From positions 1 through 64,000 of the forward strand of contig JAHDND010000023.1 of assembly GCA_018435665.1 (NCBI GenBank): a DNA stretch of 64,000 bases, in the 5' to 3' direction. Positions within the stretch are counted from its first letter, which is position 1. Every line of letters starts with the position of its first letter. Below are positions 1-64,000 of this stretch, one piece after another. The notes beneath the pieces were generated by a model, which worked only from the letters and a program-made list of their open reading frames with translations, searched no databases and was not told the origin of the DNA. Made by a program: the position numbers and the translations under genes. Origin of the DNA: Candidatus Thiosymbion sp. Lineage in GTDB: Bacteria; Pseudomonadota; Gammaproteobacteria; Chromatiales; Chromatiaceae.

Positions 1-1788
1 CTGGGCCTGAAAGACCTGGAGCATCAGGTCATCACCGAGGCCGAGGCCCTGGGCCTGCCCCGCCAGTTCCCGGCGGTCGGGCCGGAGAACGTCATCGGCA
101 TCGAGATCAACCCCTTCGCCGCCGAACTGGCGCGGGTGTCGATCTGGATCGGCGAGATTCAGTGGATGCTCAACCACGGCTTCGCCCTGGCTAAGAACCC
201 CATCCTGCGCAACCTGGACAATATCCACCTGCGGGATGCCCTCATCAACCCGGATGGGAGTGAACCGGAGTGGCCGGAGGCGGATGTCATCGTTGGCAAT
301 CCGCCGTTCGTTGGTAACAAGAAAATGGTCGGTGCGCTTGGTGAGGGCTATGCCGTAAGGCTACGACGCCTCTACAAGGATCGCGTACCGGGAGATGCCG
401 ATCTGGTCACTTACTGGTTCGAGAAAGCCCGTGCGCAGATCGCGGGTGGGAAGATCCAACGGGCGGGATTGGTGGCGACCAACAGCATTCGCGGTGGACC
501 CAACCGCAAGGTCCTGGAGCGGATCGTGGAGACCGGGAGTATCTATGAAGCCTGGTCCGATGAGCCCTGGATCAATGAAGGGGCGGCGGTGCGGGTATCT
601 CTTCTGGCGTTTTCACGACCGGACCACGGGCACTGCGTCCGATTGAATGGTGCACAAGTGGGGGAAATCTATGCCGACCTTAACGCGAGGGAGTCACAAG
701 GGGGCGGCGCCGACATCACGCAGGCACGGCGCTTGATGGAAAATGCCAGAGTTGCCTACATGGCCACTACCAAGGGTGGGGCATTCGATATTCCGGGCGA
801 TCTTGCCCGCACCATGCTGGACGCGCCCAACCCACATGGCAGACCGAATGCCGATGTGGTGAAGCCCTGGGTCAATGGCCTTGATGTCACCCGTCGACCA
901 AGGGATATGTGGATCGTTGATTATGGCCCGGATATGGAAGAGCAAGCCGCTGCCCTCTATGAACGTCCGTTCGCGTATCTAGTTGCCAACGTCAAGTCCC
1001 TGCGCCTGGAGAACCGGCGCGAGGCGTATGCTCGTTACTGGTGGCGGTTTGTCGAGCCCCGTCCTGCGATGCGTAAAGGCCTGGAAGGCTTACAGAGATA
1101 CCTTGCTACGGCGCGTGTTGCAAAGTACCGTCTGTTTTGTTGGATACCTGGTTGTGTCCTAGCGGATAGCCAACTTATCGTCATCGCCCGTGCCGACGAC
1201 ACCACCTTCGGCATCCTGCACTCCCGCTTCCATGAACTCTGGGCGTTGCGGTTGGGGACCAGCCTGGAAGATCGACCCCGCTACACCCCAACGACCACCT
1301 TCGAGACCTTCCCCTTCCCCGAGGGCCTGACCCCCACCGATACCGGTGGCCCGGTCGAGACCTTGACGGATGGCACCGTCCTGCCCATCGTGGCCCCGGC
1401 GCGGCATGTCGTCGCCCTGGCGATCGCCCAAGCGGCACATCAGCTGAACGAACTGCGGGAGAACTGGCTCAATCCCGCCGAGTGGGTGGACCGCGTTCCC
1501 GAGGTGGTCCCCGGCTATCCCGATCGCGTCATCCCCAAGTCCGGTCATGAAAAGGACCTGAAGGCCCGGACCCTGACCAACCTCTACAACCAGCGGCCCC
1601 GGTGGCTGGCTAATGCCCACCAAGCCCTTGATGCGGCGGTGGCGGCGGCCTACGGCTGGGAGGACTACCGTCCGGACACGCCCGATGAGGAGATTCTGGC
1701 CCGGCTGCTGGCCTTGAATCTGGGACGAAGGGGCGGGCGCGGCGGGATGATCCGTGCCGTCAGCATGGCGCGTGTGGGGTTGCCATAG
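1..1788 (+). CDS. Class I SAM-dependent DNA methyltransferase (YeeA/MmeI-like), 5' end missing
   Basis: The frame is open from base 1, so the N-terminus lies outside the window; 595 residues are visible. Near the start GIEINPFAAELARVSIWIGE is typical of the SAM-binding half of large adenine-N6 DNA methyltransferases. At about residues 97-105 comes VIVGNPPFVGNKK, which carries the catalytic NPPF (NPPY-type) tetrad. The C-terminal part has the layout of a target-recognition region followed by a helical tail (FPFPEGLTPT, then LNELRENWLNP). Proteins of this kind are usually about 900-1000 residues and belong to type II-like restriction or phage-defence systems. It converges on the Mla operon. A decayed SNF2 helicase fragment of defence type lies 29 kb away and may be related. 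The family is clear; the exact defence system is not. Confidence 0.85.
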   Translation: MGLKDLEHQVITEAEALGLPRQFPAVGPENVIGIEINPFAAELARVSIWIGEIQWMLNHGFALAKNPILRNLDNIHLRDALINPDGSEPEWPEADVIVGNPPFVGNKKMVGALGEGYAVRLRRLYKDRVPGDADLVTYWFEKARAQIAGGKIQRAGLVATNSIRGGPNRKVLERIVETGSIYEAWSDEPWINEGAAVRVSLLAFSRPDHGHCVRLNGAQVGEIYADLNARESQGGGADITQARRLMENARVAYMATTKGGAFDIPGDLARTMLDAPNPHGRPNADVVKPWVNGLDVTRRPRDMWIVDYGPDMEEQAAALYERPFAYLVANVKSLRLENRREAYARYWWRFVEPRPAMRKGLEGLQRYLATARVAKYRLFCWIPGCVLADSQLIVIARADDTTFGILHSRFHELWALRLGTSLEDRPRYTPTTTFETFPFPEGLTPTDTGGPVETLTDGTVLPIVAPARHVVALAIAQAAHQLNELRENWLNPAEWVDRVPEVVPGYPDRVIPKSGHEKDLKARTLTNLYNQRPRWLANAHQALDAAVAAAYGWEDYRPDTPDEEILARLLALNLGRRGGRGGMIRAVSMARVGLP

Positions 1789-1834
1789 TGCTTGCAGGTC
1801 CCGTGAGCCTTGGGATCGGTCTCCGAGATACTCC

Positions 1835-2509
1835 CTATGGCGGGCTGACGGGCTTGATCGCCACCTGCCCGGCGTTCGCCGCGGCGAAGTCGGCGATCCG
1901 TGGCAGCAGGCGGCCCAGGGCCTGGTTGATGGCGATGACGCCGCCGTAGGGGTCTTCGGTCTTCGTGGGCTGGGTTTCGCTGAAGACCTGGGTGGCGAGG
2001 ATACGCCGCTCGGCGGGGTTCACCAGCCATGCCCGCACCTGGACCCGGGCCTGACTGGGGCGGGGGCGAAAGTCCTGGTAGAAGGACTCGATCACCGTAT
2101 CCAGGCGCAGGTCCGCGTCGATGCCCCGGTCCTCTTCGCTCACGGCGGCGAAGGCACCGCTGTCGCGGAGGGCCTGGGCCAGGAGGGGGGCGAGGAGGGT
2201 GGCGGGCGCAGCCACCCATTCGTGCTCGGCGAAGCTGTCGAGGCGGTAGTCCTGCTCCAGATAGGCCATGCGGCGGCTGTCATAACCCGGCTCCGCCCGT
2301 GGCGCGCCGACCCGCAGCGAGGGTCGCTTACTGAGGGCAGCCAGGGGGACGGCCGAGGGGACTGAGGCGGCGCGATCGGGTAGCGTGGGCGCCAGCAGAT
2401 AGGTCCTGGGCGCCTCCGGGGGCTGGGGCAGAAGGCCGCCGCAGCCGCTCAGCAAGGTCCCCAGGGCAATCAGGGCGGAGGTCAGGGGCGCGCGCCAAGG
2501 TGCGGTCAT
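1835..2509 (-). CDS. ABC-type transport auxiliary lipoprotein (PqiC/YmbA-like)
   Basis: The N-terminus is a lipoprotein signal with a hydrophobic stretch and the lipobox LLSGC, so the mature protein should be anchored at the outer membrane facing the periplasm. The body has the features of the auxiliary lipoproteins that accompany MCE/Mla-type ABC transporters: a YLLAPTL-type start after the linker, RVGAPRAEPGYDSRRMAYLE, then a domain ending in a conserved helix. The start ATG overlaps the stop of the upstream MCE gene (TAATG), so the two are translationally coupled. It is the last gene of a four-gene minus-strand operon and probably helps pass phospholipid across the periplasm. Residues 32-55 are low-complexity Pro/Ala-rich. 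Confidence 0.85.
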   Translation of the reverse strand: MTAPWRAPLTSALIALGTLLSGCGGLLPQPPEAPRTYLLAPTLPDRAASVPSAVPLAALSKRPSLRVGAPRAEPGYDSRRMAYLEQDYRLDSFAEHEWVAAPATLLAPLLAQALRDSGAFAAVSEEDRGIDADLRLDTVIESFYQDFRPRPSQARVQVRAWLVNPAERRILATQVFSETQPTKTEDPYGGVIAINQALGRLLPRIADFAAANAGQVAIKPVSPP

Positions 2510-3570
2510 TAACGTTCCCCCGGCCCCGGGCGGCGGGGGCGGCCTTGCATAAGAAGATTGGGGTCCCGCGCCAGGTCTTCCGCCAGCCGGTCCAGCCGGC
2601 CGGTCAGCCCGCGCAGGTCCTTCAGCAAGGCCGTCAGTTCGGGCAGACCCTGGCGGTTGAGGGTCTTGAGGACGGGGGCCGCCTCGCCCGCCAACTGGTC
2701 CAGGCGGCGTGCCGCCGCGCCCACGGTGCCGGCTGCCGTGGTGGCGGCCTCCAGGGTGGTTCCGGCCCGTTCCGCCAGCCCGGGCAGGGTGGCGATGGAC
2801 CGGGTCAGATCGTCCAGGGCCGGTCCCAGCCGTTCCAGATAGTCGTTGAGGGTCCCCGTGGCCTGGGCCAGGCCGGCCGCTGCGGTGCGGGCGTCACCCA
2901 GGGTCGTCCGCAGGTGGCCCCGGTCATCTTCTCCGACCAGGGTGCGGAGGCTGGCCAGGGTCTGACGCAGTTCCGTCGCCGCCCCTTTGGCCTCCTCCAG
3001 CAGTTCCGTCCCGGACTGCTGAAGACGGGCCAGGTCCGACAGTTCAGCCCGAATGACCGGGTAGGGTGCCCCGGGTGCCGGCTCCAGGGGCGGACTCGTC
3101 CCCGCGCCGCCACGCAGTTCGATGAAATAGAGCAGGCCGGTGAGGCCCTGGGTCGCCAGGCGGGCGGTGGTGTCGGCGCGGATCTCGACCTCGCGCCGCA
3201 CGTCGATCAGCAGGCGGACGCGCGGTCGCATCCCTTCACCTACCCCTTCAACCGCCCTTTTGCCGCCATCGGCACCTGCCTCGATACTGGCTGGGGTGCC
3301 GCCGGCCTCTCTGACAGGGGTTGCGGTGCCGGCCTCGACCTCGACCCCGGCCTCGATACTGGCCTCGCGCACCTTGCCCACGTCCACCCCCTGGAATTTC
3401 ACCAGCGACTCGGCGGTGATCCCCGCCACCGACTCCGGGGGATAGACGGCATAGGTGCGGTAGTCGGCGGTGGGCCCCACCCCGACCAGCCACAGGGTGA
3501 AGACCAGGAAGACGCTGGTGAGGACCAGGACGAAGAGCCCGACCAGGGCGTAGTTCACCCGTGGTTCCAT
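2509..3570 (-). CDS. mlaD: MCE/MlaD family lipid-binding protein
   Basis: The start is taken at ATG 3568-3570 because MEPRVNYALVGLFVLVLTSV is the classic membrane-anchored MlaD N-terminus; an in-frame upstream extension would only translate mlaF sequence. One transmembrane helix (about residues 8-30) is followed by the MCE domain (YAVYPPESVAGITAESLVKF, then GVDVGKV), which binds phospholipid. Between the MCE strands, at about residues 71-115, there is a Gly/Ala/Glu-rich low-complexity insertion absent from ordinary MlaD proteins. The domain then resumes with RVRLLIDVRREVEIRADTTA and LTGLLYFIELRGG. The long C-terminal half is helical and coiled-coil-like, as in the larger MCE proteins. It overlaps mlaF by 16 bases and couples to the downstream lipoprotein gene. 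Confidence 0.9.
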   Translation of the reverse strand: MEPRVNYALVGLFVLVLTSVFLVFTLWLVGVGPTADYRTYAVYPPESVAGITAESLVKFQGVDVGKVREASIEAGVEVEAGTATPVREAGGTPASIEAGADGGKRAVEGVGEGMRPRVRLLIDVRREVEIRADTTARLATQGLTGLLYFIELRGGAGTSPPLEPAPGAPYPVIRAELSDLARLQQSGTELLEEAKGAATELRQTLASLRTLVGEDDRGHLRTTLGDARTAAAGLAQATGTLNDYLERLGPALDDLTRSIATLPGLAERAGTTLEAATTAAGTVGAAARRLDQLAGEAAPVLKTLNRQGLPELTALLKDLRGLTGRLDRLAEDLARDPNLLMQGRPRRPGPGER

Positions 3571-4352
3571 GCCCGACTCCGCGCCGCCCCGCGAGGGCCC
3601 TGGAAAAAGGCCATGAGTTCCGGCTCCTCCCGCGCGCTCAGCTCCGCCGGGGTGCCGGTGGCGAGGATACGCCGGCGGCCGAGGAAGGCGACGCGGTGGG
3701 CGACCCGCCACAGGCTGTCCAGGTCGTGGGTGCTCATGACCACCGTCAGGCCCAGCGCACCTTGCAACCCCAGGATGAGGTCATCCAGGGCCCCGGCCCC
3801 CACCGGGTCCAGCCCGGTGCCGGGTTCGTCCAGCACCAGCAGGTCCGGGTCCATGGCCAGGGCGCGGGCCAGGGCGGCGCGCTTGTGCATGCCGCCGCTG
3901 AGCTGGGAGGGGTATTTGCTGGCGGCGTCGGGCGGTAGGCCGACCAGCAGCAGTTTGAGCATGGCGATGTCACGGATCTGTCGGGCCGGGAGCCGGGTCT
4001 GCTCCTTGAGGGGGACGGCGATATTCTCGGCCACCGTCAGGGAGTTGAACAGGGCCCCGTGCTGGAAGGTGATGCCGATGCGTTGGCGCAGCCGGTTGGC
4101 CCCGCTCTCGTCCAGGTCCTGGGCCTCCTCGCCGAAGAGCAGCACCCGTCCGGCGGTGGGGTGGGCCAGCAGGATCATCTCCCGCAAGAGCACCGACTTG
4201 CCGCAGCCGCTGGCCCCGACCAGGGCCAGGATTTCGCCAGGGTGCACGTCCAGGTCCAGGTCCTCGTGGACGCAGGTCGCCCCAAAGCAGGTGCGAATGC
4301 CGCGCATCGCTACCGGGCTGGCGGGGGAAGTGGGCGTTGATGCCTCGGCCAC
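3555..4352 (-). CDS. mlaF: ABC transporter ATP-binding protein, MlaF type
   Basis: The ATPase of the Mla-like lipid transporter. It has Walker A GASGCGKS (about residues 45-52), Q-loop GITFQHGALFNSLT, ABC signature LSGGM, Walker B LLVLDEPGTGLDP and the H-loop STHD. The GALFNSLTV wording is characteristic of MlaF rather than of import ATPases. Length (265 aa) is normal. Translation appears to begin at GTG 4350-4352, three bases after the permease stop. The stop lies inside the start region of mlaD, so permease, ATPase and MCE protein are made from one tightly packed transcript. Confidence 0.93.
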   Translation of the reverse strand: MAEASTPTSPASPVAMRGIRTCFGATCVHEDLDLDVHPGEILALVGASGCGKSVLLREMILLAHPTAGRVLLFGEEAQDLDESGANRLRQRIGITFQHGALFNSLTVAENIAVPLKEQTRLPARQIRDIAMLKLLLVGLPPDAASKYPSQLSGGMHKRAALARALAMDPDLLVLDEPGTGLDPVGAGALDDLILGLQGALGLTVVMSTHDLDSLWRVAHRVAFLGRRRILATGTPAELSAREEPELMAFFQGPRGAARSRAWNHG

Positions 4353-4355
4353 GGC

Positions 4356-5660
4356 TCAGATGCCCAGTTTGCTGTAGACCACCGAGAAGGCGGCGTCGAT
4401 GACGATCACCCAGACGATGGCCTGGACCACGCTGGTGGTGGTGTGACGGCCGACGCTGTCCGCCCCGTCGCGCACCAGGAAACCCTGGTAACAGCCGACG
4501 AGGGCGATGGCGGCGGCGAACACCGGGGCCTTGGCCAGGCCGGTCATGAGGGTGTTGAGGGTCACGGCCTCGGGGATGCGGCGGATGAAGGTCGCCGGGA
4601 CCAGGTCCAGCATCAGGGCTGACATCACCATGCCGCCCACCACCGCCGCCAGGTTGGCGAAGACCGTGAGCAGGGGCAGGGCGAGGATCAGCCCCAGGGC
4701 CTTGGGCAGCACCAGCAAGTCCAGGGGGGAGACGCCGATGCTGCGCAGGGCGTCGATCTCGTCGGTGACCATCATGGTGCCGATCTGGGCGGCATAGGCC
4801 GAGCCGCTGCGGCCGGCGACGACGATGGCGGTCATCAGGGGCCCCAGTTCCCGCAGCACCGTGAGGGTGACCAGGTCCACCACGTAGAGGTTGCCACCGT
4901 AAAGGCGCAACTGGACCCCGGACTGATAGGCGATCACCACCCCGACCAGGAAGGAGAGCATGCCCAGCACCGGCAGGGCGCGCCAGCCGTCTAGCTCCAC
5001 CACTTGGAGCATCTGCCGCCAGCGCAGACGCCCGGGGTGGGCCAGGACGCGCAGGAAGGCGAGGGCGGTCTCGCCGACGAAGGACAGGAGCCCCAGGCTT
5101 TGCAGGAGCCAGTCCCAGCTACCCCGGCCCACCCGTTCCAAGACCGGGGGGCGCGAGGGGGGCGGGATCGCCGCCAGACTCTCCGCCGCGGCCGCCAACC
5201 GCTCACGCACCAGGGTCAGCAGGCTGAGGTGGGGTGCCGCGAAGCCGTTGAGTTGCACCGCCAGCCCCTGGAGCGCCATGGCCTCGGTCAGGCGATGGAG
5301 CTGGAGGGCACCCGCCGTATCCAGGGCCATCAATCCGCGACCATCGAGGGTGATGGTCGAGGCACCGGTCGGGGGCACCCTCGGGGGCACATTCCGAGGA
5401 CGGGGCAGGGGCGATTCCAAGGGCGCGTTGGCGTCCGCCTCGGCCCCGGCCGCTGGCCCCGCCGTCTCCCGCCCGTGCCTGCCCCGCGAGTCTGGTCGGG
5501 GCGGCGCGGCGCCCAGGCCGGCCAGGGTCAGGGTGGTCCAGCGCCCGCTGAGCACGAGGGTGCCCCCGTTCGGGCTCCAGCGAAGCCGCGGGCCGTCGCA
5601 GGACATGGCCTGACCGTGACCCGGGTCAAGGACCTCGGGGGGGGAGGGCGACAAGGGCAT
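4356..5660 (-). CDS. mlaE: MlaE family permease with N-terminal STAS-like domain
   Basis: The C-terminal 250 residues form the MlaE permease: FVGETALAFLRVLAHPGRLRW, then GVVIAYQSGVQLRLYG, RELGPLMTAIVVAGRSGSAY and AAQIGTMMVTDEIDALRSIG, all hallmarks of the family, with about five hydrophobic helices. The N-terminal 170 residues contain a STAS-like unit (TLVLSGRWTT, then ITLDGRGLMALDTAGALQLH), equivalent to MlaB fused onto the permease, so no separate mlaB is needed. A Pro/Ala/Arg-rich linker (about residues 50-95) interrupts the STAS unit. ATG 5660 is preceded by GGAG at a good distance. First gene of the mlaE-F-D-lipoprotein operon, which maintains outer-membrane lipid asymmetry. Confidence 0.92.
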   Translation of the reverse strand: MPLSPSPPEVLDPGHGQAMSCDGPRLRWSPNGGTLVLSGRWTTLTLAGLGAAPPRPDSRGRHGRETAGPAAGAEADANAPLESPLPRPRNVPPRVPPTGASTITLDGRGLMALDTAGALQLHRLTEAMALQGLAVQLNGFAAPHLSLLTLVRERLAAAAESLAAIPPPSRPPVLERVGRGSWDWLLQSLGLLSFVGETALAFLRVLAHPGRLRWRQMLQVVELDGWRALPVLGMLSFLVGVVIAYQSGVQLRLYGGNLYVVDLVTLTVLRELGPLMTAIVVAGRSGSAYAAQIGTMMVTDEIDALRSIGVSPLDLLVLPKALGLILALPLLTVFANLAAVVGGMVMSALMLDLVPATFIRRIPEAVTLNTLMTGLAKAPVFAAAIALVGCYQGFLVRDGADSVGRHTTTSVVQAIVWVIVIDAAFSVVYSKLGI

Positions 5661-5890
5661 GGGCTCCAGGAGAAAGCGTGAGGGTTAGGGCATCCGCCAT
5701 GAACTCCTAATGAACTTTACCCCATCCGCCGGCTGGCTGCTTGCCTCCGGCTACCGTATCCACCGACTGGGGAAACCGGCGATAAATGAGTAAAGACTAT
5801 AATCCGCGTTGCCCCTCATCCTCCGCCGGTCGCCGGCGAGCATGGTATAGTCATCGCGCGTCAATCATCGGTTTCCCAGGGCCCCAACCC

Positions 5891-5930
5891 CTCCTCGTCG
5901 ATGCCAAATGCCGAAATGCTTCGGCTATAA
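5891..5930. repeat. Degenerate copy of the dispersed intergenic repeat arm
   Basis: The segment reads as a CCTCCT-GTCGATGCC block followed by AATGC, CGG and CTATAA. It resembles the 3' arm of the repeat family best seen at 14844-14930 and 53417-53485. It lies 20 bases before the small gene at 5950. The match is weak and rests on order and spacing of the blocks. Confidence 0.35.
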
Positions 5931-5949
5931 CCCAACCCCGTAATTCGCC

Positions 5950-6258
5950 ATGGCCCCTCCCTCCAAAAAGTACCAGGGCATTCACGCCGACCGCTTCGGC
6001 GGCATGACCCCCACCGGCAACATCATCCGCGACGCCTGGGTGTTCGGCATCATCCCAGAAGAGCAAGATTGCGCGGGCTGGCTGGTCGCCGGCATCGATG
6101 ACCTCTACGACAAGGTCGCCGCCGCCTGGGCGCCCTATGGCCACCTGCCCTCGCGTCTTCCACCGGAACTGCGGGAGCGCCACGCGCGCATCCATGGGGC
6201 CGGGGTCGCCCGGGCCAGGGAATTGGGCTGGGACCCAGAACTGGGCGACGAGGACTGA
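5950..6258 (+). CDS. Conserved hypothetical small protein (102 aa)
   Basis: A soluble, acidic-ended protein with no signal peptide or membrane helix. The core GGMTPTGNIIRDAWVFGIIP followed by CAGW looks like a conserved block, and codon use matches the neighbours, so it is very probably a real gene. The rest is helical (DLYDKVAAAWAPYG, ELRERHARIHG). It stands alone between the mla operon (divergent) and the next small gene. A plausible -10 hexamer TATAAT sits at 5798-5803. No function can be assigned from the sequence. Confidence 0.7.
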   Translation: MAPPSKKYQGIHADRFGGMTPTGNIIRDAWVFGIIPEEQDCAGWLVAGIDDLYDKVAAAWAPYGHLPSRLPPELRERHARIHGAGVARARELGWDPELGDED

Positions 6259-6431
6259 GGGACCGGCCATCGGCCGTCTCGCCGCCTTGCGCTGCCGGCC
6301 AGATGACCGGGCCCTGGCCCTGGACTCGAGGTGAGACAAAGGGTTGAACCGCGGACGGCCGAAGGCGCTCGCCGAAAAGACCCGCCAGAAGGCTCTCTCT
6401 GTAAAGAACTGCCGATCCGTAAAAGGCCCTG

Positions 6432-6920
6432 ATGGATGGCTCCATGGCTCAGTACTTCATTCGCGAGACCTTCTTCCGCCCCGCCGAGCAGGGGCGCGAG
6501 GCCAGCAGCCTGCCGGCGGAACTGGTCAATGGGCTACGACTGCTCCTCGCCCGCCGCGGACGGGACTGCCTCTTCCTGCCCATCCGCGCCATGCAGTACC
6601 AGGCTGTCGTCGAGCGCCGGGAGGTCATCTTCGTCGACAGCCAGGGCGGCTATGCCCATCAGGACGGCGTCGGCGGACGGCTGATCCGCCTCGCCTGGTG
6701 CTTTCCCCCGGCTGGAGAGCGGCTGGCCCTCGACGCGCCGGTGCCCTGCGAGATCCTCCACTACTTTCCCGCTCAGGGCGAACTGCACCGGCGCCTGGTG
6801 GCCGAGTTGCGGCCCCTGGTCGCCGCCAGCCTGGCCCGCCAACGGCTGCATCCCACCGGTGAGCGCAACGTCATCCCCTTCCGTCCCCGCCAGACGCCTG
6901 TCCCTGTAGCGGACAGCTAG
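6432..6920 (+). CDS. Hypothetical protein (162 aa)
   Basis: Third-position G/C bias and the absence of a competing frame support coding. ATG 6432 or the internal ATG 6444 (MAQYFIRETFF) could be the start; the second gives the more natural N-terminus. The protein has a mixed alpha/beta pattern (CLFLPIRAMQYQAVVERREVIFVD), no signal peptide and no Cys motif, and a basic tail. No family was recognised. It may be co-transcribed with the 102-aa gene 170 bases upstream. Confidence 0.6.
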   Translation: MDGSMAQYFIRETFFRPAEQGREASSLPAELVNGLRLLLARRGRDCLFLPIRAMQYQAVVERREVIFVDSQGGYAHQDGVGGRLIRLAWCFPPAGERLALDAPVPCEILHYFPAQGELHRRLVAELRPLVAASLARQRLHPTGERNVIPFRPRQTPVPVADS

Positions 6921-6983
6921 CCGTCGGACGGACTGGGGGCGCCAGAAACCCGAGGGTGAAAACCTGCGGGAGTCGACATGCGA

Positions 6984-6997
6984 TTGACATTTGTCAA
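6984..6997. promoter_or_regulatory. FNR/FixK-type palindrome TTGACATTTGTCAA
   Basis: A perfect TTGA-N6-TCAA dyad lies in an AT-rich pocket (6980-7040) of an otherwise GC-rich region, 173 bases upstream of the pentapeptide gene. TTGA-N6-TCAA is the core recognised by FNR/FixK/CRP-superfamily oxygen regulators. TATAAATT follows directly and could serve as a -10 region. Site and gene pairing are inferred. Confidence 0.45.
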
Positions 6998-7169
6998 TTA
7001 TAAATTCTCGATTATTTAATAATATTAACGGTTTTCTATTACCCTGGGGAAGCGCCTCATCCCGTGGTCTTTCCCGCCGGCGCGGCTCGATGCCCGGCCA
7101 TGGGCAGGCCCCTCCAGGGCCAGTTTCATCCTCACCATCACGCAGTACGAGGGCGGCAGTAAAGCAAGC

Positions 7170-8024
7170 ATGATCGAGATCTTTCACAAGGAAACCGGCG
7201 CGGTCCTGTCCAGGCTGGAGGTCCCGGCTCTGGCCGGAGCGGATTTGCGCTATCTGGCCCTGGCCGGGGCGGATCTCCGTGGTCAGGACCTGAGTGGGGC
7301 CAAGCTGGCCTTCAGTGATCTTACCGGGGCGGATCTCCGGGACGCCTGCCTCCAGGGCGCCAATCTTCTCAACGCCAACCTGGCGGGTGCCGACCTGCGG
7401 GGTGCCGATCTGGCCGGTGCCCGGATGGGTTCGGAGGACCCCGCGCGGGCCGCCCAACTGAATGGCGCCGACTTGTCCGAAGCCAAGTTGGCGGGGGCGG
7501 ACCTGCGCAAGGCCGGGGCGCGCCGGGCACGGCTGAACGCGGCCAATCTGGACGGGGCCGATCTGCGGGGTATCGATTTCAGCGGGGCCGACCTGGCCCA
7601 GGTCAACGCGCGCAAGGCCCTCTTCATCCGCGCCAACCTCAGTCAGGCCAACCTGGAGAGCGCGGATTTGCGCGATAGTCACCTCAACGACGCCAACCTG
7701 GCCAAGGCCAATCTGCGCGGCGCCGACCTCTCCAGCCGTCATGACGACGGTTTCAGCGTGATCAACCTGGCCAATCTAGAGGACGCGGACCTCACCGGCG
7801 CCAACCTGCGCAACATTTCCGCCCAACAGGCCAACCTGCGCAATGCCAACCTGACCGGGGTGGATTTCAACGGCGCCGTCCTCGGTGGCGCCATCCTCCA
7901 TCACGCCAATGTCACCGATGCCGATTTCACCGCCGTGGAACTGGCCAGCGTGACCATGGAATTCGCCAACTTCTCCCGGGCGCGTAACGCCGTGGTACCG
8001 GCCTACAAAAAGAACCTGCGGTAA
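7170..8024 (+). CDS. Pentapeptide-repeat protein
   Basis: After about 25 residues almost the whole 284-aa chain is built of A(D/N)LxG/A pentapeptides (for example ADLRGADLAGA, ANLDGADLRGIDFSGADLAQ). Such repeats fold as a right-handed square beta-helix. There is no signal peptide or membrane helix, so it is probably cytoplasmic. A short non-repeat loop near residues 85-95 (GSEDPARAAQL) and another near 190 (SSRHDDGFSVIN) interrupt the solenoid. Family members include DNA-gyrase-protecting proteins and many of unknown role, and nothing here chooses among them. An AT-rich region with an FNR/FixK-type palindrome lies upstream. Confidence 0.93.
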   Translation: MIEIFHKETGAVLSRLEVPALAGADLRYLALAGADLRGQDLSGAKLAFSDLTGADLRDACLQGANLLNANLAGADLRGADLAGARMGSEDPARAAQLNGADLSEAKLAGADLRKAGARRARLNAANLDGADLRGIDFSGADLAQVNARKALFIRANLSQANLESADLRDSHLNDANLAKANLRGADLSSRHDDGFSVINLANLEDADLTGANLRNISAQQANLRNANLTGVDFNGAVLGGAILHHANVTDADFTAVELASVTMEFANFSRARNAVVPAYKKNLR

Positions 8025-8096
8025 ACGCTGGCCCGGCGCCGCGTTCGTGGCCGCAGCCGGCGCCGGGGGCACCTGACCCGGGGGTAACGCTAAACC

Positions 8097-8266
8097 CGCA
8101 TTGCAGTTTTCGGTATCGTGGAGGAGGGTCGGATGGCGACTGGCTGGGCTGTCGACCGCTGGGAGGCGGTCGCCAAGCCTACAGGGACGTATTTAGGTTG
8201 TCCCCCGCCAGGCGCCACCCGACCATCCTTCATCAAGGCCGAAAACCTAAATGCGATGTGTATACA
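8097..8266. repeat. Full-length composite intergenic inverted-repeat element (about 170 bp)
   Basis: It opens with CGCATTGCAGTTTTCGGTAT and closes with the inverted counterpart GCCGAAAACCTAAATGCGAT followed by GTGTATA. Inside these outer arms are a second pair, GGAGGGTCGGATGGCG and CGCCACCCGACCATCC, and a central block (GTCGACCGC, GCGGTCGCCAAGCC, CCCCCGCCAGGCGCC) that recurs at 54891-54998. It fills the gap between two convergent genes, so it is not simply a promoter. No open frame lies within it. Confidence 0.75.
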
Positions 8267-8317
8267 CCAGGGGCCGAGGAGGGGCATCGGGTGGCCCCTG
8301 GACCGGATCCGTGGCGG

Positions 8318-9382
8318 CTAGGGGGTCGGGGCGGTCTTCTCGACCTTGGCCGCCTGCTTGAGGGCCTCGACCTTGGCCGCCAACTGCTTCTTGACCTCCT
8401 GGTTCTTGAGCTGGGTCATGATCCGGGCCTCGACCTGCTCGAAGGGGACGATCTCGCTGGTGGTCTTGCCCTGGGACTTGATGATGTGATAGCCGAACTG
8501 GGTCTCCACCACCCCGCTCACCTCACCATCCTGGAGGCTGAAGGCCGCCTCCTCGAAGGGCTTGACCATCTGGCCGCGCCCGAAGTTGCCCAGGTCACCA
8601 CCCTTCTGGGCGCTGGGACAGGTCGACTCGGCCTTGGCCAGTTCAGCAAAATCGGCGCCGCCCTTGATCTTGGCCAGGAGGTCATCCGCCTTCTGCTTGG
8701 CGGCCGCCTTGGCCTCGGGGCTGGCACCGGCGTCGGTGCCGATCAGTATGTGGCTGGCGTGGACGGACTCCGGCTTCTTGAACTTATCCGGGTTCTGGTC
8801 ATAAAACTGCCGGGCCTGCTCGAGGGTGATGGTGACCTTGGCGTCGACTTCCTGCTGAATGTAGGTCCCAATCTTGATATCCCGGGCCAGGTGGGCCTTG
8901 AATTGCTCCTCCGTCATCCCGGTCTGGGCCAGGGCCTTTTGAAAGTCCTCGGGGGTGCCGAGGCGGGCCTTCGCGGCCTCGATCTTGGCCGCCACTTGCT
9001 GGTCGAGGTCGGCGATGGCGATGTCCTTGGCCGCCTGATACAGCACCTCCTGGGCGATGAGCGTATCCAGGGCCATGGCCTCGAGCTGTTGCCGCTGGGC
9101 GGGATCGGTGGGGGCGGGCATCCGGGACTGGGCAAGCATGGCGCGCATGGCGCGGTCCAGATCGCCGGCGGTGATGGGCACCTCATTCACCTTGGCAATG
9201 ACGGTGCTGGCCTCCGCGGCGGGGGCCGGCGCCGCCGGGGCCGGAGAAGCGGGCGCCGCCTGGCTCGTGGCGGCCGCGGGCGTTGCCGGGGGGGCGTCGG
9301 CGGCGATCGCGCTGAGAGGGCTCATGCCGAGGAAGGCGGCCAGGCTGGCCAGGGAAACCTGAAGTCCGAAAGCGAAACGCAT
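8318..9382 (-). CDS. Periplasmic peptidyl-prolyl cis-trans isomerase (parvulin/SurA-like)
   Basis: The start is chosen at ATG 9380-9382 because it gives a signal peptide (MRFAFGLQVSLASLAAFLGM, cleavage near AIAADA) and has an AAGAGAT Shine-Dalgarno. After an Ala/Pro-rich linker (about residues 28-60) comes a SurA-type chaperone N-domain (INEVPITAG-like VNEVPITAGDLDRAM, then AQEVLYQAAKD). A PpiC parvulin domain follows: HASHILIGTDA, KIKGGADFAELAKAES, GGDLGNFGRGQMVKPFEEAA and GYHIIKSQG. It should catalyse proline isomerisation during outer-membrane protein folding. The gene stands alone, and a composite repeat element lies just downstream. Confidence 0.93.
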   Translation of the reverse strand: MRFAFGLQVSLASLAAFLGMSPLSAIAADAPPATPAAATSQAAPASPAPAAPAPAAEASTVIAKVNEVPITAGDLDRAMRAMLAQSRMPAPTDPAQRQQLEAMALDTLIAQEVLYQAAKDIAIADLDQQVAAKIEAAKARLGTPEDFQKALAQTGMTEEQFKAHLARDIKIGTYIQQEVDAKVTITLEQARQFYDQNPDKFKKPESVHASHILIGTDAGASPEAKAAAKQKADDLLAKIKGGADFAELAKAESTCPSAQKGGDLGNFGRGQMVKPFEEAAFSLQDGEVSGVVETQFGYHIIKSQGKTTSEIVPFEQVEARIMTQLKNQEVKKQLAAKVEALKQAAKVEKTAPTP

Positions 9383-9517
9383 GATGAGATCTCTTGCTGG
9401 AGAAAAAATGTCCGGCGATGATACCCATTCCCATGCCAAAAGGTTATAGGCCCATCGCGAATCCCGCCGCGGTTTTTCCGGTCCTTACCTCAACGCCCAA
9501 TCGAACGGAGATAGCCC

Positions 9518-10114
9518 ATGAACAAGAATCTGCTCGCCGCCGCCCTCGGCGCACTGGTGATCGCCTCGCCTTTCACGACCCAGGCCGGCTGCCCAGGCCC
9601 CGGCTTCGGTCCGGGACCCGGTTTCGGACCGGGACCAGGCTTTGGACCGGGACCCGGCGCTGGTTGCCCCCTTCACGGTCACCAGTGCCTGATGGGGGAT
9701 GGGGGCCCCGGGCGCATGGGACGCGGCGGTGGTATCGACGCCCATCTGGCCATGATGTCGGCGCGGCTGCGGCTGAGCCCGGAGCAGCAGGCGGAGATCC
9801 GCAACATCCTGGAAGTCCAGCAGGCCACCCGCCAGGTCATCGCCAAGGCCCTGCGTGAGGCCATGCGCGAGCAGGTGGACAGCGTCCTGACCCCGGAACA
9901 GCAGGCCCTGCATGCGCGGATGATGGCCTGGCGCGATCAGGGCCGGGGTGGGGTGGGCGGTCCTGCCCATTGCGCCTCGGGTGGAGCCGTCCCCGGCGCC
10001 CCCATGGCGGTCCCGGTTCCGCCCCTGGCGCCCGAGTCCCCTCCGGCCGGGACCCTGCCCCCGGCGCCCGAGCCTTCTCCGGCGGGGGTCCAGGCACCGC
10101 ATGCCGCTCAATGA
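9518..10114 (+). CDS. Spy/CpxP-like periplasmic protein with Gly-Pro-Phe repeat
   Basis: An N-terminal signal peptide (MNKNLLAAALGALVIASPF, cleavage after TQA) is followed by a perfect repeat of GPGFGP units (residues 25-45, four copies), then Cys/His/Met-rich sequence (CPLHGHQCLMGDG). The core has two LTxxQ-type motifs, RLSPEQQAEI and VLTPEQQALH, that define the Spy/CpxP/heavy-metal-sensor family. A Pro-rich tail ends the protein. Family members are periplasmic chaperones or metal sensors. A GGAG ribosome site precedes ATG 9518. It overlaps the next lipoprotein gene by 14 bases, so the pair is probably one operon. Confidence 0.8.
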   Translation: MNKNLLAAALGALVIASPFTTQAGCPGPGFGPGPGFGPGPGFGPGPGAGCPLHGHQCLMGDGGPGRMGRGGGIDAHLAMMSARLRLSPEQQAEIRNILEVQQATRQVIAKALREAMREQVDSVLTPEQQALHARMMAWRDQGRGGVGGPAHCASGGAVPGAPMAVPVPPLAPESPPAGTLPPAPEPSPAGVQAPHAAQ

Positions 10115-10658
10115 TGGCGTGAGGCCCCGGTCCTGGTGGTTCGATCGCCGGGCCCGGTCCGTCCTGTTGGCCGGGCTGCTGGCTTTGCTGGCTGGCTGTG
10201 GCACTCAGGTGGAGGTCTGGCAAGGGAACGGGCATGAGGCCGCCCGCCAGGCCCTGGCCTTCTCCACCCTGGACCTGGCGGTCAGTTCCGAACTGCCGGG
10301 GGCGGAGGAGGCCGTCACCAGCCTGGCCTTCGCCCTGGAGACGGAACTTCTCTACCGCCAAAAGCGCCTCGTCCCCCGCGGCGGTGATATCCGGCTGGCG
10401 GTGAGGATCAGCCACCTCAAGGACGTGCCGCGGGAGACCCGGGTCTGGCTGGGCAGTCTGGCGGGGAGCGCCGAATTGCGGGCGGACATCCGCGTCACCG
10501 GCCCCCGGATCAAGCCCTTCACCTTCAGCATCGAGGCCCAGTCCCGCGGCGCCACCACCACCGAGGATTTCCTCTCCGGCAAGGGGGGCAGCACCGAGGA
10601 ACTCACGCAACGGGCGGCGGCGATCATCGTCGGGGAACTGCTGGACCCCGACTCTTGA
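10101..10658 (+). CDS. Predicted lipoprotein of unknown function
   Basis: Starting at ATG 10101 (inside the end of the previous gene) the protein has a basic N-terminus, a hydrophobic segment VLLAGLLALL and lipobox LLAGC, so it should be lipidated. The mature part alternates strands and helices (DIRLAVRISHLKDVPRETRV, RADIRVTGPRIKPFTFSIEA) in a way that recalls DUF4410-like outer-membrane lipoproteins; this resemblance is tentative. The 14-base overlap with the Spy/CpxP-like gene suggests joint expression in envelope stress. Confidence 0.7.
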   Translation: MPLNDGVRPRSWWFDRRARSVLLAGLLALLAGCGTQVEVWQGNGHEAARQALAFSTLDLAVSSELPGAEEAVTSLAFALETELLYRQKRLVPRGGDIRLAVRISHLKDVPRETRVWLGSLAGSAELRADIRVTGPRIKPFTFSIEAQSRGATTTEDFLSGKGGSTEELTQRAAAIIVGELLDPDS

Positions 10659-10719
10659 GCAACGACTGATCGCCCCTGACCGGCTCCCAGTGACGCTCGC
10701 CGCGGCCACCCCGTGGCGG

Positions 10720-12360
10720 CTAGCAGGGCTGGGAACGAAAGACCTGCTGAAAGCGTTCCAGCGCCGGGAAGGTGCCGCAGACCAGCAGGTTATCCTCGGG
10801 CTGGATGAGAAAGTCGTCGGGAAAGTCGATCAGGACCTCGGCATCCCTGACCACCGCGACGATATTGGCCCCGGAGCGCTCACGGACCTCATCGCGCCAG
10901 GGATGGGAACCGGCTAGGGCGCCGGCATCTAACCGACTGATGCGGATGCCATGGTCGACGGGGATGAGGTGCTCGCCCAGGAGGTGGTAGGCCAGGATCT
11001 GGCCCGCCACCTCACCCTCGGAGATGGCAAAGTCGGCGCCGGCGCGATAAATCCGTTCCGTGTTCCGGGCGCGGCTGACGCGGACGATCAGGGGCACTTC
11101 CGGGGCATAGTCGCGTATGGCCGCGGCGGCGAATATCGTCTCGCTGTCGTCGCTCAGGGCGAGGATCACGGCGCTCGCCTCCCGTACCCGGGCGCGCTGC
11201 AAGGTACCCAACTCGAGCACGTTGCCCAGAATGTCGACGCCCGGGAAGGCCTGGAAATCGATGACGGTGCAGGTCTCGCCGACATCGTGCAGCATCTGCG
11301 CGACCTTGAAACCCACGACGCCAAAACCGGCCACGATGCAGGGACCCTGGCGCCGGATAGGCATCGCCAGCCGTTCCAGGCGTTCAAGATGCTCGGGCGC
11401 GCCCACGACCACCAGGATGGCCCCCGCCTGGAGGGGCGTGTCGGGCCCCTGGGGGGTGGTGAAACGGCCACCGTGCCACTGGCCAATGAGGGTGACCCCG
11501 TGCCGCTGGCGCAGGTGGAGATCCCCGAGCCGTTGCCCAGCGAGGGGGCTGGCGGGGTGGAGGCGGAACTCGGTCAGGGCGATCCGCGTGCCCAACAGGT
11601 GCAGACCCTCGGCGGGGGGGCTGATCCGCTGGCTGGCGCGGGCGGCCAGGGCGCCCCCCAGCACATGGGCCGGCGTGAAGACGTCGGTGGCGCCCATGCG
11701 CAACATGGGTGCCCGGTAGAGGGGTTCCCTGGCCAGGGCGAAGATCTGGCCCGTGAAACCATACTCCCGGGCCAGCAGGGTGCAGTGGGCGTTGGCGTGA
11801 TCGTCCGCCAGGGTCACCACTGCCCGGGCATCCACGACCTTGGCCAGCACCGCGGGGTTCTGGGCCAGATTGCCGTAGACGACCATGTAGCCCTGATCGC
11901 GGAGGGCCTGGGCCAGTTGCAGGTTCTCCTCGTAAATGACGAAGGGGGTCGCGGTGCGGCGGAATTCCTCCAGCAGGGTCTCGATGGCCGGACCGAAACG
12001 ATGAAAGAGGACCTTACCCGTCATGACTGGCAACTGGCGGGGGAGGCGGGTCTGGAAGCGCTCCTCCAGATAGGGCAGTAGGAAGATGGGAAAGATCAGG
12101 AAGACCAGGAACTGGCCCATGATCTGACCGAGGATGACGAACAGGGCGAAGACCGGATGCTGCCAGTGGCTGTCGTTGCCGTAGCCGGTGGTGGTGATGG
12201 TTTCCGAGGCCCATTGCAGGCTTTCGAGGAAGGTCCGGGGCGCCCCTTCCAGATGTTCCATGCCCAGCATGTAGACGGTCGCCATGACCAGCATGGTGGC
12301 GGGCAGGGCGACGAGGAAGAGCAGCAGTCGTTGGGTTGAACGGGAGAGATTCAGGATCAT
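10720..12360 (-). CDS. Potassium channel with two TrkA-type (RCK) regulatory domains
   Basis: Two membrane helices (about residues 11-32 and 68-95) flank the pore loop, whose TTTGYGN (residues 56-62) is the K+ selectivity filter. The cytosolic part holds two RCK units. The first starts at LFHRFGPAIETLLEE (about 118) and continues to a TrkA-C-like module (TEFRLHPASPLAGQRLGDLH). The second has the nucleotide-binding IVAGFGVVGFKVAQML (about 345) and a TrkA-C-like end (SHPWRDEVRERSGANIVAVV). This is a Kch/MthK-like ligand-gated channel. It is the last gene after the kdpD-like and kdpE genes, four bases from the latter, and faces the trkHA uptake genes across the divergent control region. Confidence 0.92.
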   Translation of the reverse strand: MILNLSRSTQRLLLFLVALPATMLVMATVYMLGMEHLEGAPRTFLESLQWASETITTTGYGNDSHWQHPVFALFVILGQIMGQFLVFLIFPIFLLPYLEERFQTRLPRQLPVMTGKVLFHRFGPAIETLLEEFRRTATPFVIYEENLQLAQALRDQGYMVVYGNLAQNPAVLAKVVDARAVVTLADDHANAHCTLLAREYGFTGQIFALAREPLYRAPMLRMGATDVFTPAHVLGGALAARASQRISPPAEGLHLLGTRIALTEFRLHPASPLAGQRLGDLHLRQRHGVTLIGQWHGGRFTTPQGPDTPLQAGAILVVVGAPEHLERLERLAMPIRRQGPCIVAGFGVVGFKVAQMLHDVGETCTVIDFQAFPGVDILGNVLELGTLQRARVREASAVILALSDDSETIFAAAAIRDYAPEVPLIVRVSRARNTERIYRAGADFAISEGEVAGQILAYHLLGEHLIPVDHGIRISRLDAGALAGSHPWRDEVRERSGANIVAVVRDAEVLIDFPDDFLIQPEDNLLVCGTFPALERFQQVFRSQPC

Positions 12361-12364
12361 GGGC

Positions 12365-13054
12365 CTAAACCGCCAGCCGGTAGCCGACGCCTTGCACGGT
12401 GAGGATGAAACGGGGCCGCATGGGGTCGTCCCCCAGTTTCTGCCGCAGGTTGCCGACCAGGACGCGCAGGTAGTGGGTATCCTCCTGATGGCCGGCGCCC
12501 CAGACCTCGCGCAGGATTCGTTCGTGGGTCAGGACCTGCCCCTGGCCGGCGACCAGGAGGCTGAGCAGGGCGAACTCCTTCCGCGACAGGCTCACGGGGC
12601 TGCCGTCGACCTCGACCTCGCGGCGGGCCAGGTCCACCCGCAGCCCGGGAAAGGTGAACTGGGGGGAAGGGGTGGCGCGCCGCTCCTCCTTGCGCAGCAG
12701 CACCCGGATCCGGGCCATGAGTTCGCCGATGCCGAAGGGCTTGGTGACATAGTCATTGGCCCCGGCGTCCAGGGCCTGGATCTTCTCCGTCTCCGAGGCC
12801 CGCACCGACAGCACCAGGATGGGGAGGGTGGACCAGGCGCGCAGGCGGCGGATGAAGTCCATGCCGTCCAGGTCCGGCAGGCCCAGGTCGAGGATCACCA
12901 GGTGCGGGGGCGAGGCCAGGCAGGTCGCCAGGCCCTCCTCGCCCAGGCGGGCCTCCAGGACCTGGTAGCCCTGCGCCTCCAGGCTGATGCGCACGAATTT
13001 GCGGATCTGCGCCTCGTCCTCGACGATCAGCAGGGTTTCCGCGGGGGTCGTCAT
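12365..13054 (-). CDS. kdpE: OmpR-family response regulator, KdpE-like
   Basis: Start ATG 13052-13054 gives the standard receiver N-terminus TLLIVEDEAQIRKFVRISLE. Acidic pair ED, phospho-acceptor in LVILDLGLPDLDGMDFIRRL, then conserved Thr/Ser and Lys (TKPFGIGELMARI). The C-terminal winged helix reads VDGSPVSLSRKEFALLSLLV and VLTHERILREVWG, then THYLRVLVGNLRQKLGDDP, the OmpR/PhoB DNA-binding domain as in KdpE. The start overlaps the end of the kinase gene by four bases. No kdpFABC pump is present here, so the target is likely the neighbouring K+ channel and/or trk genes. Confidence 0.9.
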   Translation of the reverse strand: MTTPAETLLIVEDEAQIRKFVRISLEAQGYQVLEARLGEEGLATCLASPPHLVILDLGLPDLDGMDFIRRLRAWSTLPILVLSVRASETEKIQALDAGANDYVTKPFGIGELMARIRVLLRKEERRATPSPQFTFPGLRVDLARREVEVDGSPVSLSRKEFALLSLLVAGQGQVLTHERILREVWGAGHQEDTHYLRVLVGNLRQKLGDDPMRPRFILTVQGVGYRLAV

Positions 13055-14622
13055 GGCGTGCCCTCCGGCTTGGGGGTGACCTCGGCGTTGACCAGGGGCA
13101 GGCGGAGGCGCATGCGGGTGCCCCACCCAGCCTCCCCCGGCAGGGCCTGGATCTGGCCGCCGTGGGCGGCGATCATGCCCCGGCAGATCGCCAGTCCCAG
13201 GCCGCTGCCGCCGCGGTCATGGCGGTCGCCTCGGCTCACCGAGTAAAACATGTCAAAGATCCGCTCCCGTTCCTCCGCCGGAATGCCGGGACCCTGGTCG
13301 CACAGGTCGATGACCAGCTCCTGATCCCGCGGCTCGGCCTGGATGGCGATGCGTCCCCCGGGGGGAGAAAACTTGGCCGCGTTGTCCAGCAAGTTGACCA
13401 GGGCCTGTTCGATCAGGGTGCCTTGAACCCATAAGAGGGGGACCTCCGGGCTGATCCGCACCTCGACCTCCAGGCCGGTGAGGACCTCCGCCAGCCGGGC
13501 CAGGGCGCCGGCGATGAGGTCGCGCAGGTCTACCCAATCGCGCTGGATCTGGAGCTTGCCCTGGCCCAGGCGGGTCATGTCGAGCAGATTCTGGATGTGG
13601 CGGTCCAGGTGCTGGGCCGCGTTGGCGACCGTGGTCAGCAGGTCCCGGCGATCCGCGGCGCTGAAGGCCTCGCCATATTCCAGCAGACTGGTGGCGGAAC
13701 CGATGATGGCGGCCAGGGGGGTGCGAAGGTCATGGGATACCGAGGACAGCAGGGCGGCGCGCAGTTGTTCCGTCTCGGCGGCCAGCCTGGCGCCGGCCAG
13801 GTCCGTCACCAATCGCGTCCGGTCCAGGGCCACCGCCGCCTGAGCGCAGAGGTTGCGGGCGAGTTCCAGTTGCTCTGGGTCCGGGATCTCCGCCAGGGCC
13901 ACCAGGCCGAAGGCCCCTCGGTCCGTGGCCAAGGGGAGCAGGAGCCAGTCACCGTGGTGGCCAGGCTCCGGAATACCCCGCACCCAGACCTCCTCGACCG
14001 CCGGCGGCGCCAGTGCCCGGTCATCGCCGTGACGCCGCACCTCCCGCGGGGGCGAGGTATCGCGCGGCGATTCGCCGACCGCGGTCAGGAAGACGCGGAT
14101 CGCCACGGGTGGCGTCCCCGGCAGGAGGGCGAGCTGATCCGTCAGGGCGTCGAGGACCTCGTCGGTGCCGGCGGCGGAGGCCAGGCGCCGGCTGAAGGCG
14201 TAGAGATGAGAGATGCGCTCCAAGGAGGCGCGGCGCTGGGCCATCTCCTGGCGCATGCGCGAGGCCAGGTTACCCGAGAGGGCGGAGACCAGGAGAAAGA
14301 AGGCGAGGGTGGTGAAGTCGCCGTCATCCGCCACCTTGAAGGTGTGCACCGGCTCGGTGAAGAAAAAATTGAAGGCCAGAAAGCTCAGAAAGCTGGCCAT
14401 TAGGGAGGGGCCCAGACTGGATCGGGCGGCGACGACCAGGACCCCGGTCAGAAAGAGCAGGGAACGGCTGGCGTGGGGAAAGAGCCAGGGCAACAGGAAG
14501 GCGACCGCCACGGTGATGGCGACGACCAGCAGGGCAAAGAGATAGGGGGCCAGTCGGCGGAAGGGGTACCGTCCGGGCGCGCGGGGCAGCGGATTCACGG
14601 CGATGGCGGTGTGGGCTATCAA
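13051..14622 (-). CDS. KdpD-like sensor histidine kinase lacking the N-terminal KdpD domain
   Basis: The chain begins directly with the DUF4118 membrane module of KdpD (about residues 25-125, with FLSFLAFNFFFTEPVHTFKV), then a GAF-type region (150-270), HisKA with SSVSHDLRTPLAAIIGSA (His 297) and a HATPase domain with NLLDNAAKFSP (N-box) and SGLGLAICRGMIAAHGG. It lacks the roughly 370-residue cytosolic KdpD/Usp sensing region of classical KdpD, so it is an orthologue-like short form rather than a truncated gene. Its partner is the overlapping kdpE. An AT-rich perfect dyad lies 60 bases upstream. Confidence 0.9.
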   Translation of the reverse strand: MIAHTAIAVNPLPRAPGRYPFRRLAPYLFALLVVAITVAVAFLLPWLFPHASRSLLFLTGVLVVAARSSLGPSLMASFLSFLAFNFFFTEPVHTFKVADDGDFTTLAFFLLVSALSGNLASRMRQEMAQRRASLERISHLYAFSRRLASAAGTDEVLDALTDQLALLPGTPPVAIRVFLTAVGESPRDTSPPREVRRHGDDRALAPPAVEEVWVRGIPEPGHHGDWLLLPLATDRGAFGLVALAEIPDPEQLELARNLCAQAAVALDRTRLVTDLAGARLAAETEQLRAALLSSVSHDLRTPLAAIIGSATSLLEYGEAFSAADRRDLLTTVANAAQHLDRHIQNLLDMTRLGQGKLQIQRDWVDLRDLIAGALARLAEVLTGLEVEVRISPEVPLLWVQGTLIEQALVNLLDNAAKFSPPGGRIAIQAEPRDQELVIDLCDQGPGIPAEERERIFDMFYSVSRGDRHDRGGSGLGLAICRGMIAAHGGQIQALPGEAGWGTRMRLRLPLVNAEVTPKPEGTP

Positions 14623-14683
14623 CTTCCAGGGCGGGGAGATGTCCGCAAGGGTCCTTAATGGTCCCGGATTTCCGCCCCAAGAA

Positions 14684-14711
14684 AAGTAAAATTTTCATAA
14701 AAATTTTACTT
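14684..14711. promoter_or_regulatory. Perfect 12-bp inverted repeat, candidate operator
   Basis: AAGTAAAATTTT and its exact reverse complement AAAATTTTACTT are separated by the four bases CATA. The dyad is pure A/T-rich in a GC-rich genome and sits between the divergent kdpD-like and trkH genes, 62 bases from the former and about 290 from the latter. KdpE operators are also T/A-rich, so KdpE is the natural candidate binder; that link is inference. It could alternatively be a transcription start region. Confidence 0.55.
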
Positions 14712-14843
14712 ACTCTTTATATGACCGCCGCTTATCCGCCACCGATAATGACGACATCGCCGTTCAAACTTTCCTGGCTGAAGACATGCGTTGCCGAACC
14801 CTTCCCATCGTTTGGCGATGGCTACCCCGGGCTAACCCGCAGG

Positions 14844-14930
14844 ATAGACATCGCATCTCAGTGTTCGACGTGGATGGGGAGGCGACCCTCCCTGGCGATG
14901 CCGAAAACTGAAATGCGATGCGTATATGAT
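14844..14930. repeat. Short inverted-repeat element of the dispersed family
   Basis: The left arm runs ATAGACATCGCAT, CAGTGTTCG, then a GGGGAGG block. The right arm is GACCCTCCCTGGCGATGCC, GAAAACTGAAATGCGATG and CGTATAT, approximately the reverse complement. The copy is about 87 bp and lacks the central block of the long form. It ends 70 bases before trkH. Confidence 0.7.
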
Positions 14931-14999
14931 CGGGGCTGACTCGACGACGTTATCCCCCGGCATGCGTTTCGTGCCGACCGAACCCTAACCACAAGTACC

Positions 15000-16448
15000 A
15001 TGCATTGGCGCGCCATTCTGCGGCTGTTCGGCATCCTGCTGGTGCTTTACAGCCTGGCCTTCCTGCCCTCTCTCGGCATTGCCCTCTTCCAGGGCGACGG
15101 GCTGGCTGGGACCTTTCTGGCCTCCCTCGCCCTTACCCTGGGGTTGGGCGCCCTGCTCTGGCTGCCGAACTGGCATCAGCAGCATGAGTTCTCGGTGCGC
15201 GATGGCTTCCTGGTGGTCACCGTCTTCTGGCTGGTCCTGGGCATGGTCGGGGCCCTGCCCTTCGAGATCGGCCTGAGCTGGGGGGTGACGGACGCCGTCT
15301 TCGAGTCCGTCTCCGGCTTCACCACCACCGGCGCCACCGTCATCGGCAGTGGCATCGACCAGTTGCCGCCCTCCATTCTGTATCACCGCCAGCAACTCAA
15401 CTTCCTGGGTGGCGTCGGCATCGTCGTCCTGGCGGTCGCCGTGTTGCCCCTGCTGGGCGTGGGCGGGATGCAACTCTACCGGGCGGAGAGCTCCGGCGTC
15501 ACCAAGAACGAAAAGATGACCCCGCGCATCGCCGACACGGTACGCTCCCTGTGGCTGGTCTACCTGGCTCTGACCGTCGCCTGCGCCTTGGCCTTCTGGG
15601 TAGCGGGCATGAGCCTCTTCGACGCCATTGGCCATGCCTACGCGGCGGTTGGTACCGGAGGCTTCTCCACCCACGACGCCAGCTTTGGCTATTGGGATAG
15701 TCCCTTGATCGACGGCATCGGGATCTTCTTCATGCTCGCCGGCGGGATCAACTTCGCCATCCACTACCTGGCCTTGCAGCGTCGTTCCCTCTGGCCCTTC
15801 ATCCGGGACGCGGAGGTCCGCGCCTACGGCCTCATCTTCCTGGGTGGGACCCTCATCGTCGCCATCACCCTCTACCTGGCCGGGACCTATGCCGAACCGG
15901 GCGCGGCCCTGCGCCATGGGGCCTTCCAGGTGGCCTCCATCCTGACCAGCACCGGCTTCACCACGGCGGTCTTCGCCGACTGGCCCCTCTATCTACCCCT
16001 GGTGTTGGTGACCCTGTCCTTTATCGGTGGCTGCGCGGGCTCCACCGCGGGGGGCATCAAGGTCGTCCGCGTCCAGTTGCTGGCCAAACTCGGGCAGCGC
16101 CAGCTCTTCCAACTGGCTCATCCCCAGGCGGTGACGACCATCAAACTGGGGCGTCGCCCCATTTCCGATCAGGTCCTGCTCTCGGTGTGGGGCTTTTACG
16201 TCCTCTATATCTCTAGCACCCTGGTGCTGACGATCGCGATGATGGGGGCCGGCCTGGATCTGGTCTCGGCCTTTGGCGCCGTCCAGTCCACCATCAATCT
16301 CTGTGGCCCGGGTCTGGGCCAGGTGGCCGTCTCCTTCGCCACGGTCAGCGATACCGTCAAGTGGCTGGGGGTCTTTGGCATGCTGTTGGGCCGCCTGGAA
16401 ATCTTCACCCTGCTCATCCTCTTCCTGCCCGCCTACTGGCGGCATTGA
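15000..16448 (+). CDS. trkH: Trk potassium uptake system membrane subunit TrkH
   Basis: About ten hydrophobic helices spread over 482 residues, with the four-fold pore signatures of the TrkH/KtrB family: SVSGFTTTGATVI (near 105), YAAVGTGGFSTHDAS, SILTSTGFTTAVFADWP and a last, degenerate STINLCGPGLG. GGCAGSTAGGIKVVRV is a conserved cytosolic turn of TrkH. Length matches the family. It is followed 34 bases later by trkA, which supplies the nucleotide-binding gating ring, and by a DUF6394 gene. It is transcribed away from the K+ channel operon, so uptake and efflux-type genes share one control region. Confidence 0.95.
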   Translation: MHWRAILRLFGILLVLYSLAFLPSLGIALFQGDGLAGTFLASLALTLGLGALLWLPNWHQQHEFSVRDGFLVVTVFWLVLGMVGALPFEIGLSWGVTDAVFESVSGFTTTGATVIGSGIDQLPPSILYHRQQLNFLGGVGIVVLAVAVLPLLGVGGMQLYRAESSGVTKNEKMTPRIADTVRSLWLVYLALTVACALAFWVAGMSLFDAIGHAYAAVGTGGFSTHDASFGYWDSPLIDGIGIFFMLAGGINFAIHYLALQRRSLWPFIRDAEVRAYGLIFLGGTLIVAITLYLAGTYAEPGAALRHGAFQVASILTSTGFTTAVFADWPLYLPLVLVTLSFIGGCAGSTAGGIKVVRVQLLAKLGQRQLFQLAHPQAVTTIKLGRRPISDQVLLSVWGFYVLYISSTLVLTIAMMGAGLDLVSAFGAVQSTINLCGPGLGQVAVSFATVSDTVKWLGVFGMLLGRLEIFTLLILFLPAYWRH

Positions 16449-16481
16449 ACCGGGGCCAGCCTCCCGGCGGGATAACGGACA

Positions 16482-17858
16482 GTGAACATTCTCATCCTCG
16501 GCGCTGGGCAGGTCGGGCGCACCGTGGCCCAGAGCCTGGCCAGTGAACAAAACGACATCACGGTAGTCGATCGCGACGCGCAACTACTGCAATTGCTTCA
16601 GGAACGCCTCGATCTGCGCACGGTCATCGGCCATGCCGCCCACCCCGACGTGTTGGTCGAGGCCGGGGTCGAGGAGGCCGATCTGATGCTGGCGGTCACC
16701 AACAGCGACGAGACCAACATGGTCGCCTGTCAGCTTGCCCACCTGCTCTTCAAGACCCCCACCCGCCTGGCGCGGGTCCGCGACCCCAACTACCTGGCCC
16801 ATCCCGAGCTCTTCTCGGCCCGGACCATTCCCATCGACCATATCGTCAGTCCGGAGCGCCTGGTCACCCAAGCGATCGCCCACCTGATCGATCAACCCGG
16901 ATGTCTGCAGATCCTCGATTTCGTCGATGGTCGCGCCCAACTGGCGGTGGTCAGGGTCCAGGCGGGTAGCCCGATGGCCGGACAGCCCCTGCGCCGCCTG
17001 CCCGAGTTCGTCCCTGACCGGGTCTGCCGGCTGGTGGCCATCTATCGCCGCGGTCAGGTCATCATCCCTGGGGCGGCGACGGTGGTCGAGGCCCTGGATG
17101 AGATCTTCTTCCTCGCCGCCCGCGAGGCCCTGTCGTATTTCATCGGCGCCTTCCACCCCTCGCAGGCTCCGTATCACAAGGTCCTGATCGCGGGGGGCGG
17201 CAACATCGGCCGGCAACTGGCGGAGGCCCTGACACCCCGGCACCGGGTCAAGATCCTGGAAGTGGACGCCGGCCGCTGCCGGCAACTGGTCGAGGGGCTG
17301 GACAGCGCCATCTGCGTGCTGCATGGGGATGCCGGGGATGCCGACCTGCTGCGGGAGGAGGATATCGGCGCGACCGACGTGTTCTGCGCCGTGACCAACG
17401 ACGAGGAGGCCAATATCATTTCCGCGGCCCTGGCCAAGCAACTGGGGGTCCGCAAGACCATCGCCATCGTCAACAATGCCGGTTATGTCGATCTGGTGCA
17501 GGATACGGCCGTGGATATCGCCATCTCCCCGGCCCAGGTCACGATTGGCGCCATCCTCACCCATATCCGCCGTGGTGACGTGGTGGCCGTCCATGCCCTG
17601 CGTCGTGGCGCCGCGGAGGCCATCGAGCTGACCGTCCATGGCACTGCCCGCTCCTCCCGGGTCATCGACCGCCCGCTGACCAAACTGGGGCTCCCCGTCG
17701 GTACCAGCGTCGGCATCATCGCCCGCCAGGGGCAACTGCTGTTCCCCCATCACGACACCCGCCTCGTCGCGGAGGATCGCGTGGTCCTGTTCCTGGCGGA
17801 CAAGAGTCAGATCGAGGCGGTGGAAGAACTCTTCCATGCCGAGCTGAACTTTCTCTGA
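16482..17858 (+). CDS. trkA: Trk system potassium transporter TrkA
   Basis: A peripheral membrane protein with two TrkA-N/TrkA-C pairs, 458 aa as usual. NILILGAGQVGRTVAQSLA (residues 2-20) and KVLIAGGGNIGRQLAEAL (about 233) are the two NAD(H)-binding Rossmann motifs. TrkA-C parts are centred on QAGSPMAGQPLRRLPEFV and HGTARSSRVIDRPLTKLGLP. DVFCAVTNDEEANIISAALA and DLMLAVTNSDETNMVACQLA are the conserved acidic strands. It starts with GTG 16482. It gates TrkH in response to nucleotides. Confidence 0.96.
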   Translation: MNILILGAGQVGRTVAQSLASEQNDITVVDRDAQLLQLLQERLDLRTVIGHAAHPDVLVEAGVEEADLMLAVTNSDETNMVACQLAHLLFKTPTRLARVRDPNYLAHPELFSARTIPIDHIVSPERLVTQAIAHLIDQPGCLQILDFVDGRAQLAVVRVQAGSPMAGQPLRRLPEFVPDRVCRLVAIYRRGQVIIPGAATVVEALDEIFFLAAREALSYFIGAFHPSQAPYHKVLIAGGGNIGRQLAEALTPRHRVKILEVDAGRCRQLVEGLDSAICVLHGDAGDADLLREEDIGATDVFCAVTNDEEANIISAALAKQLGVRKTIAIVNNAGYVDLVQDTAVDIAISPAQVTIGAILTHIRRGDVVAVHALRRGAAEAIELTVHGTARSSRVIDRPLTKLGLPVGTSVGIIARQGQLLFPHHDTRLVAEDRVVLFLADKSQIEAVEELFHAELNFL

Positions 17859-17878
17859 GCCTGGGGTGGGGGTCGCGC

Positions 17879-18262
17879 ATGAATCCAGAAAAGGTCATCT
17901 TCGGCTTTTTCATCGTCCTGTCCCTGACGACCAACTTTGGCTTCTTCGTCGGCGACATCAGCAACCCGGATTACCACGACGAGTGGCAACTTTTCGTCAC
18001 CCTGGTGGTGAATGCCATCGCCACGGTGCTCAAGTTCGGTGATCGCAGCCATCTGGGCGCCACCCTCCTGGCCACCAGCCTGGCGGCCATGATCCAGCTC
18101 GCCGCCGCGGCGATCGTCTGGGCCATCGCCCTCCATGGCACGGGTGTGGGTTTGACGCCGATGGTTACCGTCAGCATCGTCTCCCTGAGCGGCGGCGCCA
18201 TGATCGCCAACGTGATCTCGGTCGTGCTGTTGATCATCGAGACGATGATGCAGCGGCGATGA
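17879..18262 (+). CDS. DUF6394-type small membrane protein of the trk operon
   Basis: 127 residues with three to four hydrophobic helices: FGFFIVLSLTTNFGFFVG, a stretch near 60-85 (LAAMIQLAAAAIVWAIAL) and one at the C-terminus (MIANVISVVLLIIETMM). The opening MNPEKVIFGFFIVLSLT is what I recall for DUF6394 proteins, which are encoded after trkA in gammaproteobacteria. It sits 20 bases after trkA, so co-expression is nearly certain. An accessory role in potassium transport is likely but unproven. Confidence 0.78.
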   Translation: MNPEKVIFGFFIVLSLTTNFGFFVGDISNPDYHDEWQLFVTLVVNAIATVLKFGDRSHLGATLLATSLAAMIQLAAAAIVWAIALHGTGVGLTPMVTVSIVSLSGGAMIANVISVVLLIIETMMQRR

Positions 18263-18352
18263 AGCTAACTTTCACGAGGGAGCACACCGCGCCCCAGAAA
18301 ATGAAAGACTTTGTTGTGACGTTCACGCCATAAGCATGAAAAAGGTCAAAGC

Positions 18353-18616
18353 ATGAAAAACTGGTTCGTCCCCTCCCTGTCTCTGACCCTGGTGTTCCTG
18401 TCCGGCTGTGGTTCCCAACCGGGTCGGGAGGTTTCTCACTCGGCCACTCCGGCGAGCACCGCCCCGGTCAAGTATTGTCCGGTCAATCTGTACGACGTCC
18501 GGGATGTGCGGAGCTGCTTCGATAGCCAGGCGGAGTGCCAACGGTCTATCGCCAAGTCGGCAAAATTTGTCTGCAACCCCTCGTCTTCCTTGAAATATCA
18601 ACCCAAGCAACCCTAG
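18353..18616 (+). CDS. Small predicted lipoprotein
   Basis: An 87-aa protein with a signal (MKNWFVPSLSLTLVFLSGCG), lipobox LSGC, and a Cys-bearing mature part (KYCPVNLYDVRDVRSCFDSQ, AECQRSIAKSAKFVC), where four Cys could make two disulfides. The start ATG overlaps the stop of a six-codon frame, MKKVKA, at 18336-18356, itself preceded by an 11-codon-long frame at 18301-18333; these may be chance or a small leader. No family recognised. Confidence 0.6.
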   Translation: MKNWFVPSLSLTLVFLSGCGSQPGREVSHSATPASTAPVKYCPVNLYDVRDVRSCFDSQAECQRSIAKSAKFVCNPSSSLKYQPKQP

Positions 18617-18624
18617 CCGGGCGC

Positions 18625-18657
18625 CTCACCCCCCCCCGCCGGGGTTGGGGGGAGGGG
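18625..18657. repeat. G/C-run hairpin repeat
   Basis: CTCACCCCCCCCCGCC followed by GGGGTTGGGGGGAG can fold on itself. The same design (CCCTCCCCCCCGGCGGGGGAGGG) occurs inside the DUF945 gene at about 20547-20578, where it is translated as a Pro/Gly-rich stretch. It lies downstream of the small lipoprotein and of the convergent DUF945 gene and might act as a bidirectional terminator, though no T-run follows. Confidence 0.45.
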
Positions 18658-18717
18658 GCTGAAGGGTCAGGACCCTGCAGAAGGCTTAGCCATGACCCTG
18701 GCCGGACACCCTTGTCG

Positions 18718-20703
18718 TCACTTATTACAGGCATCCCGTGCCCGCAGGACCTGCTCGGTGATGAATTGGCGCTGCTCCGGGGTCGTCTGCACCGCGAGGG
18801 AATCGAAGGGGAAGCGGTCCGGATTCATGACCATTTGCACGTAGTCCTTGAAGGTGAGGAGGTGAGGCACCTGAGTTTGCAGGCACTGGCACATCCCCTC
18901 GTTGCCGACGAATCCCATGCAGTCGCCCATGAAGTCCCTGTCACGGGTATCGGATGATGTTTCTTGCCCCTTATCCGCCTCCTTGTCCGGGGAATCGGCG
19001 GCCAGCGCCGCGAGGAGTTGTCCGAGGTTCGTCCCGTTGATCATCAGGTTGCCGTCCGGGTCAAAATGGATGTCGTAGACGAAGGTGTCCTCACCGGCCG
19101 GTTTTCCGAACCCCTTGACCACGCTGGCGGCGAGGAGGATGTTCCCCACATCGGGATCATCCCCGGCATGCCGCCTGGCCAGGGCGCTGAGATAGTCCAT
19201 CCCCTTGATGCTGGCGTGCAGGCTGCCGGCGAGGTACTGGGCCGGGTCCGCCTCGGCGGCCATCGCCATGGACAGCTCGGCCAGGGTGGCGAAACGGGTT
19301 TCCAGGTTGCCGTTCATCCGCAGATCGAACCTGCCGCCACCGACGCGGACCGCATTGATCACCAACACCGGGGGTTTGTTCGCCAACTGTTCCATGAATA
19401 ACTGGCCGAGGCGGGGATCATCCTCGCCCTGGAGGGGCGCGAGGGCGACCAGCCCGTTAAAAAACCCCTTCAGAGGCAGGCCACTGAGGGTCAGGTCCAC
19501 TGCCGCGGCCATGGGCTGCAATTCCACCGGCACTTCCGCCAGGCCGAGCGACAATCCCTCCACGGCGATCCCATAGTGGATATCCGTCAGATTCCTGGAG
19601 GCGTCATAGGCGCTCAGTACCGTCGCCTGGTCGAGGTTCAGCAGGGGCTTGCCGGCCTCGGCGACCTTCAGGCCACCGATGTGCATCTCGGATTTCATGA
19701 TGGCGCCGCTGAGTAGGGGGAGTGCCTCCAGGCTCAAGGCAACCACTTCCTCATCCGACAGGGATTCAATCGCCTTGCCTTTGAGGCCTTCCAGGCGAGC
19801 AAAGAACCGTTCCCAGGCCGCGAAGGGGGTCCCGTCAATCATGCTGTGCATGGCAAGGGACCCGAGCTCCACCCGGGTCCCGTCATCGCCGACCAGCAGG
19901 GCGCCATCGACGGCCACCTGAAAGTCGCCCCTCAGGACATCGCCCTGAGGCACCCGCTGCTGCGTCACGCCCAGGCGGGCATGGTTGATGGAGAATCCAA
20001 CCCCTTGGGGCAACGGCTCACCGCCCAAGCCCTGCAGGGTGATGCCGCCCAGGCTGCATTCGACCTCGCTAAGCAATTGACGCCCCATCCGGCCCTTGCA
20101 CCCCTGCTGGCCGACCAGGACCCGGGCCACCGGCTGCCCCGCTTCCAGCAACGACCAGGCATCCGCCAGCTGGATGTCATAGGTATAGGCCCCAGCGCCG
20201 TCCGGGGTGAAGCGGTAGCTCAGGTCGCCTAGGGCGAGGCCGTCCGCCTCGTCATCGATCACCCGCAGGTCCTTGAACATCACCGTGATGACCTCTCCCT
20301 GCCGCACCGCCGCCACCGGCGCCCCCACCTGGATCCGCAGCTCGCCCTCCAGGGTATCCATCAACATAAAGGAGCGCGTAAGACCTTCCAGGAGCATCTC
20401 CTCGTCGGAGCCGGGCGGCGCGGGCACGACGGTGAATCCCCCCACCCCGGGAGAGACCGCGGGAGATGCCTCGGGAGACACCGCGGGAGGTATCCGATCC
20501 GACCCCTCGCGCTCCAGGGGGGCAGCGGCGGGGCTGGCGGCTGATCCTCCTGCTCCCTCCCCCCCGGCGGGGGAGGGTGGGGGAGAGGGGGGCTGAACGG
20601 TTGCCGCGGGGGGATTGTCGCTTGCCGGTTCAGCACCGGCCGGGAGGGCGAGCAGGGAGGCGGAAAGGCACAGCGCGGGAACGAGCGATCGGGTCAGGTT
20701 CAT
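18718..20703 (-). CDS. DUF945 (YdgA-like) family protein
   Basis: Start ATG 20701-20703 gives a clean signal peptide (MNLTRSLVPALCLSASLLAL, cleavage after GAEPA). A low-complexity Pro/Ser/Gly linker (about residues 25-95) contains sequence encoded by a G/C hairpin repeat and PEASPAVSPG-type repeats. The body is a long beta-rich DUF945-like region (GAGAYTYDIQLADAWSLLEA, GIAVEGLSLGLAEVPVELQ, LTLSGLPLKGFFNGLVAL). Its C-terminal 70 residues have four Cys (CMGFVGNEGMCQCLQTQ, then RDACNK). YdgA proteins are periplasmic or envelope proteins of unknown biochemical role. It is alone on the minus strand. Confidence 0.7.
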   Translation of the reverse strand: MNLTRSLVPALCLSASLLALPAGAEPASDNPPAATVQPPSPPPSPAGGEGAGGSAASPAAAPLEREGSDRIPPAVSPEASPAVSPGVGGFTVVPAPPGSDEEMLLEGLTRSFMLMDTLEGELRIQVGAPVAAVRQGEVITVMFKDLRVIDDEADGLALGDLSYRFTPDGAGAYTYDIQLADAWSLLEAGQPVARVLVGQQGCKGRMGRQLLSEVECSLGGITLQGLGGEPLPQGVGFSINHARLGVTQQRVPQGDVLRGDFQVAVDGALLVGDDGTRVELGSLAMHSMIDGTPFAAWERFFARLEGLKGKAIESLSDEEVVALSLEALPLLSGAIMKSEMHIGGLKVAEAGKPLLNLDQATVLSAYDASRNLTDIHYGIAVEGLSLGLAEVPVELQPMAAAVDLTLSGLPLKGFFNGLVALAPLQGEDDPRLGQLFMEQLANKPPVLVINAVRVGGGRFDLRMNGNLETRFATLAELSMAMAAEADPAQYLAGSLHASIKGMDYLSALARRHAGDDPDVGNILLAASVVKGFGKPAGEDTFVYDIHFDPDGNLMINGTNLGQLLAALAADSPDKEADKGQETSSDTRDRDFMGDCMGFVGNEGMCQCLQTQVPHLLTFKDYVQMVMNPDRFPFDSLAVQTTPEQRQFITEQVLRARDACNK

Positions 20704-20885
20704 ATGTCGCATCCTGGTTGGGGAGAGGTAGTCATTGCACGCCATTTTTTTGGGGCTATCCCGGGTGAAGGTCTGGAAAATCCGCTCTCGCGGATCGTGG
20801 TAGCCAAGGGAAGCGTTCAATTCCAGGCGCAGACCAATGGGGCGAATTCCGGATGGCCATGGGTGGCTCTGGGCGCGTCAGGCCG

Positions 20886-21937
20886 CTAGGCCGACGGCTG
20901 CCGAAAGCGCCGCAGGTCGGCTACCATGGCGAAGGAGCCGATGCGTGTCCCCTCGTCGTCCAGCAGGGGAGTGGAGTTGAACAGGCAGGGGACCTGGGTG
21001 CCGTCCGGCCGTGACAGGGCGATCTCGTAGGCGCTGGTCTCCCCCTGCTGACGGCGCTGGATCTGCTCATGGAAGATGGCCTCGTTAGCCGCGTCGACGA
21101 ACTCGAAGATGGTCCGGCCCAGGATCTCCTCCCGGGGGCGGCCGAGGATCTCCGCCATGGCCGGATTGAGGTCGGTGGTCCGGGCCTGGCTATCGATGGT
21201 CCAGATGCCCTCGTTGGCGGTCGCGAACAGGCGGCGTAGCCGCCCTTCGCTGGCCTGGAGTTGGCGATCGCGCTCCGCCAGGTCCCGCCGGGCGCGCACC
21301 TGGGTCAGCAGGATGTCCAGGCTCAGAGCCGCCGCCGGCAGCGCGCCGTCGAGGAGGGCCAGGGCCTCGGCGTCGGCCTCCCGCAACAGGGCCAGTTCGA
21401 TCACGCCGGGGACCTGTTCCCCCCTGACCAGGGGGGCGATGATGACGTTCACCGGCGCGCTGGCCAGGGTGGCGCCGCTGACCCAGAGCCCACCGGCGGC
21501 CTCGCCTTGAAGGAGGCGGCGCTGGCGGTCGAGGACCGCCTGGCCGGCCAGGCCCTCCCCCGGGGCGTAGCAGGCGAGGAAGGCCGGGCTGGCGGTGCCG
21601 GCATAGCCAGCCCCCAGGCGGTAGTTTCCCTCCTCGTCCCGGTAGTGGAAGACGGCCGCCCCAGCCTCGATCTGGCGACAGAGCCCTTCCAGCAGGGTGG
21701 TGCCGAAGGTCTCCAGGTCACCGATCCCTTGCAGGGCCAGGGTCAGTTCCCGGCTGAAGCGCTCGCGCTCGGCCCGGGTCTGCTCGCGGCGGGTCGCCTC
21801 CCGGCTGCTGTTCAGCGACTCTTCCAGGGTCTGTTGAAGTCGGGCCTCCCGGCGCCGGGCGCCCCGCCACAGGGCGAGGAAGACCAGGCACAGGCCCAGG
21901 GCCGTCAGCCAGCCGGCGAGGCCCTGCGGGTCCGGGT

Positions 21938-21941
<4 letters not shown>
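20886..21941 (-). CDS. Membrane-anchored GAF-PAS sensory protein without output domain
   Basis: One N-terminal membrane helix ([19 protein letters not shown]), a coiled coil (about 30-65), a GAF domain (about 75-225: [40 protein letters not shown]), a short helix, then a PAS domain (about 230-345: [40 protein letters not shown]). There is no kinase, GGDEF or DNA-binding part. Its start overlaps the stop of the upstream hybrid kinase by four bases (ATGA), which implies coupled translation and a joint complex. It probably serves as an extra sensory subunit. Confidence 0.82.
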
Positions 21942-25711
<3,770 letters not shown>

Positions 25712-25800
25712 GATGGTTTCCCGGTCAGCGTGGCGCCTCTGGCCGCGGAGTATAGGCGCAATCGCCCCGGGCCTTGAATCAGGGTGTGGTAAATAGCCAC

Positions 25801-25847
25801 CCGACCCTCCCTATTGATGCCGAAAACCAGAATGCGATGTCTATAAA
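25801..25847. repeat. Single arm of the dispersed intergenic repeat
   Basis: CCGACCCTCCCTATTGATGC, CGAAAACCAGAATGCGATG and TCTATAAA match the right arm at 14895-14930 and 53448-53485. It ends ten bases before the permease start at 25858. Confidence 0.7.
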
Positions 25848-25857
25848 CTGACCGCCC

Positions 25858-27123
25858 ATGACCGCCACCCTCCTCACGGTGTTTTTCCTGGTCTACCTAG
25901 GCATGATCCTGGGTGGTCTGCCCTTCCTGCAACTGGACCGCACCGGCGTGGCCCTGCTGGGCGCCATCGCCCTGGTGGGCACCGGGGTGGTCAGTCCCGA
26001 GGGCGCCGTGGCGGCCCTGCATCTCCCCACCCTGATGCTGCTCTTCGCCTTCATGGTCCTGTCGGCCCAACTGCGGTTGGGGGGCTTCTATGCCTGGGTC
26101 ACCCGCCGGCTGGCGGCCTGGCCCCTGCGACCCGCCCTGCTGCTGGGGGCACTGGTCGGGGTCGTGGGGGCCTTGTCGGCGGTCTTCAGTAACGATGTCG
26201 TGTGTCTCGCGGTGGCGCCGGTCCTGATCGCCGCCTGCCACCGCCGGGGTCTGGCGCCCATGCCCTACCTGCTGGGTCTGGCCTGCGCCGCCAACGTCGG
26301 CTCCGCGGCGACGCTCATCGGCAATCCCCAGAACATGCTGATCGGCGCCCGCCTGGGGCTGTCCTTCAGCGGTTACCTGGGGGAGGCCCTGGCGCCGGTC
26401 GCCCTTAGCCTGTTGGCGACCTGGGCCATCATTGTCGCCCTGACTCGCGGTCGTTGGCATGAGGCGCGGGCAGTCGACCCAAGTCCCGCCCCGCTGGCTG
26501 CCCAGGACCTGCGCGACGAGGCGGAGGCGGGGCTCGATCGCTGGCAGGCCGCCAAGGGGTTGACGGTGGCCCTGGCCCTGCTGGGCATCTTCCTGTTCAC
26601 CGCCTGGCCCCGGGAGTTGGCGGCCCTGGTCGGGGCCGGCCTGCTCCTGACCAGCCGCCAGCTCCACTCCCGGCGGATGCTGGGGCTGGTGGACTGGGAA
26701 CTGCTGGTGCTCTTCATCGGCCTCTTTGTCGTCAACCACGCCCTGGAGGCCAGCGGCCTGCTGGCCACCGGCCTGGACGCCCTGGCGGCGGTGGGGCTCC
26801 ATCTGGAACAGCCCGGGACCCTCTTTGCCGCGGCGGTGGTGTTGAGCAACCTGGTCTCCAACGTGCCGGCGGTGATGTTGCTCCTGCCAGTGGCGACGGA
26901 CCCCCTGGCGGGACCCATCCTGGCCCTGGCCAGCACCCTGGCCGGCAATCTGCTGCTGGTGGGAAGCATCGCCAACCTGATCGTCGCCGACGCCGCGGAG
27001 CGCCGGGGCCTGCGCCTCGACTGGCGCACCCATGCCCGCGTCGGGGTCCCCGTCACCCTGGCGACCCTCGCCATCGCCGCGACCTGGCTGCTGTGGCGCG
27101 CGAGCCTCGGCGCGGCGGCCTGA
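25858..27123 (+). CDS. SLC13/ArsB-NhaD superfamily anion permease
   Basis: A 421-aa protein that is almost entirely membrane helices (ten to twelve). Family-typical features are LPTLMLLFAFMVLSAQLRLG, the hairpin-region SAVFSNDVVCLAVAPVLI and NVGSAATLIGNPQNMLIG, and in the second half LVSNVPAVMLLLPVA and SIANLIVADAAERRGLRLDW. The paired NPQN and SNVPAV elements mark the substrate/ion site of this superfamily, which carries anions such as arsenite, dicarboxylates or sulfate. The substrate cannot be told from sequence. No arsenic genes are nearby. Confidence 0.87.
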   Translation: MTATLLTVFFLVYLGMILGGLPFLQLDRTGVALLGAIALVGTGVVSPEGAVAALHLPTLMLLFAFMVLSAQLRLGGFYAWVTRRLAAWPLRPALLLGALVGVVGALSAVFSNDVVCLAVAPVLIAACHRRGLAPMPYLLGLACAANVGSAATLIGNPQNMLIGARLGLSFSGYLGEALAPVALSLLATWAIIVALTRGRWHEARAVDPSPAPLAAQDLRDEAEAGLDRWQAAKGLTVALALLGIFLFTAWPRELAALVGAGLLLTSRQLHSRRMLGLVDWELLVLFIGLFVVNHALEASGLLATGLDALAAVGLHLEQPGTLFAAAVVLSNLVSNVPAVMLLLPVATDPLAGPILALASTLAGNLLLVGSIANLIVADAAERRGLRLDWRTHARVGVPVTLATLAIAATWLLWRASLGAAA

Positions 27124-27183
27124 GCGCTTGCCCCGGCAGCCGAATGCATGAAAGCAGTGCCGGTTTCTCTTTTAGGCGATGGC

Positions 27184-27269
27184 TATGGGCATGCGCATCG
27201 CATTTGAGTTTTCGGCATTGGGTAAGGGAGGGTCGGAAAAACCGAAAAGTGATGCGCGATGTCTATATC
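27184..27269. repeat. Inverted-repeat element of the dispersed family
   Basis: The left arm is GCATCGCATTTGAGTTTTCG, then GCATTGGGTAAGGGAGGGTCGG split by a few bases. The right arm is ACCGAAAAGTGATGCGCGAT followed by GTCTATATCA. It lies between the permease and the hybrid kinase gene at 27337, in their 213-base gap. Confidence 0.7.
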
Positions 27270-27336
27270 ATGTCGAAGGGTTTGATCTCGATGGTGCCAT
27301 GAGGAGTCCAAAGAAGAGCCGACGGATGTCCGAACC

Positions 27337-30300
27337 ATGACCAGATACCTTCCAGGGGTCATCCGCGGTTTGCTCATTGCCCTGGCGTTGGCCGCCTTCG
27401 CCGCGCCGGGACCGCCCGCCGCCGACCCGGCACGCCGAAGCGTGGTGATCCTGGTCGGGGTGCAATACGGTCTGCCGGTCTCGGATTTCGTTCTCGCCGA
27501 GACCGTGGCCCGACTGAAGGAGCAAGGGGTCAGCATTACCGATATCTACGTGGAATATCTCGATGTTCGGCGCAACCCCCAACCGGAATACCTGACCAAC
27601 CTGACGGCCGCCCTTGGCGGCAGACTCCACGGCAAGGATGTCGGCCTGGTGGTGGTCATCAACCAGGCGGCGCTGGATTATCTCGCCCGTGACGGCGAGC
27701 GCTTTCTCGCGACGGAGGCGCCGGTCATTACCGCCTATGCGCAGGACACGGCGGTCTCCTGGCAGGGTCCCCCCAGAAACATCCTCAATGTGCAGGACCG
27801 CGTCGACGCGGAAGGCACCTTGCGCTCCGCCCTGAGCCTGTTTCCCCGCGCCGAGCGGCTCCTGGTGATCGTGGGCGGCGACGACAGCCACTCGCCCTTG
27901 CTCAAGGCCGCCGCCGAGGCGGTGGCTAAGCTGCCGCGCAAACTGGACGTCGAGGACACCTCGGAGCTTCCCTACGAGGCGATGCTCGCGCGGGTGGCGT
28001 CCCTGCCACCGAATACCCTCGCGCTCTACGGCTCCTACTTCAGCGACCGCACGGGCCGGGCCTTCGTGCCGGCCGAAGTCGCGAAGGAGGTCGGCAAACG
28101 CGCTAGCGCGCCCATCTTTGGCCTGTATGACGCGCAGATCCGCGCCGGTCTCGTCGGCGGCTCGGTCCAGATGCCCCAGGAGATCGGCCGGCGCCTGGGC
28201 GACCTTGGCTATCAACTCCTCACCGGACAGCTGCGACTGGACCCCGGTGTGACCGACGTGGTGATCGAGCCCCGGCCTCTATTCGACTGGACGCGGGTCA
28301 GCCGCTGGGGAGGCAATCCCGAGGCGCTCCCCCCCGGAACCCTCTACCTTAATCGTCCCCAGACGCTCTGGCAGCAGTATCGCGCGGAGGTCATGATCGC
28401 CGGGGCCGTCATCCTGCTGCTGGCGGCCCTCTCGGGGGGGCTCGCGATCGAGAATCGGCGCCGGTGGCGCACGGAACGCTTACTGGCCGAGAGCGAGGAT
28501 CGCTACCGGCGGATGTTCGAGCATGCGGACGACCTCAACGTCAATCTGGAGCGGATCGTCGGGGAACGCACCGCCGAACTCCGCGCCGCGCTGGGGGAAC
28601 TCGAAGACGCCAAGGAACGGGCCGAGGCCGCCACCCGGATCAAATCCGAGTTCCTCGCCAACATGAGCCACGAGATCCGCACGCCGCTGAACGCCATCAT
28701 CGGTCTGTCTTACCTGGCCGGGAAGGCCGATCCGCCCCCTCGCCAGCGGGATTACCTCGCCAAGATCCAGAACTCGGGCAACCACCTGCTCGGCATCATC
28801 AACGACATCCTGGATTTGTCGAAAATCGAGGCGGGCAAACTGCCCATCGAACGGGAACCCTTCGATTTCGAGCAGCTTCTCGACGGTTGCGCGGTCTTGC
28901 TCGCGGAGAAGATCGGCGACAAACCGGTCGAGCTCATTTTCGACATGGCGCCGGAGGTGCCCCGCGGCCTGGTTGGCGACAAGCTGCGCCTTAGCCAGAT
29001 CTTGCTCAATTTCGGTTCCAATGCCGCTAAATTCACCGAGCGGGGGGAAATCACCGTCATCGGCCGCGTCCGGGAACGCGCCGGGAAGGACCTGATGCTC
29101 CATGTCGCGGTGCGGGATACCGGCATCGGCCTGACCCAGGAGCAGCAACAACTCCTCTTCCAGAGCTTTCAACAGGCCGACATGACCACCACGCGCAAAT
29201 ACGGCGGCACCGGCCTCGGTCTGGTCATCTCCAAGCGCCTGGCGGAACTGATGGGGGGTGAGGTCGGCCTCGAGAGCCAGCCGGGCGTCGGCTCGACCTT
29301 CTGGTTCACGGCACGGGTCGCGATCCAGGACGAACCGGAACGTCTCCTGTCGCCGCACCCCGACCTGCGCGGCTGCCGCGCCCTGGTGGTGGACGACAAC
29401 GAACTGGCCTCCCTGGTGTTGCGCGACATGCTGGAAACCATGACCTTGAACGTCGATGTCGCCCCATCGGGCGAGGCCGCTCTGGAAGCGGTGCGCCGGG
29501 CCGCCGCCCAAGGGCGCCCCTACCAGATTGTCTGGCTCGACTGGCGGATGCCCGGCATGGACGGCATCGAGACCGCCCGGCGGATCAGGGCGCTGGCGCT
29601 TGGGCCCCAACCGCATCTGGTCATGGTCACCGCCTTTTCGCGTGATGAAGTCCTGCGCCGCGCCGACGCGGCGCTTGGCATCGAGGAAACGCTAAACAAA
29701 CCGGTCATGCCGTCCCAGGTGTTCGATGTCGCCATTCGCGCCCTGCGGGGCGAGCGGCGCGCGGCGATCCCCGTGGAGGCCTCGCCGACCGCCCTGGAGG
29801 AGCAGTTGGCCACCGTCGGCGGCGCCCGGGTGCTGCTGGTCGAAGACAACGAGATCAACCAGGAAGTCGCCGTCGAGTTGCTGACCCAGGCCGGGATTCG
29901 GGTGGAAACGGCCGCCAACGGACAGATTGCCCTGGATAGGCTGCAACGGCAGAGCTACGAGCTGGTGCTGATGGACATGCAGATGCCGGTCATGGACGGA
30001 CTCACCGCCACGCGCCGTCTCCGCGCCCTTCCCGGCCTGGAAAAACTTCCGGTGGTCGCCATGACCGCCAATGCCATGCAGCAGGACCGGGACGCCTGTC
30101 TGGCCGCTGGCATGGATGACTTTGTTTTCAAGCCGATCGATCCGGAGAAGCTGTGGGCGGTGCTGTTGAGGTGGCTCAAGCCGCGGCGAACGCTAACCGC
30201 CGAGCCGAAACCCCCGGTGGAGACGCCGTCCGAACCGGCGGCCCTGCCCGGGTCCCTGGCGGGGGTCGACATGGAACTTGGGCTGCGGCGGGTACTGGGC

Positions 30301-30849
30301 AAGAAGCCGCAGTACCTTTCCTTGCTGCGCAAATTCCTGGCCGGACAGAAGGATGCCGCCGCCGCCATCCGCGTCGCGCTCGACGGCAACGACCTGGAGA
30401 CCGCCGAGCGCCTGGCGCACACAATGAAAGGAGTTGCCGGCAACATCGGCGCGACCGGCCTGCATGACCGCGCAGCGGACCTGCAAGGGGCGCTCAGGGA
30501 ACAGGCGGAGCGCAAGACGCTGGACCACCGCTTGCGGCTGTTTTCCGACGCCCTGGGTGAGGTGATCGCGGACCTGGAGGCAAAACTGCCGCCGGAGGGG
30601 GCATTACAGCAGACAGAAGTCGATTGGCGGCAACTGCGGGCGCACTGCGACAGCCTGATCGAACGGCTGCGGAGTGATGACGCCACCGCGCCCGCCCGGT
30701 TCCATGCGCACCGGGATCTGTTCCATGCCGGCTTCCCGCGAGAATTCACCGCCATCGAAGCGGCGATCAGGTCCTATGACTTCGAGGCGGCCTTGAGCCT
30801 GCTTGAAAAGGCCCTGGAACTCATTAGTAACGATTCGATTGCCGCGTAG
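27337..30849 (+). CDS. Hybrid histidine kinase with periplasmic ABC-substrate-binding-like sensor
   Basis: 1170 residues. A signal/anchor (8-23) is followed by a periplasmic module of about 290 residues ([60 protein letters not shown]) that resembles the ABC_sub_bind proteins used as sensory domains. Membrane helix 352-370, His[22 protein letters not shown] (His 445), HATPase ([30 protein letters not shown]), receivers with Asp 735 ([13 protein letters not shown]) and Asp 880 ([13 protein letters not shown]), HPt His 1028 ([15 protein letters not shown]). The C-terminal 100 residues add a helical extension like that of the kinase at 21938-25711, so the two are paralogues. The ligand is unknown. 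Confidence 0.92.
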
Positions 30850-30865
30850 CTTCCACGACAGGAAG

Positions 30866-31080
30866 TGGCGGGTCAGGGTCGATGGCAACTGGCTCAGTTT
30901 GTAGCGCTTGGTGTATCGGGTCCCGCCACCGAAGACGGTGGCCGACATTTTGTGGGCCTCGTCGCAGACGACCAGGTCCCAGCCACCGTCCGGGGCCTGG
31001 AGCATGAGTTGCAGGTCCTCGTCGCGCGAGAGTTTGTCGAGGCGGGCGATGACGAGGCTGTTCTCCAGGAACCAGTGACC
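30866..31080 (-). pseudogene. Fragment of an SNF2/DEAD-like helicase of defence type
   Basis: Reading on the minus strand from 31080, the frame gives FLENSLVIARLDKLSRDEDL, QLMLQAPDGGWDLVVCDEAH and KMSATVFGGGTRYTKRYKLS, then LPSTLTRHFL. This is an internal piece of an SNF2-family helicase; CDEAH is the Walker B/DEAH motif II. Motif III (LLMTATPHNG in family members) should follow RHFL, but the sequence diverges there and there is a stop upstream of the fragment. Only about 70 codons survive, between two hybrid kinase genes. Helicases of this type occur with DNA methyltransferases like the one at 1-1788, so it may be debris of a defence island. Confidence 0.75.
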
Positions 31081-31241
31081 TCAAGCTTACCCGCTAAGTA
31101 GCCAGTTTGACTGGACGCCTTGCGCGCTACCCGATGGAGGCCTAACCTCACCCGTCCCTGTACCCAGTCCCCAACCTTGCCCCGCCCCGGGAGGACGCCC
31201 CCCCGGAACGGAGATGGCGACCACCCCCCGGTAATGACGCC

Positions 31242-34200
31242 ATGAAGTCCTTTGCCGCCTACTTCCTGCCCCCCGCCGCCCTGGTGCTCCTGGTCACCCT
31301 CGGCGTCGGCCTGGCGCTCGACCGGGCGGAACTGGACAAGCTCCAGGTCTACGAATCCACCTTCCTGACCAACGGCGCCGACGCCGTCTTCAGCACCCTG
31401 TCACATCCCCTGCAGCACCTTCGCGGTTTGCTCCGGGAGCCGGCCATCAACCAGGCCTTGCAGGCCCCGCCAGGGCAGGCGCGGACCCTGATGGGGCAGC
31501 ACCTCCTGACCCTGGCCATCCGCAACCCCCTCTACGACCAGGTTCGCTGGCTCAGCGCCACTGGCCTGGAGTTGGCCCGCGTCAATGCCACGCCGGCGGG
31601 TCCGGTCATCGTCCCGGAGGGGGACCTGCAGGACAAGTCGGCCCGCTACTACGTCCAGGAGGCCATGCGCCTGGCGCCGGGCGCGATCTATCTCTCGCCC
31701 CTCGACCTGAACGTCGAGCAGGCGGTTGTCGAGGTCCCCTACAAGCCGATGATCCGGATGGCGATCCGCCTGCCCGTCGTCGACGGACGGGATCAGGGGT
31801 TGCTGGTGATCAACTATCTGGCCCAGTCCCTCCTCGACCACCTGCGGCGGCTCATACCGTCTGACCACGAACCGCACCCCATGCTGCTCAATCCCCAGGG
31901 CTACTGGCTGCTGGCCCCGGACCCCGCGGATGCCTGGGGCTTCATGTTCGGCCGCGACGCCACCCTGGGCCAACGCCACCCCCAGGAATGGGCACGGATC
32001 AGCGCCCAGCCCGACGGTCAGGTCCTGACCGCCAGTGGACTCTGGAGCTGGACCACCATCGACCCCGCCCACCTCCAGGCCGGTAGCGTCCAGCGCGCCG
32101 AGGTCTGGAAGCTGGTCACCCACGTCTCCACCGCCGAGCTCTGGCAGGTGCGCTGGCACCTCGGGTGGCCCCTGCTGCTGATCGCGGCGAGTTCCCTGGT
32201 GCTGCTGGCCGTGGGCGTCCTCTTTTATCGCCGGCTGCTGACGCAACAGGAGCGCAGCGCGTCCGCGCTGGCGCAGGTCCAGGCCGAGCGGCTGGAGGAT
32301 GCGCGCCAGCAGCAAACCGAGCGACGCTGGAAGGCCGCCCTGGACGGCGCGGGCCATGGCGTCTGGGACTGGCGCCTGACGACCGACACCGTGGATTACT
32401 CCTCCGGCTGGAAGGCTCAGCTGGGCTACGCGGACGGTGAGATTGGCCACGACCTCACGGAATGGACCCACCGGGTGCACCCTGATGACCTGCCGCCGGC
32501 CCTGGCGGCGGTGCAGGCCCATCTGGCCGGCGCGACTCCCCATTACGAAACCGTTCACCGGATGCGCTGCAAGGACGGAAGTTGGAAATGGATCTTGACC
32601 CGTGGCGCGGTCTTCACCTGGGATGCCAGCGGGCAGCCGGAGCGTTTGATCGGCACCCACACCGATATCTCCGCCCAGAAGGTGATCGAGGAGCGTCTGC
32701 AACGCAGCGAGGAGCACCTGCAACGCAGCGAGGAACGCCTGCGCCTGGCTCTCGCCGGCGCCCGCCTGGGGGCCTACCACTGGGACCTGGCGACCGACGA
32801 GGTCGTCTGGTCCGACACCTACGGCGCGATCTTCGGCCTCCCACCGGAGGCCCCGCCGAGCTATGCGACCTGGTTGGCCTGCCTGCATCCGCGGGACCGC
32901 GCGGGTATCGAGGGCGCGGCACGCGAGGCCCGGGCGACGGGCGGCGATTACGCGACCGAATACCGCATCCTGCGCCCGGACGGGGCCGAACGCTGGATCA
33001 GCGACATGGGGCGTTTCTACCTCGACGCGCACGGCATGGCCCAACGCCTGGAGGGCGTCGTGGCCGACATCACCGCGCGCAAGCAGTTGGAGCTTGACCT
33101 GCGTCGTTACCAGCAGACCGTCGAGACCGCCAGCGACATGCTGCTCTTCATCGACCGCGACCTGCGTTACAGGATGGTCAATCCCGCCTATGCGGCCTTT
33201 CAGGGCAATACCCCGGCGCGGCTGGAGGGGCGACGGGTCGCGGAGGTGGAGCCGCCGGCGATCTATGCCCAGATCGCGCCGCACCTGGAGGCGAGCCTCG
33301 CCGGCGCGACGCGGCATTTCACCGTCCACGGCAGCGACCCCGCGGGCCATGAACGCTGGATGGAGGTCATGCTGCGGCCCTACCTGGAGCAGGGCGCGGT
33401 CGCCGGCATCGTGGCGAGCCTGCACGACCTGACCGAGGTCCGGGCGGCCCAGGCCGCCCTGGAGGCCGAGCGGGCGAACCTGGAGGCGCAGGTGCAAACC
33501 CGCACCGCCGAGATCCGCGCGGCCCACGCCGCTCTTCGGGAGAGCGAAAGCCGCTACCGCGCGATCTTCAACAGCGTCAGCGACGGCATCCTGATCCAGA
33601 ATCCGGAAGATGGACAGATCATCGACGTCAATGAACGCCTGGCAGAGCAGTATGGCGGCAGCCGCGAGACGGTGCTGGCCGCGGGCTTCGGCGTCTTGTT
33701 GGCCGAGGTGCCCCCCTATTCCCTGGCCGACGCCTTGGAGAAGATCAAGCGGTTACAGACCGAAGGACCACAATCCTTCGAATGGTTGGCGCGGCGGCGC
33801 GACGGCAGTCACTTTTGGGGCGAAATTAGTCTGAGTCTGTGCCTGATCGACGGCCAATCACGCCTGGTGGCCACGATCCGCGATATCTCGACGCGGAAGG
33901 TGGCCGAGCAGGCACTCGCGCGCAGCCTCGTCGAGTTGGAGCGGGCGCAGGCCATCGCGCGGATGGGCAGTTGGTCCCTCGATCTCGTCAACCAGCGGAT
34001 GGAATGGTCCCGGGAAGTCTATCGCATCAGCGGGATGGAGCCGGGCGACCCGATCCAACCCCAGACGCATGTCCAACTGGTTCACCCGGAGGATGCCGTC
34101 GCCTTCGAGACGGCCTGGCAGGCCACCCTGGCGGGCGCGCCCTATGACCTGACCCACCGGATCATCGTCCATGGCCAGGTGAAGTGGGTGCATGCGCGGG

Positions 34201-36317
34201 CGGAGATCACCCGCGACTCCGATGGCCACCCACAGTCGGCGCTGGGCAGCGTGCAGGACATCACCGAGCGCAAACGCTACGAGGAGGCGTTGCAGCAGGC
34301 GCGGGCGGATGCCGAGGCCGCCACCCGGGCCAAGAGCGACTTTCTGGCCCACATGAGCCACGAGATCCGCACTCCCATGAACGCCGTCCTCGGCCTGGCC
34401 CAGCTCCTGCAGCGAGAACGCCTGAGCGACCACCAGGCCGACATGGTGGCGCGCATCCAGACCGCCGGCCAGTTGCTGCTGGGGATCATCAACGACATCC
34501 TCGACCTCTCCAAGATCGAGGCCGGCCAGTTGCGCCTGGAAGCCCGGCCCTTCGACCTGACGACCCTTCTCCAAAAGATCGACAGCCTGCTGGCCTCCAC
34601 CGCCCGCGCCAAGGGCCTGGCCCTGCGGGTCAGCACGCCGCTGGTGTCCCTGGGCGCTTTGCAGGGCGATGCCCTGCGCCTGGAGCAGGTCCTGCTCAAC
34701 CTCCTCGGCAACGCCATCAAGTTCACCGCGGCCGGCGAGGTCAGCCTCACCGTCACCGCCCTGGACCGGACCCACGCTGCCGAGCCCGCCGCTGCGTCCT
34801 CCACCGCTGAACCCGCCGGCCAACGCCTGCGCTTCGCGATCCGGGACACCGGCATTGGCATGAGCCCCGCGACCCTGACCAGCCTCTTCCAACCCTTCAC
34901 CCAAGCCGACGCCGGCATCACCCGGCGCTTCGGCGGCACCGGGCTGGGGCTGTCGATCAGCCAGCGCCTGGTCGCGCTCATGGGGGGGGAGATCCAGGTC
35001 GAGAGCACCGAGGGTCAGGGCAGCACCTTTAGCTTTGAGCTGACCTTCGCCCCCGCGGCCCTGGAGGCGCCGGCCGCGCCGGTCAGCGAACCTCCCGCCT
35101 GTCCTCGCCTGTCCGGCCTACGGATCCTGGCGGTGGACGACAGCGCCCTGAACCGCGACCTGGTCGAGCGCCTCCTGACCCTGGAAGGGGCCCGGGTCAG
35201 CCTGGCCGCCGATGGCCAGCAGGCCGTCCAGCGCCTCCAGACCCCGCGCCCCGACATCGACGCCGTGCTCATGGATGTGCAAATGCCGGTGATGGACGGG
35301 CGTACCGCCACCCGGGTCATCCGCGGCGACCTGGGCCTTCGGGACCTGCCCGTCATCGCCCTCACCGCTGGGGTCCTGCCCGAGGAACAGCAGGCCATTC
35401 GTGATGCCGGGGTGGATGCGGTGCTGGCCAAGCCCCTCGATCTGGAGCAGCTTGTCGCCACCCTTCTGAGGTTCATCCCCGCACCGGCTCGCCAAGCCGC
35501 GGCCAAGAACGCCGCCATTGGAGTCTCCGCCACCGCCAGTCCCCGGGATGACGCCACGATCGGCCCCCCGGTCGGCGCCAGGGCCGGGACGGCCGCGCCG
35601 GCCAGCGGCGACTTTCCGCTGATCGCCGGCATCGACCGCGAACGCGCCGCCCGGGTGGTTGGCCACGACCGCGCCTTCTTCCTCGGTCAACTGGCGCGGC
35701 TGTTGCGGGACAGCGCCAGCGTGGCGGATGACGTCCGCCGGGCCCTGCGCGCGGGGGACCGGGAGACCGCCACCCGGCGCCTGCACAGCCTCAAGGGCAA
35801 TGCCGGCAATCTCGGCGCCCTGGACCTGATGCAGGCCGCCGCGGCCCTGGTGCGGGCCATCCAGGACCAGATGGCGGATCTGGAAACGGCCAGCAAAGGT
35901 CTGGCGACGGACCTCGACGCCGGCCTGGTCGACCTGGACCGTCAGCTCCAGGACCTGGCTGCCGCCAGTGCCCCCTGGCTGGCGCAAAGCGAGCGCCGGG
36001 GCAAGGCACCGATGGCCGCGCCCGCCGAGGGCGAGACCGCAAGCGCCCCCGCTCCCCCTGTTCAGCCCCTGGCAACCGCGAGGCTCGCCGCATTGCGCGA
36101 TGCCCTCCGGCGCCATGACCTGGCCGCCCAGGACCACTACGAGGAACTGGCCCCCGCCCTTACCGCGGCCTGGGGCGAGGCGGTGACCCAGATCCTGGGG
36201 GAGGCGATTGACGACCTGAAGTTTGGCGCGGCCCTGGCCCAGCTCGACCGCCAGTTTCCGGCGATGGTGACGGGCCAGGCACCAGAGGATCGCGCGCGGG
36301 TACAGGGGAGGAGGTGA
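31242..36317 (+). CDS. Large hybrid histidine kinase (Cache-5xPAS-HK-REC-HPt)
   Basis: 1691 residues. Membrane helices at 8-26 and 306-328 enclose a periplasmic double-Cache-like sensor ([34 protein letters not shown]). Five PAS domains follow at about 360-478, 498-614, 625-735, 770-890 and 905-1012, several with PAC-type ends ([31 protein letters not shown]). HisKA has [20 protein letters not shown] (His 1040), HATPase has [13 protein letters not shown] and [18 protein letters not shown]. One receiver ([13 protein letters not shown]) and an HPt ([13 protein letters not shown]) complete the relay, with a helical tail. It is downstream of the helicase fragment and independent of the other kinases in transcription. 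Confidence 0.92.
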
Positions 36318-36401
36318 GCGCGGCGGATTTCCGCAAGGATAAAGGGCGATGACGATGCTGATAGCCGTTGACGGTCCGTATGCGCTTCTGAGGCACGGGG
36401 A

Positions 36402-36911
36402 TCAGTAATAAGGCTGGAACCAATACCAGTAATAAGGCGCTTGGAGCGATTGGGGTGAGAGTCTTGGGACCTGGGGCTGGGCAGGCTGGGGGGCCATGGG
36501 CTGGCCAAACTGGTACCAATAAAAGGGCTGACCGGGCGCGTTGCCCGTCAGGGGGTGCTGTGGCTGGTACCAGTAGTAATAATTACCCGTCAGCGGCTGG
36601 AACGGCTGGTACCAGAAGTAATAATTACCCGTCTGGGACGGCAGGGGTTGGTAGCCATAGTGGTTCCCCGTCAGGGGCTGCATCGGCTGGTACCAGTAGT
36701 AGGTAGCGGGGTTCGGCGTCTGGGCGGGAGTACCCCCGGCCGGGGCGCTCCATTGCTCGAAACGGTAAAAGCCAGCGGCGGATGCCGTCAGACTGGTGAG
36801 ACCCAGCATGGCCATCAGGGACAGCGACAGGGGCAAATGGAGGGGCAGCGACAGGGGCAGGTGGAAGGGTGGCGTCAGGGGCAAATGGCAGTGCGGAGCG
36901 TTGCGGTTCAT
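36402..36911 (-). CDS. Secreted Tyr/Trp/Pro-rich repeat protein
   Basis: ATG 36911 has a GAGG ribosome site; a hydrophobic signal (SLMAMLGLTSLTASA) precedes cleavage near AAG. The region before it is itself a repeat (HLPLTPPFHLPLSLP). The mature protein is a string of aromatic repeats of about 14 residues, YYWYQPMQPLTGN, YGYQPLPSQTGN, YFWYQPFQPLTGN, YYWYQPQHPLTGN, FYWYQFGQPM, ending in YYWYWFQPYY. No Cys, few charged residues. No known family was recognised. Low-complexity aromatic secreted proteins may form adhesive or cross-linked material, but that is only a suggestion. Coding is supported by the uninterrupted frame and repeated protein, not merely DNA, pattern. Confidence 0.65.
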   Translation of the reverse strand: MNRNAPHCHLPLTPPFHLPLSLPLHLPLSLSLMAMLGLTSLTASAAGFYRFEQWSAPAGGTPAQTPNPATYYWYQPMQPLTGNHYGYQPLPSQTGNYYFWYQPFQPLTGNYYYWYQPQHPLTGNAPGQPFYWYQFGQPMAPQPAQPQVPRLSPQSLQAPYYWYWFQPYY

Positions 36912-37029
36912 GGGGTGCCTCGGGGATTAGGGTTGCGGGGGGAGCGACCAGTCCACTATATACCCATCCCGGGCCAATGGGCGGGGCCTGGCATCGACAC
37001 CCAGGATCGCTTCCGCTAAGATGCGCCCG

Positions 37030-37137
37030 TCATTGGGGAGTAGCCGCTCTTCGCCCTGAAGAGGCTTGCGTCAACATACTTGGCCCTGTTGGCCATGGCG
37101 CGGGCAGTTCCCTTGCTTGGCAAGACCATTGACCACC
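37030..37137 (+). ncRNA. yybP-ykoY-like manganese riboswitch
   Basis: The signature blocks appear in order: ATTGGGGAGTAGCC at 37032, a hairpin CTCTTC/GAAGAG at 37047-37063, CGTCAACATAC at 37069-37079, GGCCATGGCGCGGGCA, and a closing CTTGGCAAGACCATTGACC. These match my recollection of proteobacterial yybP-ykoY RNAs, which bind Mn2+ and control TMEM165/UPF0016, MntP and TerC-family exporters. The next gene, 400 bases on, is the CDF exporter dmeF; a TMEM165 gene follows dmeF. Function as an active switch is inferred. Confidence 0.72.
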
Positions 37138-37426
37138 ACGCCTTCGCTTGGCCGGGGAGGTGTGCTGTTCATGTGTCTTCAGCCCGGCCGGGATGCCCTG
37201 ATGAATACCCTCCATGCCTCGCCCCCGTTCACCGCCGGCGTCCGCCCTTGGCCGCCAGGTGAGGTCCCCTCCGCTGGTCCTGATGCGGCGGTTCTCGCCG
37301 CCCATTGCCCATTGCCCGTTCGGCATCCTCGGCATCCTCGGCATCCAAGGCATTCACTGCAAACACGGCATTCCTGGCATGCCAGGCCTGCTCCCTGGCG
37401 TCGGTGGCCCGCGGGTCAGGGACTGA

Positions 37427-37525
37427 GAGCCTGTGAAAATTTCCGTTGCCTCTGACCACAGACTCGCTAACCGGTTGTTATTCCAGATTCCCAACTTTCT
37501 GTTAGGGCAATTTTTTTACAGCCTC
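37427..37525. mobile_element. MITE-like 99-bp unit with terminal inverted repeats
   Basis: The left end GAGCCTGTGAAAATTTC and the reverse complement of the right end, GAGGCTGTAAAAAAATTG, match at most positions over 17 bases. The unit has no coding capacity, is AT-richer than its surroundings and ends 15 bases before dmeF. Similar GAG-CTGT ends occur on some insertion sequences. No clear target duplication was seen. Confidence 0.4.
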
Positions 37526-37539
37526 CGAGGGGGCCCGGC

Positions 37540-38718
<1,179 letters not shown>

Positions 38719-38765
38719 GGGTTGATAGCGCCCTTGATAGTCAGCTTACATCCAGTTGCGTTTTC

Positions 38766-38809
38766 CCGACCCTCCCGGTCGATGCCGATAATGGATTGCG
38801 TCGGCGATA
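38766..38809. repeat. Single arm of the dispersed intergenic repeat (divergent copy)
   Basis: CGACCCTCCCGGTCGATGCC, then GATAATGGATTGCGTCGGCG and ATA. Block order equals the arm at 25801-25847 with several base changes. It lies between dmeF and the TMEM165 gene. Confidence 0.55.
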
Positions 38810-38851
38810 CCTTCAACCTCCCCCTTGCACTCACAGGTCGCTAACCCCCCC

Positions 38852-39448
38852 ATGTCTATCCTCGAATTCATCACCGCCATCCTCTCCACCTTTGGCCTCA
38901 TCTTTCTGGCGGAAATTGGCGACAAGAGCCAACTCGTCTGCATGACCCTGGCCGCGCGCCACCGTCACCCCCCGGTGTTGCTCGGGGCCGTGGCCGCCTT
39001 CCTGGTGCTCAATACCCTGGCCGTGGTCTTCGGCGCGGGCCTGGCGCAATGGATTCCGGAGCAGGTGCTGGCCGGGGCGGTGGCCCTCCTCTTCGGGGTC
39101 TTTGGCATCAAGTCCCTGCTCACCAAGGAAGAGGCGGAGGACCCGGAGGGGGAGGTGGTGGAAAAGCCCGGCCATGGCATTTTCGTCACCACCTTCTCGA
39201 TGTTGTTCCTGGCGGAGATGGGCGACAAGACCCAACTGGCCGTGGCGGGTCTGGCCGTGACCTTGCCCCCCGTGGCGGTCTGGCTGGGGGCCACCCTGGC
39301 CCTGATCATCACCTCGGCCCTGGGCGTCTGGCTGGGCGTCACCCTGCTCCGGCGCATCCCCATCCATCGTCTCCATCAGATCAGCGGGGTCTTTTTCCTC
39401 GTCCTGGCCGCCTTCGCCGCGGCCCAGGTCTTCGGCCTTCTTGCATAA
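38852..39448 (+). CDS. TMEM165/GDT1 (UPF0016) family protein, probable Mn2+ exporter
   Basis: Start ATG 38852 (MSILEFITAILSTFGLIFLA) is preferred over an upstream in-frame codon. Two inverted halves each carry the family motif E-x-G-D-K-(S/T)-Q: AEIGDKSQLVCMTLAARH and AEMGDKTQLAVAGLAV. Six to seven membrane helices, 198 aa. Bacterial members (MntX type) export Mn2+ and are usually placed directly behind a yybP-ykoY riboswitch; here the riboswitch is 1.7 kb upstream, with dmeF between. It may be co-transcribed with dmeF (133-base gap). Confidence 0.9.
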   Translation: MSILEFITAILSTFGLIFLAEIGDKSQLVCMTLAARHRHPPVLLGAVAAFLVLNTLAVVFGAGLAQWIPEQVLAGAVALLFGVFGIKSLLTKEEAEDPEGEVVEKPGHGIFVTTFSMLFLAEMGDKTQLAVAGLAVTLPPVAVWLGATLALIITSALGVWLGVTLLRRIPIHRLHQISGVFFLVLAAFAAAQVFGLLA

Positions 39449-39462
39449 AATCACGGGGCTCC

Positions 39463-39600
39463 GCGGTAGCAGAGAGTCCTTATCGCCAAGTGGATCCACA
39501 ATACCGCTGGGTGGCGTGGATCGGTCTGCTCATCATCGCCTACGCCGCGCTGGACATGATCGTGCGCGGCACGGTCCAGGTGGCCGCGGCGATGCCTTGA
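39463..39600 (+). pseudogene. C-terminal remnant of a TerC-like membrane protein
   Basis: The frame ending at TGA 39598-39600 reads AESPYRQVDPQYRWVAWIGL, then LIIAYAALDMIVRGTVQVAA. This is like the last membrane helix of TerC/YkoY-family proteins (pattern YxWxAWxGLxxIxYxALDMI). Nothing of the remaining 180 residues is found upstream; the segment directly follows the TMEM165 stop. Both families are Mn2+ riboswitch clients, which fits a decayed neighbour. The identification rests on one helix and is tentative. Confidence 0.45.
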
Positions 39601-39608
39601 GGAGGAAT

Positions 39609-39632
39609 GAGCTCATGACCGGGCATGAGCTC
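39609..39632. terminator. Stem-loop between convergent transcripts
   Basis: GAGCTCATG and its exact complement CATGAGCTC enclose a six-base loop. It stands between the plus-strand metal genes and the end of the minus-strand cytochrome operon. No T-run is present, so it may be only part of a terminator. Confidence 0.4.
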
Positions 39633-39710
39633 GCTGCTTCGTTGTCTGTAACTGTCATGAGGGGGCGTGCCATAACCCTGAAGATGAAAGCCTTTACCGT
39701 GACTTTCGCG

Positions 39711-40475
39711 CTAATCGTCGTCATCCTTTTCGTGGTGGCCTTTGCGACCCTGATGGTCATCTTTTCCCCTACCCTGGCCCTGGCCCCGGATGTCATGTTC
39801 ATCCGCGTTGCGATGACATTCGACGCAGTTCCTGAAATCACGAATCCCCTCCTCGATGTGCTCCCGCCGGATGTTCTCGGGGGTATGCTCGTGACAGCCA
39901 TAACAGGTGTATTGACGATAGTCGCTGCGCTCGTGACAGGTCACGCATTGGACATTGTGGTCGCGGTCTAGCTGGAAATAGGACTCGTGATCGAAGGTCG
40001 CGGGGGTCCAGCGGTCCTGGGTATGGCATTGACCGCAGTTGCCGGCGATTTGACTATGGATCTTGTCAATGGGCGCGCGATGGCAGCCATGGCATTGTTC
40101 GCGATAGCCACTCTGTAGCAGGTCATGGGCGAAGCGCCCCTCCTGGCGAAAACGTTTCACCCCCGCATGGTCACTGTGACAGGCGGTACAGTCGTCCTTG
40201 ACGAGTTGCTGATGGAAGGGTGCCGAGGTCAAAGGCTTGGTGATGGGCTGTCCCGTCGTGGTCAAACGGCCAATGTCCGCGGATTGGTGGCAGACGCTGC
40301 AGCGCTCGGCGCTGGCGCCGGTGAAGGGCGCATGGCAGGCGAAACAGTCCGTTTCGAGTTCCTGGTGGCCGGGGATCAGTTTGCCGGGACCGATCATGAG
40401 CTGGGGATAGGCAAAGGCCAGGATCGCCAGCACGCCCAGGTTGACGGCCAGCACAAGTTTGACGGTGCGGTTCAT
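39711..40475 (-). CDS. Eight-heme c-type cytochrome, membrane-anchored
   Basis: Start ATG 40473-40475 gives MNRTVKLVLAVNLGVLAILA, an uncleaved anchor or signal. Eight CXXCH heme sites follow: CFACH, CSVCH, CTACH, CHGCH, CGQCH, CVTCH, CYGCH and CVECH, with extra His suitable as axial ligands (HQELE, HSDHAG, HDLL). The tail is highly charged (HEKDDDD). The pattern resembles multiheme cytochrome c3/c7-type periplasmic electron carriers. It is the third gene of a tight operon, starting inside the stop of the cytochrome b gene (ATGA), and should receive electrons from it in the periplasm. Confidence 0.9.
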   Translation of the reverse strand: MNRTVKLVLAVNLGVLAILAFAYPQLMIGPGKLIPGHQELETDCFACHAPFTGASAERCSVCHQSADIGRLTTTGQPITKPLTSAPFHQQLVKDDCTACHSDHAGVKRFRQEGRFAHDLLQSGYREQCHGCHRAPIDKIHSQIAGNCGQCHTQDRWTPATFDHESYFQLDRDHNVQCVTCHERSDYRQYTCYGCHEHTPENIRREHIEEGIRDFRNCVECHRNADEHDIRGQGQGRGKDDHQGRKGHHEKDDDD

Positions 40476-41056
40476 TGCCAACCCCAGAACAGGAAGATGC
40501 TGACGATGTGCCCCAGCGACAGGGTGGCGAAGACCATGAAGATGGGAATGTGGACCTTGCGCCATTGCGCCATGGCCTCGAAGGCTACCGCATCCCAAAA
40601 CACGGCCTGCTCCACCGCGGGGCGGGACAAGCCCCGCAACTGGTAGTGTTCACGCTGGGTCTGGATGTGCCGGCGGGCCCGCCCCAGCAACACCTTGCCG
40701 ACCATGCCACTGATGACGTTGATGCTCATGGCCACCGTCGCCAACCAGGGCAGGATGGCGTTGAAGTGGACGCCGGCATGGATCAGGACCAGGAGGGTGC
40801 CGAGCCAGCCACCGAACTCGTGCAGACGCAGGAGCAAGGTCGGGTTGCCGGTCAGCAGAAGCTTGCGCTTGCGCAATGAATAGGTCAGGGAGGCGATGAG
40901 GAGGAGGGTCCCGGGGATACCCAGATAGCGACCGACCCAGACGAGATCGAGGCGATGCAGCAGATAGTCTCCCGCCAGGGTGCCGACCATCAGCAGGGTC
41001 ATGAGCAAGGTGAACGGCAGAATATGCTCACGCCAGAGGGCGGTGGGAAAAGCCAT
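40472..41056 (-). CDS. Membrane cytochrome b-like subunit
   Basis: 194 residues with four to five membrane helices. Histidines sit in helices as expected of heme ligands: LRLHEFGGWLGTLLVLIHAG, VHFN, RKVHIPIFMVFATLSLGHIV. The fold recalls ferric-reductase-like or formate-dehydrogenase-gamma-like di-heme b cytochromes. The central loop (GRARRHIQTQREHYQLRGLS) is basic and would face the cytoplasm. It begins three bases after the reductase stop and overlaps the eight-heme cytochrome gene. It probably carries electrons across the membrane from the flavoprotein to the cytochrome c. Confidence 0.8.
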   Translation of the reverse strand: MAFPTALWREHILPFTLLMTLLMVGTLAGDYLLHRLDLVWVGRYLGIPGTLLLIASLTYSLRKRKLLLTGNPTLLLRLHEFGGWLGTLLVLIHAGVHFNAILPWLATVAMSINVISGMVGKVLLGRARRHIQTQREHYQLRGLSRPAVEQAVFWDAVAFEAMAQWRKVHIPIFMVFATLSLGHIVSIFLFWGWQ

Positions 41057-41059
41057 GGC

Positions 41060-42334
41060 TCAAGCCTCCAGGGTGACGGCGGTCTTGGGGGTACAGACAC
41101 AGAGCAGGCAGGTGCCTGGTTCCGGGTCGTAGTCCGGGGGTTGGCGGTAACTCACCTCCCCGGACGCGATGCGGGTTTGGCACGTCCCGCACCCCCCGGC
41201 GCGACAGCCGGAGGGGATGGCGATGCCATGGGCCTCGGCCAGATCGAGCAGGCTGCCCGCGTCCGGCCGCCAGGTCAGTTGCTGGCCGGACCTGGCGTAG
41301 GTGACTAGGATCTCGGGGGCGCTGGCCAGCCCCTTGGCAACCGGCTCCGGACTCGGGGCGGGTTGGCGGCGCGGGATCGAGGCCGGACCAAAGGCCTCGA
41401 AGTGGATGCGCGCCGGGGGCACGCCCCATTCCTCCAGGGCCGGCACCAGGGTTTCCAACAGCGGGGTGGGGCCGCAGAGGAAAAAGTGATAGGGCTTCAG
41501 GTTCAGCTCCAGGCGCAGGCAGGTGATATCGACGCGCCCCGCGTGGTGGAAATCCCGCCCGACTTGATCCGTGGCCAAGGGGTTACTGAAGCACAAGCGC
41601 AGTTTAAATTGGGGATGGGTGTCGGCCAGGGCGCGGAGGTGCTCCGTCATGATCGCCTCGTGGCTGTTGCGCACGCCGTAAAACAGCCAGATCTCGCGCC
41701 CCGGCTGCTGGGTGAGGCCCCAGTTGAGCATGCTGAGCAGGGGGGTGATGCCGATGCCGCCGGCAATCAACACCACCGGATCCTCGCCGCTGTCCAGGTA
41801 AAAGTGCCCGGCCGGGGCCCGCGCCAGCAGCAGGCTGCCCTCTTGGACCTGATCGTGGAAGTGATTCGAGACGCGCCCGGGGGGACGGTCGGCGCCGGCT
41901 GAGGCCGAGATGCGCTTGATGGAAACCCGGTAATGGTCCGGGCGGGGGGCATCCGAGAGGGAGTAACAGCGGACGAGGGGCTCCACGCCGCCCGCGCCGT
42001 CGGGGATCTCCAGGCGAAAGGTGAGGAACTGACCGGGCCGGAAGCGGGACAAGGGCTGCCCATCCTCGGGTTCGAGGTAGAAGGAGCAGATCGACCCCGC
42101 CGCATCCTCGATGACCTTGCGGCTGACCAGGAAGGGCCGGTAATCCGTCCAGGAGCCCTGGCCAGGTACCCCCTCGGGGTGCGATGCCAGGGGGGCCGGG
42201 GGCGCGCTTCCAGTGATGTTGGCCTTGAGGGCCAGGTAGTTCTGCCAGTGTCGCCCAAAGGAAATCCCCAGGAAGATCGCCAGTTGGAGGCTGATGCCCA
42301 GCAGGATCCAGAAAAGCAGGCTGAGAGAAGTCAT
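41060..42334 (-). CDS. Membrane-bound FAD/NAD(P)H oxidoreductase with 2Fe-2S ferredoxin domain
   Basis: An N-terminal membrane helix (LLFWILLGISLQLAIFLGIS) is followed by an FAD-binding barrel (FRPGQFLTFRLEIP, RCYSLSDAPRPDHYRVSIKR), an NAD(P)H-binding domain (VVLIAGGIGITPLLSMLNWG, FFLCGPTPLLETL) and a plant-type 2Fe-2S domain (SGCRAGGCGTCQ, with a fourth Cys in CLLC). The order equals that of phthalate-dioxygenase- or flavohemoglobin-type reductases fused to ferredoxin. As first gene of the operon it would oxidise cytosolic NAD(P)H and feed the cytochrome b subunit. The physiological acceptor is unknown. Confidence 0.9.
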   Translation of the reverse strand: MTSLSLLFWILLGISLQLAIFLGISFGRHWQNYLALKANITGSAPPAPLASHPEGVPGQGSWTDYRPFLVSRKVIEDAAGSICSFYLEPEDGQPLSRFRPGQFLTFRLEIPDGAGGVEPLVRCYSLSDAPRPDHYRVSIKRISASAGADRPPGRVSNHFHDQVQEGSLLLARAPAGHFYLDSGEDPVVLIAGGIGITPLLSMLNWGLTQQPGREIWLFYGVRNSHEAIMTEHLRALADTHPQFKLRLCFSNPLATDQVGRDFHHAGRVDITCLRLELNLKPYHFFLCGPTPLLETLVPALEEWGVPPARIHFEAFGPASIPRRQPAPSPEPVAKGLASAPEILVTYARSGQQLTWRPDAGSLLDLAEAHGIAIPSGCRAGGCGTCQTRIASGEVSYRQPPDYDPEPGTCLLCVCTPKTAVTLEA

Positions 42335-42432
42335 ATTCAGCGTCCCGGCAAGCGGCCAGCGGGGGAGACGGGAAGCGCGGAGCGGGGTCGCGCTTTAAGG
42401 CCGCAGTCTAGGTAGGCTGGCTTAAGGGAAGA

Positions 42433-44757
42433 TTAAGCGCTTGCCAACCCTGGCGGGGCCGAAAACTGAGACGCGATGGGTATAAATCCTGGGTCCCGGC
42501 CGGGGCAGGGGCGGGGAGGCGTTTTTCCTGACGAGCCAGGGAGGAATTTTAAGTCAATGACGTGGTGGCAGGCGCGGGGCGTCGGCGGCGTCGCTCGCCT
42601 CATACCACAGCAGATGCTCCAGCAGTTCAGTGGTGCGGGCCACCGAGGCGTGCAGTTGCAGAGGATGGCGGGGACCTGGCCCACCTCCAGGGTGTTGCGC
42701 ACTTCCCGCGCGGCCAGTTGGGCATTGCCGAGGATGCCCGCCAGCAGATCCTGAAACAGCCGGTCGCTCACCAGGTCGTCGGGGATCAGGAGCAACCGGG
42801 CCTCGGCGCTCAGGTTGTCCTGGAACTGCCGGCGGGCCACCTCCGCCGCCTTGCGATCACTCAGGTCGTTGCCGATCAGGACATAGCCGAGATGGATGGC
42901 GTGACCCGACACCACCGGATCGAGGCGCAGCAGATAGGGGCGTTTCTCGTCGTTGGGCAGGCGGAGGTCGACCTCGCCCCGCCAGGGGGCGCGTTCCTCC
43001 AGGGCGCCCCTGACTCCCGCGCTGGCCTCGGCCTGATCGTCTAGGAGTGGCAGCAGGTCCGCCAGGTGGGTCGGCCGCGGGCCCGGGGGCAATAAGGCGG
43101 CAAAGGCCTGGTTCTGCAGTATGATCCGTTGGCCGGCATCGGCGACGACCAGGGGGTGTTCGGTCAGGGACAGGCGGGCGCTGAACTCCTTGACCTGATG
43201 CTGGGTGATGAGCAGGCGGATGGAGCGGATTTCCTGCATGACATCGGCCACGGCATGGCCGATCTGCCGGGCGGTGGTCAGGTCCTGGTGGGTCCAGGGA
43301 TCGGCGGTCCCCTTGACCACCTCCTGCCAGCGGGCGAAGGACAGGCGGGGGGAGATGTCCCGGGGGTCGGCCCCCTTGACGCTCTCATGGGGATTGCCGC
43401 CCCAGGTCAGGGTGCGGACCCGTTCCGGCCGGAACCAGAGCAAGTATTCCCCGGGGGTGAAGCAGAGGGGGACCGCCAGCACCCCGGCCACCGCCGGCAG
43501 CAGGTCGGCGAACCGGGGTTCCTGCTGGGCCAGGGCATGGGTGGCGTAGAGACTCCTGCCGGCCTGACGATCGAGCCAGGTCCCGAGGGTGCGCAGTTCG
43601 GGTACATCAGGGACCTCCCCGGCGGTGAGGACCCCTTCATCGCGCACCAGCGCCAGACCGCTGGCCCGCAGGGCCTTCAGCACGTCCTGGGGCTGATCGA
43701 AAAGGGCCCGTTCCCAGGCCCCCTCGGTGGAGACGGCCCTGATCATGCGCTCACCCAGGAGGCGCACGGCCAGTTCCGCCTGGGACTGGGCAAAGCCCTC
43801 CAGGGCCGTGATGCGGGTGGCGATGGCCTCGGCCAGGAGGGCGCAGACGACGCGGATCGGGTACTGCACCAGGCGGGGGCTGTCGTGGTGGCAGAGGACC
43901 AGGCCCCACAGCCGGCCATTGACCATCAGGGAGGTGCTCAGGGACGCCCGCACCCCCATGTTGCGCAGGTATTGGATGTGAATGGGGGACATGCCGCGCA
44001 GGCAGCACAGGGACATGTCCAGGGGGGTTGATTGGGAGGGCGCCAGGGCCGGCTCCAGGGGCACGGGGCGGTCGTCCACGTCCCGCAGGAAGCGGAGGCG
44101 ACTGCGCTCGTAGAGGCGACGGGCGATCTGGGGGATGTCCGCGGCCGGGTAGCGGTTGCCGAGATAGGGGGCATGCCCCGGCTGGCGGGCCTCGGCGATG
44201 ACCGTCCCATGGCCCTCCTCGTCGAACTGGTAGACCATGACCCGGTCATAACCGGCCAGGTCCTTGAAGATCCGGACCGTCGCATCCCCCAGGGCGGTGA
44301 GGGACAGGGCCCGGGATATCGCCTGGAGGGCGTCCTGGACGAAGGCCCGCAGGTCGGGGGAGGGGGTGGCCAGTTCCAGTTCGACGATCAGCCCCCCGCC
44401 GGGGGGGCGATGGAGGGAGCCATCGAGGGCCACGTCCAGGCTGGCGACCTCGCAGCGCACGGCGACGGGCAAGGTGTCCAGGGGTTCCGCCAGCCGCGAG
44501 CGGACCCGGGCGGCCAGGTTGCCGCCCAAGGCCGACAGGGGCAGACCGAGGATGGGTCCCCACAGTCGGAGAAAGGCCGCGGCATTGGCGCTGGCCTGGA
44601 CGATGACCAGTTCCGGTTCCGTGACCACCAGCAGGGCGCCATGGGGCTGGATGGAACCGGCCAGGTGGATCTGTTCCCGCTCGCAATTGGTCAGGTCGGC
44701 CTCGCCGAAGCGGGGCGGAACCGCCGGAAGGAGCGGTTCGCAGCGGGGCAGGGTCAT
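42433..44757 (-). CDS. bphP: Bacteriophytochrome (PAS-GAF-PHY-PAS), C-terminal frameshift
   Basis: From ATG 44757: PAS with biliverdin-binding Cys 25 (LTNCEREQIHLAGSIQPHG), GAF with the PAADIPQIAR motif (Asp 207), His 260 and His 290, and PHY with WGGNPHES and PRLSFARW tongue motifs. A second PAS follows (about 530-640); there is no kinase. All chromophore residues are intact. Near 42655-42663 the frame appears shifted by one base: after GQVPAIL the other frame gives LHASVARTTELLEHLLWYEA and stops at 42554-42556, which fits a helical output end, whereas the frame as written runs on as Cys/Pro-rich sequence to 42433. The gene follows ppsR, so it is expected to modulate that repressor by far-red light. 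Confidence 0.9.
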   Translation of the reverse strand: MTLPRCEPLLPAVPPRFGEADLTNCEREQIHLAGSIQPHGALLVVTEPELVIVQASANAAAFLRLWGPILGLPLSALGGNLAARVRSRLAEPLDTLPVAVRCEVASLDVALDGSLHRPPGGGLIVELELATPSPDLRAFVQDALQAISRALSLTALGDATVRIFKDLAGYDRVMVYQFDEEGHGTVIAEARQPGHAPYLGNRYPAADIPQIARRLYERSRLRFLRDVDDRPVPLEPALAPSQSTPLDMSLCCLRGMSPIHIQYLRNMGVRASLSTSLMVNGRLWGLVLCHHDSPRLVQYPIRVVCALLAEAIATRITALEGFAQSQAELAVRLLGERMIRAVSTEGAWERALFDQPQDVLKALRASGLALVRDEGVLTAGEVPDVPELRTLGTWLDRQAGRSLYATHALAQQEPRFADLLPAVAGVLAVPLCFTPGEYLLWFRPERVRTLTWGGNPHESVKGADPRDISPRLSFARWQEVVKGTADPWTHQDLTTARQIGHAVADVMQEIRSIRLLITQHQVKEFSARLSLTEHPLVVADAGQRIILQNQAFAALLPPGPRPTHLADLLPLLDDQAEASAGVRGALEERAPWRGEVDLRLPNDEKRPYLLRLDPVVSGHAIHLGYVLIGNDLSDRKAAEVARRQFQDNLSAEARLLLIPDDLVSDRLFQDLLAGILGNAQLAAREVRNTLEVGQVPAILCNCTPRWPAPLNCWSICCGMRRATPPTPRACHHVIDLKFLPGSSGKTPPRPCPGRDPGFIPIASQFSAPPGLASA
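42445..42487. repeat. Single arm of the dispersed intergenic repeat
   Basis: CCAACCCTGGCGGGGCCGAA, AACTGAGACGCGATGGGTAT and AAA match the arm consensus. The copy lies between the end of bphP and the start of the reductase operon, inside the out-of-frame tail of the phytochrome reading frame. Confidence 0.6.
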
Positions 44758-44835
44758 GGCGGATCGCAACGGGGCGGGGTCATCGCGGTTCGTGGGGGGG
44801 CAGGGTCATGGCAGTTCGCGGTGGGGCAGGGTCAT
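44732..44835 (-). repeat. Four tandem 26-bp repeats at the ppsR/bphP junction
   Basis: On the minus strand ATGACCCTGCCCC recurs at 44835, 44809, 44783 and 44757 with exact 26-base spacing. The first ATG overlaps the ppsR stop (ATGA). Each of the first three copies encodes nine codons (MTLPHRELP, MTLPPHEPR, MTPPRCDPP) and ends in TGA overlapping the next copy's ATG. The fourth ATG opens bphP. Confidence 0.9.
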
Positions 44836-46199
44836 GGCTGGGCCCCGGCCTTCTCGTCGCCCTCGATGCCATAACGGCCGAACTTGACGTAGAGGCTCTG
44901 GCGACTGATGCCGAGGAGTTCGGCGGCGACGGTCCGGTTCCCCCCGGCGAGGTCCAACGCGGCCTCGATGTAGTGACGTTCGATGACCTCCGTCGCCTCG
45001 TCGACCAGGCGCCGCAGGCTGGTCTTGCCCACCTGCTTGGACAGGATATCGAGCCAATGCCCCGAGGCGCTGGCCCGGTCCTCCGTGGACAGGCGCCGGT
45101 CGATGTTGCGGGTGCAGACGCCAATGTGACTGGGGTTGGTCGGCGCGTTGCCGACGGCGGAGATCTCGACCTCGATCTCGGAGCCCAGTTCGCCGTAGAG
45201 CTTGGTGGAGAAGAGACGCACGGTGCCGAGCCGCCGGACGTTGGCCATGAGCACCGTGAGATCGGCGCCCGGGCGTCCGAGCCAGCGGCCGAGGGGTTTG
45301 CCGAGGATCGAGGTCTCGGAGCCCATCTGCACCATGTCGAGGAAGGCGCGATTGGCCCGGAGGATGACGCCCTGGTGGTCGATGATGGCGAAGGCATCGG
45401 GGCTGCGCTCGACCAGATGATCGAGGGCGGGCTCGCTCCGGGTCGGATAGGCATGCACCAGCCCTTCCGTCGGGGCGAATTGGATGAGGAAGACCGGGTT
45501 GCCCCGGGCCGCCATGAGGGAGGCGCGGGCGAACCAGGGTTGTCGCGCCTCGCCGACCCTTACCAGAAGCGCGGGGGCACCGCCCCGTTCCTTGACCTCA
45601 TGCAGCATGCCGAGGAAGGCGTCCCGATCCTCCGCGCGGAGGCTGTCCAGCAGACGGCGGGCGTGGTTGGCCTTCGGCGGGCCGGTACTCAGGCCGAAGG
45701 CTTGCACCGCCATGGGGTTGGCCTCCAGGACGCCCATATCCCGGGCATCCAACAACAGGATGGCCTCGCTGGAGGCATTGACCAGGAGTCGATAGCGGGT
45801 CTCGATCTCGCGCAGCTTCAGATAATCCTGGGTCATCGCCTGCTGCGTCTCGATCAGTCGGTTCTGGATCCCGGTGATCGCTTGCAGGCTCTTGCCCACC
45901 GCGACGATATCCTGTCGGCCCACCAGGCGGAGGGCGGTGTACTCCACCGGGACCTCACGGCCACTGGGCAACCGTTGGACGAGTTGACGAAAGGGGGACA
46001 GGCCGCAGGCCTGGACCTCGCCGAGGATGCGCCGCAGGAGGAACCCATCCCGTTCCGCCACGGTCGTCGCCCAGGGCAGGCCGATCCAGCCCGTCGCCGC
46101 TTCTTCCGCGAAGACCCCCGCCAGGGTGGCATTCCGGATGACGCCCTCCTGGTCCAGGGTGAGCATGATGTCTGGGGCAGCAAGCGGAGGAACGATCAT
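44832..46199 (-). CDS. ppsR: Transcriptional regulator PpsR/CrtJ
   Basis: 455 residues from ATG 46199 (a GTG nine bases earlier is possible). PAS-type domains: an N-terminal one (DIMLTLDQEGVIRNATLAGV), a second (YRLLVNASSEAILLLDARDM), a third (DHLVERSPDAFAIIDHQGVI). The C-terminus is a Fis-type helix-turn-helix, NRTVAAELLGISRQSLYVKF, with the ISRQSLYVK wording characteristic of PpsR. PpsR represses bacteriochlorophyll, carotenoid and light-harvesting genes under aerobic conditions. Cys occurs only in CGLSPF and GVCTRN; the HTH lacks the Cys used for redox sensing in the Rhodobacter protein. Its presence is the main evidence for a phototrophic host. It is coupled to bphP through a tandem repeat. 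Confidence 0.92.
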   Translation of the reverse strand: MIVPPLAAPDIMLTLDQEGVIRNATLAGVFAEEAATGWIGLPWATTVAERDGFLLRRILGEVQACGLSPFRQLVQRLPSGREVPVEYTALRLVGRQDIVAVGKSLQAITGIQNRLIETQQAMTQDYLKLREIETRYRLLVNASSEAILLLDARDMGVLEANPMAVQAFGLSTGPPKANHARRLLDSLRAEDRDAFLGMLHEVKERGGAPALLVRVGEARQPWFARASLMAARGNPVFLIQFAPTEGLVHAYPTRSEPALDHLVERSPDAFAIIDHQGVILRANRAFLDMVQMGSETSILGKPLGRWLGRPGADLTVLMANVRRLGTVRLFSTKLYGELGSEIEVEISAVGNAPTNPSHIGVCTRNIDRRLSTEDRASASGHWLDILSKQVGKTSLRRLVDEATEVIERHYIEAALDLAGGNRTVAAELLGISRQSLYVKFGRYGIEGDEKAGAQP

Positions 46200-46313
46200 G
46201 AGCACCACACCCTGGTGAGCTACCGGTTCGGCAAGGGTTGGCCTATGTTACCTAATTCTTGGAGGATGCGTACTTTATCCCCACATTGCCTCGCGGTTTT
46301 CGGGGGCGCCAGT

Positions 46314-49298
46314 TCAGCCCAGGGGGGCCTGCGTCGTCGGTCCGGTGGCCGATACGCCGGTAATCGCCTCCAAGGCCTTCAGGGCCTCGCGGAAGCGCAG
46401 ACGCCGGACCTTGGCGGCGATTGGGGCATAGGCGGCAGCCAGGGGGGTTGCCGCCACCAGGGACTCCAGGGCATCACTGGTCCGCTTGGCGTCATAGCGG
46501 TTGTGGGCCAGTTGCACGGCCAGGTCAGCCAGCAGCCGCTCTAGGCGGGAATCGGCCGTGAAGTCCCCCGCGACGGGGCTGGTTCCCGGGGCGGTGAGGG
46601 TCCCGGTGGCCTCGTCCGCTTGGCTGGTGGACGGGGGTGGGGGAGCAGCGGGGATGGAGGTCCGCACTGGTGGCCAGGGGGTGAGGGCGCTCAGCAGTTC
46701 CGCCAGGGCCTGCTTAAAGGCCTGGCGCCGGTCGTCAAGGTCCGGGACGGTGTCGGGGTCGGGGCCTTTAAGGGCCGTTTCAAACCGTTGACAGGCGTCC
46801 ACCAGGCGCATGGCGCACACGCTGCCGGCGGAGCCCTTGAGTTGGTGCAGGGCGCGGGCGGCGGCGGGGTGGTCGCCCTGGTCAAGGCAGGCGGCGATGG
46901 TCTCGGCCTGTCCCCTGGCCCCACTAGCGAACTGGCCAAGGACGGCGAGGAAGAACTCCGGATCCCCCTCGAACTGGCGGCGGGCCCGTTCCCCGTCGAT
47001 GCCGGGGAGGTCGGGAAAGTCATCGCCGGTCGGCGGGGGCGGCGTCCGCGGCTCCCCGGCCAGGACCGTGGGCGAGGCGGCCGGGACTGGGGGAGAGGCG
47101 GCCGGGACTGGGGGCGAGGAGGCGGGGATCGCGGGCGAGGCGGCGGGGAGGAGCCAGCGCGCCAGGACCGCCGCCAGTTGGTCCATGTCCACCGGCTTGG
47201 GGACGAAGTCGCTGACCCCGGCATCGAACATCTGGCGCTGCTCCTCCCGGAGTACCCCGGCGCTGAAGGCGATGACCGGCAGTTCCGTCAGTCCGAGCCG
47301 TTCCCGGATCTGGCGGGTGGCCGCGAAGCCATCCAGCACCGGCATCTGCATGTCCATGAGCACCGCGTCGAAGCCCCGCGGGTCCCGTTCGAGGCGCTGC
47401 ACGGCCTGCTGACCGTCGCTGACCAGGGCCGGCGTGGCGCCCTCCCGTTGCAGGAAGCGGTCGATGACATCCAGATTGATCTGGCTGTCGTCGGCAACCA
47501 GGATCCGCGCCCCGGCCAGCCGGGGACCGGGGCGGGCGGGGGGGGCGGCGGCCCGGGTGTCGGCGATGGCGCGTACACCCCGGCCCAGCGTGAGTTCGAA
47601 CCAGAAGGTGCTGCCGACACCGGGCTGGCTCTCGACCCCAATCTGCCCCCCCATCAGTTCCACCAGCCGCTTGCAGATGGAGAGGCCCAGGCCGGTGCCG
47701 CCAAAACGCCGGGTGGTGCTGCCATCGGCCTGGGTAAAGGGGGCGAAGAGCCGGGCCTGGGTCCCGGCATCCAGGCCGATACCCGTGTCGGCGACCTCGA
47801 AGCGCAGCCGCGCCTGATTGGCCGACTCCTCCAGGATGCGGACGTTCAGCCGGACCGCGCCGTGGCTGGTGAACTTGATGGCATTGCCCGCCAGGTTCAC
47901 CAGGACCTGTTCGATGCGCAGGCTGTCGCCCACCAGGGACCGGTCAAGGATGGGGCCCTCGATTCGCCAGTCAAGGTGCTTGGCCTGGGCCAGGGGGGCC
48001 ATGAGGGTGCCCACCTGCTGGAGGAGGTCGTCGAGGACGAAGGGCTGGGGGTCGATGCGCAAGGCCCCGGCCTCGATGCGGGAGAGATCGAGGATGTCGT
48101 TGAGGATGCCCAGCAGACTGTGGCCCGCGGCACGGATGCGCTCCAGCATGTCACGCTGGCGGACGCTCCAGGCCTCGCCCTCCAGCAACTGGGCCATGCC
48201 GAGGACGGCATTGAGGGGGGTGCGAATCTCATGGCTCATGTTGGCCAGGAAGGCGGTCTTGGCGCGGTCGGCGGCCTCGGCCCGCTCCCGTGCCTGGCGT
48301 TGCTCGGTGACATCGATGTGGATACCGATGAGTCGTCGTGGCGTCCCGTCGCTGTCGCGCAGGGCCTTGGCCAGGGCCAGGACCCAGACATAGTGACCCT
48401 CCTTGTGACGCAGGCGATGGATGTTCTCGTAGACCTCCGTGGCGCCGCTGAGGTGGGCCGTCGCCAGTTCCCGGGAGTGGGCCAGGTCATCGGGATGGAC
48501 GCGGGACTCCCATTCCTGACTCTCCTCGCCCAGTTCGTCGGGGCCATAGCCGATGATGGCCTTCCAGCGTTCGGAGGTGAAGAGGTGGTTGGTGGCGATC
48601 TCCCAATCCCAGAGCCCGGCGTGGCTGCCGTCCAGGGCCAGTTGCAGACGCTGCTGCTCGAGGCGCAACTGGGCCATCTGCCCCTCGATGGTGGCCTGGT
48701 CGGCACGGTTCTGGAGCAGGGCGCCAATCTGCTGGGCGAAGACGGTGAAGGCCTGGAGGTGCTCGGTGGCCAGCCCGGCATAAAAGTCGCCACTGGTGCC
48801 GCTGATGCCGGCGATGAGCAGGGCGAAGCGGGTGCCCCCGGGACCAATGCAGGGGCTGATGGCCAGTTGCTTGAGGCCCCCGAGGGTATGGACCGCCAGT
48901 TCCTCCGCGCTGAGCAGGCTGGTGCCGGCGCGCCGGAACCGTTCGGAGGCCACCATGGCGCGGAGCTGGCCGCAGTCCAGGCCGATGGCTTCGATGCCAA
49001 TGGCGGCGCAGGGCGCCTCCTCGGGTCGGCCCATGGGACTGGTCGGCCAGAGCAGGGCGAACTCGACCTCGAAGAGTTCCAGGGCCGTCTCGGTGGTGAC
49101 CTCGGCGAAGCGGGCGGGGTCGCGGATGGCGATCGCCCGGGTGTTGTAGGCCTGAATGCCGGCGAAGCGTTCGAGTTCCCGGTCGAGCCGGTCCCGGGTG
49201 TCGATCAGTTGCTGCTGGACTCCTGAAAGCCGGGCCAGGTGCGCCTGCAATTTGGCGATTTCAGCCTTCAGGGCCTCTGATTCGTTGACGGGGCTCAT
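46314..49298 (-). CDS. Cytosolic hybrid histidine kinase (GAF-PAS-HK-REC-HPt)
   Basis: 994 residues with no membrane helix. N-terminal coiled coil (1-50), GAF-like domain (about 55-200), PAS (about 215-335, WDWEIATNHLFTSERWKAII with GIHIDVTEQRQ), His[22 protein letters not shown] (His 356), HATPase ([31 protein letters not shown]), receiver ([13 protein letters not shown]) and HPt (LHQLKGSAGSVCAMRL). Between receiver and HPt is a Pro/Ala/Ser repeat linker (PPVPAASPPVPAASP). It lies directly upstream of ppsR on the same strand (105-base gap) and may belong to light or redox signalling, but no photosensory cofactor site is visible. Confidence 0.9.
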   Translation of the reverse strand: MSPVNESEALKAEIAKLQAHLARLSGVQQQLIDTRDRLDRELERFAGIQAYNTRAIAIRDPARFAEVTTETALELFEVEFALLWPTSPMGRPEEAPCAAIGIEAIGLDCGQLRAMVASERFRRAGTSLLSAEELAVHTLGGLKQLAISPCIGPGGTRFALLIAGISGTSGDFYAGLATEHLQAFTVFAQQIGALLQNRADQATIEGQMAQLRLEQQRLQLALDGSHAGLWDWEIATNHLFTSERWKAIIGYGPDELGEESQEWESRVHPDDLAHSRELATAHLSGATEVYENIHRLRHKEGHYVWVLALAKALRDSDGTPRRLIGIHIDVTEQRQARERAEAADRAKTAFLANMSHEIRTPLNAVLGMAQLLEGEAWSVRQRDMLERIRAAGHSLLGILNDILDLSRIEAGALRIDPQPFVLDDLLQQVGTLMAPLAQAKHLDWRIEGPILDRSLVGDSLRIEQVLVNLAGNAIKFTSHGAVRLNVRILEESANQARLRFEVADTGIGLDAGTQARLFAPFTQADGSTTRRFGGTGLGLSICKRLVELMGGQIGVESQPGVGSTFWFELTLGRGVRAIADTRAAAPPARPGPRLAGARILVADDSQINLDVIDRFLQREGATPALVSDGQQAVQRLERDPRGFDAVLMDMQMPVLDGFAATRQIRERLGLTELPVIAFSAGVLREEQRQMFDAGVSDFVPKPVDMDQLAAVLARWLLPAASPAIPASSPPVPAASPPVPAASPTVLAGEPRTPPPPTGDDFPDLPGIDGERARRQFEGDPEFFLAVLGQFASGARGQAETIAACLDQGDHPAAARALHQLKGSAGSVCAMRLVDACQRFETALKGPDPDTVPDLDDRRQAFKQALAELLSALTPWPPVRTSIPAAPPPPSTSQADEATGTLTAPGTSPVAGDFTADSRLERLLADLAVQLAHNRYDAKRTSDALESLVAATPLAAAYAPIAAKVRRLRFREALKALEAITGVSATGPTTQAPLG

Positions 49299-49523
49299 GG
49301 TGGCGGGCAGGAGTCAGGGGTGCTGGGGAAAGCGGGGATGGGCGTGGCCGAACGAGTCGTAAGGATGCGGAAGATGAGGACGATTGTAGCGGCATTTATA
49401 CTGCGCTGTACTCAACCACGGGGCGGGTGCCACCATGCCACGCATGCAACCATGCCATCCCCCACCGTAGAAACCTGAAGCCATGCCTCGGCCCCCCAGG
49501 CTGAAATCCCACCAGTGACTGCC

Positions 49524-50741
49524 ATGATCCCATCCTTTGCCATTGGCCGGCTGCCACGTATCGAGTTCGGAGCCGGTAGCCTCGCCACCCTGCCCGCGCT
49601 GGCCGGCCGCTATGGCCGGCGTTTGCTGCTCCTTACCGGCGGGCGCTCCTTCACGGCCTCGGCACACTGGCCCGACCTGGCGATCGTTCTGAAGTCCGCT
49701 GGTTTCGATTACGCCTTACTGCACATTGCCGGAGAACCTTCGCCGGAAGACATCGATGCCATCGTCCGGGACCAGCGGGAGGGGCGCTGGGACCTGGTCG
49801 TCGGTATCGGCGGTGGCAGTGTGCTGGATGGGGCCAAGGCCGTCGCCGGCTTGCTCAGGCCCGGCAACTCGGTCATGGACCACCTGGAGGGTGTCGGGCC
49901 TGAGTTGCCCTACCGTGGACCGACCACGCCCTTCATCGCCGTGCCCACCACCGCCGGGACGGGGTCGGAGGCGACCAAGAACGCCGTGCTCACCCGCCAG
50001 GGTCCCGAGGGTTTCAAGAAGTCCTTTCGCGACGAGGCCCTGATGGCCGAATACGCCATCGTCGATCCCGAGCTGCTGGCCTCCTGTCCACCGGACCTGA
50101 TCGCCGCCAACGGCATGGATGCCCTGACCCAGTTGCTGGAGTCTTATCTCTCCACGCGGGCCAACCCCATCACCGACGCCCTGGCCCTGGCGGGTCTGGC
50201 CGCGGTGCGGGACGGTCTGCTGGCCTGGTACCAGGGGGGTGCCGAGGCCGCCGCCGGTCGGGAGCGCATGGCCCTGGCCGCCCTGCTGTCCGGGATCTGC
50301 CTGGCCCAGACCGGCCTGGGCTCGGTCCATGGGCTGGCGCAGCCCCTGGGCTCCCTGTTCCCCATCCCCCACGGCGTGGTCTGTGGCACCCTGGTGGCCG
50401 CCGCGACCCAGGTCAATATCGCCGCCCTGCGGGAACGGGAGCCCAGCGGTCCGGCCCTGGCCAAATATGCCACCGTCGGGCGCCTACTGGCGGGATCCTC
50501 CCTGGCCGACGCGGATGCCCTGGAGGCCCTGGTGGCGACCCTGGAGGCGTGGACCGGGCTGATGCGGTTGCCGACCCTGGATCGCCTAGGCGTCACCGCG
50601 GCGGACTTTCCCCGCATCGTCGCCGCGTCCCGCAATTCCAGCATGAAGACCAACCCACTGGTGTTGACCGATGACGAGATCGAACACATTCTCCGGTGGC
50701 GCCTTGCAAATGGGCCCTCGTCCCTGGGGGGTGGGTCCTGA
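49524..50741 (+). CDS. Iron-containing alcohol dehydrogenase
   Basis: Start ATG 49524 ([20 protein letters not shown]). The nucleotide-binding half has [20 protein letters not shown] and [18 protein letters not shown]. The metal-binding half has the family ligands in [20 protein letters not shown] (Asp), [13 protein letters not shown] (His) and [12 protein letters not shown] (His). Length (405 aa) is normal for group III Fe-ADH, which reduce aldehydes or oxidise alcohols with NAD(P). The substrate cannot be told. Its stop overlaps the rlpA start (TGATG), so it heads a four-gene plus-strand run. Confidence 0.9.
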
Positions 50742-51154
50742 TGCCGGGACCTGGCACCCGATCTGATCTCAGGATCTTCCCTGGGGCGAGGTCACCAGGA
50801 CCTTGGCCGGTCGCGGCCCTGCTGGTGTCCCTGCTGGCCGGCGGCTGTGGCTCGGCGGACAAGAAGGAGGTCGGCATGGCCTCCTGGTACGGGCCCCGGC
50901 ATCATGGCAAGCAGACCGCCAGTGGCCAGCCTTTCAACCAGTATGCCCTCACCGCCGCCCACCCCGAGCTCCCCTTCGGGACCCGGGTGCGGGTAACCAA
51001 TCTACGCAATGGCAAGGAGGTCATCGTGCGCATCAACGATCGTGGTCCCTACAAGGGCGGGCGGATCATCGACCTCTCCCGCGCCGCGGCGCGACGCCTG
51101 GAGATGGAGGTCGACGGCGTCAGCCGGGTGCGGATCGAGGTCCTGGGGGACTGA
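50741..51154 (+). CDS. rlpA: Septal ring lytic transglycosylase RlpA-like lipoprotein
   Basis: Beginning at ATG 50741 in the stop of the previous gene, it has a basic N-terminus, a hydrophobic stretch ([15 protein letters not shown]) with a lipobox, then a double-psi beta-barrel: [76 protein letters not shown]. This barrel cleaves denuded glycan strands in division-site peptidoglycan. There is no SPOR domain, so it is the short form. A cell-wall hydrolase gene two places downstream suggests a shared role in wall remodelling. Confidence 0.9.
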
Positions 51155-51158
51155 GCCG

Positions 51159-51968
51159 GTGCCAACGGCTAGCCCTTCGTTCCAGGACCTGTTCCACCAG
51201 GTCTTCGGCGCGCTGCCGCGGCAGGGCCCGGGCAATCGCGTCTGCGCGGCGCGGGCGCTGACCCTCCTCCCGGACCTGCCGGCCTACCCCGCCGTGCTGG
51301 ACCTGGGCTGTGGCGTGGGTGGCCAGACGCTCCACCTGGCAGAGTTGACCGCGGGGTCGATCCTGGCGATTGACCGTCATCCCCCCTTCATTGGCCACCT
51401 GACCGCCACCCTGGTGGAGCGCGGCCTCACGGGCCGGGTCAGGGCGCGGGTCGGCGATCTGGCTGACCTGGGGCTGCCTGCCGCCAGCTTCGACCTGATC
51501 TGGTCCGAGGGGGCCCTGTACAACCTGGGGATTCCGCGGGCCCTGGCGATCTGCCGCCCCCTGCTGCGCGATGGCGGCTATCTGGCCTTCACCGACGCCG
51601 TCTGGCGGGTAGAGAACCCGCCCGCGGCGGCCCGGGCGGTCTTCGCCGCCGACTATCCGACCATGGGGCGGGTCGAGGATGTCCTTGCCCTGATCGGGGC
51701 GGGTGGGTTTGAGCCGGTGGGGCATTTCACCCTCCCAGACGCGGCCTGGTGGGAGGACTTCTACACCCCCATGGAGCGCCAGGTGCGGGCCCTGCGGGAG
51801 CGGTATCACGACGACCCCGCCGCCCTCGCCGTGCTGGCGGAGATCGGCCAGGAGCCCGATTTCCACCGCCGCCATGGCGATGCCTATGCCTACGAGTTCT
51901 TCGTGGCCCGCCGGACCTCGAAGTCAGGATCAACAGCCGGGCACGAGGTCAAAAAAGAATTTGAATGA
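51159..51968 (+). CDS. Class I SAM-dependent methyltransferase
   Basis: The likely start is GTG 51159, four bases after rlpA; in-frame sequence further upstream overlaps rlpA. SAM motif I is AVLDLGCGVGGQTLHLAEL, followed by the acidic strand ILAIDRHPPFI, DLADLGLPAASFDLIWSEGA (motif II region) and LRDGGYLAFTDAVWRVENPP. Length about 269 aa, soluble. The overall layout is that of small-molecule methyltransferases of the UbiE/biotin-synthesis type; the substrate is unknown. It overlaps the next gene by four bases (ATGA). Confidence 0.85.
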   Translation: MPTASPSFQDLFHQVFGALPRQGPGNRVCAARALTLLPDLPAYPAVLDLGCGVGGQTLHLAELTAGSILAIDRHPPFIGHLTATLVERGLTGRVRARVGDLADLGLPAASFDLIWSEGALYNLGIPRALAICRPLLRDGGYLAFTDAVWRVENPPAAARAVFAADYPTMGRVEDVLALIGAGGFEPVGHFTLPDAAWWEDFYTPMERQVRALRERYHDDPAALAVLAEIGQEPDFHRRHGDAYAYEFFVARRTSKSGSTAGHEVKKEFE

Positions 51969-52693
51969 AGGTGTTACATCTCCAGCCATCATCCCGGCGC
52001 CCTCCGGGTCGCCCGGGAGTTGTCGGCAAGCTGCTGGTCGCCGTCCTCCTCAACGCCTCGCTGCCCCTGGCGGCGGGTGATGAGCCCGTACCGGTGACAC
52101 CGGCTTGTCTGACGCGGGGCGAGGGCGAGACGACCAGAGAGGCCGTCCTGAAGATCCAGCCCCCGGAGGTGGAATTGCTTGCCCGGCTGACTTACGCCGA
52201 GGCCAGTTCCACCGGATTTCAGGACGACCCACGCGTCTATGCCGGCATCGCCTGGGGGGTGATGAACCGGGTGCGACTCAGCGCCGTATCGGCCACGGCA
52301 CGGCGAGACTATGGCAGCGGGGTGGCTGGGGTGATCTTCAAGCCCCAGCAGTTCAACCCGGCGGTCTCCCTCAAATCACCCTTCTCCCGCGACTTTCTCT
52401 GCCCACGGGATGCCGGCCGTTGGACGCTGGCCCAAGAGGCGGCACGCCGGGCGCTGGAGGCGGCGGATAATCCCTTCATCCAGACGCCCTGGGAACACAA
52501 GCAGGGCCTGTCCCTCGTGGTCAATTTCTACTATCCGCAATCTGTCCAGGCCCGTGGTCCGCTTGCCCCATGGGAAGCAAGTCAGACCCTGCGCTTCATC
52601 GGTGATCCATCGGCAGGTGGCAACCTGCCCAGCGCCGACCGTATCCGTCTTTACCGTCTCGCTCAGCCACCCGGAGATGTGGCACGACCCTGA
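51965..52693 (+). CDS. SleB-like cell-wall hydrolase
   Basis: A signal-like N-terminus (VVGKLLVAVLLNASLPLAAG) is followed by the Hydrolase_2 (SleB/CwlJ) fold: VELLARLTYAEASSTGFQDD (catalytic Glu in YAEAS), RVYAGIAWGVMNRVRLSAVS, YGSGVAGVIFKPQQFNPAVS, then a C-terminal region with NPFIQTPWEHKQGLSLVVNF. Such enzymes cut peptidoglycan glycan strands and are widespread in non-spore-forming proteobacteria. The start overlaps the methyltransferase stop, so the alcohol dehydrogenase-rlpA-methyltransferase-hydrolase run is probably one transcript. Confidence 0.85.
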   Translation: MKVLHLQPSSRRPPGRPGVVGKLLVAVLLNASLPLAAGDEPVPVTPACLTRGEGETTREAVLKIQPPEVELLARLTYAEASSTGFQDDPRVYAGIAWGVMNRVRLSAVSATARRDYGSGVAGVIFKPQQFNPAVSLKSPFSRDFLCPRDAGRWTLAQEAARRALEAADNPFIQTPWEHKQGLSLVVNFYYPQSVQARGPLAPWEASQTLRFIGDPSAGGNLPSADRIRLYRLAQPPGDVARP

Positions 52694-52742
52694 TTCCGCT
52701 CCTATCCAGAGGCAGGTCCGGACCATGACACCATGAATGCGG

Positions 52743-53342
52743 TCAAAGCAACTGTTCGATCGCCTTGACCACCTTGTCGCTGTCCGGCCCGGTGATGCTG
52801 GCGAAGTAGTCGACATAGTTGCCGTCGCGGTCGATCAGGTACTTGTAGAAATTCCACTTGGGATAGGGGGCGCCGGCGGCGGCGAGACGCTCGAAAAGGG
52901 GCGTGGCGCTGCCTTTTTTGACGCTGACCTTCTCGAACATGGGGAACTCCACGGCGTAGGTCAGGCGGCAGAACTTCTGGATCTCCTCCTCGTTGCCCGG
53001 CTCCTGGTTCATGAAGTCGTTGGAGGGAAAGCCGAGGACCACCAGGCCCTGGTCGCGGTACTTGCGGTAAAGGGCCTCCAGGCCTTCGTATTGACCGGTG
53101 AAGCCGCACTTGCTCGCGGTGTTGACCACCAGGATCACCTTGCCGCGGTAGGCCTCGCAGAGGTTGATCACCTCATCTCCGGCGAGCTGGCGGAGGCTGA
53201 GGTCGAGGAGGGGCGGGCAGGGGCCGGCCGGGGTCTGGGTCCCGGCCGGGGTGGAAGCGGGCGCCGGGGCGGTGGCGGAGGTGTCCGCGGCGACCCCGCC
53301 GCTGATGGCGGCCAGGGCGAGGGCGAAGAGGGTTTTTTTCAT
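52743..53342 (-). CDS. Periplasmic glutathione peroxidase family protein
   Basis: A signal peptide (MKKTLFALALAAISGGVAAD) implies export. The thioredoxin-like core has the peroxidatic Cys in NTASKCGFTGQYEGLEALYR, the Gln of GFPSNDFMNQEPGNEEEI and the Trp of WNFYKYLIDRDG, the catalytic triad. Unlike most bacterial GPx (FPCNQF), this one has FPSNDF. A Thr/Pro-rich linker (about 24-45) follows the signal. It would reduce peroxides in the periplasm with thioredoxin-like donors. An inverted-repeat element lies upstream (53417-53485). Confidence 0.9.
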   Translation of the reverse strand: MKKTLFALALAAISGGVAADTSATAPAPASTPAGTQTPAGPCPPLLDLSLRQLAGDEVINLCEAYRGKVILVVNTASKCGFTGQYEGLEALYRKYRDQGLVVLGFPSNDFMNQEPGNEEEIQKFCRLTYAVEFPMFEKVSVKKGSATPLFERLAAAGAPYPKWNFYKYLIDRDGNYVDYFASITGPDSDKVVKAIEQLL

Positions 53343-53416
53343 CTGACTGACTCCGGGGTTGTCGGGGGGAAGTGGTAAGCGATGACTTGGGGTCTAAATG
53401 GTGCGGGTCTGGCCAA

Positions 53417-53485
53417 TTTATAGACATCGCACACCAATTTCCGGTCATCCCTGTCGATGCGGAAAACTAATGCGATGTGTATAAA
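53417..53485. repeat. Inverted-repeat element of the dispersed family
   Basis: TTATAGACATCGCACACCAA, TTTCCGGTCATC on the left; GTCGATGCGGAAAACTAATG and CGATGTGTATAAAAA on the right form imperfect inverted arms. The copy is 69 bp. It lies upstream of the peroxidase and downstream of apbE. Confidence 0.7.
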
Positions 53486-53503
53486 AAGCCCGCGGGACGG
53501 TGG

Positions 53504-54547
53504 CTAAGGACCGGCCTGGGCGGCAAAGCCGCTGCTCATCGCCTCCTTAAGCTGATCCCCTTCGCGGTAGATGAACAAGGCCCGCAGGCCCTCCGCCTCG
53601 GCCACCCGCAGCCCCTCGTCCTCGCCCAGGCAGAGGAGGGCGGTGGACCAGGCGTCGGCCAGGGTCGGGTCCGGGTGCAGCAGGGTGGTGGACAGGAGCC
53701 GATGGGTGACGGGCAGGCCGGTGCGGGGGTCGATGATGTGGGAATAGGTCTGGCCATCGGCTTCGAAGTAATTGCGATAGGTGCCGGAGGTCATGACGGC
53801 GATCCCTTCGGTCTGCTGCAATTCGAGGATGCGCTGGACCTCGCGGCTCATGGGCGTGGGCTTTTCCACCGCCACCCGCCAGGGGGCGCCGTTGGCCTTG
53901 CGGCCCTTGACCTTCATCTCGCCGCCGATCTCGGCCAGATAGTTGTGGATGCCATGGCCTTCCAGAATCTTGGCCATGCCGGCGATGGTGTAACCCTGGG
54001 CGATGGAGTCCAGGCTGAGTTTGACCAGGGGGTCCCGCTTGCGCAACGTGTTGGCGGCGGTGTCGATCTCCAGCTTGTCCAGGCCGACATGGGCCAGGGT
54101 GGCCTGGATCTCCGCCGGGGCCGGTACTCGCTGCTCGTCCCGGGCGAAACCCCAGAGCTCGGACAGGGGCTGCACCGTGGGGTCGTAACAGCCGCCGGTC
54201 AGGTCATGAATCCGCCGCGTCAGATCGGTGAGCAGCATCAGGTCGGCGGAGACCGTCTGGGGCTCGGTGGTCTCGCGCTGGTTGAAGCGGCTCAGTTCCG
54301 AGTCCTCCCGCCAGGTGGAAAAATGCTCGTCGATGTGGCGAAACAGGGTCTCGACCTCGGTCTGGATCTGGTCCGGTTTGACCGCGACCCCGTCGAGGAC
54401 CATCTTCAGGTGCCAGGTGGTGCCCTGAGTGTCCCCGCTGAGGACGGTCTCGACGGGCTGCTGGCAGCCGGTGGGGAGCCCGATCAGGGCCAGGAGGAGG
54501 AGGGGCAGGAGGCGGTGGAGGGCTTGCATCATTGGTGCTGGATACAT
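53504..54547 (-). CDS. apbE: FAD:protein FMN transferase (ApbE), lipoprotein
   Basis: Signal with lipobox (LLLLALIGLPTGC); the start could be ATG 54547 or the ATG pair at 54532/54529. ApbE features: FRHIDEHFSTWREDSELSRF, GCYDPTVQPLSELWGF, VKLSLDSIAQGYTIAGMAKI (Mg/FAD site), NYLAEIGGEMKVKGRK, VMTSGTYRNYFEADGQTYSH, IIDPRTGLPVTH. The enzyme transfers FMN to a Thr of periplasmic flavoproteins such as the Nqr/Rnf subunits; no such target gene lies in the window. It stands alone on the minus strand. Confidence 0.93.
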   Translation of the reverse strand: MYPAPMMQALHRLLPLLLLALIGLPTGCQQPVETVLSGDTQGTTWHLKMVLDGVAVKPDQIQTEVETLFRHIDEHFSTWREDSELSRFNQRETTEPQTVSADLMLLTDLTRRIHDLTGGCYDPTVQPLSELWGFARDEQRVPAPAEIQATLAHVGLDKLEIDTAANTLRKRDPLVKLSLDSIAQGYTIAGMAKILEGHGIHNYLAEIGGEMKVKGRKANGAPWRVAVEKPTPMSREVQRILELQQTEGIAVMTSGTYRNYFEADGQTYSHIIDPRTGLPVTHRLLSTTLLHPDPTLADAWSTALLCLGEDEGLRVAEAEGLRALFIYREGDQLKEAMSSGFAAQAGP

Positions 54548-55072
54548 TTCAAGTCATGGGGTTACTTAGGGCTGGGGCGGTGCCTGGACTAGGAACACCC
54601 CAGCAGGATAGGCACCCGAACGGGCGCGTGTTCGCCAAATGATCGAATCGCGGGTTAAGGGGAACTACCTCCCCGTGAGTGAGTCTCCATGCGGCATACG
54701 CCAAGTATCCTTGCACTCGAGGAACTGCCATGGTGGCTGTGAAGGCCTCTGCTGAGATGCCATTTATGTTGGCCCGGACCTGTTTCCCGCTTCCCGTATC
54801 CCTGGGTGGCGATGATAATAGCTTCCAAACGAGGTAGAGTCCCCGCAGCCGGGGAGTGGAATGCCCACCCAGGCCAGTTACCCGCCGTGTCAGGGAGGGT
54901 CGGGGGGCGCCTGGCGGGGGTGTCGACCGCAGGGATGCGGTCGTCAAGCCTCCAGGGATGGATTCACGGCGTCCCCCGCCAGGCGCCACCCGACCCGGGA
55001 AGCCCGCAAGGGTCCGCCTCTCCCCACAAAACCATCCGATTACAGAGACCCCAGTGACATGGGGCGGTCACC
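54548..55072. other. Intergenic region with one composite repeat core
   Basis: Between apbE and the polysaccharide synthase lie 525 bases. Bases 54891-54998 are a repeat core (separate entry). The rest (54560-54880) has no recognised gene, RNA motif or mobile-element end; a minus-strand open frame at 54549-54989 translates partly through the repeat and resembles nothing known. Confidence 0.6.
54891..54998. repeat. Core of the composite inverted-repeat element
   Basis: GGGAGGGTCGGGGGGCGCCT-GGCGGGGG on the left and CCCCCGCCAGGCGCCACCCG-ACCC on the right are nearly exact inverted arms. The loop contains GTCGACCGCAGGGATGCGG and CAAGCCTCCAGGGATGGATT. The right arm and GTCGACCGC/CAAGCC blocks are shared with 8097-8266. 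The outer TATA/GCGATG arms are missing here. Confidence 0.75.
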
Positions 55073-58000
55073 ATGACAATACCCAGCCTGCCAGACCATC
55101 AGCCTACTCCCCACCCGCAAGTCGCTCCCCGCGACGAGGCGTTCGTCTTTCTCGACCAGCAGGGCAAGCGCTGGCCCCGCTTCAAGCGTTATCTCCTGTT
55201 GCTGGGAGGCATGGCGACCCTGGCCCTGGTGCTCTTCATCCAGACCCTCATGGTCCCCTCCAGCCTCAGTCAGCCCCCGGCGGTGGAGGGTATCAAGACC
55301 CGGCTGATGGCCTACCCGGCGAGTGAGGCGGGCGTCGCCGCGGTAGCGGCAGCCAAGCCCCTGTGGCGGGATTTCGCCAGAACCAGCGCCGATTCCCCCG
55401 CCCTTCCCAACGCCGGTGCCCCCACCCTCACCAGCACCGGTGCTCCCGCCGTCACCGGCACTGTTCCCCCTGCCGTTACCGGCGTCGAGGCCAGGCCCCC
55501 CCCCGAGATCCGCCTGGGCTTCTTCGAGAACTGGGATCCCGCCAGCCTGACCTCCCTCAAGGACCATGTCGCCCACCTGACCCACCTGGCCCCCGACTGG
55601 CTCTACCTGGACGACGGCACGGGTGACCTGCGCGTCACCGCCAGCGAGGAGGTGGTGGAACTGGCTCACGACGAGGGACTGGCCCTGGTGCCCCTGCTAC
55701 GCAACCTGGATGCCAACGATACCTGGCAGCCCGAGGCGATCGAGAACCTGCTCAACGGTCCCCAGGCCGAGACCCGCCAGGAGCGGCTGACGACCAACCT
55801 GGTGAAGGTCCTTCAGGATCTGGGCGCCCGGGGCGTCCTCATCGACTGGCAGGAGATCGACCCCTACTTCAAGGATGCCCTGACCGCCTTCATCGGTCGC
55901 CTGTCAGCCAGCCTCCATGCCGAAGGCCTGGAGCTGTGGCTCAGTGTCCCGGCGCGCCGTCAGCTCGTCCTGCTCGACCTGGAGGGGCTGGCGCCCCATG
56001 TGGATCGCTTCGTCGCCCAGCTCTACGACGAGAACGCCGAGCTGGACGCGCCGGGACCGGTGGCCTCCCAGGCCTTCTTCACCGGCTGGCTCGACACCCT
56101 GGTCAAGGGCTATGGCCGCCCCGACCAGTGGATCGTCGGCCTGGGCGCCTACGGCTATGACTGGCGCGCGGGGGACCCGGAGGCCAGCCTCATCAGCTTC
56201 GAGGACGCCATGGCCCGGGCCGGGCGCTCGGGGCAGCGGGGCCTGACCTTCGACCCTCAGGCCCTCAATCCCGGGTTCAGCTACCAGGACCAGGCCGCGG
56301 GGCACCAGGTCTGGTTTCTGGATGCCGTCACCTTCCTGAATCAACTGGCGGCAAGTCGGGCGAGCCAGGCCGGCGGCGTCGCCATCTTCCGGCTGGGGAC
56401 GGAGGACCCGGACATCTGGCCGGTGCTGAGCCGTGACCCGGCGCGGCCCCTGGGGCGGGAGGAACTGGCCCAGCTCGAGACCCTCAGCCCCGGCGAGGCC
56501 ATGGCCCACGTCGGCCGTGGCAGCCTGCTGACCGTGGACGATCAGCGCAGCGAGGGGCGGCGACGGATCACCCTGGGTCAGGGGCCCCAAGGTCAGCCCC
56601 AGGCCAGCGCGCGCTACGAGCAGTTCCCCGGCTATCTGACCCTGGTCCACGAAGGGGCGGGCCCCGCCGACGCCGTCGCCATCACCTTCGACGATGGCCC
56701 GGACCCGGACTGGACCCCGGCCCTGCTCGATACCCTCAAGGCCGAGGGGGTGCGCGCCACCTTCTTCCTCATCGGCGCCAACATGGAGAAGCACCCGGAT
56801 CTGGTGCGCCGCATCGTCCGGGAGGGGCACATGATCGGCGTCCATACATATACCCACCCCAATATCGCCGAGGTGTCGGAGGAACGGGCGCGGCTGGAGC
56901 TCAACGCCACCCAGCGGCTGATCGAGTCCCTCACCGGCCAGTCCACCAGCCTCTTCCGGCCCCCCTACAACGCCGATTACAACCCCTATACCCCCGAGGA
57001 GTTGGTCCCCATCCGCATCGCCCAGCAACTGGGCTATCTGACGGTGACCATGGATATCGATCCCCAGGACTGGGAGCGGCCCGGGGTGGAGACCATGCTG
57101 GCGCGGGTACGCGCTGGTCGCCACCACGGCGGGAGTGTGATCCTGCTCCACGATGCCGGTGGCGATCGTAGCCAGACCGTCGAGGCCTTGCCGGAGATCA
57201 TCCGCTATCTGCGGGCCCGGGGGGAGACCATCCTCCCCCTGCCGGAGCTGCTGGGGATCCCCGCCGCCCAGCTCATGCCCACCCTGCCCCCTCAACAACA
57301 GCCCCTGCTGCGCCTGATCAGCGACACCGGCTTCGACGCCATCTACGCCATCGGCAATTTTCTTTGGGCCCTGCTGATCCTGGCCACGGTCCTGACCCTG
57401 GCCAAGACCCTGATCGTCATCGGCCTGGCCCTGCGCAGCCGTCGCGCCCAGCGGCAGGCCCGGGCAGCCAGCGCCTGGCCCCCGGATCGCGATCCGTCCG
57501 GGGACTGCCCACCGGAGCAATGTCCCCCGGTGTCGGTGCTGATCGCGGCCTACAACGAGGCCAAGGTCATCCGCCAGACCCTGAGGTCCGTCCTCGACAC
57601 CCGCTACCCCGGCACCCTGGAGGTGATCCTGGTCGACGACGGTTCCCGCGACGGGACCGGGGACATCGTCGCCGCCCTGGCCCGGGAGGATGGCCGCATC
57701 CGCCTGCTGCGCCAGCCCAATCTGGGCAAGGCCCGGGCCTTGAGCCGTGGCCTGGAGGAGGTCCGCCATGGCATCGTCGTCAGCCTGGATGCCGACACCC
57801 AGTTCCAGCCCGACACCATCACCGAGCTGGTGCGGCCCTTTACCGACCCCCGGGTGGGGGCCGTCTCGGGCCGGGCGCGGGTGGGGAACCTGGAGAGTCT
57901 CTTCGGTCGCTTCCAGGCCCTGGAATACTCCTGTGGCTTCAATCTCGACCGCCGCGCCTACGACCAGTGGAACTGCATCACCGTGGTCCCCGGGGCGGTA

Positions 58001-58618
58001 AGCGCCTTCCGCCGGGAGGCGATCCGCGTCGCTGGCGGCATCAGTACCGACACCCTGGCGGAGGATACGGACCTGACCCTGAGCCTGCACCGTCATGGCT
58101 ACCGGATCCGCTACGCCCCCCAGGCGGTGGCTTGGACCGAGGCCCCGGAGACGGCGCGCACCTTCGCCCGGCAGCGCTTCCGCTGGGCCTTCGGTACCCT
58201 CCAGTGCCTGTGGAAGCATCGCGACCTGCTCTTCAGCCGGCAGCATGGGGCCCTGGGCTGGTTCAGCCTGCCTAACGCCTGGTTCTTCAACTTCGTCCTG
58301 GTGGCCATCGGGCTGATGGTGGATGTCATCCTGCTGGCGGCCCTGCTGCTCAATCCCACCAATGGCCTGCTCTATGCCTACTTCCTCACCTTCATCGCCG
58401 CCGACATGCTGCTGGCGGCGGTGGCCTATGGGATCGAGCGCGAGCCCCTGCGCCAGGTGTGGCTGATCCTGCCGATGCGCCTCATCTACCGGCCGGTCTT
58501 CAATTACGCTGTCGCCAAGGCCATTTTCAAGGCCCTCAAGGGCGTCTGGGTGGGCTGGGGCAAGCTGGATCGTACCGCTTCGGTCTCCCCGAGCCTGCCG
58601 GCGGGGGGGAAAGGATGA
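55073..58618 (+). CDS. Trifunctional GH18-polysaccharide deacetylase-GT2 membrane protein
   Basis: 1181 residues. A membrane helix (40-60) is followed by a GH18-like barrel (about 145-450; GARGVLIDWQEIDP and GYDWRAGDP). Then comes a NodB deacetylase domain (about 515-735; AITFDDGPDPDW with Asp 540/541, HTYTHPNIAE with His 591/595, SLFRPPYNADY). A helix (760-787) leads to a GT2 glycosyltransferase: VSVLIAAYNEAKVIRQTL, LVDDGSRDGTG, DADTQ, EDTDLTL and QRFRW (about 1034). C-terminal membrane helices complete a processive synthase fold. It should polymerise an exopolysaccharide, N-deacetylate it and perhaps trim it, as PgaB plus PgaC do separately. Two further glycoside-hydrolase genes follow. The polymer is unknown. 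Confidence 0.92.
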   Translation: MTIPSLPDHQPTPHPQVAPRDEAFVFLDQQGKRWPRFKRYLLLLGGMATLALVLFIQTLMVPSSLSQPPAVEGIKTRLMAYPASEAGVAAVAAAKPLWRDFARTSADSPALPNAGAPTLTSTGAPAVTGTVPPAVTGVEARPPPEIRLGFFENWDPASLTSLKDHVAHLTHLAPDWLYLDDGTGDLRVTASEEVVELAHDEGLALVPLLRNLDANDTWQPEAIENLLNGPQAETRQERLTTNLVKVLQDLGARGVLIDWQEIDPYFKDALTAFIGRLSASLHAEGLELWLSVPARRQLVLLDLEGLAPHVDRFVAQLYDENAELDAPGPVASQAFFTGWLDTLVKGYGRPDQWIVGLGAYGYDWRAGDPEASLISFEDAMARAGRSGQRGLTFDPQALNPGFSYQDQAAGHQVWFLDAVTFLNQLAASRASQAGGVAIFRLGTEDPDIWPVLSRDPARPLGREELAQLETLSPGEAMAHVGRGSLLTVDDQRSEGRRRITLGQGPQGQPQASARYEQFPGYLTLVHEGAGPADAVAITFDDGPDPDWTPALLDTLKAEGVRATFFLIGANMEKHPDLVRRIVREGHMIGVHTYTHPNIAEVSEERARLELNATQRLIESLTGQSTSLFRPPYNADYNPYTPEELVPIRIAQQLGYLTVTMDIDPQDWERPGVETMLARVRAGRHHGGSVILLHDAGGDRSQTVEALPEIIRYLRARGETILPLPELLGIPAAQLMPTLPPQQQPLLRLISDTGFDAIYAIGNFLWALLILATVLTLAKTLIVIGLALRSRRAQRQARAASAWPPDRDPSGDCPPEQCPPVSVLIAAYNEAKVIRQTLRSVLDTRYPGTLEVILVDDGSRDGTGDIVAALAREDGRIRLLRQPNLGKARALSRGLEEVRHGIVVSLDADTQFQPDTITELVRPFTDPRVGAVSGRARVGNLESLFGRFQALEYSCGFNLDRRAYDQWNCITVVPGAVSAFRREAIRVAGGISTDTLAEDTDLTLSLHRHGYRIRYAPQAVAWTEAPETARTFARQRFRWAFGTLQCLWKHRDLLFSRQHGALGWFSLPNAWFFNFVLVAIGLMVDVILLAALLLNPTNGLLYAYFLTFIAADMLLAAVAYGIEREPLRQVWLILPMRLIYRPVFNYAVAKAIFKALKGVWVGWGKLDRTASVSPSLPAGGKG

Positions 58619-58688
58619 GACGGCGGCGACCCTCCCCATCTATGTGGATAGCTGAATTTCATTGTCCATACCGCCGGACGGGGCGAGG

Positions 58689-60038
58689 ATGAGTCCGGTG
58701 GCTTCATCACCGCGCTGGGCCCTGGCTCTGGCCCTCTGCCTGGCGCTCGCCACGGCCTGCGGGCGGGTGGAAGAGGAGGCAGGGATCAAGCGCGTGGCGG
58801 TCGAGGCAGTGCCCGCCGGCCCCGTGGAGCTGGTTTTCCCGGAGCAGGGGGCCTATACCGGCGCCTATGTCGACTTCGGCGAGGGCGAGGACGATGTCAC
58901 CTACGATGCCATCGCCGATTTCGAGCAGATGACCGGCAAGCACCTGGCCCTGGTCGCCTTTGGCAGCTTCTGGGGGGAGCAGGCCTTTCCCGACAAACAG
59001 GCGCGCATCGTCGCGGCCTACGGCGCGGTACCGCTCATCTTCTGGTCGCCCTGGGACCGGCCCTATATGGAAAATCGGGGGCCGGATCGCTTCAATATCC
59101 CGGCTATCCTCGCCGGGACCTGGGATGATTACATCGACCGTTGGGCGGATGGGGCCAAGGCCTACGGCAAGCCACTGCTCGTCACCTGGGGGCTGGAGGC
59201 CAACGGGAGCTGGTTCCCCTGGTCCGGTGTCTTCTACGGCGGCGGAGACATCATCGGCGAGGAGCAGGGTCGGACCCTTTACGCCGGCCCCGAACTGGTC
59301 AAGCGCGCCAACCGCTATGTCATCGACCGGGTCCGCGCCCGGGGGGCGGACAACATCCTCTGGGGCTATCACGCCAACAACGCCTCCCTGCCCAAGGATA
59401 CCGACTGGAATGGCATCGCGGCCTATTATCCGGGCGATGCCTACGTCGATTGGCTGGGCCTGAGCGTCTACGGCAAGATTCAGCGCTTCGATGGCTGGCC
59501 CTCCTTCCATGATGTCATGGAGGATGCCTACCCCGCGCTGCACCGGATCAACCCCGCCAAGCCCATGATCCTGGCCGAATGGGGCGTGGGCGAGTTCCCG
59601 CCCGGCGACAAGGCGGACTTCATCCGCACCGCCTTCGCCTCGCTAAAGGAGCGGTACCCCCTGTTTCGCGCCGCCGTCTTCTGGCACGAGCGGTGGGAGA
59701 CCGAGGCGGGCACCTTCTCCAATCTACGCGTCAACTCCTCCCCCGAGTCCCTGGCCGCTTACCGCGAGGGGGTGTCAGACCCCTGGTGGCTGGACAAGCC
59801 CCAATTCAGGCCCAAGGTGGTGGCGGCTGCCTCTCACCCGGCCTCCTCACCGCAGGGAGCTGTTTCACCCACGGACATTTCGTCGCGTGCCGCTGCCGCC
59901 CCTATCGGCCCCTCACGGCGTGCCGATTCCTCGCCAACGGCCACTTCACAAGCGGCCCCCGCACCGGGCGCCACTTCGCCGTCAGCAGCCACCCCACCGA
60001 CCTCCTCCCCTCCGGCCTCCCAACCCGCCGGTCGCTAA
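58689..60038 (+). CDS. Secreted GH26-like glycoside hydrolase
   Basis: ATG 58689 follows GGGGCGAGG. The N-terminus is a secretion signal (ALALALCLALATAC), with a possible but weak lipobox. The body resembles GH26 beta-mannanase-type barrels: GAYVDFGEGEDDVTYDAIAD, PLLVTWGLEANGSWFPWSGV (candidate acid/base Glu), YVDWLGLSVYGKIQRFDGWP, PMILAEWGVGEFPPGDKADF (candidate nucleophile Glu) and AVFWHERWETEAG. The final 70 residues are a Ser/Pro/Ala/Thr-rich tail. It lies 70 bases after the synthase and 11 before the GH17 gene, so all three are likely co-expressed to make and process one surface polysaccharide. Confidence 0.85.
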   Translation: MSPVASSPRWALALALCLALATACGRVEEEAGIKRVAVEAVPAGPVELVFPEQGAYTGAYVDFGEGEDDVTYDAIADFEQMTGKHLALVAFGSFWGEQAFPDKQARIVAAYGAVPLIFWSPWDRPYMENRGPDRFNIPAILAGTWDDYIDRWADGAKAYGKPLLVTWGLEANGSWFPWSGVFYGGGDIIGEEQGRTLYAGPELVKRANRYVIDRVRARGADNILWGYHANNASLPKDTDWNGIAAYYPGDAYVDWLGLSVYGKIQRFDGWPSFHDVMEDAYPALHRINPAKPMILAEWGVGEFPPGDKADFIRTAFASLKERYPLFRAAVFWHERWETEAGTFSNLRVNSSPESLAAYREGVSDPWWLDKPQFRPKVVAAASHPASSPQGAVSPTDISSRAAAAPIGPSRRADSSPTATSQAAPAPGATSPSAATPPTSSPPASQPAGR

Positions 60039-60049
60039 GAAGATTGCCC

Positions 60050-62005
60050 ATGAAGCGCCTGATGCTCCCCCTGGCCCTGTATGGCCTGTCGATCCTGCTC
60101 ATCGCCTTGGCCTGGTGGGCCTTGGGGCGCCCGGCGCCCATGCCGGCGTTGGCGGGGGACAAGGTGGCGCTGCCCTGCCTCTCTTATGCCCCCTTCCGTG
60201 GCGAGCAGAGCCCCCTGGTGGGCAACGTCCAGATCGAGCGGGGGCAGATCGCGGAGGACCTGGCGCATCTGGCGACCCGCACCGCCTGCATCCGGACCTA
60301 TGGGGTCAATCATGGGACCCACGTCGTCCCGGAATTGGCCAAGGAGGCGGGGCTCAAGGTGATGCTGGGCATCTGGCTGGGGGCGGACCCGGCCAGCAGT
60401 CGCCAGCAGATCGACGCCGCCACCGACCTGGCGCGGCGCTTTCCCGAGGTCCTGAGCGCGGTGGTGGTCGGCAACGAGGTCCTGCTGCGGGGTGAGATGA
60501 CCCCGCCGGCCCTGGCCACCGCGCTGCGCGAGGTCAGGGCGGCGGTACCGGCGGCGGTGCCCGTGACCTACGCCGACGTGCCCGAGTTCTGGCTGCGCCA
60601 TCCCGAACTGGCCAACGCCGTCGATTTCATCACCATCCACCTGCTGCCTTACTGGGAGGACTTCCCGACCCCGGTGGCGGCGGCCGTCGCCCATGCCGAG
60701 GCGAGCCGCCAGAAGATCGTCGCGGCCTTTCCGGGCAGGCAGGTCTTCGTCGGTGAGATTGGTTGGCCGAGCGCGGGCCGGATGCGCGAGGGCGCCTTGC
60801 CGTCGCGGGTCAACCAGGCGCGCTTCTTCCACGAGGTCATGGCCCTGGCGGAGCGGGAGCAATTTGGCGTCAACCTCATCGAGGCCTTCGACCAGCCCTG
60901 GAAGCGCCAGCGGGAGGGCACCGTCGGTGGCTATTGGGGCCTGTTCGATGCCGAGCAGCGGGAGGCAAAGTTTGCCTGGGGTCAGCCGGTCACCAATCAC
61001 CCCTTCTGGGTCTGGCAGGCGGGGCTGGGGGTCCTCTTGGCCAGCCTGACCTTCCTGGCCGGGGCCTGGTCGGCCAGGGCCTCGGGGGGGGAAAGGGGCT
61101 CGGCGGAAGCCAAGGGCCTGGCCTGGCTGGGGGTCGCGGCCATCGCCACGGTCTCGGGCACCGCCCTCGGCTGGGCGGTGGAGGCCCTGTGGCTGGAAAG
61201 CCTGGGCCTGGCCGGTTGGCTGCGCTCCGCGGGTTGGGTGGCGGTGGCGGCCCTGGCGCCCCTCGCCGGCGCTGCCAGCCTCCTGGCGGGACAAGGGGTG
61301 CCGCCCCTCTATCGGGTACTGGGCCGCCGGGTGGACCGGCCCCGGGACGGGCGGGTTCAGGCGACGGGGCTGGTCCTGGCCGTTCTTCTGGTGTGGGCGA
61401 TTCAGACCGCGCTGATGCTGGTCTTCGACCCGCGCTATGTCGACTTCCCCTTCGCGGGACTGATCGGGGGGCTCATGCCCTTCGTGATCCTGGCGCTGAT
61501 GCCCCATCGGGGACCCCAGCCCTATCAGGGCATCACCCAGGGTGGCGAGGCGGGGGGGCGGACCCCTGGACCCCTGACGGGCGTCAGCGATGCAGTGGCG
61601 GGAACGGAAAGCCGGGTGGGGGAGGGTGGAGCGGGGTCGATCATGGCCCCGGCGGAGACCTCAAACCTGAGCGCGTCGGGGGTGGCCGGGTCCTTGCTGA
61701 ATAAGTTACCAGGAGGCGGCACGGCGCTGAGACAGGCCGCGGTGGAAACCGAAAGCGAGAGCGAGGAAGCTAGCAATTGTCGGGGCAACTCGGTGCCGAG
61801 CCAGCCTGCGGTGGAAAGCGCCAGGTTAGGTGCGCCGGCATCGATCAGGCCCCCGGCGGAGAAGACCGCCGCCTTCATCCTCGCCCTGGCGGCGGTCTAC
61901 GTCATCCTGGCCGAGGGCTTCGCCAACTGGCAGGCCCTCGGTTTTAGCCTGGCCCTGGGGGTGCTGGCGCTTACCTTGCTGCGCCGGCGGGTCGAGCCAG
62001 ACTGA
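60050..62005 (+). CDS. GH17-type glycoside hydrolase/transferase with membrane domain
   Basis: Start ATG 60050; an N-terminal helix (LPLALYGLSILLIALAWWAL) anchors a GH17 barrel: CLSYAPFRGEQSP, IRTYGVNHGTHVVPELAKEA, VVVGNEVLLRGEMTPPALAT (acid/base Glu), VDFITIHLLPYWEDF, VFVGEIGWPSAGRMREGAL (nucleophile Glu) and NLIEAFDQPWKRQREG. The second half has six to eight membrane helices, interrupted by a hydrophilic low-complexity insert (about residues 500-600), and ends FANWQALGFSLALGVLALTL. GH17 enzymes act on beta-1,3-glucans, and membrane-bound bacterial members are linked to cyclic or branched glucan synthesis. Third gene of the polysaccharide locus. It overlaps the convergent small membrane gene by 35 bases. 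Confidence 0.88.
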   Translation: MKRLMLPLALYGLSILLIALAWWALGRPAPMPALAGDKVALPCLSYAPFRGEQSPLVGNVQIERGQIAEDLAHLATRTACIRTYGVNHGTHVVPELAKEAGLKVMLGIWLGADPASSRQQIDAATDLARRFPEVLSAVVVGNEVLLRGEMTPPALATALREVRAAVPAAVPVTYADVPEFWLRHPELANAVDFITIHLLPYWEDFPTPVAAAVAHAEASRQKIVAAFPGRQVFVGEIGWPSAGRMREGALPSRVNQARFFHEVMALAEREQFGVNLIEAFDQPWKRQREGTVGGYWGLFDAEQREAKFAWGQPVTNHPFWVWQAGLGVLLASLTFLAGAWSARASGGERGSAEAKGLAWLGVAAIATVSGTALGWAVEALWLESLGLAGWLRSAGWVAVAALAPLAGAASLLAGQGVPPLYRVLGRRVDRPRDGRVQATGLVLAVLLVWAIQTALMLVFDPRYVDFPFAGLIGGLMPFVILALMPHRGPQPYQGITQGGEAGGRTPGPLTGVSDAVAGTESRVGEGGAGSIMAPAETSNLSASGVAGSLLNKLPGGGTALRQAAVETESESEEASNCRGNSVPSQPAVESARLGAPASIRPPAEKTAAFILALAAVYVILAEGFANWQALGFSLALGVLALTLLRRRVEPD

Positions 62006-62354
62006 GGACCAGCAGGCCCGCCGCCAGGCCGGCCAGGGCCCCGTTTTGCATCACCAGGCCAAAGCCGGCGGCGGCGAGGGCCAGGGCGAACAGCAGGAGC
62101 GAGGGCCAGAGCAGGTGCAGCAGGGCCGCGCCCAGGGCTACCGCGCCGAAGACCCCCTCATTGAATAATCGCATGCCAACCCGCAGGCTGGCGCAGAGCC
62201 AGGTATCCAGCCCCGCCTGACAGGCGAGGAAGACCGGGGTGTTCTCGATGACCCGGTAGCGCAGGAAGCAGGCATAAAACACCGAGCCCATGCCGATGGC
62301 GATCAGCCAGTTCATCTGACGGGCGGTGGGCAGAAAGCACTTGTTCTTGGTCAT
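61971..62354 (-). CDS. Small multi-helix membrane protein of unknown function
   Basis: 127 residues with about four hydrophobic segments (NWLIAIGMGSVFYACFL, LFNEGVFGAVALGAALLHLL, LLLFALALAAAGFGLVM, GALAGLAAGLLVLSLA). Two Cys lie in the loop FLACQAGLDTWLCASLRVG. It begins 18 bases after the terC stop, so it may be co-transcribed with terC, and overlaps the end of the GH17 gene. No family recognised. Confidence 0.6.
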   Translation of the reverse strand: MTKNKCFLPTARQMNWLIAIGMGSVFYACFLRYRVIENTPVFLACQAGLDTWLCASLRVGMRLFNEGVFGAVALGAALLHLLWPSLLLFALALAAAGFGLVMQNGALAGLAAGLLVLSLARPAGAAR

Positions 62355-62372
62355 GGGATTTCCGGCGGGCGC

Positions 62373-63134
<762 letters not shown>

Positions 63135-63429
63135 CCTGATCTCGCGGTTGGTTTAAGAACGGGTAACAAGGGGAAAGGGGTCGGGACCTGACCGCCAGGA
63201 GCGGAGGTGGCCTTGGTCGGCGAGGATGGTCAGGAACTCATTATGCCTTAAGGATTCGTGCCGGGGTGACTCCCTAGCCGATGGGGTGGCGAAGAGGAAC
63301 CGAGTTGCCGGATGCTTTCAGCCTCCCGGTCCGGGCTCGCGGACCCACGACCCCGCCGACCTTGTCCCGCGCTGGGGTGCGGTCCTAGAATCCCCGACCC
63401 CAATCGCTCCTGATCCAAGCATCAGATTC

Positions 63430-64000
63430 ATGACCCCCGCCGCCCTGATGAGCCATCGTCCCCCATCCCTGAAGATCGTCTTCTTCGGCCTCGGCGCCGT
63501 CGGTTCCAATCTGCTCATCGCCCTGGCGGAGCTGGCGGAACGGGATGAGGTGCCGATCCATTTCGTCGTCTTCACCATCGATCCCGCCGGGGCCCGGGAG
63601 GCGCTCTATCACGCCGAGCGCTTCTTCGACCGCATCGAGTTCGTCGGCCAGTCCGACTTCGCGCCGCTCTTTGCCGGCGCGGACCCTGCCCAGGAGACGC
63701 GTCTGGCTGGTGCCCTGCTCCTGGTGAATGCCGCCCTGCCGGCCTTCAATGGTCCCATCATCGAGACCGGGCTCAGGGTGGGCGCCCATACCCTGGATCT
63801 GGCCTCGGATATGTACAACGCCGAGACGGAACAGACCCTGGTCTTTCCCCAGTATCGCTACGACCAGGCCTTGCGCGATCGGGGGCTGACGGCCCTGATC
63901 AACCAGGGCATCTCGCCGGGGGTGACGGACTTTCTCATCGGCCGCTGCCTCTATGGTCTGCTGGCGGGCAACCGTCACGAACTCGAGATCGAGCGCGTGG
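63430..64000 (+). CDS. Saccharopine dehydrogenase family protein, 3' end missing
   Basis: The frame from ATG 63430 (or the ATG six codons later) stays open to the window edge, giving 190 residues. SLKIVFFGLGAVGSNLLIAL is a Rossmann nucleotide-binding motif; VGQSDFAPLFAGADPAQETR, LVNAALPAFNGPIIETGLRV and HTLDLASDMYN are typical of saccharopine-dehydrogenase/homospermidine-synthase-like NAD(P)-binding domains. The reaction cannot be fixed without the C-terminal half; lysine or polyamine metabolism is possible. Confidence 0.82.
   Translation, partial: MTPAALMSHRPPSLKIVFFGLGAVGSNLLIALAELAERDEVPIHFVVFTIDPAGAREALYHAERFFDRIEFVGQSDFAPLFAGADPAQETRLAGALLLVNAALPAFNGPIIETGLRVGAHTLDLASDMYNAETEQTLVFPQYRYDQALRDRGLTALINQGISPGVTDFLIGRCLYGLLAGNRHELEIERV

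Follow-up and report, generated by a model that had tools for sequence, protein, structure and literature searches.

What could three adjoining genes for an NAD(P)H flavoprotein, a membrane cytochrome b and an octaheme cytochrome c do in Candidatus Thiosymbion, and where would their electrons go? The genes, here called F, B and C, lie in a 64,000-nucleotide stretch of DNA that was analyzed as a whole and is referred to below as the window. A sequence-only reading had described them as a jointly expressed electron conduit with the cofactor order FAD, 2Fe-2S, b-hemes and eight c-hemes. When we re-read the window, the limits given for the trio (39711–42334) proved exact to the base, as did the spacing of 3 bases between F and B and the 4-base overlap of the B stop with the C start. 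This spacing bears out a layout for co-transcription, and the motifs and domains found bear out the cofactor order. The features are listed in Table 1. The trio region yielded no sigma-70-like promoter site, and its frequency of terminator-like sites did not exceed that of shuffled sequences.

Table 1. Features of the trio and its surroundings, in window positions or protein residues
Feature	Position	Strand	Length	Basis or remark
F, NAD(P)H reductase subunit	42334..41060	minus	424 aa	PF00175, PF00111
F, NAD-binding domain	residues 189-294			PF00175, E 2.7e-15
F, plant-type 2Fe-2S domain, C-terminal	residues 348-417			PF00111, E 1.4e-13
B, five-helix membrane cytochrome b (putative)	41056..40472	minus	194 aa	alignments, AlphaFold2 model
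C, periplasmic octaheme c-type cytochrome (predicted)	40475..39711	minus	254 aa	eight CXXCH; PF14522, PF14537, PF02085
GDT1-family divalent cation/proton antiporter	38825..39448	plus, convergent		PF01169, E 1.3e-45
CDF cation efflux transporter, DmeF type (Co/Ni)	37540..38718	plus, convergent		NF033827 over cut-off, E 3.6e-106
Bacteriophytochrome (PAS-GAF-PHY-PAS)	42433..44769	minus		PF08446, PF01590, PF00360; 98 bp upstream of F
Photosynthesis repressor PpsR/CrtJ	44832..46208	minus		TIGR02040 over cut-off, E 1.4e-119; upstream
Secreted-looking ORF	36402-36911			repeated YWYQP/NYYYWYQP motifs

Features of the three proteins

The F protein consists of one N-terminal transmembrane (TM) helix followed by an FAD domain, the NAD-binding domain and the 2Fe-2S domain. 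The window protein carries the flavin motif RxYSL and cysteines arranged as CX4CX2C...C. Among 91 F relatives, the RxYSL-type motif was kept in 88, the nucleotide motif GG(I/V)GxTP in 84, the four-cysteine cluster motif in 90 and a hydrophobic N-terminal segment in 85. Among solved structures, F comes closest to the reductase domains of flavohemoproteins (E 1e-67), then to NqrF and the phthalate and benzoate dioxygenase reductases. F passed none of the NCBIfam equivalog cut-offs; the NqrF model, for example, scored 76 with a cut-off of 295. Relatives of F also occur without B or C. In locus L120 the relative is fused to another domain, and in L119 it lies directly upstream of a different multiheme cytochrome, without B. 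The latter arrangement suggests that F-type reductases may serve several cytochrome types.

B was less easily classified. No Pfam family exceeded its cut-off (the best was DUF4405, E 0.094), no NCBIfam model recognized the protein, no solved structure was related to it by sequence, and a search of a plasmid collection with B gave no match. Nevertheless, four histidines were invariant in 66 aligned sequences with identities down to 23%, those at the lower end being encoded beside multiheme c genes with at least 12 CXXCH motifs. These form two HX13H pairs, His79/His93 on TM3 and His169/His183 on TM5, and all 91 B proteins kept HX13H twice, WX3HX13H and SGXXG. In the AlphaFold2 model of B (mean pLDDT 81.7), five long helices are seen, and SGXXG lies on the fourth. 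From this conservation, the four histidines are the probable ligands of two b hemes, so the b-hemes of the sequence-only reading are well founded, though no family model shows them.

Structure searches with the B model pointed to no clear parent fold, and this lack of a match is given no weight here. Foldseek returned no match below E 0.001, and in the VIA fold comparison SpNOX (Z 5.7), cytochrome b561 (Z 5.5) and NOX5 (Z about 5) all stood amid unrelated helical bundles. PF01794 (Ferric_reduct) did not match B at E 0.1, but it does match an FRE protein that adjoins the trio in L070. A study of Accumulibacter from 2006 reportedly described a novel cytochrome b/b6-NAD(P)-flavin protein; that protein may instead correspond to a ferric-reductase-like neighbour with six TM helices that some loci have. 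Distant B homologues of 302–322 aa were found in L012, L013 and L015 beside multiheme c genes with at least 12 CXXCH motifs; they may belong to larger conduits, of PCC3 type or otherwise, in related genomes.

The eight CXXCH motifs of the window C protein recurred in 85 of 86 C relatives, and its family matches were confined to the c3/c7 class. Nine further histidines were invariant among 68 aligned sequences, which makes bis-His ligation of all eight hemes feasible. No extra catalytic domain was found in C. Octaheme enzymes such as octaheme tetrathionate reductase and hydroxylamine oxidoreductase belong to recognizable families and have one heme that lacks a distal His, and C showed neither feature. 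The lack of a catalytic domain, together with enough histidines for eight bis-His hemes, indicates a carrier rather than an enzyme. An AlphaFold2 model of C was discarded on account of its mean pLDDT of 55.7. The N-terminus was hydrophobic in all 81 C proteins examined, and inspection by eye of that of the window protein revealed no clear cleavage site, from which an uncleaved N-terminal anchor is predicted.

At the other end, the window protein has a charged tail ending in DDDD (39711–39730). Following a variable charged linker, octaheme C proteins ended in Asp in 78 of 81 cases, in DD in 64 and in DDD in 46. A small secreted protein family encoded near F in 16 loci has the same ending, e.g., REHDDD. 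Outside the C and small secreted family clusters, no ORF of at least 80 aa ending in DDD was found in the fetched loci. We also looked for a second gene with a DDDD terminus in this genome; the sole pattern match did not terminate any credible gene and was rejected. The acidic tail could possibly serve in metal binding, docking or protection from proteases.

Distribution and genomic neighbourhood of the trio

A scan of 84,980 species genomes yielded 310 stretches with a B relative, of which the best 80 were fetched. All 80 shared the gene order F, B, C, with the genes on one strand; in one of them the contig ended before C. As these loci were chosen as best matches, the sample is biased to one clade. 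A further seven loci, spread over six genomes from the same family or class, also had the trio. In an independent sample of 276 gammaproteobacterial genomes, this genome included, strong B matches were seen in six. The same six had C matches, one of them cut by a contig end, with B and C adjacent, and a seventh genome had a C fragment of 82 residues. F adjoined B–C in five of the six genomes, being partial in one, and genome G216 had B–C without F. The co-occurrence that the sequence-only reading had proposed to check was thus seen both in the best 80 of 310 loci and in the 276-genome sample. Separate distribution of the genes, which it had named as grounds for refutation, was not seen for B and C; it applies in part to F, which has relatives elsewhere and is missing beside B–C in G216. 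B and C are therefore constant neighbours with F as their usual, not exclusive, partner, and F-B-C is a real, conserved electron-transfer operon rather than a chance arrangement.

The hosts of the trio include scores of sulfur-, iron- and nitrogen-cycling bacteria. Among them are iron-cycling Gallionella, Sideroxydans and Rhodoferax, and heterotrophs such as Rhodoferax, Aromatoleum and Zoogloea. In a tree of F and B combined, the window and a same-genus relative fell inside a large, mainly betaproteobacterial clade (100/100), whereas other members of the window's family grouped with other gammaproteobacteria in a separate clade (100/100). This placement indicates that Candidatus Thiosymbion probably acquired the F-B-C cassette by lateral transfer.

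Upstream of F, the window has genes for a bacteriophytochrome and PpsR, a known pairing in the light control of photosynthesis genes. Over its final ~100 residues, the bacteriophytochrome ORF appears to be degenerate or to carry a frameshift. In the same-genus relative (L017), however, a two-component system takes the place of this pair, and a comparison of the window with the best 80 of 310 loci showed no shared gene besides the trio. On these two results we rejected a conserved link to photosynthesis through PpsR and bacteriophytochrome. Downstream, the DmeF-type transporter of the window has a long His/Asp repeat loop.

Other neighbours did recur. In 26 of the 67 loci with enough sequence, C was followed, mostly directly, by a CDF exporter gene of the same strand; the nearest NCBIfam models were MntE and FieF, both below cut-off. 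L133, which belongs to the separate gammaproteobacterial clade, likewise has a CDF gene directly after C. In about 20 of the 80 loci, the fetched flanks included genes for SHP (sphaeroides heme protein) and DHC (diheme cytochrome c), often with two-component systems and PepSY proteins; DUF1924 was equated with SHP by its match to 1dw0. SHP (PF09086) was enriched in genomes with the trio, being present in 4 of 5 as compared with 44 of 270 (p 0.004) and, in a second comparison, in 6 of 7 as compared with 9 of 31 (p 0.01), kinship being ignored in both. In this genome SHP and DHC are encoded on another contig (C62) and not in the trio operon; a response regulator close to them shares 72% identity with one that lies near the trio at another locus. 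In L132 and L128, B–C or F-B-C is flanked by genes for PepSY and a histidine kinase in divergent orientation, and in L132 an EF-hand-like secreted protein is encoded downstream of C. CzcD has been described beside SHP operons, and a NO dioxygenase activity of SHP has been cited (Meyer et al., 2010, PMC2909971). The CDF and SHP/DHC associations suggest, short of proof, that the trio may act in the periplasm under cation or oxygen/NO stress. They vary by lineage.

The sequence-only reading had considered a periplasmic or an external acceptor. No outer-membrane porin was found among the annotated recurrent neighbours of the 80 loci or beside the trio in the window, and no extracellular cytochrome recurred in the flanks. 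An external acceptor is thus not supported, and the lack of a recurrent porin makes a periplasmic one likelier, though a porin may be encoded at some other place in the genome.

Likeness to known systems

A literature search found no report on the function of an F-B-C trio, and the earlier statement that the set is not a characterized complex holds. The trio is not wholly unseen, since B-like proteins appear in He et al. (2017, PMC5566968). For the inner-membrane proteins of PCC3 and PCC4 that study gives five TM helices, an HX13H on each of TM3 and TM5, and SGXXG on TM4; for a further group, from multiheme cytochrome clusters that are mostly porin-less, it gives five helices and two HX13H motifs. 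This class is compared with ferric reductase and NADPH oxidase, and its genes lie beside those of periplasmic multiheme cytochromes, often with another redox gene. B agrees with that description in its five predicted helices, in HX13H on helices 3 and 5, in SGXXG on helix 4 and in the adjoining multiheme gene, C being next to B in all uncut loci. No function is named there for the porin-less group, and the sections consulted do not mention the F-B-C trio.

The trio resembles the FRD superfamily (NOX, ferric reductase and two-component systems of the MsrQ type) in its apparent path from NAD(P)H through FAD and two b hemes, held by HX13H pairs, to the far side of the membrane. Two such pairs on two TM helices are present in all 91 B proteins, with heme binding putative. 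It differs in having separate subunits, an extra 2Fe-2S domain and an octaheme c as the first periplasmic carrier, and in that B has five helices instead of six and no PF01794 match. F on its own has the architecture of FNR-ferredoxin reductases of the flavohemoprotein/PaaE/Hcr kind, with FAD, NAD and C-terminal 2Fe-2S domains as in PaaE and Hcr, but is membrane-anchored and partnered by a membrane cytochrome b. Na+-NQR and RNF are set apart by the C-terminal position of the 2Fe-2S domain in F and by the absence of any other Nqr-like gene adjacent to it, and porin-cytochrome conduits (Mtr/Pio/PCC) by the lack of a porin gene in the trio cluster.

The SHP operon, which combines SHP, DHC and a membrane cytochrome b, shares with the trio, on the proposed reading, a membrane diheme cytochrome b feeding periplasmic c hemes, and its reported links to CzcD (CDF) and to QseC-like and other sensor kinases and response regulators (Meyer et al., 2010, PMC2909971) have their counterparts here. 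SHP also co-occurs with the trio. The cytochromes of the SHP operon are different ones, however, its proposed donor is quinol, and it lacks both an NAD(P)H flavoprotein and an octaheme cytochrome (PMC2909971). Judged by motifs and domains, the trio is a variant of NOX/ferric-reductase-like transmembrane electron transfer, with B in a class already noticed in the literature.

Candidate electron path and competing readings

We consider it reasonably likely that F-B-C is a three-subunit inner-membrane enzyme that exports electrons from NAD(P)H to a periplasmic octaheme cytochrome. Held to the membrane by its N-terminal helix, F would take hydride from NADH or NADPH and pass single electrons from FAD through the 2Fe-2S cluster to B. 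Two stacked b hemes, inner then outer, would carry them across the membrane to C, which, anchored on the periplasmic face, would collect them in its eight bis-His c hemes and hand them to a soluble periplasmic partner. NAD(P)H to FAD to 2Fe-2S to b heme to b heme to eight c hemes would be the simplest path. So arranged, the trio would amount to a split NADPH oxidase or ferric reductase in which a c-type heme relay replaces the direct reduction of O2 or Fe(III). What was observed is the gene set with its order, motifs, conservation and co-distribution; cofactor binding, complex formation, direction and acceptor are inferred from these. By general principles, outward transfer should be favoured on two counts: the usual acceptors in the periplasm are less reducing than NAD(P)H, and an inside-negative membrane potential also helps electrons to leave.

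The main competitor would connect B to the quinone pool, with C exchanging electrons with periplasmic donors or acceptors and F providing a side entry from NAD(P)H to quinones. Quinone exchange has been suggested for five-TM HX13H inner-membrane proteins (He et al., 2017, PMC5566968). In G216, which has B–C without F, another donor such as quinol is possible, and the distant B homologues beside genes with at least 12 CXXCH motifs have no F within the fetched stretch. Nearly every genome with B has F adjoining it in the unchanged order, however, and F has an electron-transfer domain of its own, of a kind that feeds a heme or protein partner. We regard this alternative as unlikely.

Less probable still are two further readings. 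Electrons might run inward, C taking them from periplasmic carriers of sulfur, iron or photosynthetic metabolism and F making NAD(P)H, driven by light or the proton-motive force. Hosts that oxidize sulfur or iron would need such reductant, and in the window the trio adjoins PpsR and bacteriophytochrome. That neighbourhood is, however, absent even in the same-genus relative, many hosts are heterotrophic, and inward electrons would work against the membrane potential. Common periplasmic donors are, moreover, too weak for NAD+. We judge it similarly improbable that the trio forms the inner section of a pathway for extracellular electron transfer, with minerals or electrodes at its end. Its iron-cycling hosts and multiheme periplasmic cytochrome are in keeping with such a route, but neither a porin nor an extracellular cytochrome recurs in its flanks, and He et al. 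(2017, PMC5566968) argued likewise for porin-less clusters.

For outward transfer from NAD(P)H, the most likely acceptor would be a periplasmic metal species or the oxygen/NO-binding heme system of SHP/DHC. A more specific version, which we put forward only tentatively and would not ourselves bet on, gives the trio one dedicated task, to counter divalent metal or oxygen/NO stress as an NAD(P)H-driven redox system of the periplasm. The octaheme cytochrome would pass electrons to SHP or to metal ions in the periplasm, under the control of two-component systems that sense cations or the envelope. The trio would work together with a cation exporter from its own operon, and the acidic end of C, conserved and often HDDD, would act as a docking tag for metals or partners.

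Taken together, the trio is a widespread candidate for a direct exit of electrons from NAD(P)H to the periplasm that would bypass the quinone pool, in bacteria that drive the cycling of sulfur, iron, nitrogen and phosphorus. If this is true, it may also provide a possible function for membrane cytochromes b that have been noticed but left unassigned.
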